A stretch of DNA of 31,339 nt from a virus. Each line of letters opens with the position of its first letter. Positions within the stretch are counted from its first letter, which is position 1. The stretch covers positions 1 to 31,339 of IMG/VR virus record IMGVR_UViG_3300044302_000022; one strand, 5' to 3'. The position numbers were made by a program, and so were the translations under genes. The notes under the pieces were generated by a model. The model had not been told where the DNA came from and made no database searches. It was given only the letters and a program-made list of their open reading frames with translations. Positions 1 to 31,339 of the stretch are shown here, in pieces.

Positions 1-905
1 CCATCCATAAGCGCCTGTTCTACGCTCAGAAAGAAGAGTTTTCGCTGCTTGCCAAGGTCTTTGGTCAATATTTACCGCAAGAGTACCCCTATGACGTTGT
101 CGGTGGGGAGCGCACGGTAAAGGCCGAGGACTTTGACGACAGAGTCGATGTCATACCTGTGGCAGATCCCAACATTTTCTCTATGGCACAACGGGTGACG
201 CTGGCTCAGACGGAGCTTCAACTGGCTCAGTCGGCTCCTGATATGCACAATATGCACGAAGCATATCGTAGAATGTACCACGCGGTGGGCGTCAAGGACG
301 TTGACGCGATATTGAAGCCCGAGGGGAAGGACGATCCTACCCCCAAAGACCCCGCAACAGAAAATTCAGAGGCTTTGGACAGTTTGCCACTGGTGGCATT
401 CCAAGGACAAAACCACGACGCGCATATTATGGCGCATTTGGTCTTTGGTTCGTCCGGCATGGTTGCTCAAATACCCTCTGTAGCCATGGCTTTACAGAAG
501 CATGTCATGGAACACGTATCAATTAAGGCTAGGGAGCAAGTCCTTGCAGAAGTTTCTCAACAATTTCAAGGTCAAGAGCCACCTCCAGAGGTTTTACAGC
601 AAATGGAAGGCCGCGTGGCGGCTCTTATCGCAGAAGGTATGCAGCAAGTTAAGCAAATGAGTGCTCAAATTAGCGGTGCAGGGCAACCGGATCCGTTAAT
701 TGCCTTGAAAGAGCAGGATTTACAGCTTAGAGCACAGCAAGATGCTGCGGAAAACGCTTTGGATCAGCAAAGATTGCAGCTTGATCAACAAAAAGCGGCT
801 CAAAACTCAGAAAATAGCCAAGATAGGATACAGGCAACTAAAGATATAGCCGCCGCTCGTATTTTGGCTGCAAGAGAACGTGAAATATTGAAACAACAAG
901 GATAA
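1..905 (+). CDS. Portal protein, C-terminal part (5' end outside window)
   Basis: The portal is the dodecameric ring at the capsid vertex through which DNA is packaged and released. The frame is open from base 3, so the gene starts before the window; about 300 residues are visible. The visible part begins with a mixed alpha/beta segment ending in DVIPVADPNIFSMAQR, a signature I recall from large portal proteins of marine podovirus-like phages. It continues with helices (EAYRRMYHAVGVKDVDAIL) and ends in a long Gln/Ala-rich coiled coil (DLQLRAQQDAAENAL onward), typical of the barrel or crown end. The ATG at 159 is internal and should not be taken as the start. The position upstream of scaffold and capsid genes fits. 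The family call rests on remembered similarity and context; no catalytic residues exist to check. Confidence 0.8.
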   Translation, partial: IHKRLFYAQKEEFSLLAKVFGQYLPQEYPYDVVGGERTVKAEDFDDRVDVIPVADPNIFSMAQRVTLAQTELQLAQSAPDMHNMHEAYRRMYHAVGVKDVDAILKPEGKDDPTPKDPATENSEALDSLPLVAFQGQNHDAHIMAHLVFGSSGMVAQIPSVAMALQKHVMEHVSIKAREQVLAEVSQQFQGQEPPPEVLQQMEGRVAALIAEGMQQVKQMSAQISGAGQPDPLIALKEQDLQLRAQQDAAENALDQQRLQLDQQKAAQNSENSQDRIQATKDIAAARILAAREREILKQQG

Positions 906-910
906 TTGTT

Positions 911-1087
911 ATGGCAAAGTCAGAAAAAGGCGTTCGCGACGGACAAGTCATCGAAGATCAGGGGTTTGTTCCATACAACCCCCCGGTAGAAGAGCCCACG
1001 CCTAACGTTTCAAAGGCATCCGTTTCCAAAGGTAAGAATCGTGGAATGGGAGAGGCAATCCGGGGTGGTAGTTACAAATACTGTTAG
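911..1087 (+). CDS. Small protein with C-terminal GGSYKYC
   Basis: A 58-residue protein starting five bases after the portal stop. The N-terminal half is acidic and Pro-rich (VPYNPPVEEPTP). The C-terminal half is basic and Gly-rich and ends in GGSYKYC with a terminal cysteine. I recall similar small proteins ending in GG-aromatic-K-aromatic-C after portal genes of marine phages, but know no function. Tight packing between portal and the next gene supports it being real. It could be a minor head or portal-associated component; this is inference from position only. Confidence 0.6.
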   Translation: MAKSEKGVRDGQVIEDQGFVPYNPPVEEPTPNVSKASVSKGKNRGMGEAIRGGSYKYC

Positions 1088-1095
1088 GTTTTCTG

Positions 1096-1413
1096 ATGTC
1101 TCAGAAAAAACTCCAGAAAGACAGCAACCACAACGACCTGGACGTGGACGGCGATGGCATTGTTTCTGATCAAGAGCTTGCGTTAGCAGAAGTTCGTGAT
1201 CAGCATGAGAAAGCGGATGCCCAGCGACGAATGGCCTGGGTGGCGATGATCTCTATGATTGGATTTACGTTGATGGTCTTTTTGCCAATCTTTCCAGATG
1301 GCCGAATCAAGGCCCTATCGGATCTGTTTGGGCTTTTTTATATCGGACAAGCTGGCGTGGTGGGAGCATACATGGGCATGACCGCGTACATGTCCAATAG
1401 CGGGAAACGCTAA
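1096..1413 (+). CDS. EF-hand protein with two membrane segments
   Basis: A 105-residue protein. Residues 16-27 (DVDGDGIVSDQE) match a canonical EF-hand calcium-binding loop: Asp at positions 1, 3 and 5, Gly at 6, Glu at 12. A charged helix follows (about 28-45), then two hydrophobic segments (about 46-68 and 78-101), so it is probably an inner-membrane protein. It heads a run of six membrane-associated genes, and its stop overlaps the next start by one base (TAATG at 1411-1415). A role as a holin or lysis regulator is possible, with calcium sensing on one side of the membrane; this is inference. Only one EF-hand is present, whereas these motifs usually pair, so it may dimerise or bind calcium weakly. 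Confidence 0.75.
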   Translation: MSQKKLQKDSNHNDLDVDGDGIVSDQELALAEVRDQHEKADAQRRMAWVAMISMIGFTLMVFLPIFPDGRIKALSDLFGLFYIGQAGVVGAYMGMTAYMSNSGKR

Positions 1414-1949
1414 TGGACCCGTTAACCATAGCCGCTGCAATAGCCGCAACGAAAACACTGGTTAAAAGTGCGCGTGGGGTTCAAGAAATTGTCCACGGGA
1501 TTGATGGCGTCTTCCACGCACAAGACGAGCACGAAAAAAACAAAAGTCACAAACCGGGCAGTTCTATAGGCGAGAAGAATAAATCGATCTTGCAAAAACG
1601 CGCCAAGGATGATGGTGGTGATGACAGCATCAGTTCGGCGGCTGCGGCTGTTATTGAGAAAAAACAATTGGATCAGCAGATTGCTGATTTAAGAGATGAA
1701 ATTAATCGCAAGTGGCCCAGCGCCCCTGGAGAAAAAAGCACCTGGGATCAAATTTTGGCTGAACGCGAAAAGCGCGTCGCAGATAAGAAAGAACGCGCAC
1801 GGCAAGAGAAGATATTAGCTGAAGAACGCGCAGAGAAACGAAAAGCAATTCTGATTGAGGTTGCCAAAGGCTTAGCTGTTGCAGCCATTGCCGGTGGCAT
1901 TGTTTGGTTCCTGTGGTGGGCCGCGACATATGGACCGGCGGTGAGGTAG
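1413..1949 (+). CDS. Coiled-coil protein with C-terminal membrane anchor
   Basis: A 178-residue protein. The N-terminus (MDPLTIAAAIAATKTLVKSARGV) is a mildly hydrophobic or amphipathic helix. Residues about 40-75 are polar and lysine-rich. About 80-145 are a charged coiled coil rich in Glu, Lys and Arg. Residues about 148-172 (VAKGLAVAAIAGGIVWFLWWAA) form one membrane segment close to the C-terminus. I recall proteins starting MDP.TA.AA...K. in marine phages but no assigned function. Its start is coupled to the upstream EF-hand gene through TAATG. A membrane-tethered lysis or assembly factor is possible. Confidence 0.65.
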   Translation: MDPLTIAAAIAATKTLVKSARGVQEIVHGIDGVFHAQDEHEKNKSHKPGSSIGEKNKSILQKRAKDDGGDDSISSAAAAVIEKKQLDQQIADLRDEINRKWPSAPGEKSTWDQILAEREKRVADKKERARQEKILAEERAEKRKAILIEVAKGLAVAAIAGGIVWFLWWAATYGPAVR

Positions 1950-1951
1950 TC

Positions 1952-2308
1952 ATGGAGCTTGGAGCGAGCCACGCGATACAGGGGATTATGGTTCTAGCTA
2001 CCGTGGCCGGTGGTTATGCCGTGGTAAAAAGTAATTTGAGCCGCGTTATGCAGGATCTTGAAGATCATATTAAGAGCGCGGAGGATAACCGGGAAAAGTT
2101 TGACGCTAGGTTGGACAACGCGGAGCAAGAACGCGGAAAAATTGTAAATCAAGTGATGACGCTCAAAGGGATTAACTCCCCGACAGAACTCAAACTTTTG
2201 CATCGAGAACTTGAGGGACTTCAAAAAGATGTACAGTGGCTCACGAAACAGCTAGACCAACTCTCTCACGCTCACAACGGTAAGCATCCACCCGTGGAGA
2301 ACAAATAA
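1952..2308 (+). CDS. N-terminal membrane anchor plus coiled coil (spanin- or XhlA-like architecture)
   Basis: A 118-residue product from ATG 1952, two bases after the previous stop and preceded by a GAGGT element. An upstream in-frame start at 1904 would lie inside the previous gene and is less likely. Residues about 7-27 (HAIQGIMVLATVAGGYAVVK) form one membrane segment. Residues about 28-105 are a long charged coiled coil with few helix breakers before GINSPTEL. This is the topology of an inner-membrane spanin (Rz type) and also of XhlA-type proteins. A lipoprotein is encoded two genes downstream, which fits a separated spanin pair. Assignment is by topology and context; no signature motif is present. 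Confidence 0.6.
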   Translation: MELGASHAIQGIMVLATVAGGYAVVKSNLSRVMQDLEDHIKSAEDNREKFDARLDNAEQERGKIVNQVMTLKGINSPTELKLLHRELEGLQKDVQWLTKQLDQLSHAHNGKHPPVENK

Positions 2309-2490
2309 TGGAACCAAAAGACCTTATAACCGTAGCTCCTGGTGGCGTAGCCGTAGCGGCTTCCTGGCTAGGACTTGTAGAGTCGGGCCTGTCTATATTG
2401 CTACTGCTTGCCAGTTTGGGATTTCTAGCGTGGAGGTGGCGACAAGCAATGAGAGACAAACAAAGCGGTATACTTAATGGAGATGGGTAA
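2308..2490 (+). CDS. Small one-segment membrane protein (holin or antiholin candidate)
   Basis: A 60-residue protein with one strongly hydrophobic segment at about 23-43 (SGLSILLLLASLGFLAW), followed by a short basic stretch (RWRQAMRDK) that suggests a cytoplasmic C-terminus by the positive-inside rule. Both ends are coupled to neighbours by TAATG (2306-2310 and 2488-2492), so it is translated as part of the membrane cassette. Small size, one membrane segment and a position between a spanin-like gene and a lipoprotein suggest an accessory holin or antiholin. This is inference; no family is recognised. Confidence 0.6.
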   Translation: MEPKDLITVAPGGVAVAASWLGLVESGLSILLLLASLGFLAWRWRQAMRDKQSGILNGDG

Positions 2491-2852
2491 TGGTTCCCCG
2501 TGCGGTGGTTCTTCTAACTTTACTGTTACCGGCCTGCCAATCTACTAATTCTTTGTCTACCGTCGAAATACGTCAGCAAGAACATCAGCTTGTTGTGAGT
2601 GAATCATCTATACAGGAAGTTTCATCCGTCCCAAGTTGCGCCAAGAAGGATCTTATGACTAAGTTCTTGGCAAAAACCTTTAACGAAAGGCCTCTTCTCA
2701 AAGGAACTTCGACGGATGGATCTATTCTTACGATTTACGCTGGACCAAATGGGGCGTGGACTCTCACTAAGATCGTTAATGACATTACCTGTATTGTAGC
2801 CGCCGGAACTGACTTGAAGGTTCTGAGGTCGGAGAAAGGACCGGTAATATAA
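2490..2852 (+). CDS. Putative lipoprotein with conserved Cys pair
   Basis: A 120-residue protein with a very short signal peptide and a lipobox-like LLPAC (Cys16; Pro at -2 is atypical). Gln at +2 would favour outer-membrane sorting. The mature part has a Ser/Thr-rich linker followed by a compact domain at about 48-110 with two further cysteines (Cys50, Cys101) likely to form a disulfide, and the pattern GxWTLT....C.VAAG. I recall this pattern from small periplasmic proteins of alphaproteobacteria and their phages, without known function. In this cassette it is a candidate outer-membrane spanin partner for the product of 1952-2308, though longer than a typical Rz1. Both ends are coupled by TAATG. 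Confidence 0.65.
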   Translation: MVPRAVVLLTLLLPACQSTNSLSTVEIRQQEHQLVVSESSIQEVSSVPSCAKKDLMTKFLAKTFNERPLLKGTSTDGSILTIYAGPNGAWTLTKIVNDITCIVAAGTDLKVLRSEKGPVI

Positions 2853-3331
2853 TGATATCCTTGTTAGGCAGTCTTTTAGGTTTCGGAACCTCTATAATCC
2901 CAGAAGTCATAGGCATATTTAAGCAGAAGCAGGCGGACGCGCATCAGATAAAGATGCTTGAGGCGAAAGCCAAGTATGCAGATCAGATATCCAAGCTCAA
3001 AGTTGCAGAATTAGACGCTCAGGCTGAAATTGAAGAGACGAAGGGACTGTATGAGCATGATAAGTCTATTGACGCTGGAGGTTTTATCAACGGGTTGCGC
3101 GGTAGCGTCCGTCCTGTTGTCACTTACCTTTTCCTCTTAGCCTACTTAACGACAAAAGGAGTCATGATCTATGCTATGATTGCCATCCAGGATTTAGATT
3201 GGACGGTAGCCATCGACATGGCTTGGCGTGAAGAAACAGATGGCGTAATATTCAGTGCTATAATTAGTTTTTGGTTTGGAAATCGGGCGATGTCTAAGGC
3301 CCGTGCGTGGCAACAGGACAAGAAGAACTGA
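2852..3331 (+). CDS. 3TM-type holin (Holin_3TMs / GTA holin family)
   Basis: A 159-residue protein. Residues 1-22 are hydrophobic, 24-66 form a charged helix, and about 86-112 (SVRPVVTYLFLLAYLTTKGVM) and 128-146 (ending ISFWFGNRAMSK) are membrane segments. The RPVVTY and FWFGNR motifs are ones I associate with the 3TM holin family (PF11351) of alphaproteobacterial phages and gene transfer agents. Holins make inner-membrane lesions that time lysis and release endolysin. The start is coupled to the lipoprotein stop by TAATG. No endolysin gene is next to it, so the muralytic enzyme must be elsewhere in the genome. Confidence 0.8.
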   Translation: MISLLGSLLGFGTSIIPEVIGIFKQKQADAHQIKMLEAKAKYADQISKLKVAELDAQAEIEETKGLYEHDKSIDAGGFINGLRGSVRPVVTYLFLLAYLTTKGVMIYAMIAIQDLDWTVAIDMAWREETDGVIFSAIISFWFGNRAMSKARAWQQDKKN

Positions 3332-3332
3332 C

Positions 3333-3521
3333 ATGGCGAAATTATGTCCGAGAGGTAAAGCTGCCGCGAAACGTAAGTTTGACGTTTATCCAAGTGCCTA
3401 TGCCAACATGTACGCTAGTGCGGTGTGTAGTGGAAAGGTAACGCCTGGGGGGAAGAAAAAGAAGAAAACCAAGGCGTCGAAAAAGCGTCGTTCTGCGGGG
3501 CCTCGTAGGCGACGACCATGA
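3333..3521 (+). CDS. Small basic protein, AKLCPRGKAAAKRKFDVYPSA family
   Basis: A 62-residue protein from ATG 3333, one base after the holin stop; an in-frame start at 3276 lies inside the holin gene and was not used. The N-terminus contains AKLCPRGKAAAKRKFDVYPSA and YANMYASAVCSGK, a signature I know from many marine phage proteins of unknown function. The C-terminal third is almost all Lys/Arg with Ser, Gly and Pro and looks disordered. Two cysteines flank the folded part. The strong positive charge suggests nucleic-acid binding, perhaps packaged with DNA; that is inference. It overlaps the next gene by ATGA. Confidence 0.7.
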   Translation: MAKLCPRGKAAAKRKFDVYPSAYANMYASAVCSGKVTPGGKKKKKTKASKKRRSAGPRRRRP

Positions 3522-3787
3522 GTTTACGCAAATGGGTCCGTGAGCAGTGGGTGGATATAGGTGCGCCTAAGAAAGACGGTAAGTACCAGCCGTGCGGTAG
3601 GAAAAAGTCCAAGGGCAGTAAACGGAAATACCCAAAATGCGTTCCTATTGCAAAGGCGCGTCAGATGTCTAAGGGCGAAAAGGCCAGCGCGGTAAAGCGC
3701 AAGAGGGCGGTCAGTAACAAAGGACCAAGACCAACGAACGTGGCGACATTCGCTAAAAAGAAATCTGGAAAATCAAAGAGAGGTTAA
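3518..3787 (+). CDS. Small basic protein with WVDIGAPKKDGKYQPCGRKK motif
   Basis: An 89-residue, Lys/Arg-rich protein. Motifs in order are WVREQWVDIGAPKKDG, PCGRKKS, YPKCVPIAKARQM, then EKASAVKRKRA and GPRPTNVATFAKKK. I recall this family (possibly the one named DUF5872) next to the AKLCPRGK family in marine phages. Two cysteines (PCGR and YPKC) could bind metal or form a disulfide. It starts inside the previous gene by a 4-base ATGA overlap, so the two are probably made together. Function is unknown; DNA or RNA binding is plausible from charge. Confidence 0.7.
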   Translation: MSLRKWVREQWVDIGAPKKDGKYQPCGRKKSKGSKRKYPKCVPIAKARQMSKGEKASAVKRKRAVSNKGPRPTNVATFAKKKSGKSKRG

Positions 3788-3789
3788 TT

Positions 3790-3984
3790 ATGGCTAAGAG
3801 AACTAAAGGATATGCAAAAGGTGGCGCGGCCAAGAAGATGATGGGCGGTGGCATGATGCGGAAACGCACGAAGTCTATGGCTAAAGGCGGTGCGGTTAAG
3901 GCCAAGAAGATGATGGGTGGTGGCATGATGCGGAAACGCACGAAGTCTATGGCTAAAGGTGGTGCGGTCAGACGACGGAAGTAG
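3790..3984 (+). CDS. Repeat-built basic Gly/Met-rich protein
   Basis: A 64-residue protein made almost entirely of two copies of a 24-residue unit (AKKMMGGGMMRKRTKSMAKG plus GAV and one residue), preceded by a partial copy (KGYAKGGA). Net charge is strongly positive, with no acidic residues and no cysteines. The unit alternates Lys/Arg clusters with flexible MMGGGMM. I recall similar KGG/MMGGG proteins in pelagic phages, without a role. It starts two bases after the upstream stop, and the next gene follows with no gap. It is likely disordered; polyanion binding is inferred. Confidence 0.65.
   Translation: MAKRTKGYAKGGAAKKMMGGGMMRKRTKSMAKGGAVKAKKMMGGGMMRKRTKSMAKGGAVRRRK
3829..3968 (+). repeat. 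Two 68-base near-identical tandem repeats
   Basis: Copies at 3829-3896 and 3901-3968 (period 72) differ at only two positions, both third-codon C/T changes in glycine codons. They encode the 24-residue units of the small basic protein. Confidence 0.85.
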
Positions 3985-4665
3985 ATGGCCTATTTGATAA
4001 GTAACGTACCGCACTTTAAATGCTGGGTACGCAAAGAATTTACGTGTAATCACACGCAATATCATGGTGAATTTATTCATGCTATGGCTTTTGCCGTAAA
4101 CACCATTCCGGACAGATCCCTGAGTTTTCAGGTTGTGTTTACGGGATGCGAAATAGACTGTGAAGATGGACCTGAAGAGAATGTCCACGGAGGTGCTATG
4201 TGGGCTAGAATGCCCCTTCAAGCTCTTGTTGCAGACATACCTTTGGAAGAATGGCCGGAACCCATGCAAGACCATTTATGCCAACCATGGGATTGTGAGT
4301 CTAGAACACACAGTGTGATAGTAATGGACAGAGTAAGTTCATCCCCCTGGCTTTGTAAGATAGACAATGAGTTCTATCCAGGAAGGTATTTGTTCACTGT
4401 CGATTACACCGATAGCGACATATCGGATGACCCTGCACAACATAAGCAGTCGCATGTTATCTATCTAACAGATGCGGGACCGTGGACCGGTAACATTGTT
4501 GCGTTACCCAACAACAGGGTTCGCGCAACCAGCCCCGCCCTGTGGCGGACCGGTGAAGGAGCCCCAGACTTCATGCCGTCTCAGTGGACGCATTCTGCGG
4601 AATCTCATGAGTCGTACCTAGATCCTGCTATAACTTTCAATAATCTTTACTCTGAGGGTGAGTAG
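3985..4665 (+). CDS. Conserved marine-phage protein of unknown function (MAYLISN.PHFKCWVR family)
   Basis: A 226-residue protein starting directly after the previous stop. It begins MAYLISNVPHFKCWVRKEFT and contains VHGGAMWARMPLQALVAD, QPWDC, SPWLCKIDNEFYPGRYLFT, DISDDPAQHKQSHV and PNNRVRATSPALW. I recognise this as a strongly conserved family in uncultured marine phages, but know of no function or structure. Unlike its neighbours it is not basic: it is rich in Trp, His, Asp and Cys and looks like a compact globular fold. Many conserved His/Cys/Asp residues leave open a metal-binding or enzymatic role; that is speculation. It sits inside the basic protein cluster. Confidence 0.75.
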   Translation: MAYLISNVPHFKCWVRKEFTCNHTQYHGEFIHAMAFAVNTIPDRSLSFQVVFTGCEIDCEDGPEENVHGGAMWARMPLQALVADIPLEEWPEPMQDHLCQPWDCESRTHSVIVMDRVSSSPWLCKIDNEFYPGRYLFTVDYTDSDISDDPAQHKQSHVIYLTDAGPWTGNIVALPNNRVRATSPALWRTGEGAPDFMPSQWTHSAESHESYLDPAITFNNLYSEGE

Positions 4666-4666
4666 A

Positions 4667-4966
4667 ATGGCTAGAAAGAAAGAAAACCCTATACGAAAGA
4701 CCACTAAAGGTAAGGGCGCGAACTACCGGCCTACTAAGTCTGGAGCCGGTATGACTAAAAAAGGCGTCGCGGCATATCGTAGAGCAAATCCGGGTTCAAA
4801 GTTAAAAACGGCGGTTACGGGGAAAGTCAAGAAAGGCAGTGCCGCAGCGAAACGCCGTAAGAGCTATTGCGCCAGATCACTAGGTCAACTCAAGAAATCT
4901 TCTGCTAAGACCAGGAATAACCCAAACTCTCGTATCAGGCAGGCTCGTCGCAGGTGGAAGTGCTAA
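4667..4966 (+). CDS. Basic protein (KENPIRKTTKGKG...RRRWKC family)
   Basis: A 99-residue protein from ATG 4667, chosen over a GTG at 4658 because the ATG lies one base after the upstream stop and has a GAGGGTGAG element before it. It has ENPIRKTTKGKGANYRPTKS, GAGMTKKGVAAYRRANPGS, KLKTAVTGKVKKGS, RRKSYCARSLGQLKK and ends RQARRRWKC. I recall this family (probably DUF6321) from phages; function unknown. Very high Lys/Arg content with conserved Gly and Ser suggests nucleic-acid contact. The terminal cysteine resembles that of the protein at 911-1087. Its stop and the next start share one base (TAATG). Confidence 0.7.
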   Translation: MARKKENPIRKTTKGKGANYRPTKSGAGMTKKGVAAYRRANPGSKLKTAVTGKVKKGSAAAKRRKSYCARSLGQLKKSSAKTRNNPNSRIRQARRRWKC

Positions 4967-5154
4967 TGGACGGAGTTCTTTTAGCTGAACATTTGTTCAA
5001 GGTCATTCAAGAAAGGCGCTCAAGGGTTTCTGAAATGATGACTGATGGTGTGGTCAAGGATTTCTACGAGTACAAACAACTTGTTGGCAACGTAGAATCT
5101 TTAGATTATATAGGTCAGGAGTTGAGAGAAATCCTAGAAAAGGCGGATTCATGA
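4966..5154 (+). CDS. Small helical protein of unknown function
   Basis: A 62-residue protein from ATG 4966, taken because it forms a TAATG junction with the previous stop; an in-frame GTG at 4954 is inside the upstream gene. It is predicted all-helical (LLAEHLFKVIQERRSRVSEMM, then YEYKQLVGNVESLDYIGQEL). Similar small helical proteins occur between basic proteins and GroES-like genes in related phages, as far as I recall. No motif suggests function. It overlaps the co-chaperonin gene by ATGA. Confidence 0.6.
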   Translation: MDGVLLAEHLFKVIQERRSRVSEMMTDGVVKDFYEYKQLVGNVESLDYIGQELREILEKADS

Positions 5155-5588
5155 TGGAAAAATCTGAGATTACCGACAACTTGGTCTCTTTGAGTGATGC
5201 TTACGTTAACATTGAAGAAAAGGTTCTTGATCCGGAAAAGATAGACAGGAGCGTTTTAGATAGGATGCCCTCCCCTACCGGGTGGCGTCTTCTTATTCTT
5301 CCCTACAGAGGAAAGGGGAAGACCGAGGGTGGGATCTATCTTCCAGACGCCGTAGTGGACCGAGAGGCGGTGGCTACGGTATGCGGTTTTGTTCTGAGAA
5401 CAGGGCCTTTGGCCTATGATGACAAATCTAAATTTCCAAGTGGAGCGTGGTGTAAAGAAAAAGACTGGGTTCTGTTTGGCCGGTATGCGGGTTCTCGTTT
5501 TAAGATAGACGGTGGCGAGGTTCGTATTCTTAACGACGATGAAGTAATCGCTGTAATACAGGATCCTGAAGACATCCTGCACATTTAG
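5151..5588 (+). CDS. GroES-like co-chaperonin (Cpn10)
   Basis: A 145-residue protein. Residues 40-145 follow GroES: MPSPTGWRLLILP as the first strand, GGIYLP at 60-65 matching the mobile-loop motif that docks onto GroEL, then VCGFVLRTGP, WVLFGRYAGSRFKIDGGEVR and LNDDEVIAVI matching the conserved C-terminal core. About 38 N-terminal residues are extra relative to the roughly 97-residue bacterial protein. By analogy with phage T4 Gp31, it probably caps the host GroEL so that the capsid protein can fold; scaffold and capsid genes follow directly. The start is ATG 5151 or 5154. A long insert between GFVLRTGP and WVLFGR replaces part of the usual roof region. Confidence 0.85.
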   Translation: MMEKSEITDNLVSLSDAYVNIEEKVLDPEKIDRSVLDRMPSPTGWRLLILPYRGKGKTEGGIYLPDAVVDREAVATVCGFVLRTGPLAYDDKSKFPSGAWCKEKDWVLFGRYAGSRFKIDGGEVRILNDDEVIAVIQDPEDILHI

Positions 5589-5597
5589 GAGAAGACA

Positions 5598-6473
5598 ATG
5601 GCCGAGAGTAATGAAGACCTTATCGTGGATATTCCTAACGAAGGGGAAGAGGTCACGGTAGAACTGGAGGAAGCCCCTTCCGAGGAACTCCAGGCGAATC
5701 AAGAAGATTCAGAAGAGCATGAAGTTTATAGCAAGAAGGTAAAGAAGCGGATTGATAAGCTCACGCACAAAGTTCGCGAAGCGGAGCGCCAGCAGAAAGC
5801 CGCCATAGACTATGCACAGAACATTCAGGCAGAGAACGCGCAACTCAAAAGCCGCGTTCAGAGTTTGGATAAGGGTTACGTCGAAGAGTACGGAGACCGA
5901 ATTGCAACTCAGGCAGAGTCCATAGAGAAGGACTTAGAGACCGCAATTGCTACCAACGACACATCCGCACAGGTTGAGTTGAACAAGAAGTTAGCGCGTC
6001 TTGCTATTGAAGAAGAGCGCGTTGCAGCGGCCAAGCAGCAACAGGCCCAGTATCAACAACCGCAGCAGGCGGCTTCTCCTCAACCCGCTTCAGTTCCCAA
6101 TCGCCCTGATCCTAAAGCTGAAGCTTGGGCGGAAAGAAACGAATGGTTTGGAAGTGACGAGGCCATGACTTTTGCGGCTTTTGGAATTCACAAGAAGATT
6201 GTGGAGGAAGAAGGCTTTGACACGGAGTCTCCAGAGTACTACTCTGAACTAGACAGGAGGATAAAAGAAGCCTTCCCACATAAGTTTAGTGGAAGCTCTG
6301 GTTCCTCTTCAGATACGCGAAGGCCCCAACAGGCTGTAGCATCTGCCACTCGTTCCAGTAGCACTGGACGCAAAACCCAAGTGAGGTTAACTCCTAGCGA
6401 AGTTACAATCGCTAATAAGTTGGGAGTTCCTCTAAATGAGTACGCGAAACACAAAACGCTAGGAGCAGGATGA
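5598..6473 (+). CDS. Head scaffolding protein
   Basis: A 291-residue protein. The first 45 residues are strongly acidic, 44 to about 160 are a long coiled coil, about 160-185 are a Gln/Pro/Ala linker, and the remainder contains NEWFGSDEAMTFAAFGIHKK, SPEYYSELDRRIKEAF and a basic Ser/Thr/Arg tail. This acidic-coil-basic arrangement is typical of scaffolds, where the basic end binds capsid protein and the protein leaves or is degraded before packaging. AGGAG ten bases before the ATG is a good ribosome site. It lies between the co-chaperonin and capsid genes. Family similarity is remembered, not searched. Confidence 0.75.
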   Translation: MAESNEDLIVDIPNEGEEVTVELEEAPSEELQANQEDSEEHEVYSKKVKKRIDKLTHKVREAERQQKAAIDYAQNIQAENAQLKSRVQSLDKGYVEEYGDRIATQAESIEKDLETAIATNDTSAQVELNKKLARLAIEEERVAAAKQQQAQYQQPQQAASPQPASVPNRPDPKAEAWAERNEWFGSDEAMTFAAFGIHKKIVEEEGFDTESPEYYSELDRRIKEAFPHKFSGSSGSSSDTRRPQQAVASATRSSSTGRKTQVRLTPSEVTIANKLGVPLNEYAKHKTLGAG

Positions 6474-6943
6474 TGTCCGACAAACAGTTAGATAGAACTC
6501 CTCGCGCATCTAAGACCCGTTCGGCTAAACCCAGACGGCAACCTTGGAAACCACCATCCTTATTGGATGCACCTCCTCCGCCAGAAGGCTACGTTCACCG
6601 CTGGATTCGTGCAGAGGTTCGGGGTTTTGATGACCGCAAAAACTTGTCGGCTCGTATTCGAGAAGGCTGGGAACTTGTGCGGAAAGATGAATACCCGGAT
6701 TTTGAAGCTCCAACGGTTGATAGTGGAAGCTATGAAGGTGTTTTTGGCGTTGGTGGATTGTTGTTGGCTCGTATTCCAGCAGAGATCGTAGAAGAGCGTC
6801 GTGAATATTTTGAGCGAATGAACTCAGATGCTATGACGGCGGTTGACAATGATCTCATGAAGGAAAACCAACATCATTCGATGGCACTCCAGAAGCCGGA
6901 GCGTCAGTCGCGTGTTACATTTGGAGGACCTAAGAACACTTAG
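6470..6943 (+). CDS. Conserved virion-module protein after scaffold
   Basis: A 157-residue protein. The N-terminal 30 residues are basic and disordered, followed by PPPPEGYVHRWIRAEVRG, REGWELVRKDEYPDF, a GVFGVGGLLLARIPAEIVEER segment, YFERMNSDAMTAVDNDLM and a C-terminal SRVTFGG. I recall this arrangement in many marine phages just before head proteins, with no proven function. A role in head assembly or as a minor head component is inferred from position. The start overlaps the scaffold gene by ATGA, with a second ATG at 6473. Confidence 0.65.
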   Translation: MMSDKQLDRTPRASKTRSAKPRRQPWKPPSLLDAPPPPEGYVHRWIRAEVRGFDDRKNLSARIREGWELVRKDEYPDFEAPTVDSGSYEGVFGVGGLLLARIPAEIVEERREYFERMNSDAMTAVDNDLMKENQHHSMALQKPERQSRVTFGGPKNT

Positions 6944-6979
6944 GTTTTGTTTAACTTGCTATGTAGAGGAGTATAGAAC

Positions 6980-7624
6980 ATGGCAAATGCTAATGGAGCA
7001 TTCGGTTTGCGGCCTATCGCTAAAGTAGGCCAAAACTCAAACTCCACTGGTGTTTCGGGCTATACCCAATATGAAATTGCAAGCGGTAACAGCAATGTTA
7101 TCTACCAAGGCAGTCCTGTCATTCCCCTTTCTACAGGGTACATTGACATTGTGGGCGCTGCGGCAGGTGGTACTGTTGGTCTCGTTGGCGCTTTCATGGG
7201 TTGCGAGTATGTTTCTAGTACGACAGGAAAGCCTGTCTTCAGTAACTACTGGCCTGGATCCGGTGCGGATAGTAATCACCCCGTTAAGGCACTTGTTGCT
7301 GATGATCCCATGCAATTGTTTGCAATTGCTACGGATGCATCCATCACCAACAAGGCTACAGCAAGGGCGGCAGTCTTTGCGAACGCCAATTTCTCTAGTG
7401 GTACAAGCGGAAGCACTACCACGGGAATGTCTTCGGCTGCGTTGGGGGTAAGCACGATCAACACCACCGCTAACTTGAACCTTCGTATCATGGGTTGGCA
7501 AGAAGACCCTGGTAATGAGGACTTTGCAGCGGCAGGTATTCCAATGATTGTGCGGTTGAACAACAGCTTCAATAGCCCGAATGGTGCTATTGCAGGCGGC
7601 ACTGTTTCAACTACTGGCGTATAG
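6980..7624 (+). CDS. Structural protein, likely head decoration or minor capsid
   Basis: A 214-residue protein beginning MANANGAFGLRPIAKVGQNS, with YQGSPVIPLSTGYIDIVGAAAGG, CEYVSSTTGKPVFSNYWPGSG, DDPMQLFAIATDA and GIPMIVRLNNSFNSPNG. It is Gly/Ser/Thr/Ala-rich and predicted mostly beta. I recognise the family from marine podovirus-like phages, where it sits next to the capsid gene. Having its own AGAGGAG ribosome site and a position just before the major capsid gene suggests an abundant particle protein such as a decoration protein. It could instead be a second capsid component; I cannot tell. Confidence 0.65.
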   Translation: MANANGAFGLRPIAKVGQNSNSTGVSGYTQYEIASGNSNVIYQGSPVIPLSTGYIDIVGAAAGGTVGLVGAFMGCEYVSSTTGKPVFSNYWPGSGADSNHPVKALVADDPMQLFAIATDASITNKATARAAVFANANFSSGTSGSTTTGMSSAALGVSTINTTANLNLRIMGWQEDPGNEDFAAAGIPMIVRLNNSFNSPNGAIAGGTVSTTGV

Positions 7625-7636
7625 GAGGGTTGATTA

Positions 7637-8545
7637 ATGGCTATTAGTAGAGCACAACTTGTAAAAGAGTTGGAACCCGGCCTAAACGCACTGTTTGGCT
7701 TGGAATACGATCAGTATGATCGTGAACATGAGCAAATCTTCACTATGGAGACTTCGGATCGCGCCTTTGAAGAAGAGGTGATGCTTTCCGGGTTTGGCAC
7801 CGCGCCAACGAAGTCGGAGGGTTCGGCAGTATCGTTTGACGATGCTCAAGAAGTCTACACGGCTCGTTACACCATGGAGACGATTGCTTTGGCGTTCTCA
7901 ATCACAGAGGAAGCCATTGAAGACAACTTGTATGACCGGCTTGCTAGTCGTTATACAAGGGCTCTTGCCCGTAGCATGAGTCAAACGAAACAGGTTAAGG
8001 CTGCATCAGTTCTTAACAATGCGTTTGATAGCACGGTTACTGGTGGGGATGGAAAAGAGCTTTGCGCTACGGACCATCCTCTGGCTAATGGAAGCACTTT
8101 CCGTAACGAACTCTCCACCGCAGCAGATCTCAATGAGACCAGCCTTGAGCAGTCCCTCATTGACATTGCAGGCTTCGTGGATGAGCGCGGACTGAAAGTT
8201 GCCGTTCGTGGTACGAAACTGATTGTTCCCAAGGAGCTTCAGTTCACCGCAGACCGGCTTCTGGAATCTGCTTATCGCACGGGAACGGCGGACAACGATA
8301 TCAATGCTATTCGTAGCATGGGTATGCTGCCGGAAGGTTACTTCGTGAACCACTTCCTCACGGACACCGACGCCTTCTTCATTATTACGGATGCTCCGAA
8401 TGGACTCAAAGGGTTCAACCGGTCCGCTGTTCGTACTTCTATGGAAGGTGACTTCGACACCGGTAACGTCCGGTACAAGGCCCGTGAGCGTTACGCTTTC
8501 GGGTTCTCGGATCCTCGCGGCATCTTTGGTTCGCCAGGAGCCTAA
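7637..8545 (+). CDS. Major capsid protein (HK97-like fold, Mu gpT-like)
   Basis: A 302-residue protein. It has an N-terminal helix (QLVKELEPGLNALFGLEYDQY), METSDRAFEEEVMLSGFGTAP, a helical spine-like segment (ITEEAIEDNLYDRLASRYTRALARSM), ATDHPLANGSTFRNE, GLKVAVRGTKLIVPKELQFTADRLL, and a C-terminal ARERYAFGFSDPRGIFGSPGA. This order (DHPLANG loop, then RGTKLIVP, then a C-terminal RERYAFGF.DPR) is what I associate with capsid proteins of the Mu gpT-like branch. It forms the icosahedral shell. AGGAGGG seven bases before the ATG predicts strong translation, and a stable hairpin follows the stop. No capsid-protease gene is visible in the window. Confidence 0.85.
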   Translation: MAISRAQLVKELEPGLNALFGLEYDQYDREHEQIFTMETSDRAFEEEVMLSGFGTAPTKSEGSAVSFDDAQEVYTARYTMETIALAFSITEEAIEDNLYDRLASRYTRALARSMSQTKQVKAASVLNNAFDSTVTGGDGKELCATDHPLANGSTFRNELSTAADLNETSLEQSLIDIAGFVDERGLKVAVRGTKLIVPKELQFTADRLLESAYRTGTADNDINAIRSMGMLPEGYFVNHFLTDTDAFFIITDAPNGLKGFNRSAVRTSMEGDFDTGNVRYKARERYAFGFSDPRGIFGSPGA

Positions 8546-8555
8546 CTTTGGGATG

Positions 8556-8577
8556 GAGAGGGGGGCAACCCCCTCTC
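8556..8577 (+). terminator. Stable GNRA-capped hairpin after the capsid gene
   Basis: GAGAGGGGG pairs perfectly with CCCCCTCTC (9 bp) around a GCAA tetraloop, starting 11 bases after the capsid stop. No T-run follows, so it is not a classical intrinsic terminator. It may be a partial terminator, or protect the 3' end of capsid mRNA. Confidence 0.5.
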
Positions 8578-8654
8578 GTCTCATCTGGGAATTATTTAGC
8601 CCTAGCGACTGGCCCAGCAGACGCTTACGGAGACTCTAGGGCAAAACCTTTCGT

Positions 8655-8661
8655 AAGGAGG
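8655..8661 (+). promoter_or_regulatory. Strong Shine-Dalgarno site AAGGAGG
   Basis: AAGGAGG lies eight bases before ATG 8670. It is the closest match to the anti-SD consensus in the window and restarts translation after the capsid hairpin, which implies high expression of the downstream structural gene. Confidence 0.6.
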
Positions 8662-8669
8662 AAGGCTAA

Positions 8670-9218
8670 ATGGCTAACACAACTTTTAATGGCCCCGTTC
8701 GCTCGGAAAATGGCTTTGAGGTAATCAACGTCAACTCAACTACGGGTGCCGCAACGAACACTTTCGACATTGCCTCAACCGGTATCGTAACGAACAAGTA
8801 CGTCAAGCATGTTGGCTTTGCTACTGGCGTTACTGTTAACACCACGGCGGGAGATAGCCCAGCTATTGGTGAGTTCACGCAACCCGCTAACACGATTATC
8901 ACCGACATTAAGATTCTCTGTGTCACGGCCCCTACTATTGGAACCGGCGACATTGGATATGAGGTTGGAACGTCCAGTTCTGGAGCGCAGATTGTTGCGG
9001 CTCAAACTGATGAAATTCTGGATGGCGGCACCACAGTTGTTGTAGGCAACGTCACGGTCACGTCACTCGTTCTACAAACCCAAGACGCAACGACGGCTCC
9101 GGCCTCCGTTCAATACACTTCGGCAGAGCGGACCATCTACTGCAATATCACAAACACCGTAGATGCAACGACGGCGGGCTCCTTTACGTTCATTATTGAA
9201 TACGTTCAGGTTGCGTAA
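8670..9218 (+). CDS. Structural protein, decoration-like
   Basis: A 182-residue protein starting MANTTFNGPVRSENGFEVINV. It is Thr/Val/Ile/Ala-rich, with alternating hydrophobic residues throughout and only two cysteines, so an all-beta fold is likely. The C-terminus (FTFIIEYVQVA) reads as an edge strand. Position after the capsid gene and a very strong ribosome site suggest an abundant particle protein, such as a head decoration or capsid-associated spike. I recall similar proteins with the MANTTFNGPVRSENGF start from marine phages; the exact location in the virion is unknown. Confidence 0.65.
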   Translation: MANTTFNGPVRSENGFEVINVNSTTGAATNTFDIASTGIVTNKYVKHVGFATGVTVNTTAGDSPAIGEFTQPANTIITDIKILCVTAPTIGTGDIGYEVGTSSSGAQIVAAQTDEILDGGTTVVVGNVTVTSLVLQTQDATTAPASVQYTSAERTIYCNITNTVDATTAGSFTFIIEYVQVA

Positions 9219-9220
9219 TT

Positions 9221-9256
9221 TAAGTGAGGGGAGGACTATGTTCCTTCCCCTACTTA
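9221..9256 (+). terminator. Long hairpin between structural genes
   Basis: A 15-bp stem (9221-9235 with 9242-9256) has one A-C mismatch and two G-T wobbles around a CTATGT loop, beginning two bases after a stop codon. A ribosome site follows at 9262. There is no clear T-run. A partial terminator or RNA-stabilising element is likely. Confidence 0.45.
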
Positions 9257-9273
9257 TGTAGAAGGAGCCGGAC

Positions 9274-9678
9274 ATGGCAGATGCTGTAACAGCTACCACG
9301 ATAATTGACGGACCAACATCCGCTGTTATCTATTGCACAAATACAAGTGACGGAACCGGAGAATCTGCGGTTGTTAAAGTGGATGTGTCCGAATTATCCG
9401 GATTGCAGGATGGCACCTCTTGTTCCAAGGTTCGTATTGAAAAGATTGTTTTTTCTACGGTTGGAATGGGTGTGAAACTGTTGTGGGACGCTACAACGGA
9501 TGTAATTGCCGTAGAACTTCCTGCGGATTATTCGGATACCCTGGACTATTCGGACATTAACGGACTGCCTAACGTAGCCGCTTCCGGAGGTAATACCGGG
9601 GACATTCAACTAACTACTGTAGGACATAGCAGCGGAGATACCTACTCTGTAGTTATTTACTGTTTAAAACAGTATTAG
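9274..9678 (+). CDS. Small beta-rich structural protein
   Basis: A 134-residue protein rich in Thr, Val, Ser, Gly and Asp, with alternating hydrophobics (AVIYCTNTSDGTGESAVVKVD, VRIEKIVFSTVGMGVKLLWD and C-terminal YSVVIYCLKQY). This suggests a beta-sandwich. AAGGAG lies six bases before the ATG. I recall this as a common structural gene between capsid and neck genes of marine phages. It may be a second decoration protein or a neck-associated piece; no motif settles it. Confidence 0.6.
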   Translation: MADAVTATTIIDGPTSAVIYCTNTSDGTGESAVVKVDVSELSGLQDGTSCSKVRIEKIVFSTVGMGVKLLWDATTDVIAVELPADYSDTLDYSDINGLPNVAASGGNTGDIQLTTVGHSSGDTYSVVIYCLKQY

Positions 9679-9695
9679 AAGATGGGCTGTGAATA

Positions 9696-10586
9696 ATGGC
9701 GGTTTCCGGATCCAAGGACTTTGAACCGAATGTAGCAGAGTACATAGAGGAAGCCTTTGAAAGGTGTGGAATAGAGTTCCGCACCGGGTACGATGCGAAG
9801 ACCGCCAGAAGGTCTTTGAACCTGCTATTTGCCGATTGGGCCAATCGCGGTCTAAATAGGTGGACCATAAAGCAGGTAAGTCAGACGGTTGCTTCCGGGA
9901 TAACTGATTATCCGGTAGGATCCATAACAATGTCCGTCTCTGCGAGTGGAAGTTTTTCTATCGCGGAAACTATTACGGGTGGCACCAGCGGGGCTACCGC
10001 CTCTATTATTACTAAACCTACCTCAACTTCTTTGACATTAACCGTTCCGGTGGGCGTATTCTCGTCAGGTGAGACCATTACGGGTGGCACTAGTGGAGCA
10101 TCAACATCTACTACTTCTACGGCATCTCTTGAAGACGCTCAGTCCACCGTAGACATTCTATCTGGGGTAGTTCGGCGCAGTGATTCGGATATATCTATAA
10201 CAAGGGTTAGTCGAGACGACTATCTGACCATTGCAAACAAATCTACTACCGGAAGGCCCACACAGTTTTATGTAGACCGTCAAATAACGCCTATAGTCAA
10301 GATATGGCCCGCTCCGGAGAATAGCACCGACATATTTATCTATGACCGACTGGTTCGCATAGACGATGCGGATGCTTCTGTGAATACCCTGGACATACCT
10401 TTTAGGTTTTATCCCTGCCTCACTGCCGGTCTCGCGTACTACATGTCCTTGAAAAGAGCCCCGGATAGAATTCAAATTTTGAAAGGGCTGTACGAGGAAG
10501 AGTTCCAGCGGGCCGCAGACGAGGACCGAGATAAAGCTAATATTAACCTTGTTCCTTCTTATACCTTTGTAAGTGCGGTATCCTGA
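9696..10586 (+). CDS. Head-tail adaptor (P22 gp4 / T7 gp11-like) with beta-repeat insert
   Basis: A 296-residue protein. The N-terminal part (VAEYIEEAFERCGIEFRTGY, then ARRSLNLLFADWANRGLNRWT) and the C-terminal part (GRPTQFYVDRQITPIVKIWPAP, NTLDIPFRFYPCLTAGLAYYM) match the helical adaptor or tubular-A type family that binds the portal in podoviruses, as I remember it. Between them, about residues 76-148 are a Ser/Thr/Gly-rich insert with the repeat ETITGGTSGA at 91-100 and, as GETITGGTSGA, at 125-135. Homologues I recall go straight from the first strand pair to the DISI region. Its stop overlaps the next start as TGATG. Confidence 0.75.
   Translation: MAVSGSKDFEPNVAEYIEEAFERCGIEFRTGYDAKTARRSLNLLFADWANRGLNRWTIKQVSQTVASGITDYPVGSITMSVSASGSFSIAETITGGTSGATASIITKPTSTSLTLTVPVGVFSSGETITGGTSGASTSTTSTASLEDAQSTVDILSGVVRRSDSDISITRVSRDDYLTIANKSTTGRPTQFYVDRQITPIVKIWPAPENSTDIFIYDRLVRIDDADASVNTLDIPFRFYPCLTAGLAYYMSLKRAPDRIQILKGLYEEEFQRAADEDRDKANINLVPSYTFVSAVS
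9966..10100 (+). repeat. ETITGGTSGA repeat insert in adaptor gene
   Basis: Two copies of the 10-residue motif lie 105 bases apart (codons from 9966 and 10071), within a Thr/Ser-rich segment. The DNA copies share ATTACGGGTGGCAC but differ at other synonymous sites. Confidence 0.7.
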
Positions 10587-11089
10587 TGTCTAGATACGCA
10601 TCTAATAAGTACGCCATGGGCATATCGGACCGTTCTGGTTTTGCATATAAGTTGAGAGATATGCGGAAAGAGTGGACTGGAATGCTTGTTGGTAAGGACG
10701 AGTTTGAGGCTAAGCAACCACAATTGGAGGTGGTCCGGTCTCCGGCAGATCCACAAGCTTTGAGGGACGCCCGACCCGATAGAACAGAGCCCGCCGTGAC
10801 TGTTCTATTAAAGTTCGATCCGTTCAAATCGGCAGGTAGCGGAACCTCAACGATTACAGTCACAGAGGTTAGTCATGGTCGCTCAACAGGGGACACAGTT
10901 AGGTTTCGTTCCGTAGAGGCTTTTGACGGATTTACTTCATCCAACATACAATCGGCATCCGGCTATTCGATTACGAAAGTAAGTGATGACACGTACACAT
11001 TTTCTGCGGGTAGTGAGACAGCGACATCCGGTAATACGACGGGTGGAGGTGGAACTGCATCTGCCGGTCCTGTTACAGTGAGTGCATGA
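10586..11089 (+). CDS. Neck-region protein with C-terminal FCCH-like beta module
   Basis: A 167-residue protein of two parts. Residues 1-70 are conserved-looking and basic: MGISDRSGFAYKLRDMRKEW, TGMLVGKDEFEAKQPQLE, PADPQALRDARPDR. From about residue 84 comes a Thr/Ser/Gly-rich beta module: TITVTEVSHGRSTGDTVRF, then YSITKVSDDTYTF and TSGNTTGGGGTASA. The module matches one in the protein at 17752-20037. Such modules are often labelled ubiquitin-activating E1 FCCH-like in phage annotation, which says nothing about ubiquitin here. I recall the N-terminal part from marine podoviruses, always between adaptor genes. The start overlaps the upstream stop (TGATG). Confidence 0.65.
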   Translation: MSRYASNKYAMGISDRSGFAYKLRDMRKEWTGMLVGKDEFEAKQPQLEVVRSPADPQALRDARPDRTEPAVTVLLKFDPFKSAGSGTSTITVTEVSHGRSTGDTVRFRSVEAFDGFTSSNIQSASGYSITKVSDDTYTFSAGSETATSGNTTGGGGTASAGPVTVSA

Positions 11090-11090
11090 C

Positions 11091-11735
11091 ATGGCTTATA
11101 CCTTTACTACGTTAAAGACAGCGATACAGGACTATACACAAAACACCGAAACGACTTTTGTTAGTCAATTGTCTCGGTTCATTCTGAACGCGGAAGAACG
11201 CATTCTGAAAGAAGCGCAACTAGACGTGTTTAGAAAAAATTCCTCGGGGTCAACGACTGCGGGAAATAAATACTTGTCGAAACCCTCCGACTTCCTTTCT
11301 CAGAACTCTTTAAGTGTGGTCAGCAGTTCCGAAAACAAGTTCTTGTTGTATAAGCAAGTTACGATGCTTCAAGATTTTACTCCAAATCCCGCAACCACGG
11401 GGACGCCGGTGTATTATGCCGATTGGGACAGTGACAGCTTTCTATTAGCTCCTACACCGGATCAAGTCTACACGGTGGAGCTTCATTACTTCTACCGCCC
11501 GACATCTATAACAACAGCCACAAGTGGAACCAGTTACCTTGGTGACAACGCTGAGTTGGCTCTTCTTTATGGCAGCTTGGTAGAGGCTTACACTTTTATG
11601 AAGGGTGAGGCGGATCTCCTTCAACTTTATAACAACAGGTTTCAAGAGTCGTTGCAGTGGGTGAAAAATTTGGGCGAGGGACTTCAGACCAGGGATCAGT
11701 ATCGGTATGATCGTCTACGGCGGGATGTTCAGTAA
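11091..11735 (+). CDS. Phage adaptor protein (neck)
   Basis: A 214-residue product from ATG 11091, one base after the previous stop; an in-frame GTG at 11082 overlaps that gene and is less likely. It begins MAYTFTTLKTAIQDYTQNTE, with a helix FVSQLSRFILNAEERILKEA, then YLSKPSDFLSQNSLSVV, GTPVYYADWDSDSFLLAPTPD, VELHYFYRPTSI and NAELALLYGSLVEAYTFMKG. I recognise this as the family usually named phage adaptor protein (DUF6682-like) in marine phages. It probably forms a ring below the portal adaptor. Its stop shares a base with the next start (TAATG). Confidence 0.7.
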   Translation: MAYTFTTLKTAIQDYTQNTETTFVSQLSRFILNAEERILKEAQLDVFRKNSSGSTTAGNKYLSKPSDFLSQNSLSVVSSSENKFLLYKQVTMLQDFTPNPATTGTPVYYADWDSDSFLLAPTPDQVYTVELHYFYRPTSITTATSGTSYLGDNAELALLYGSLVEAYTFMKGEADLLQLYNNRFQESLQWVKNLGEGLQTRDQYRYDRLRRDVQ

Positions 11736-12025
11736 TGTTCGATAGTGATTCGACAACCGAGATTGCAAGTCCGTTTGTTTTTACTTCTACGAACAGGGGT
11801 CATTCGCCTGAAGAGATGGCCGAAATGGCTATGAATAAAATTATGGTTGTTTCTGATACAGCGCCGCCTGTTATTAAAGAACAGGCTTTGGCGCACCGGG
11901 ATCGCCTGAAAGAGATACTGATCTTCTACATGGAGAGAATGGCGCAGAGCGAGAGAACTACGATCTGGGCTCTGATGAAACAACAAGGCCATGAGGACAT
12001 GGCTGAGATCATAAGGAGGTTGTAA
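11735..12025 (+). CDS. Small helical protein, tail region
   Basis: A 96-residue protein. After about 20 polar residues, the rest is helical: GHSPEEMAEMAMNKIMVVS, APPVIKEQALAHRDRLKEIL, then TTIWALMKQQGHEDMAEIIRRL. The C-terminal GHEDMAEIIRRL is a feature I recall from a recurrent small gene in this position in marine phages. It may be an assembly factor or a small tail component; function unknown. Translation is coupled at both ends by TAATG. Confidence 0.6.
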   Translation: MFDSDSTTEIASPFVFTSTNRGHSPEEMAEMAMNKIMVVSDTAPPVIKEQALAHRDRLKEILIFYMERMAQSERTTIWALMKQQGHEDMAEIIRRL

Positions 12026-12534
12026 TGGCTATTGGTTCATCCGCAATGTGCGGAACATTCAAGAAGGAGATACTTGCGGGCATCCACCGTTTGACATCAA
12101 GCTCTCGCGGAGATTCAAGTGCGATAAGCGCGGACACTTTTAAAGTGGCGATGTTTACGAATAGTTCTTCTATTGACGCTGACACCACTCAATACACTAC
12201 CAGTAACGAAGTTTCTGGCACCAATTACACTGCGGGAGGTGCCGCTCTTTCTAGTGTAACCATTACGCTTGGAGATAACAGTTCTTCTGTTCCCACTGCT
12301 TATGTAGACTTTGCAGACACTACGTTTTCGTCTTCTACGATTTCGAGTGCTAGAGGTGCTTTGATCTATAATTCAACTCTGAGTGGTGCAAGCACAGGTT
12401 CTACAACTACGGCAGCAGCGAATCCAGCGGTAGCCGTTATTAACTTCGGTGGGGACAAGTCATCTAGTGCAGGAGACTTCACCATTCAGTACCCTGCAAA
12501 TGACGCAAACAACGCTATTATCAGGATTTCTTAA
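12025..12534 (+). CDS. Tail-associated structural protein (FKVAMFTNSS...VDFADTTFSS family)
   Basis: A 169-residue protein with CGTFKKEILAGIHRL, SADTFKVAMFTNSSSIDAD, TSNEVSGTNYTAGGAALSS, AYVDFADTTFSSSTISSARG, ALIYN and VINFGGDKSSSAGDFTIQYP. This is a widespread phage structural family I recognise by these motifs: a beta-rich protein often found near tail-fibre genes. Its precise location is not known to me. Both junctions are TAATG, and AGGAGG sits just upstream of the start, so it is probably well expressed. Confidence 0.7.
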   Translation: MAIGSSAMCGTFKKEILAGIHRLTSSSRGDSSAISADTFKVAMFTNSSSIDADTTQYTTSNEVSGTNYTAGGAALSSVTITLGDNSSSVPTAYVDFADTTFSSSTISSARGALIYNSTLSGASTGSTTTAAANPAVAVINFGGDKSSSAGDFTIQYPANDANNAIIRIS

Positions 12535-13067
12535 TGGCTCTAATCACTGGCTGGGATAGAAGTACTTGGAACTCCGGGTCTTGGAATAGTCCACTTCCCG
12601 TAGAAGTTACAGGTGTTTCTGCCGCCAGTGCCGTAGGCTCCGTAACTATAAGTCTTCCTGTATCAGTTAGCGTAACGGGTGTATCTGCTGCCAGCGCGAT
12701 AGGGACGGCAACTGCGACAGGTGTATCAAACGTAAGCGTAACGGGTGTATCTGCTGCAAGTGCGGTGGGTAGCGCCACAATAGTTGAAGGAACGGGTGTA
12801 ACTTTCAGCGTAACGGGTGTATCTGCTGCAAGTTCGGTGGGTAGCCCGACGTTAATAACAAACTCTATTCTTTCTCCATCTGGAGTTTCTGCGGCAAGTG
12901 CGATAGGATCGGTACAAATTAACTTTAGTTTCTCTGTAGAAGGAGTGTCTGCTGCGGGTTTGGTTAACAATGTATTAATTTGGGATCGGATTGATGATTC
13001 ACAGACCTCTGGGTTTACAGAAATTAATGCATCCCAAACACCTACATGGACACAAATAGCGGCATAA
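12534..13067 (+). CDS. Repeat-built fibre-like protein (TGVSAASAVGS repeats)
   Basis: A 177-residue protein. The N-terminus (GWDRSTWNSGSWNSPLPV) is Trp-rich, followed by six imperfect repeats of SVTGVSAASAVGSATI separated by variable short linkers. The C-terminus (WDRIDDSQTSGFTEI, then TPTWTQIAA) is again Trp-rich with W..I pairs. I recall proteins with a GWGR.TWG..WN.P start and such repeats in marine phages. The repeats suggest a slim beta fibre or an array of small strands, capped by Trp-rich ends that may bind carbohydrate or partner proteins; that is inference. Confidence 0.65.
   Translation: MALITGWDRSTWNSGSWNSPLPVEVTGVSAASAVGSVTISLPVSVSVTGVSAASAIGTATATGVSNVSVTGVSAASAVGSATIVEGTGVTFSVTGVSAASSVGSPTLITNSILSPSGVSAASAIGSVQINFSFSVEGVSAAGLVNNVLIWDRIDDSQTSGFTEINASQTPTWTQIAA
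12603..12979 (+). repeat. Six in-frame TGVSAAS repeats
   Basis: Six units begin at about 12603, 12669, 12735, 12807, 12879 and 12936. Units 2-4 share the exact 23-base AGCGTAACGGGTGTATCTGC plus TGC at 12669, 12735 and 12807. The last two units are the most divergent. Confidence 0.75.
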
Positions 13068-13077
13068 GGACGGTACG

Positions 13078-14574
13078 ATGGCATCTTCATTTACAACAAA
13101 TTTTGGCATTGAAAAGATTGGCTCTGGTGAGCAGTCCGGTGCCTGGGGAACGACCACTAACCACAATTTAGACCTTTTAGATCGCATAGCGTCATTCAAG
13201 GCTGTTGGACTATCCAGCACTACGCACACGTTAACGGTTCGAGAGGCATCCCCTGGTGCAGGCACCGAGAACCTTCAAGACGGTATGTTTCGTGTTATCA
13301 AGTTTACGGGCGCACTTGGGGCTAACAATACGGTCACCGTGGCACCTAATACGACAACGGCATATTTTATCTTTATCAACGCGACGACGGACTCTGGTTC
13401 TAGTGGGCCGTACTCTGTGATCATATCGCAAGGGACGGGTGCCAACATCACCATTCCTAACGGTCATACGGCTGTTGTGTTTTGCGATGGCGCAGGATCT
13501 GGCGCGGCTGTTGTGGACGCCTTTGCAAGTCTCTACGTGTCGGATGCTCTACGGATAGGTGACGGTACTGCGGAAGACACGAAGATCGTTTTCGATGGCA
13601 ACGCACAGGACTATTACATTGGCCTGGATGACTCCGCAGACGACCTCGTCATAGGATTGGGGTCTGCGGTAGGCACAACGCCAGCCGTATCCATAGATGA
13701 AAACCAAGCCGTGGTGTTTCCAGCGGCGGCGGTAACCATAGGTGACGGCACTGCGGAAGACACAAAACTTGTTTATAACGGCAACGCAAAAGACTTCTAT
13801 GTGGGCTTAGACGATAGCGCCGACAAATTGGTGGTTGGCGTGGGCTCTACCGTTGGAACGAACAGTGTCATGACGATAGATGATGATGCTGTTACGATTG
13901 GCGATGGCGCGGCGGCGGATACCAAACTTGTTTTCGATGGCAACGCTCAAGATTACTACATAGGGCTGGATGATTCGGCGGATGACCTTGTTATAGGTCT
14001 TGGATCTACGGTTGGCACCACACCGGCAATCTCAATTGATGAGAACCAAGCCGTAGTGTTCCCAGCCGCTGCCGTCACCGTTGGGGATGGGACCGCCGAA
14101 GACACAAAGTTTGTTTTTGATGGGAATGCTCAAGACTTCTACATAGGCTTGGACGACTCGGCAGACGATCTTGTCTTCGGTCAAGGGTCAACGGTTGGCA
14201 GCAATGTAGCCTTCGCGATTGACGAGGATCAAGTAACACAGTTCAGTCATGCGGCGGTGGGTTCTACACAGACGGCGAACGCTACGGGAAGCACCACTCT
14301 TGACTTTCAGACCTACCAGAACTTCGTTTTGACGTTTACTGGCAACGTGACGCTTGCCAACCCATCAACTGAAGCAGTTGGTCAGTCTGGGTTTATTACC
14401 ATTATTCAAGACGGCACAGGAAGCAGAACGCTTGCTCTTGGCACCGATTACGAAACAGCGGGAGGATCGGGACTGACAATATCGACGGCGGCGTCAGCAG
14501 TTGATGTCGTGCCGTATGTAGTTAAAGCAAGCGGGTCCATTCAGTTGGGTGCCGCGCAGTTGGCGTTCGCATAA
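13078..14574 (+). CDS. Tail fibre with four GDGTAEDTK repeats
   Basis: A 498-residue protein. The N-terminus (FTTNFGIEKIGSGEQSGAWG, TTTNHNLDLLDR) is a common fibre attachment signature. About residues 50-160 are a beta domain. About 158-394 contain four repeats of GDGTAEDTK.VFDGNAQDYYIGLDDSADDLV, likely each a layer of a trimeric fibre shaft. The C-terminal about 100 residues (TLDFQTYQNFVLTFTGNVTL, GQSGFITIIQDGTGSRTLAL) form a conserved end domain I recall from many phage fibres. The Asp/Gly-rich repeats could bind calcium, which is inference. The next gene starts in a TAATG overlap. Confidence 0.8.
   Translation: MASSFTTNFGIEKIGSGEQSGAWGTTTNHNLDLLDRIASFKAVGLSSTTHTLTVREASPGAGTENLQDGMFRVIKFTGALGANNTVTVAPNTTTAYFIFINATTDSGSSGPYSVIISQGTGANITIPNGHTAVVFCDGAGSGAAVVDAFASLYVSDALRIGDGTAEDTKIVFDGNAQDYYIGLDDSADDLVIGLGSAVGTTPAVSIDENQAVVFPAAAVTIGDGTAEDTKLVYNGNAKDFYVGLDDSADKLVVGVGSTVGTNSVMTIDDDAVTIGDGAAADTKLVFDGNAQDYYIGLDDSADDLVIGLGSTVGTTPAISIDENQAVVFPAAAVTVGDGTAEDTKFVFDGNAQDFYIGLDDSADDLVFGQGSTVGSNVAFAIDEDQVTQFSHAAVGSTQTANATGSTTLDFQTYQNFVLTFTGNVTLANPSTEAVGQSGFITIIQDGTGSRTLALGTDYETAGGSGLTISTAASAVDVVPYVVKASGSIQLGAAQLAFA
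13552..14257 (+). repeat. Four fibre-shaft repeats (61, 53, 61 residue spacing)
   Basis: The GDG codon of each repeat begins at 13558, 13741, 13900 and 14083. Repeat 2 is eight residues shorter, lacking the QAVVFPAA segment. Repeats 1 and 3 are nearly identical in protein but differ at many synonymous positions in DNA. Confidence 0.8.
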
Positions 14575-17030
14575 TGCCGATTTGGTCACCAGCCATGATC
14601 TTTGGTTCTGCGACATCTGGGTATGTCGTTGAGAACTCTCTCTGGTTCGATGGTTCTGCTGACTATTTAACTAAAACATTTGGTAGCACGGGTACTAGTC
14701 GAACAGTGTACACTGTTTCTTTTTGGGCTAGACAAAATACGGCAAGCCCTACTGGTGGTAACAACTGGGTAATTGATGTTGGTGCAAGTGGTGGTAATTC
14801 AGAAGGTGTTCGGTATACAGGCAGTGGAGAAGGATCACTATACATACAAGCTACTGATGGTACGGAAGCTCTAAATACTGGGGATGCTGCGAGATTTAGA
14901 GACTTAACTGCATGGCAACATGTGGTTTGGGCGCGTAATACAGGGAACGCTGATGGAAACAAGAATAAACTCTATGTCAACGGAGTGCGTATTACGTCAT
15001 TTGATAGTTCTTATGGAACTAGAGGGCAGAACCTGACATCAAACGGAAATTTTGGTGGGACAGACCCTTATAGCATTGGACGCGATGCGTATGGTGGAAC
15101 TGTTTACTATAACGGATACCTAGCCGAATTTGCTGTAATAGATGGCACGGAGTATGCGGCGAGTGATTTTGGAGAGTTTGACGACAACGGTGTATGGATT
15201 CCAAAAGACCCTTCTGGATTGACCTACGGCGACAATGGTTTTCTGCTTCAGTTCAAGCAAACCGGCAGTGGTCAAGACTCAAGCGGTATTGGCGCGGACA
15301 CCTCTGGAAAAGACAACCATTTTGCGGTTGGCGGGGGGTCTATACAAACTAACCAAGTCACCGACACATGCACTGATGATGCTAATAATAATGTTGGAAA
15401 TTACGCAACATTCAATCCGCATGATCGTCATGGTTCTACAACGCTTGCTGATGGCAACCTACATGCAAACGGAACGACCACTCATGAAGCGCAAATTCGC
15501 ACAACGATTGCGTTAACCGGGAAAAAATATTGGGAAATAGAGGCCGACACGTTAAATGCAGATGCAGCGTTTATTGGGATCCTGAAAACGAACACTGACA
15601 TTACAACGATGAACAACCATTCACTGGGAACCACGGCTGACGGGTATTCGATAAATTGTTCAACAGGATCGAATAATGGTAAACTTTTTAATAACAACAC
15701 AAATGGAACCGATCTTGGAACTATTGCAAATGGGGACGTTATCAGTGTCGCTTTTGATGCCGATACTCGAAAATTGTTTTTCGGGAAAAACGGTTCCTGG
15801 TTAGGTTCGGCTGATCCAGCGAACGGAACTAATCCAGCTTATACAGCAAGCGTTGGAACGTATACGGCGGCTGTTAGCGTTTACACAACGTCATCCTTAT
15901 TCAAAGCAAACTTCGGCCAAACCGCATTTTCCTACACTGTCCCAACTGGTTTTGATGCAGGAATAAACACCGCCAATCTCCCGGCTCCGACTGTGACAAA
16001 CCCATCCGACTTTTTCAAAACTGTTCTGTACACGGGGAATGGTGGCGACAAATCTGTTACTGGCGTTGGATTTCAACCCGATTTTGTTTGGATAAAATGT
16101 CGTTCGGTAGCTACAAACTGGAATGTGGTAGACGTTGTTCGTGGTGCCGATGCTATGTTGAGAATGGCAAGTAGTACCAACACAGAACAAAGTGGTGCAA
16201 ACCAAGAATTTGAGAGTTTTGATGCTGATGGGTTTACGGTAACTCACCACGGTGGCGTTGTTGAAGAACTAAATAGAAGCAGTGCAACTTACGTTGCGTA
16301 TTGCATGAAAGCTGGTGGGGCGGCTTCAAGTAATGGTAACGGCAGCATTACAAGTCAAGTAAGCGCAGCATCTCATGGTGGATTTAGCATTATTACATAT
16401 ACTGGCGATGGGAACGCTGGAGCTACAATAGGTCATGGCCTTAGTCAAGCTGCGGAGTTTCAAATTTTTAAACGGCGAACTCCTGCTCAAGATTACCACG
16501 TTGGTACAAACATAACAGGATCAATTACTGGTTATGAATTTAATAACGCCACTGCAAGTGTTACTGCGGCGGTTACTGCATTTAATGCAACCACTACAGC
16601 GTTGGATAGTCAGGGCGTTGTTAATGATGAAGATGATACTTATGTAAGTTATGCTTTTGCTAGGACACCGGGTCTGATTGGTATTGGCTCATATACAGGA
16701 AATAACTCTGCTGATGGTCCATATATAGTTATTGATGACGGGGCATCTGGTTTCAGACCGGCTTGGGTAATGATAAAAAGAATTGGGTCTACAGGAAATT
16801 GGGTTATTCGTGATGCGGTAAGAAACCCATATAACCCTGTAAACTTAGAACTTTATGCTAATGCGACTGATGCAGATTATACAGAAGACCCTGGCTTAGA
16901 TTTTACTGCGAATGGTTTTAAACTTAGAGATACGGCGGGAGCAATCAATGCTTCTGACAGCTACATCTATCTAGCATTTGCCGAGAATCCATTTGGTGGC
17001 GACGGTGTAGCGCAAGCGAAGGCACGGTAA
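14574..17030 (+). CDS. Receptor-binding candidate: LamG-like, SPRY-like and DUF7483-like domains
   Basis: An 818-residue protein. Residues about 20-205 look like a concanavalin/LamG lectin domain: SLWFDGSADYLTKTF, YTVSFWARQ, WQHVVWARN, NKLYVNGVRI, YNGYLAEFAVIDG. About 312-457 resemble SPRY: KKYWEIEAD, FIGILKT, GYSIN, DVISVAFDADTRKLFFGKNG. Three related C-terminal units follow (about 482-580, 603-690, 700-812), each with a YTGN/YTGDG start and a PDFVWIK or PAWVMIKR strand, as in DUF7483. Together these suggest a large cell-surface-binding appendage. The gene is clearly AT-richer than the fibre gene before it, a sign of module exchange. The start is TAATG-coupled. Binding target is unknown. Confidence 0.8.
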   Translation: MPIWSPAMIFGSATSGYVVENSLWFDGSADYLTKTFGSTGTSRTVYTVSFWARQNTASPTGGNNWVIDVGASGGNSEGVRYTGSGEGSLYIQATDGTEALNTGDAARFRDLTAWQHVVWARNTGNADGNKNKLYVNGVRITSFDSSYGTRGQNLTSNGNFGGTDPYSIGRDAYGGTVYYNGYLAEFAVIDGTEYAASDFGEFDDNGVWIPKDPSGLTYGDNGFLLQFKQTGSGQDSSGIGADTSGKDNHFAVGGGSIQTNQVTDTCTDDANNNVGNYATFNPHDRHGSTTLADGNLHANGTTTHEAQIRTTIALTGKKYWEIEADTLNADAAFIGILKTNTDITTMNNHSLGTTADGYSINCSTGSNNGKLFNNNTNGTDLGTIANGDVISVAFDADTRKLFFGKNGSWLGSADPANGTNPAYTASVGTYTAAVSVYTTSSLFKANFGQTAFSYTVPTGFDAGINTANLPAPTVTNPSDFFKTVLYTGNGGDKSVTGVGFQPDFVWIKCRSVATNWNVVDVVRGADAMLRMASSTNTEQSGANQEFESFDADGFTVTHHGGVVEELNRSSATYVAYCMKAGGAASSNGNGSITSQVSAASHGGFSIITYTGDGNAGATIGHGLSQAAEFQIFKRRTPAQDYHVGTNITGSITGYEFNNATASVTAAVTAFNATTTALDSQGVVNDEDDTYVSYAFARTPGLIGIGSYTGNNSADGPYIVIDDGASGFRPAWVMIKRIGSTGNWVIRDAVRNPYNPVNLELYANATDADYTEDPGLDFTANGFKLRDTAGAINASDSYIYLAFAENPFGGDGVAQAKAR

Positions 17031-17036
17031 TAAAAC

Positions 17037-17153
17037 ATGGCCCAAAAAGTGACGACCAAGGTAGAGAGAAAGATAATCCGCCGTAGAAGCAAGCCTGTTC
17101 ATCTTCGGCACCGAAAGAAACTGGGTCCAAAGTCGCATATGCGCGTAAGATAG
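17037..17153 (+). CDS. Very small basic protein
   Basis: A 38-residue frame with many Lys/Arg/His residues (VERKIIRRRSKPVHLRHRKK) and a C-terminal LGPKSHMRVR. It fills the gap between the receptor-binding gene and the next gene, starting six bases after the stop, without a clear ribosome site, so it may depend on coupling. Strong charge bias and exact fit into the gap favour a real gene. No family is recognised with confidence. It is another member of the basic small proteins seen at 3333-4966. Confidence 0.5.
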   Translation: MAQKVTTKVERKIIRRRSKPVHLRHRKKLGPKSHMRVR

Positions 17154-17167
17154 ATCGGAGAAGGAAA

Positions 17168-17749
17168 ATGACCACAGTATACAAGGTTAATGGTCAAACA
17201 ATCAGACCGGGTCGCGCATGGAAAGATGCGAACGGCACCCTACAGCCTAAGAACTGGCAAATTTGGTCTGAGGACGAGAAAAAGGCAGCGGGTATCTCTG
17301 AGGTTGTAATGCAGCCGTTTCCTGATGAGAGGCTTTATTGGTCATCCCATAATGACGATGGAACCGTTGCCTCAACAGCTAAGTCATTAACGGATGTGAA
17401 TGAAGTCGATAAGGACGGAAAAGCTATTCTTGATAGCGACGGCAACCAGCTTGTAACGCTTGGAGTCAAAAGCAACCTTAAGAATGAGGTAAAAAGTCAA
17501 CAGGCATCCCTCCTCGCTCAAACCGATTGGGCCATAGTGCGGAAGGCCGATAAAGGCACTGCTGTACCATCTAACATTCAAACATGGCGAGACGCCATTC
17601 GCACCAAGGCAACAGAGATGGAAACGGCTATTGATAACGCTGCGGACACCGATGCGGTTGAGGCGCTGTTCCTCAAATGGACGACGGACAGTGATGGCAA
17701 GACCACCAAATCTGGTATTTTGTATGAGTGGCCTGAACTCGGATCGTAA
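17168..17749 (+). CDS. Fibre-associated protein, possible fibre assembly chaperone
   Basis: A 193-residue protein. The N-terminal part (VYKVNGQTIRPGRAWKDANG, TLQPKNWQIWSEDEKKAAGI) and the C-terminal helix (SLLAQTDWAIVRKADKGTAVP, then WRDAIRTKATEMETAID) match the layout of tail-fibre assembly or DUF4376-type proteins: a small beta part with Trp-rich strands and a C-terminal LLA.TDW....D helix. These often follow fibre genes and assist folding or attachment. Position after the receptor-binding gene agrees. It ends SGILYEWPELGS, two bases before the next gene. Confidence 0.65.
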   Translation: MTTVYKVNGQTIRPGRAWKDANGTLQPKNWQIWSEDEKKAAGISEVVMQPFPDERLYWSSHNDDGTVASTAKSLTDVNEVDKDGKAILDSDGNQLVTLGVKSNLKNEVKSQQASLLAQTDWAIVRKADKGTAVPSNIQTWRDAIRTKATEMETAIDNAADTDAVEALFLKWTTDSDGKTTKSGILYEWPELGS

Positions 17750-17751
17750 CT

Positions 17752-20037
17752 ATGCCGTTAACCAAAGTCGCATTTAACCCTGGAGTTAATAAAGAATCCA
17801 CCTCCTACGCGGCGGAGAACGGATGGTTTGACTCTAATCTTATCCGTTTTCGCAAGGGACGAGCGGAGAAGATGGGGGGCTGGAGTAAAATAAGCTCAAA
17901 TTCTGTGCAAGGAACTACTAGGTCTCTTCACGTATTTTCTGCCTTAGATGCTTCTAAGTTAATGGGCGTTGGCACCGAAGAAAAGTTCTATATTGAAGAG
18001 GGCGGAACGTTTAACGACATAACGCCTCTAAGACGGACCCAAACTCTGGGCTCAAACCCTATTACAACAGGATCTTCCGGAAGTGCCGTAATCACGTTTA
18101 CGGACGTTAACCATGGAGCGCGGACCGGTGATTTCGTTACAATATCCGGAGCGACGACAACGGATGGCGTGACTGCGGCTCAGATAAACCTTGAGTTTGA
18201 AATTACGGTCATTAATTCAAACACCTTTACCGTGACTACGACGGGAAGCGCGTCTTCTGGAAGCACCGCAGGAGGAGGTTCCGCTGTTGTTGCGGCCTAT
18301 CAAATCAGCGCGGGTCTCGGGGTAGTTGTTCCAGGAACTGGGTGGGGAGCCGGTTTGTGGGGGGGCTATAGCAGTTCTTTCTCTGAGACAACGCTTGATG
18401 GCGCGATTAACAACTCAGTCACGTCTTTAGCCCTGACATCCGCGTCAGACTTTGAGGCTGTGTCTACTACGTTGTCGGCCAACATAACGGACGTTAGTAC
18501 GTCAATACCCCTATCGAATTCGTCGTCGTTTGCTTCCAAAGGGACTATTCTAGTCGGTAGTGAGAAAATTGAGTACGGTAACAATAATTCTAATGTTCTT
18601 TCCGATCTTACACGGGGCGCAGATGGGACGACTGCGGCAGCGGCTAGTAGTGGTGCGAGTGTAACCTTTGTCGGGATTATGCTGATAGACGACGAACTCA
18701 TTCAATACACTGGCAAAAGCACTAACACCATAGACGCGGGCGTGGTTAGAGGAGTTCGTGGCACAACGGCAGCGGCTCATGATGATGACGTTGCGGTTAA
18801 AGAAGCAAACGCTTTTGTAGGCTGGGGAGAGGCTGCAAACATAACTACCTCCGCTGGTTCCAACATTCGCCTTTGGTCTCAAGACAATTGGGGCGAAGAC
18901 CTCACCTTTAACGCTTTCGATGGAACGCCGTATTATTGGGATAAAACATTGGGTCTAACAGCTAGGGCCGTTTCTCTGGCGGATTCTTCGGGTGCCGTTA
19001 GTGCGCCTACAGTAGTGCGGCGTATGATGCTTTCAGGATCCGATAGGCATCTGGTATGTTTTGGGGCTAATCCGATAGGCGATACGAACCAGGACCTGTT
19101 GATGGTCCGGTGGAGTGATCAGGAAAATCCTTTTGACTGGTTTCCTACTGCAACAAACACAGCAGGTTCTCAAAGAATATCTTCTGGGTCTGAGATACTT
19201 ACCGCGCACAGAACCCGCCAGGAGGTACTGATTTGGACGGATGCCTCTTTACATGCGATGCGTTTTACGGGACCTCCGTACACGTTTACGTTTAGTCTTC
19301 TTGCCGACAACATTTCTATTATAGGTCCGAATGCCGCCGTTGCCTCTGGGGACCGTGCTTTCTGGATGGGGCGCAATAATTTCTATGCATATAGCGGACG
19401 TACTCAGGTCATACCATGCACGGTTCTGGAACACGTATTTTCTGATATAAATTTGGCTCAAGACTTTAAGTTTTTTGCCGCTTCCAACAAGCTTTTCGAT
19501 GAGATTTTTTGGTTCTATGCATCCGCTAGTTCAGACGAGATAGACCGATACGTTAAGTTTAATCACGTAGAGGGCGCGTGGGACATTGGAACGTTGGTAC
19601 GAACGGCGTGGGTAGATTCTGGAGCGCACGATAATCCAAGAGCCGGGGGCGCTTCTGGGGGGACTCAGTACATATACAACCACGAAAGCGGTCAGAACGA
19701 CGACGGCAGCGCAATGTCCTGTTTTATTGAATCCACTGATTTTGATCTTGGTGATGGTGAGCAGTTTATGTTTGTAGACAAGCTCATCCCGGATCTTCGC
19801 ATTAATGATACCAGCAGCGACAGTTCTGGTTCTGTAAACTACTTGGTAAAAACGCGGGACTTTCCCTTAGATTCTTTACAGACGCAATCTACAAGTAATG
19901 TTACAAACAGTACGCAACAGTCTTTTATTAGAGCCAGAGGGCGGCAAGCCGTGGTCCGTGTAGAGAGTTCCTCGCTGGATATAAACTGGACGCTGGGTGA
20001 TCTACGTATGAACATCCGTCCGGACGGGAGGCGCTGA
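17752..20037 (+). CDS. Tail stopper / DNA-stabilisation protein with inserted beta modules
   Basis: A 761-residue protein. It begins MPLTKVAFNPGVNKESTSYA with ENGWFDSNLIRFRKGRAEKMG, YIEEGGTFNDITPLR, and from about residue 370 carries a beta-rich body (NIRLWSQDNWGEDLTFN, RMMLSGSDRHLVCFGANP, WSDQENPFDWFP, NNFYAYSGRTQVIPCTVLEH) that I recall from podovirus tubular-B / P22 gp10-like proteins, probably a propeller closing the tail tube. Inserted are an FCCH-like module (about 108-183) and a GAIN..VTSL...LIGSE.I.Y...TRG..GTTAA module that appears nested: half unit 214-237, full unit 239-307, other half 308-350. Its stop overlaps the next start (TGATG). Confidence 0.75.
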   Translation: MPLTKVAFNPGVNKESTSYAAENGWFDSNLIRFRKGRAEKMGGWSKISSNSVQGTTRSLHVFSALDASKLMGVGTEEKFYIEEGGTFNDITPLRRTQTLGSNPITTGSSGSAVITFTDVNHGARTGDFVTISGATTTDGVTAAQINLEFEITVINSNTFTVTTTGSASSGSTAGGGSAVVAAYQISAGLGVVVPGTGWGAGLWGGYSSSFSETTLDGAINNSVTSLALTSASDFEAVSTTLSANITDVSTSIPLSNSSSFASKGTILVGSEKIEYGNNNSNVLSDLTRGADGTTAAAASSGASVTFVGIMLIDDELIQYTGKSTNTIDAGVVRGVRGTTAAAHDDDVAVKEANAFVGWGEAANITTSAGSNIRLWSQDNWGEDLTFNAFDGTPYYWDKTLGLTARAVSLADSSGAVSAPTVVRRMMLSGSDRHLVCFGANPIGDTNQDLLMVRWSDQENPFDWFPTATNTAGSQRISSGSEILTAHRTRQEVLIWTDASLHAMRFTGPPYTFTFSLLADNISIIGPNAAVASGDRAFWMGRNNFYAYSGRTQVIPCTVLEHVFSDINLAQDFKFFAASNKLFDEIFWFYASASSDEIDRYVKFNHVEGAWDIGTLVRTAWVDSGAHDNPRAGGASGGTQYIYNHESGQNDDGSAMSCFIESTDFDLGDGEQFMFVDKLIPDLRINDTSSDSSGSVNYLVKTRDFPLDSLQTQSTSNVTNSTQQSFIRARGRQAVVRVESSSLDINWTLGDLRMNIRPDGRR
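18391..18804 (+). repeat. Nested beta-module repeat in tail stopper gene
   Basis: An N-half (TLDGAINNSVTSLALTSASD) is followed by a full unit (TLSANITDVSTSIPLSNSSS to TRGADGTTAAAASSGASV) and then a C-half (IMLIDDELIQYTGKS to VRGTTAAAHDDDVAV). The order is N-NC-C rather than NC-NC. Confidence 0.65.
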
Positions 20038-20204
20038 TGGTAAAGTTGTTGGACCATTCGATGCCCACTCCACCGGAAGAATATGACACAGAGGCCTTCA
20101 CGCGAATACTCCGCGACATAGAGATGGCTTTAACAAAGCTAGAGTTTCCTGCGGTAGTGAGCGGCGACGACGAAACACAAAGCATGTTATGGTTCGGTGA
20201 GTAA
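20037..20204 (+). CDS. Small acidic protein
   Basis: A 55-residue protein linked by TGATG to the upstream stop and by TAATG to the next start, which strongly supports translation. Sequence features: a Pro-rich start (HSMPTPPEEYDTEAF), a helix (TRILRDIEMALTKLEF), and an acidic end (SGDDETQSMLWFGE). No family recognised. Small acidic helical proteins in tail operons are often assembly factors, but that is only a guess. Confidence 0.6.
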   Translation: MVKLLDHSMPTPPEEYDTEAFTRILRDIEMALTKLEFPAVVSGDDETQSMLWFGE

Positions 20205-20551
20205 TGGGCGTAGCGTACAAAAACGCGGCAAGTTTGGTTGGCTCTACAGGGGACGTTACCGTGTACACCTGTCCTGCTACACAGACGGATCCTACCGTTG
20301 TGACACAGGCCATCGTGCGGAACATAAATTTGTATAACAGCCATTCTGGCACTATAGTGATATACCCGAAGATAACCGACAGTTCCGCGTCTACGACTGT
20401 TACTCTAAATAAGATAAGTCTCGGAACTCTCGCACAAACGTCACTTGAAGGTCCCTTTAACTTAGAGTCCGGTGATGCACTCATTTTAAACTGCGATACG
20501 GCGTCGAAGATATTCCTCTTCGCGAGTATCCTAGAACTACGGTACTCATAG
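20204..20551 (+). CDS. Small beta-sandwich virion protein
   Basis: A 115-residue protein beginning MGVAYKNAASLVGSTGDVTV, with AIVRNINLYNSHSGTIVIYP, LEGPFNLESGDALILNCDTA and C-terminal FLFASILELRYS. The pattern of alternating hydrophobic strands and the FLFASILEL ending are ones I recall from a common marine-phage structural gene near tail genes. The GPF.L..GD.L segment resembles jelly-roll-like proteins. It may be a tail or neck decoration. TAATG couples it to the previous gene. Confidence 0.65.
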   Translation: MGVAYKNAASLVGSTGDVTVYTCPATQTDPTVVTQAIVRNINLYNSHSGTIVIYPKITDSSASTTVTLNKISLGTLAQTSLEGPFNLESGDALILNCDTASKIFLFASILELRYS

Positions 20552-20553
20552 CT

Positions 20554-22290
20554 ATGCAGCAATCTCATCAGAATCTTTCCAACGGACTGCAATCCTTTGC
20601 GGATGTATCTCCTGATTATGAATTAGCGCCGATTGGCATTGGTTCGATTAAGGACCAAGCCGAAAAACTCGCGGAGTACGGGCGTAACGGTGACATCTAC
20701 ATCGTTCACGCTGCGGAAGGCGAGACTGTGGTGCCTATGGAGGTCCTTGATGCCAACCCAAAAGTTAAAGAACTTTTGTTTGGTCAGATGCGCGACATGG
20801 GCTTGGACCCGCAGGAATTCGTTGTAGGTAGCGAATTAAACAGCATCAACCCGTCCACGGGTATGCCGGAATTTTTCTTTAAAAAGATATTCCGGGCGGT
20901 CAAGAAAGCCGTTAAGGGCGTTGTAAACGTTGTTAAGAAGGCCGCACCTGTTGTCCTTCCAATTGCACTGACCGCTTTTGGGGTTCCGTTTCTTGGTGCG
21001 GCGATGCCGGGTCTTTTTGGCGCGGGGTCAATAGGCGCAGGCTTTATTGGTGGCGCTGCGGGAAGTTTAGCAGGTGGAAGCAGTCTTAAAGACTCTCTTA
21101 AATCTGGCCTTATATCCGGTGGTATTGCGGGCCTTACAGGAGGCCTTAAAGGTGCGTTTGGCTACGGTCCAACTGGATCTTCAACGACTGGATTCCAAGG
21201 GTTTAAAGAGGGCCTTGGTCAAACCGTTGGAATGGGACCTGCGGGTTATGTCAATCCCACGGCGAGTGAACAACTTAACAGGTTGGCTAGTGGAGATGTT
21301 GGAGAGTTTCTTGGGGCGAAACCCTACCTTGACCCGACTGTTCCAGGTGCCACGCTCCCGTCAACCTCTTATTCGCAAAATGTTCCTGGCGGGGACATAT
21401 TAGGTTCTTCAAACATTAGACAGGTTAGTGCAGCACCCGACTATGTCAGCAGTACGGGCAAGGACATTATTTTGGGCAGCGAGGGAGTAGCAAAACCCGC
21501 GCCTTTTGCTTTATCACCCGCCGAATATCAGGCAGGGCTTCGTCCTGATCTTCATGGAGTTGCAACAAGCGGCGGGCAGGTCCCACTTCCAGCTACACCG
21601 GCGGCTCCGGCGGCTCCAGCGGCTTCCGCAATCAACATACCTACTGTCGAGCAACCTTTTAAATTTGCGGAATACACACCTTTCGCGAAAGAAACAACCG
21701 TAGCAGATGTTTTAACGGCAAATAACCTAAATTTTCAAACGGCAAATGAAGCACAATTGAAACTGGCTGAAAAGATAGCCAAGGACGCCAGCCCAGGAAT
21801 GATCAAACAGTACGGACCCCTTGCCGCTGCTGCGGGACTGACGGCTTATGGCCTTGGTGCTTTTGACACGCCACCACCACCTGATGATCCAGATGAAAGC
21901 CAGCTTCCCGGTTATGGTCAACCCGTTGGATCGGAGCTTTATGCTCAAGACCCTGGCAAGTACAAGGTTGCTCAATTGTACAGCGACGAGGCCGCGAAGA
22001 GGCTTGGTCTTAACTACAACTACAATCCCAATCAGACCCGACTTGTTCCCGTCGCGCAGGTTGCGAAGGGCGGTATTATGTCGTTTCCACGGCGCGAGGC
22101 TTTAGTACGTGGTCCAGGAACCGAGCGTTCTGATGACATACCGGCCATGCTATCTGACGGTGAGTTTGTCATGACGGCAAAAGCCGTGCGGGGGGCTTCG
22201 CCTAACCCAACGGGCAACAAAGAAAGAGACCGTCAGAACGGTGCCAAGAACATGTACGCCATGATGCGTAATTTTGAAATGAGGGCTTAA
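20554..22290 (+). CDS. Internal virion / DNA-ejection candidate with membrane-active segment
   Basis: A 578-residue protein. Residues about 45-105 (NGDIYIVHAAEGETVVPMEV, then GLDPQEFVVGSELNSINPST) are a conserved beginning I know from marine podoviruses. Residues 107-130 are a strongly cationic amphipathic helix (FFFKKIFRAVKKAVKGVVNV), followed by a hydrophobic Gly/Ala-rich stretch to about 200. An Ala/Pro linker lies near 350. The C-terminus has AKGGIMSFPRREALVRGPGT and DDIPAMLSDGEFVMTAKAVRG, recurrent in internal proteins of these phages. It likely leaves the particle and interacts with the cell membrane during DNA entry. This is inference from composition and context. Confidence 0.65.
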   Translation: MQQSHQNLSNGLQSFADVSPDYELAPIGIGSIKDQAEKLAEYGRNGDIYIVHAAEGETVVPMEVLDANPKVKELLFGQMRDMGLDPQEFVVGSELNSINPSTGMPEFFFKKIFRAVKKAVKGVVNVVKKAAPVVLPIALTAFGVPFLGAAMPGLFGAGSIGAGFIGGAAGSLAGGSSLKDSLKSGLISGGIAGLTGGLKGAFGYGPTGSSTTGFQGFKEGLGQTVGMGPAGYVNPTASEQLNRLASGDVGEFLGAKPYLDPTVPGATLPSTSYSQNVPGGDILGSSNIRQVSAAPDYVSSTGKDIILGSEGVAKPAPFALSPAEYQAGLRPDLHGVATSGGQVPLPATPAAPAAPAASAINIPTVEQPFKFAEYTPFAKETTVADVLTANNLNFQTANEAQLKLAEKIAKDASPGMIKQYGPLAAAAGLTAYGLGAFDTPPPPDDPDESQLPGYGQPVGSELYAQDPGKYKVAQLYSDEAAKRLGLNYNYNPNQTRLVPVAQVAKGGIMSFPRREALVRGPGTERSDDIPAMLSDGEFVMTAKAVRGASPNPTGNKERDRQNGAKNMYAMMRNFEMRA

Positions 22291-22292
22291 TC

Positions 22293-23327
22293 ATGTCTGA
22301 AAAAACAATTCAGGAACAGATTGTACGCGAAGCCCCTGAGATTGAGGCAATCAAGCTAGGTCTCTTAGAATCTGCAAAAGACCTTGCAGATATGCCGGTA
22401 GACCTCCCCGACTATCAAGTCGCGGGTTTGTCAGACCTCCAAGGTCAGATATACGGAACGGAAGACACACCGGGTCTTGCTGCCGATTTAACTTCTGCGG
22501 GTGGTATCGGAGGTTATAAGGGCTACTTGACTTCCGGTACGGACGCTCTGTCGGCAGGTCTTGGGACGGTGGGTCAGGCTCTTGGTGACGATGGCGCATT
22601 GGCCGCTGCAACAACGGCGGCACAGGGCTCTGCTCAAATGTTCCGGCCCGACGACCTTTCTGCATACATGAACCCGTATCAGCAGGAAGTCATCGACCAA
22701 ACGATGAAGGAACTGCGACGGCAAGAGGAGATGAAGTACAACCAACTTGCCGCAGGTGCCGGTGGGTCTTTTGGTGGTAGCCGGTTTGGCGTGGAAAGCG
22801 CAGAATTAGGACGAGGTTTTGCTGACGTAAGGGCGAAATCGTTGGCTGATCTGTACTCGCAGAATTACCAGCAAGCTTTACAAACGGCAGCTACGTCGTT
22901 TGAGAACCAGCAGCGGCGACAGCAGGCGCAATCAGAATTGATGCGCGGCATTGGCGCGTTGTACGGGGACCTTGGTCGGGTGCAGGCGGGCATTGGTGGA
23001 CAACAACTGGGTGCCGCTGAACTGGCCCAAGCTACAGGAATTAAAGATATTGCGACGTTGCAGAACCTGGGTGCAGAGCAGCGCGACATAGCGCAACAGC
23101 AGCTTGATGCTACTCGTCAGAACACGTACCAAGATCTGTTTGAACCCTATCAGCGACTGAGCTACCTGTCTGATATATATAAAGGCGCTCCGTCATCTTC
23201 GATGACCCTTGGTACGGTGATATCGCCTAGTGCTCCGACACCCTCACTCTTCCAGCAAGCGGCGGGCGCGGGGGTAGGACTTCTTGGCGCAGGGGCCGCT
23301 GCGAAACAACTTGGTGGCCTATTTTAA
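22293..23327 (+). CDS. Internal virion protein, helical (P22 gp7/gp16-like role)
   Basis: A 344-residue, largely helical protein rich in Ala, Gln, Gly and Leu. About residues 124-175 contain AYMNPYQQEVIDQTMKELRR followed by AAGAGGSFGGSRFGVESAEL, a signature I recall from internal or ejection proteins of marine podoviruses. A long Gln-rich helix follows (ENQQRRQQAQSELMRGIG), and the C-terminus is Gly/Ala-rich (AAGAGVGLLGAGAAAKQLGG), possibly membrane-inserting. It sits two bases after the previous candidate ejection gene. Exact role in the ejection set is unknown. Confidence 0.65.
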   Translation: MSEKTIQEQIVREAPEIEAIKLGLLESAKDLADMPVDLPDYQVAGLSDLQGQIYGTEDTPGLAADLTSAGGIGGYKGYLTSGTDALSAGLGTVGQALGDDGALAAATTAAQGSAQMFRPDDLSAYMNPYQQEVIDQTMKELRRQEEMKYNQLAAGAGGSFGGSRFGVESAELGRGFADVRAKSLADLYSQNYQQALQTAATSFENQQRRQQAQSELMRGIGALYGDLGRVQAGIGGQQLGAAELAQATGIKDIATLQNLGAEQRDIAQQQLDATRQNTYQDLFEPYQRLSYLSDIYKGAPSSSMTLGTVISPSAPTPSLFQQAAGAGVGLLGAGAAAKQLGGLF

Positions 23328-23341
23328 TTAAGGATTTTGTC

Positions 23342-24028
23342 ATGAGAGATGTACTTAACCGACGCATGTTTAGAATGGCAAATGGGGGCATGATGCCACC
23401 GGAAGCGATGGCGGCTCCCGCACCAATGCCCATGGACCAAGGCATGAGCCCCGGTATGGGTCAAGGTATGGACCCGAATATGGAAATGGCTGCAATGGCA
23501 GAAATGCTTCCTGCGGAAGTCTTACAAACGGTAAGCCGAGACATGTCGCAAGCTACTCAGGAGGTTGCCGCCGAAGAGATTGGTGCCGCTGCGGATCAGG
23601 CTGCGGCTGAAAGCATGATGGAGCTTAATTCGGCGGGCGATTTCCGTGAAATTATGAACGCGGTTTGGAACGACCAAGCCGACATCCCCGAATACCGTGG
23701 GCGGTTGGCCGCTGTAGTTGGTCAATCCGACGCGGACCAGACCCCAGACTCCGTTCTAGCCCTTGTGCAGCCTACGCTACAGCTTGCAGAACTTGACAAG
23801 GGCATTGGCGCTTTGATGCAGGAAGAGTTGGCAGAAGTCGGTGAGGTAGACGGCGGCATTACAGATCTTGCTGCGAAGAGTGCGATAGCCGATAATCTAT
23901 CATCCGGCACGGAAGCCGTAGTCAATGCCGTCAACAAGATGTCTCCTGGCGGTGGCGACGAAATGCAAATGATGGCCGATATGGCCGAAATGCCCGGACC
24001 AATGCCCATGGGCCAAGGACCTGTCTAG
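23342..24028 (+). CDS. Met-rich internal virion protein candidate
   Basis: A 228-residue acidic protein. The first 55 residues contain 15 methionines with Gly, Pro and Ala (RMANGGMMPPEAMAAPAPMP), and the last 30 are again Met/Gly/Pro-rich (ending MPGPMPMGQGPV). The middle is helical: EVLQTVSRDMSQATQEVAAE, an AVWNDQADIPEYRGRLAAVVG segment, and VLALVQPTLQLAELDKGIGA. I recall such proteins in the late region of marine podoviruses beside ejection genes, without function. Flexible Met-rich ends could mediate hydrophobic, adaptable contacts with partners or membrane; inference. Confidence 0.6.
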   Translation: MRDVLNRRMFRMANGGMMPPEAMAAPAPMPMDQGMSPGMGQGMDPNMEMAAMAEMLPAEVLQTVSRDMSQATQEVAAEEIGAAADQAAAESMMELNSAGDFREIMNAVWNDQADIPEYRGRLAAVVGQSDADQTPDSVLALVQPTLQLAELDKGIGALMQEELAEVGEVDGGITDLAAKSAIADNLSSGTEAVVNAVNKMSPGGGDEMQMMADMAEMPGPMPMGQGPV

Positions 24029-24037
24029 GAGCGTTTT

Positions 24038-26701
24038 ATGGCTGAACCAAAAGGTCTGGAAGGTCTTGCTCAATGGAGGAAGGCGGTAACCGATGCAAAA
24101 TTTGGTGCTCGTCCAGATATATCGGATATTACACAGGAAGCAGCGGACCTTCGCGCTTATTTAGGTCCAACGGATTACAGCCAGCAACTTCAGCAAGCCC
24201 AAGATGCCGCTAAATTACAAGCTGCCCTCTCGCTGGCGGCGCGGGGGTTTGCGTCGATGGGTGCAACTCCAAAAAAGGGTGAATCTCCTTTTGCAACGAT
24301 AGGGCGAGAACTTCTGGCTCCTGTCGGTGCAGACCTAATTCCTGTGTCCACGGACTTAATGAAGAGAAAAGCTGCAATAGATGCAGCCAAGCAAGCCGAA
24401 GACCGTCAGGTCAAGTTAGCCGCGTACACGCAAGCAGTGGCGCGTAGAAAGGATCAGGACACTGTTGCGCTGGAGCTTTGGAAAACGTTGGGCAAAAACA
24501 CCGATAAGCTTCTTGCAGGTCATTTTGTTCTTTATAAAACAGATGAGAACGGACGGCCTACAACTCCCGTTTTAGATTCAGACGGCTCTGTAACGCAGGG
24601 ACGACAACGGGGAAAGACCACCGTCTTTACTAATATGCGGACCCAAGAAGATTTTTCTCCTGGCAAAAAGCAGGTGATGGTAAAAGCCTCCGACCATTTT
24701 AAGGGCGTTGGTGGTAGTACGGGCAAGGCTGCAAACGTAGGTTATTTGCAACATAAGAATAATAAAAAAATAATACACATGACGAGACAGGGTCCAGGAC
24801 AACCTGGGTTCAACTCTATAACTGGAGAACCTATTAACAACCCCGAGGATTGGACGTATCTTGGATCCTCCCCCCCTAAAGATTCGGACTCAAATATTAC
24901 CAATAACTTTGTTCTGGTGGACAAGGCTGGAGAGGGCGTTAGAGATTCCAAGGGAAGACTTATCCAACTTCGGCAACAAGGCGGACAATGGATAAAGTTA
25001 GGAGGAGCGGGCAGCGGAACCGCATTTTCTATTCCCAAAGATAACGAAGCCATGCCTGTCAGCAATTATTTTGCGAAAGACCCCGCGCCTAAAGACCCGA
25101 AAGGTATGGATGATCCTAAGTTTAAAGGGTACTTCAAAGGTTTTATGAATCAATTAAACAGGATTCAAAAAACAGAGGGTCTTGGAAGCATAGCTTTAAG
25201 ATTTGACGCTGCTAAAGGTAATCTGGAATTAGATCCGGCGAAAGACACGTTCCCTATTAGTCGGGTAGACGGCCAACCTCTCTCTCAAGAGGACAAGACA
25301 AAGATACGGGACAAATTTAAGAGCGTATTTTACAACATAATTGGACCCGCTTACGCGGTTGGAGAGCCCGTAACAAAAAACATGAACCTTGAAGTTGCTC
25401 GACAACTTTTAACCGATGATTATGATGACTTTGGGATAGCTCCTAGAGCCGCAGGTGCGGCGGTCCCACGGGGAGCTATTGTAGCTCCGGCCAAAATTAC
25501 GCAAGCGTATTCCAGAGCCACCTTTGGACCTAGAAGCGTTGCGAAACCTATTTTAGAGGAACTTCCCCTTCCCTCCGGTAAAAATTTATCCAGTGGAACC
25601 GCACGGGTTATTTTATTTAACGAAGCGTCTCCTGAAATGTTTGGCAAAGGAACCACGGCCCCTTCTAGTTTAGGACCTAACAACCAACAACTTTCCCCTG
25701 ACGATTATCGCACTATTCTAGCTAGGGATGTAGATCCTAGCCTAGTTCAGCAGCGCCTAAAGGCGGAGGCGTTGTCGAAAAAAGCAGGTCTTGTAAAAGA
25801 TTTAAATGTTACAAAAACTCCCGACTTGACTTCTCAAATGGCTGCAATAACGGGTGCTCTGGAAAAAGTAGAAGAAGCCGACACTAAGCGTTTTGAAAAA
25901 CCAAAAAACATTGAAAAGAGCGACGCTCTAACTAAAATTTTAGGTGTAATTGCCATGCTAGACCAGATGGACGCCGACGCAACGTCATCTGGAGTTCAAG
26001 GTTTTGTGACGGGTCCTTTGGAGAGCTTTGCTTCAAGCATTACGGGTTCTACACCAGGAAACTGGTTTAGAACTGGCGCAGGTAAAGAAGCCGCTAACAG
26101 ATTAATTGCCATTCAGCCTTTGATAAAACAGTTTGTTGCAAGAGAGTTCTTAAAGAGTGTGGGAGAACAACGAATTTCTACGCCAGATTTAAAAGGCGCA
26201 CAGAAAGTTCTTCCCGATTTAGGAAACGCGGAAAAGTTTGAAGCAGGAAAGTTGCGGGCTCTTAGAAAGCACTTGGTTAATACGGCTAACGCTTTGTTGC
26301 AAGATGTAGGTGAGTTCGATTCTAGTGATGAAACCCTTGGACGTGCCGTCCAGTTAGGTTTTGATGTAGGCAATGTTAAACCAAAGAACAACTTCTACTC
26401 TCCCTATATTCAGGGACAGAAGTACGCCGTTACAAGACAGGACGTTCCGGCACATTCCCCGGAATATTTGAAACAGTTGCGGGATAACGGAATACTTCAA
26501 CGAACATTAACGGGAAATCCGGCTTTTGGGGGTCAGTACAAACTGATTAAAACTGATCGTAACGGGCAACCTCTATTTACTCCCGGTGGAGCGTTTCAAA
26601 CTCTCAACATTTCAACATCAGATATTAATGATCCTGCTTATGCGGCTATGAAGAAGTTTAACGTAGATTATCTTAAATTACGCCATAAGATAGCGAGGTA
26701 G
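24038..26701 (+). CDS. Large internal virion protein candidate
   Basis: An 887-residue protein. The N-terminal 150 residues are helical (LRAYLGPTDYSQQLQQAQDA, then a long helix AAIDAAKQAEDRQVKLAAYT), followed by mixed regions with small beta pieces (FVLYKTDENGRPTTPVLDSD). A helical C-terminal domain follows at about 630-770 (ILGVIAMLDQMDADATSSGV, then FVAREFLKSVGEQRISTPDL, reminiscent of terminal regions of ejection proteins). No enzymatic motif, such as a transglycosylase Glu motif, could be seen by eye. Position among internal proteins suggests a component of the ejected core. Repeated linker-like PKDPKG segments suggest flexible domain joins. Confidence 0.55.
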   Translation: MAEPKGLEGLAQWRKAVTDAKFGARPDISDITQEAADLRAYLGPTDYSQQLQQAQDAAKLQAALSLAARGFASMGATPKKGESPFATIGRELLAPVGADLIPVSTDLMKRKAAIDAAKQAEDRQVKLAAYTQAVARRKDQDTVALELWKTLGKNTDKLLAGHFVLYKTDENGRPTTPVLDSDGSVTQGRQRGKTTVFTNMRTQEDFSPGKKQVMVKASDHFKGVGGSTGKAANVGYLQHKNNKKIIHMTRQGPGQPGFNSITGEPINNPEDWTYLGSSPPKDSDSNITNNFVLVDKAGEGVRDSKGRLIQLRQQGGQWIKLGGAGSGTAFSIPKDNEAMPVSNYFAKDPAPKDPKGMDDPKFKGYFKGFMNQLNRIQKTEGLGSIALRFDAAKGNLELDPAKDTFPISRVDGQPLSQEDKTKIRDKFKSVFYNIIGPAYAVGEPVTKNMNLEVARQLLTDDYDDFGIAPRAAGAAVPRGAIVAPAKITQAYSRATFGPRSVAKPILEELPLPSGKNLSSGTARVILFNEASPEMFGKGTTAPSSLGPNNQQLSPDDYRTILARDVDPSLVQQRLKAEALSKKAGLVKDLNVTKTPDLTSQMAAITGALEKVEEADTKRFEKPKNIEKSDALTKILGVIAMLDQMDADATSSGVQGFVTGPLESFASSITGSTPGNWFRTGAGKEAANRLIAIQPLIKQFVAREFLKSVGEQRISTPDLKGAQKVLPDLGNAEKFEAGKLRALRKHLVNTANALLQDVGEFDSSDETLGRAVQLGFDVGNVKPKNNFYSPYIQGQKYAVTRQDVPAHSPEYLKQLRDNGILQRTLTGNPAFGGQYKLIKTDRNGQPLFTPGGAFQTLNISTSDINDPAYAAMKKFNVDYLKLRHKIAR

Positions 26702-26705
26702 CGTT

Positions 26706-29700
26706 GTGACCCCCGTATCTCACCCTCAGTTTAGTGATATTGTTATTGATGCGGATTCCGGAATTCCGGATGCGGATTATCCCAACATGTTTTCTTATGA
26801 GGCAACCGTTGACGGAGAATCTGTTACGCTACCTGCGGTTGCCGTAGACCGAGCAGGCATTTTAAATATATCCGATACGGATTCCAATGCATACCAACAG
26901 TTTGGCGCTGCGCTTTATAACTTTAGAGGGTCAGCAGGAGGTCCACCTGAAGTAGATGTCTTTAGTAAAGAAATGCTTGGAGAGACCCTTATACCAGCGA
27001 TTTCTAAAGGTTCTACCGCAGGTTTATTTGGAGCCCCTGTAGATCTAGTAAACATGGGGTTTGAAGTTGTCGATGGCGTGATTAACGCGGCACGAACTGG
27101 AGGGTTCGATACTCCTATTAGGGGAAACCGTTATCTGTCGGCGGAAGAACCTATTGGTGGTAGTAAGTTTCTTACGCGAAAACTTCAAGCTGGAGCGGAT
27201 ATTGTAAACCCTGCCCTTGTTGCTGCTGGAGAAACCATAGGCGCAGGTGATCTGGTAAGGGACTATTTTCAATTTGACTTTACGCCAGAAGAAAGGACCA
27301 AGGCTCAAAAATACGTTTCTCTAATTGGACAAATAGCAGGTGCCGCGCCCCTTGAAGGCAAGGCTATTGCAGAATTTGTAGGTCTCTTAGCAAAAACAAG
27401 AGGGAATGCGACTACAGAAAAGGTGTACGAAGCACTTTCGGAACTATGGAACACAAGCCCCAAGAAAGCAGCGGCTTTAGAGACAACCATGGGAATTGGT
27501 TTCGGAACCGGAATGGTGGGTTCCTTAGAGGCGTTAGAACAAACGTGGCCCGGTGCTCCCGCATGGGCTAAAAACTTAATTGCCGCAGGCGGCGGTTTTG
27601 TTACGCCCGTTGCTGGAATGACGGCGGCTAATACAGTTTGGGACATAGCTTCTAATATTCCTGTTGTAAGTATGGCTCCTAAGTTCCTTTCCGGCGCTCT
27701 GGAAGGAATCACACCTAAAGGTGCAGAGAAGGCTGCGGCCCGTGCCATACAAAGGTGGGGCGGTGATTATAGAGACAGAGCAGGCGTTTTAGATGTTCTT
27801 GGGCATCTAAAATTAGCGTTATCGGAAGGGCGAGGTATGGATAGAGAATCCAGAATTGCTTACACTCTTCCTCAACTGGCTCGTTCAGAAGCAAGAATTT
27901 TACAAGCACAACTAGATGAAGCTTTAGCAAGTAAATCGCCTCCTACCGCAGAACAAATAGCTGCGGCAGAGACTCGTATTGAAGAACTCCGAAGATTTGG
28001 AGACTTCCAAGAGGGGCAACTTGCTACTATTTATGGGAGTTCCGGTTTAGGCTCCGAAGCGTACGCCCGTTACTCAGATCAAATGATAGACAATAGAGAC
28101 ATGCTCTTTCGGAGCATAGACGAAGCGGTCTTTAAATTTGAAAAATTAGTTGGAGGAGCATCTTCTGAAGGCGTGGATCCGGCCCTTGTAACCAGGGATT
28201 ATGAGCTAGGAGAAGGAACAGGATCCTACAAATATATGGAGAACAGACTTCGTGCCATACAAGAAGGACGGGCCGGAGCCGTTACGGAAGAAGCTCTTTC
28301 GTCAATTAAAGACGTTTACAGCGGTTTAAATCAAAATTTGGATGCGCTGCAAAACAGAGTTCTTGAAATGACTCTCGAAAAGGTAGCCAAGATTCGTGAA
28401 GCGATGACTCCGGATTTGCCTCCTGCGGAAAGAGCTAACTTTAATGAAATGATTCGGCGTGAGATAGACGCCTCTTACATGCACATGGACGCTCTTGAGG
28501 ATGTTCTTTGGAACAGCATTCAAGGATTTAACACACCGAAATCTAGTTCGTACACCACGCCCGATGGTCAAGATTTGGGACCTCAAGTTCTTATTGATGG
28601 GGTCCCCATAGGCGAACACTTTGCCGCAAAGGTTGCCGCTTTAGATGCGGGCGAGGCTGAAAACCAAAGCAAATGGCTCTGGAAACTTTCAGGCCGCGCC
28701 GCGTTGCTAGAGCAGGCAGCAAAGAGCCCAGATGGCGAGAAGATTGCGCGGCAAGAAAATCGGGTAGCAGATTTGCGTAGGCGGTTTGACACTCAGGACG
28801 CAATCGTAGCGCGGGAGAAAGGAAAACTAGATGAAATAGCAAATCAAGGAAACCAAAAAGAATTAGACCGAATAGATGCCGAAATTAATCGTCTTTATGA
28901 CGAAAGAGGTCGTCTTTACGGAGAGAGAAGCCGGACGGAAGATGATTTTCAAACTCGGCAAGATTTGGCGGATAGAGGGTTAGAGGATCCGTTCTTACCT
29001 CAGACAGGGACACAACGCCCCTCCCTTGATTCTGATCTTGCTTATATCGACAGAAAACTAGGTGAGTTAAATAGAGAAAGGGCTCAATTGGTGGCTGCGG
29101 CGGAGGGAGCCCGCCTTCAAGGTATTCGTCCAGAGAACTTATCCGAAAAAGATGCCAAGGCATATAACGATCAAGATAGAATTTACCTTCGTGCGTTGGA
29201 TGATCTAGACGAAGCCAGGAACCGTCTTGCCCGAGAACAGGGTGACCTAGATATTACGATGGGTGCCAAAGTCACCAGTGAAGGAGCCGAAGTCAAACTT
29301 CTTGACGAGATAGACGACACAAGTGCGCTGGGTGTGAAAACGGTAGACGGCGTTACTGTTGGTCGGAAGCCTCAAGAAATCCAAAACGTTATTTCTCATT
29401 TAAAACGAGAAATGGCTTTTGAACAAGGAAAGGGGTCTTCCGGAAACGCTTCTAAAGTGCGGGCTATTTCTGGAATGATCAGTGATCTTCAACGGGCTAT
29501 AGCGGACCCCGAAAACTTCTCTTTAAACACAGATCTTTTAGACGCAGCCAGAAAGATGACGGCGCTCAAAAAAGATGTGTTTGAGAAGGGAAGTATAGGA
29601 GCGGCAAGAGGCTTCGACAGATCTGGAAGACCTAGAGTTGATTTTGAACAAACTGTTGACGCGATGATTCCGCCTGCAACAGCCCGAAAGACAGGTTTGC

Positions 29701-31339
29701 AAGAAACTCGTCTTCGTGAACTTGAAAATGCTTTAACCCCTGTAGTAACGGGAGAAAACACTCCGTTTAGTGTTACGGTTGCAGATGATGGATCAGAAGT
29801 TATCCGATTTGATCCAGAATTTTCTATTACAAAATATTCTGAGCAACCGCCTCCTCCGTTTGAATCTATTCGGCCTACTGGTGGAAGGTCTCTTGGATTT
29901 CGGGTAGTGGACGGCACAGAACCCACTCCTGCAAATATAGCTATCGTGCAAGAAACATTATGGAGTCGGTTTCAAAGGTTAAACGAAGACAAATTTAACG
30001 AAAGAAGTTCCCAGAAATTTATTGACGATAACAGGGCCGCGATTGATTGGCTTAACAAGGCGTCTGGAGACCGCGCAACAGGATTTGAAGATCTAGTTTC
30101 CGCAGAAAAACTGATTAACCGTCTAAACAACGTAGCTGCGGATGAGTTAGATCTCGTTGTTGCGGATATGCGGAAAAACAATCTTTTTAACGAAGGTTTT
30201 ACGGAAGCGGATTTTAAAGCTTCTGTCCAAGAGATTAAAGCGCAGAACAGCGCAAAATTAACTGCGGCTCATTTTTTAAATGAGCCTGATCCGGCTGTAA
30301 TGGGAAAACAATTTTTAGACTCTTATCTATCGCCTTCTAACAGGAACCCAAAACAATTTTTAGAGTCTTTTTTACAAATTCTCCGTAAAGGCCAAAACGA
30401 CGATGGAACTAATCCTGCTTTAGATGGATTTAGACTTGCTGTTGCCGAAGCTGTTACTAAAAGATCTCTTTCATCCTCTGCCGACAACACGGCGATGGGT
30501 AAAGAAGCTCAAAAGCTTTCTGCTTCTTTAGGAGGCCAAAAAGTTACCCTTTGGGATCCGGACAAAATTAATAACATGCTTGATAACCCTGTTATGGCAC
30601 GGTTGTTAAACGATCTTTATGGGGAACACGCTCCCGCCGTTCTTAGAAAATTTGCAGAAGGCGCGGAACAACAAACCTTTGTTGGACCTTCTGCTCAAAC
30701 TGGAGTGCGCCCACAGGACGCTATGTCTACGGAGCTTATTGGTAATATAGGACGCATAGCGGGAACCGGAATTGCAAATGCTACGGGCATGATGAGCCAG
30801 CTAATCGCAGCAGGTTTAGGCCGTAGAACTGCCGTAAATCTATTAGGAAACCTGAGAGGAAAAGCCGTCCAAAGATTGATTCTTGATTTTTTGATGGATC
30901 CTCAACTGGGTATGGCTGCAATAGAAAAGTATCCGATTACATCACCCACTATTAAAGAAGGACCGCTTAAACGCCTGCTATTATGGGGTAGATCCAACTT
31001 TATAGATAAAAACCTACAACGCATTCGTAATGTTCCGGTTCAAACTCCTGGAGCCCTGTACGAACTTGGGGATCCTATGACTACAGAGCCGTTACAACCT
31101 CCCGTAATAGGTCCTATAACGGAAGCGGTCCCCGAGCCACGGCCCACGCGCCAGCTTGCTCAGTCTATGATGCCCACTCCCAACCCCGCGTCTGCTTTGG
31201 GTCAGGTATCTCCAGTGCAACCGCTGCCGCAGCAACAACCCGCCGCCGCGTCGCAAGCGTCGCCTCAGACCTTGGCTAGACTTGAACAGGTGGGACTACC
31301 GCTCTTCGCGAATAGCGGCGGCATCATGTCTGTGCGTCC
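26706..31339 (+). CDS. Giant internal/ejection protein candidate, 3' end outside window
   Basis: The frame is open from GTG 26706 to the window end, more than 1544 residues. GTG is chosen because it lies four bases after the previous stop; the next in-frame ATG is 26790. The start has a conserved-looking N-domain (about 1-130). Residues about 259-335 are Gly/Ala-rich and hydrophobic (GIGFGTGMVGSLEALEQTWP, FVTPVAGMTAANTVW) and may cross a membrane. About 632-866 are charged coiled coil. The C-terminal part is Pro/Gln/Ala-rich with TLARLEQVGLPLFANSGGIM, a motif I recall from internal virion proteins of marine phages. No peptidoglycan-hydrolase motif was found by eye. A role like T7 gp16 is inferred from size and place. 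Confidence 0.65.
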   Translation, partial: MTPVSHPQFSDIVIDADSGIPDADYPNMFSYEATVDGESVTLPAVAVDRAGILNISDTDSNAYQQFGAALYNFRGSAGGPPEVDVFSKEMLGETLIPAISKGSTAGLFGAPVDLVNMGFEVVDGVINAARTGGFDTPIRGNRYLSAEEPIGGSKFLTRKLQAGADIVNPALVAAGETIGAGDLVRDYFQFDFTPEERTKAQKYVSLIGQIAGAAPLEGKAIAEFVGLLAKTRGNATTEKVYEALSELWNTSPKKAAALETTMGIGFGTGMVGSLEALEQTWPGAPAWAKNLIAAGGGFVTPVAGMTAANTVWDIASNIPVVSMAPKFLSGALEGITPKGAEKAAARAIQRWGGDYRDRAGVLDVLGHLKLALSEGRGMDRESRIAYTLPQLARSEARILQAQLDEALASKSPPTAEQIAAAETRIEELRRFGDFQEGQLATIYGSSGLGSEAYARYSDQMIDNRDMLFRSIDEAVFKFEKLVGGASSEGVDPALVTRDYELGEGTGSYKYMENRLRAIQEGRAGAVTEEALSSIKDVYSGLNQNLDALQNRVLEMTLEKVAKIREAMTPDLPPAERANFNEMIRREIDASYMHMDALEDVLWNSIQGFNTPKSSSYTTPDGQDLGPQVLIDGVPIGEHFAAKVAALDAGEAENQSKWLWKLSGRAALLEQAAKSPDGEKIARQENRVADLRRRFDTQDAIVAREKGKLDEIANQGNQKELDRIDAEINRLYDERGRLYGERSRTEDDFQTRQDLADRGLEDPFLPQTGTQRPSLDSDLAYIDRKLGELNRERAQLVAAAEGARLQGIRPENLSEKDAKAYNDQDRIYLRALDDLDEARNRLAREQGDLDITMGAKVTSEGAEVKLLDEIDDTSALGVKTVDGVTVGRKPQEIQNVISHLKREMAFEQGKGSSGNASKVRAISGMISDLQRAIADPENFSLNTDLLDAARKMTALKKDVFEKGSIGAARGFDRSGRPRVDFEQTVDAMIPPATARKTGLQETRLRELENALTPVVTGENTPFSVTVADDGSEVIRFDPEFSITKYSEQPPPPFESIRPTGGRSLGFRVVDGTEPTPANIAIVQETLWSRFQRLNEDKFNERSSQKFIDDNRAAIDWLNKASGDRATGFEDLVSAEKLINRLNNVAADELDLVVADMRKNNLFNEGFTEADFKASVQEIKAQNSAKLTAAHFLNEPDPAVMGKQFLDSYLSPSNRNPKQFLESFLQILRKGQNDDGTNPALDGFRLAVAEAVTKRSLSSSADNTAMGKEAQKLSASLGGQKVTLWDPDKINNMLDNPVMARLLNDLYGEHAPAVLRKFAEGAEQQTFVGPSAQTGVRPQDAMSTELIGNIGRIAGTGIANATGMMSQLIAAGLGRRTAVNLLGNLRGKAVQRLILDFLMDPQLGMAAIEKYPITSPTIKEGPLKRLLLWGRSNFIDKNLQRIRNVPVQTPGALYELGDPMTTEPLQPPVIGPITEAVPEPRPTRQLAQSMMPTPNPASALGQVSPVQPLPQQQPAAASQASPQTLARLEQVGLPLFANSGGIMSVR

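Follow-up and report, generated by a model that had tools for sequence, protein, structure and literature searches.

Tail fibres of marine podophages encoded in metaviromic islands combine a conserved N-terminus with a repetitive middle and a variable C-terminus (PMC3909814). Their repeat patterns are fibre-specific and share no sequence similarity with one another (PMC3909814). For protein repeats, Persi et al. (2016) described conservation between species and rare homogenisation, both as general features; the data sets in the part of that paper considered here come from cellular organisms (PMC5120217). The gene analysed in this work, on the plus strand at 13078–14574 of a 31,339-base virus record (the window, meaning this whole stretch of DNA), encodes a putative tail fibre of 498 amino acids with an N-terminal domain, four repeat units of about 50 residues and a C-terminal domain. 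It thus has the same plan as the metaviromic-island fibres; its repeats, in contrast, belong to one unit family present in at least 117 distinct genes. As with the birth-and-death repeats of Persi et al., purifying selection conserves them between relatives and homogenisation is uncommon; that study stresses, however, a rapid and relaxed divergence among the repeats within a protein, whereas here same-type units of one gene retain roughly 81% protein identity at saturated synonymous sites (PMC5120217). A motif text search of the open-access literature found no paper that names the unit.

The window's major capsid protein shares 75–76% identity with its counterparts in phage DSL-LC04 and Pelagibacter phage HTVC023P, and its portal-type protein is 50–57% identical to those of HTVC023P-type pelagiphages and DSL-LC04, but no match to the window fibre was found in the records of these phages. 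The fibre gene lies downstream of capsid and SU10-adaptor-like genes, i.e., in the virion structural module, and adjoins a gene whose product matches a PHROG tail-fibre family and DUF7483. This adjacent ORF (14574–17030) encodes 818 amino acids with SPRY and DUF7483 domains and is a candidate for a receptor-binding partner of the fibre. Residues 1–135 of the fibre ORF match PHROG 31104 and residues 329–489 match PHROG 4757, both of unknown function. In the C-terminal domain of the putative fibre (14251–14571, plus strand), the C-terminal 95 residues are 76% identical to the annotated fibre protein of Roseobacter phage CRP-811, in which, however, none of these repeat units was found; annotated fibre proteins of S-CBP2 and others are matched as well.

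The whole fibre protein matched no Pfam family at E 0.001. The T7-like N-terminal domain PF03906 was absent among the matches of the N-terminal part at E 10; this distinguishes the protein from the metaviromic-island podophage fibres with which it was compared (PMC3909814), and by this domain it does not count as a T7-type tail fibre. A hit of the repeat region to Pfam DUF5114 was set aside, since its 27.9 bits against a cut-off of 27 were summed over four repeats and it was missing in the whole-protein scan. The AlphaFold2 monomer model is all-beta (mean pLDDT 75.9, pTM 0.37), and its Foldseek neighbours among viral models include annotated phage tail fibres at low TM-scores. Foldseek matches in the PDB were not used (TM-score ≤0.17 on the query), and a sequence search of solved structures gave nothing convincing. 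With weak annotation and a monomer model of low pTM, a putative tail fibre is the best reading of this ORF.

The four units start at 13555, 13738, 13897 and 14080, with steps of 61, 53 and 61 amino acids, and fall into two types: type K, with K18 and mostly K30 (unit positions), and type Q, with Q18/D30. R1 with its linker (13555–13728) and R3 with its linker (13897–14070) are of type Q, R2 (13738–13890) is of type K with K18/K30, and R4 (14080–14250) is a terminal variant of type Q, GSNVAFAIDEDQ; all are on the plus strand, and the array reads Q-61-K-53-Q-61-Q. The initial annotation had stated that a stretch of 26 residues is identical in two of these repeats while 15 of its 26 codons differ synonymously. 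Translation confirms this exactly: 13588–13665 in R1 and 13930–14007 in R3 (plus strand) both encode VFDGNAQDYYIGLDDSADDLVIGLGS, with 16 nucleotide differences in 15 codons, all of them synonymous. Over their full length R1 and R3 agree in 54 of 61 residues, so that the match is close but not complete. The units are 90% identical in protein in the core and stay in register over about 164 nt, which shows that their homology is not due to chance. Their likeness in protein follows from both being of type Q.

At the DNA level, R1 and R3 share as many codons as chance would give. Under the codon usage of the genome, 9.6 shared codons are expected in the 26-codon stretch and 11 are seen; across all 61 codons, 20 are shared at same-residue positions with 19.4 expected. 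Permutation within the four window units gave a mean of 81.1 shared codons against 87 observed. Nei-Gojobori counting shows synonymous saturation (pS 0.78–0.94) together with low dN in every one of the six pairs of window repeats; R1 and R3 have pN 0.05 and pS 0.92. The shared-codon counts hence indicate that R1 and R3 differ in DNA as much as complete randomisation of synonymous choice would make them differ, and no more than that. The recoding is not special; it is the ordinary outcome of great age and strong protein constraint.

The codon test has the power to detect young copies, because it finds excess sharing in the neighbouring ORF at 12534–13067, where 22-residue repeats share 52 of 115 codons with 29.2 expected. 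These repeats carry the motif GVSAASAVG, and some copies have nearly all codons in common (12 of 13 in one pair) and are hence younger or homogenised, unlike the fibre units. That the DNA identity of the two stretches is only what their common protein forces would also be compatible with unrelated units having converged on the same protein. We regard convergence as hardly conceivable, however, since the units align over their whole length, their linkers match, and a single family spans the 117 distinct genes.

These genes were gathered by four scans of IMG/VR and mostly carry two to four units, with a maximum of seven; one contig (L046) has ORFs at 760 and 3325 with four units each, and some phages thus code for a pair of these proteins. 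Within these uncultured phages, 33 distinct genes contain the exact 26-mer, 37 times in all and in 28 DNA spellings, which differ by a median of 15 codons, the very number seen between R1 and R3. Codon sharing in 420 within-gene repeat pairs was 1.03 times the expectation from each gene's own usage. Constraint on the protein is strong, as had been suspected: same-index units of relatives have a median dN/dS of 0.077 in pairs below saturation, in line with the low pN of R1 and R3, and R1 of the window and R1 of the related contig L017 have the same protein sequence throughout the unit core at a pS of 0.85. The repeat region had no match among 50,697 phage records (E 1), and a scan of genome contigs yielded only two weak loci. 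Weak relatives of the repeat lie in two bacterial MAG contigs (L289 and L290), one from a Phycisphaeraceae bacterium and one from an unclassified bacterium, and are possibly viral sequence binned with hosts.

Adaptive recoding, by which synonymous scrambling would hinder recombination between repeats and stabilise fibre length, had been put forward in the initial annotation. Selection would then remove DNA identity between units, suppress unequal recombination and so fix the length of the fibre. Synonymous saturation of every window pair agrees with this, as does a longest shared run of only 17 nt in the window. However, selection against identity predicts exact shared runs shorter than under random synonymous choice, and of 65 genes, 43 had shared runs that exceeded the random length and a single gene had significantly short ones. 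Exact shared runs of within-gene pairs measured 12.5 nt against 11.0 nt for random choice, and those of control pairs from different genes 10.5 against 10.2 nt. Codon sharing was at the random level and not under it, and the neighbouring gene tolerates its near-complete sharing. As codon sharing, permutation, longest runs and different-gene controls all showed no deficit, we reject selection against DNA identity and consider adaptive scrambling very unlikely.

Nor is fibre length stable, because unit number changes readily among close relatives. Where N-termini are at least 95% identical, 4 of 20 gene pairs have different unit counts, so that even genes with N-termini 95–100% identical can differ in this respect; at 90–95% N-terminal identity the figure is 8 of 21 pairs. 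The fibre genes of L114 and L286 have identical N-terminal domains and four and three units, respectively, and their tails align with an offset of one unit. Unequal exchange, or the loss of a unit, would produce this pattern.

Age alone does not account for everything. The slight excess of within-gene runs points to occasional homogenisation inside the gene, and in the L018 fibre gene (at 3982) R2 and R3 are 91% identical in DNA and share 37 of 44 codons, the most homogenised pair seen. This pair is likely a recent duplication or conversion, and together with the run excess it speaks against pure age and for some recent homogenisation. Young duplicates may moreover be under-represented in our sample, because near-identical repeats are prone to collapse in short-read assembly.

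Homogenisation is nevertheless not the main mode. Clustering of repeats within one genome, the pattern of concerted evolution, was not seen: of 211 units, 204 had their nearest neighbour in a different genome and 7 in their own, and we hence reject concerted evolution as the main mode, with R2/R3 of L018 as the clearest exception. Saturated dS and this clustering across genomes bear out the earlier suggestion that the copies are old. The expectation that repeats cluster by position across phages holds in part. They do cluster across genomes, by type and largely by position: the nearest neighbour has the same index for 133 of the 211 units, but a different one for 71. In a tree built from 56 units of 14 genes, two main groups correspond to the unit types, with position groups nested inside; one holds R2 and nine R3 units, the other R1, R4 and the other five R3 units. 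Position must change three times each for R1, R2 and R4 on this tree and six times for R3.

Joining of the units also follows their type. Among 65 representative genes, which are related so that counts are not independent, type-K units that have a next unit always show a 53-residue step, whereas type-Q units are followed by a step of 60, 61, 69 or 87 residues or by the array end, and none of the typed arrays ends in K. One might therefore read the arrays as (K)n-Q modules, a two-unit grammar in which phages trade blocks and the shaft consists of recombining, interchangeable parts with joining rules written in the protein. We put this forward tentatively, as a possibility that is somewhat less probable than not.

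Direct comparison of close relatives shows that blocks of the array have been exchanged. Identity between contigs L005 and L016 is about 99% as far as codon ~285 and about 73% beyond it. Compared three ways, L005 tracks L016 to ~285, the window over ~286–390, i.e., R3–R4, and L016 again from ~391, so that L005 resembles the window only in R3–R4 and L016 on either side of this block. On the window the exchanged block (codons ~286–391, limits approximate) corresponds to 13935–14250 on the plus strand. A corresponding switch, again where R3 begins, separates the window from L010 and L004 from L010; in other close pairs the identity drops abruptly at other points of the array, and some of these pairs also differ in unit number and C-terminus. 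Since changepoints lie frequently but not universally near unit starts, we do not claim a fixed crossover site. The earlier proposal that one copy may come from a related phage is upheld to the extent that distal repeat blocks are exchanged between close relatives, probably through homologous recombination during co-infection.

All relatives are metagenome contigs and repeats are typical places of misassembly, and the mosaics could hence be chimeras assembled from co-occurring strains. Against this, arrangements recur across several datasets, some of them possibly from one study (L005–L009 with L015; L010 with L011; L002 with L003), and the L005-type arrangement is present in contigs of six datasets. 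We therefore think assembly chimeras improbable.

Exchange between phages also bears on how R3 came to be of type Q. As a refinement compatible with our preferred explanation, R3 might have been imported within an R3–R4 block that replaced a type-K unit, rather than duplicated from R1 inside the gene. At R3, close relatives have either Q (window, L004, L005, L014) or K (L010, L016, L051); their N-terminal and R1–R2 backgrounds are almost the same, and L005 combines window-like R3–R4 with L016-like flanks. On the other hand, the type-K lineage may be the recipient instead, which makes the direction ambiguous for the window lineage, and on the tree no outside relative is clearly nearer to R3 than other Q units are. 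Synonymous saturation means that donor and age of the window R3 are unrecoverable. Import is thus a serious candidate to which we give nearly even chances.

Taken together, we consider it highly probable that old, constrained units, synonymous saturation and array change mainly by block crossover between related phages jointly explain the observations. The array would then be an old collection of shaft-like units, rich in beta structure, in a tail fibre of podophage type. Purifying selection on the protein would hold each unit near the consensus of its own type, while drift at synonymous sites would have reached saturation in the time since the divergence of the units. R1 and R3 would encode the same protein because both sit at the type-Q consensus. 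Arrays would change mainly via crossover between related phages that replaces distal blocks of units, with occasional in-gene homogenisation and the gain or loss of a unit as minor routes. Poor recombination between units of one gene would at most be a by-product of their divergence.

The locus provides a worked case in which saturation can be separated from selected recoding, a distinction that is easily missed where identical protein repeats are written in different DNA. Units of this fibre family are old, common to many uncultured phages, and moved as blocks rather than freshly copied within the gene. This repeat family occurs widely in uncultured phages, had no match in the isolate collection that was searched, and shows visible exchange of blocks. 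It could serve the study of how marine phage fibres change in length and composition.

Follow-up and report, generated by a model that had tools for sequence, protein, structure and literature searches.

How does a small protein domain come to stand in the middle of another copy of itself? The question is raised by a tail gene of a marine phage in the window, i.e. the whole stretch of DNA analysed (31,339 nucleotides, IMG/VR virus record IMGVR_UViG_3300044302_000022). From the sequence alone an earlier note had described positions 18391-18804 (residues 214-351) as the N-half of a beta module, a complete unit and a C-half, and had offered two origins: either one module landed inside a related one, or a longer array lost its outer halves. 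Here we examined the gene product, the order of the parts, their predicted fold and the homologues.

The gene product is a tail nozzle protein

The protein of 761 aa matched PHROG 3287 over its full length (aa 3-761, E 8.4e-74), and a relative of about 490 aa matched the VP1 'nozzle gp16' (1.1e-7). The full-length AlphaFold2 model (pLDDT 72, pTM 0.56) aligned with the tail chain of Pa223 (Z 20.7), the VP1 nozzle (20.4), SU10 (18.4) and P22 gp10 (17.3); the lead of the nozzles is moderate, as propellers of other proteins reach Z 17.1 against the same model. Because of the PHROG match, the nozzle folds and an SU10-type adaptor gene in the window, we conclude that the protein is a podophage tail nozzle (P22 gp10 / SU10 gp17 / T7 gp12 type). 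The previous label 'tail stopper' should be replaced accordingly. The relevant features are:

11082-11735, plus strand: tail adaptor gene, partner of the nozzle in short-tailed phages (Pfam SU10_adaptor, E 3.5e-23)
17752-20037, plus strand: tail nozzle protein gene
18037-18321, plus strand: small beta domain preceding the modules (aa 96-190), weakly FCCH-like or endosialidase-barrel-like (Pfam E1_FCCH, E 0.00037; End_beta_barrel, E 0.001; both under the curated Pfam cut-off)

A second gene of the window, 9696-10586 (plus strand), also matches SU10_adaptor (E 8.5e-8), and the two are possibly adaptor paralogues. The small beta domain (aa 96-191) has a second copy, 35% identical, at 10799-11098 (plus strand).

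The region from aa about 95 to 373 is missing in the short relatives of about 490 aa. SU10 gp17 has Ig-like insertions between blades 2 and 3 of its propeller (PMC9509320), and by analogy the extra region looks equivalent to them. Within it, a Pfam scan of the protein gave no match over aa 213-351.

One module is split around a complete second module

To avoid circularity, the profile for the search of this stretch was built exclusively from modules which are single and intact in other phages. It recognized three parts:

18388-18465, plus strand: N half of the outer module, aa 213-238 (profile positions 2-25 = aa 213-236, 15.8 bits)
18466-18672, plus strand: complete inner module, aa 239-307 (profile positions 1-68 = aa 238-305, 61.9 bits), a contiguous barrel in the model (range 29-102)
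18673-18804, plus strand: C half of the outer module, aa 308-351 (profile positions 27-70 = aa 308-352, 42.1 bits)

Shuffling the region 1000 times gave at most 9.4 bits. The spliced outer halves aligned with the inner unit with a score of 96 (BLOSUM62, local), against 54 for the best of 2000 shuffles. The C half alone scored 65 (0 of 2000 shuffles as good) and the N half alone 40 (7 of 2000). The outer halves join at profile position 25|27, i.e. the outer module has lost almost no residues and is cut once, in the turn (...SDF | G...) past its second strand. The same order was found in six separate IMG/VR records by module-profile search and in 95 homologues; thus, an assembly artefact is excluded. 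This confirmed the order that had been described: one module is split at one turn and a whole second module lies inside.

DNA alignment between the copies yielded short chance matches only. Therefore, the insertion event must be old. Each of the three parts appears to be kept by selection, because dN was low relative to dS in all of them wherever dS was computable; for the inner module dS was saturated in every pair tested.

The predicted fold consists of two barrels

The fold of aa 208-356 was predicted with AlphaFold2, using 33 nested homologues. The model had a pLDDT of 96.3 and a pTM of 0.88, and the outer halves were predicted as confidently as the inner unit. It was compared with solved barrels by VIA-align, and strand contacts were deduced from the alignment ranges. 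The Z values of about 6-7 lie in the range which the tool terms 'common arrangement' and were used for topology, not for homology. A contiguous N-terminal barrel of F1-ATPase (residues about 24-93) aligned to model residues 29-102, i.e. to the inner unit, over 67 residues. Other entries of this barrel spanned model residues 1-147 with only 64-70 residues aligned (rmsd 2.1-2.8). Lambda gpJ 490-567 aligned both ways, to 29-115 and to 3-149. Since the residues of the inner unit alone make up a complete barrel, the whole-span alignments should use the outer N and C halves. In the model these halves appear to form one split barrel around the complete inner barrel. The prediction matches the packing proposed in the earlier note, and three independent small domains, the arrangement that would have spoken against it, were not seen.

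The halves might also be swapped, so that the first N half pairs with the C half of the inner unit, and the N half of that unit with the last C half. Such swapping has been described for some of the HABAS domains that are inserted recursively in Si3 of RNA polymerase (PMC11515920). We consider this highly improbable here, since residues 29-102 of the model align on their own to a complete solved barrel, which suggests that the inner strands are used internally. In the full-length model the two-barrel unit is flanked by linkers (aa 188-209 and 356-373) with pLDDT below 50.

Homologues carry no, one or nested modules at the same site

Scans of IMG/VR and a phage collection yielded 240 homologues with a length of 480 aa or more. 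N-[NC]-C was present in 95 of them (74 distinct), with identities down to about 46%; one intact module was present in 92, none in 49, and four had two distant modules, counts which follow the seeding of the search and not natural frequencies. Nearly all single modules lie between a GWGAGxWGG-type linker and a conserved F.GWG-type motif, i.e. at the same site. Zero, one and nested modules thus all occur at one position, and a series of the NC-NC-NC type, named beforehand as evidence against nesting, was not seen in this gene family. Adjacent NC-NC was absent among the 240 homologues, as were N-NC and NC-C intermediates.

Because alternative small domains sit at the same site in some relatives, the sequences indicate that the module site of the nozzle is an insertion hotspot. 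A different small domain is found there in L189 and L194 (L numbers are our handles for loci), and in L190, L196, L198 and L205 an apparent second copy of the preceding domain. In L082 and L083 the module is located elsewhere; in L083 (HTVC023P, 3001-5136) it interrupts the preceding small beta domain, away from the usual site. The four proteins counted with two modules (L199, L200, L204 and L210) were considered as tandem repeats and rejected: the second module lies hundreds of residues off in another loop. These second intact NC modules occupy aa about 590-666 in L199, L204 and L210 and aa 658-731 in L200.

A nested fragment of 149 aa gave no match in phage records, i.e. at that sensitivity there was no nested case in the named phage genomes searched. 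Likewise, 81 further viral loci contributed 100 frames with the module, none of them nested. Profile-profile comparison of the module with the nested fragment returned the inner unit alone.

A single insertion is favoured

In a tree of the protein core with the insert removed, 15 sequences of the nested type formed a single supported clade; a further nested one, L185, stood among zero and single types. In the module tree, a short one of 69 columns, every inner module including that of L185 fell into one clade (93/85). The spliced outer modules joined the single modules, and a split (84/95) separated them from the inner modules. When each half was taken alone, the outer halves beat the inner halves on the single-unit profile in 57 of 58 and 56 of 58 sequences; these sequences are related and the counts are not independent. 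Both outer halves were closest to single units of the same site. The best single-unit match was L199 for the inner N half and L248 for the inner C half, with L248 scoring high for both.

Because the outer halves group with single modules, the inner modules form one clade and adjacent NC-NC was not found, these comparisons favour one insertion over loss from an array. Such a loss would start from a tandem NC-NC-NC array and require two deletions, one removing the first module's C half and the other the last module's N half. Tandem modules do exist in another protein, a SAR116 hook protein. Nevertheless, for this nozzle we regard array loss as quite improbable: none of the 240 homologues shows adjacent units, a junction at the single position 25|27 would be rare for two independent deletions, and both outer halves are nearest to single units of the same site.

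Alternatively, N and C halves may have been duplicated separately in place, first N to N-N and afterwards C to C-C, so that no whole module was ever inserted. The module order alone does not discriminate here, and the different best matches of the inner N and C halves would agree with separate origins. However, inner N and C halves share one supported clade, the outer ones group together with single units, and the expected intermediates are lacking among the homologues. This route is extremely unlikely.

The first reading of the earlier note, a module landed inside a related one, is thus best supported, by the series of states at the site, the clade of inner modules, the grouping of outer with single modules and the two predicted barrels. 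L185 is a loose end. Its nested module in a core related to zero and single types needs a cassette transfer, a loss or a second event.

Proposed history and role

Overall, the best explanation, to which we assign a probability of about 0.8, is a nozzle which acquired a single module at this site and later a diverged module in the turn of the first, the outer barrel closing around the inner one. The NC module, a small beta-barrel of about 70 aa, would first have entered behind the 'GWGAGxWGG' linker, within the region inserted in the propeller. Later a second, already diverged module would have entered the turn between the second and third strands of the outer module. The residues of the inner module would form a barrel of their own, around which the N and C halves would close as the outer barrel. 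With its very short joints this would give a compact two-barrel unit, tied to the propeller by two flexible linkers. Afterwards, core lineages may to some extent have exchanged the cassette as a whole. Because of the likeness to SU10 and the flexible linkers, we infer that the two-barrel unit most likely extends the tail tip, as the inserted nozzle domains of SU10 do.

The module in other proteins

PHROGs in which the module occurs carry the annotations baseplate wedge, tail fibre and virion structural protein; it is also present in 'tail tube B' of Skadi pelagiphages. In L335, L337, L338 and L343, which are other proteins, about 15 residues interrupt the module between the third and fourth strands, i.e. 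at a second tolerant turn. A hook-type flagellar protein of about 1555 aa in SAR116 genomes (L252-L256; in L252 at 1619-6283) carries four successive copies; it matches Pfam FlgE_D2 with E 2.5e-16.

Structural matches stronger than those with unrelated barrels were obtained with the tail tips of Chi (8vjh; Z 9.4, rmsd 1.9) and JBD30 (8rk3; Z 9.0, rmsd 2.1, 23% identity). The sequence link to the Chi tail tip was weak (E 0.081). Pfam Rcc01698_C was hit by 5 of 15 modules, at best with E 0.0015; the curated cut-off was not reached and none was clearly accepted.

We would give even odds to the NC barrel being a freely exchanged loop-insertion cassette of marine phage tails, which entered several nozzle loops, other tail proteins, a bacterial flagellar hook protein and, in this clade, its own turn. 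If so, self-nesting would be one visible step in the growth of tail tips by recursive insertion of equal-sized domains.

Comparison with known systems

In the literature searched, which covers few subscription journals, no description of a self-nested domain in a phage nozzle was found. That a domain can be inserted into its own homologue is already known from HABAS domains; hence, this is not a new kind of system. In a survey of ECOD, 65.8% of insertion events link different homology groups, and by subtraction about a third link the same group (PMC13114784). The insert was smaller than the host in 77% of 48,263 pairs (PMC13114784). Host and insert in the nozzle are of equal size (about 70 aa each), which is less usual. 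With no, one or nested modules at a single site, the nozzle proteins constitute an evolutionary series in which a domain takes in a relative and, as predicted, still folds. The nested form is a clear and long-conserved example of protein growth by self-insertion. It also draws attention to a tail module that is widespread in marine phages and had no clear Pfam family in our searches.

Among the closest systems are the single-unit nozzle homologues, e.g. of phage 023Pt_psg01 (L086) and L186. They share family, site and flanking motifs, yet their module is uninterrupted. The tail-tip barrels of Chi and JBD30 and Pfam Rcc01698_C resemble the module in the barrel fold and in a weak sequence link; however, they are not nested and the sequence match is below accepted thresholds. 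Like SU10 gp17, P22 gp10 and T7 gp12, the window protein is a propeller-based tail nozzle with small beta domains inserted in the propeller (PMC9509320). SU10 has four Ig-like domains in series (PMC9509320), whereas in the window protein one of the inserted barrels is nested in a homologue of itself. In the beta' subunit of bacterial RNA polymerase (Si3), HABAS domains are inserted recursively into homologous copies, some of them swapped (PMC11515920). The nozzle agrees with this in the recursive insertion of a small beta domain into a copy of itself: the order is A1-B-A2 with A and B homologous, and in the model both copies are complete folds. HABAS domains belong to an unrelated protein and reach up to nine additional copies with some swapping (PMC11515920), whereas the window protein has one level and no sign of swapping.
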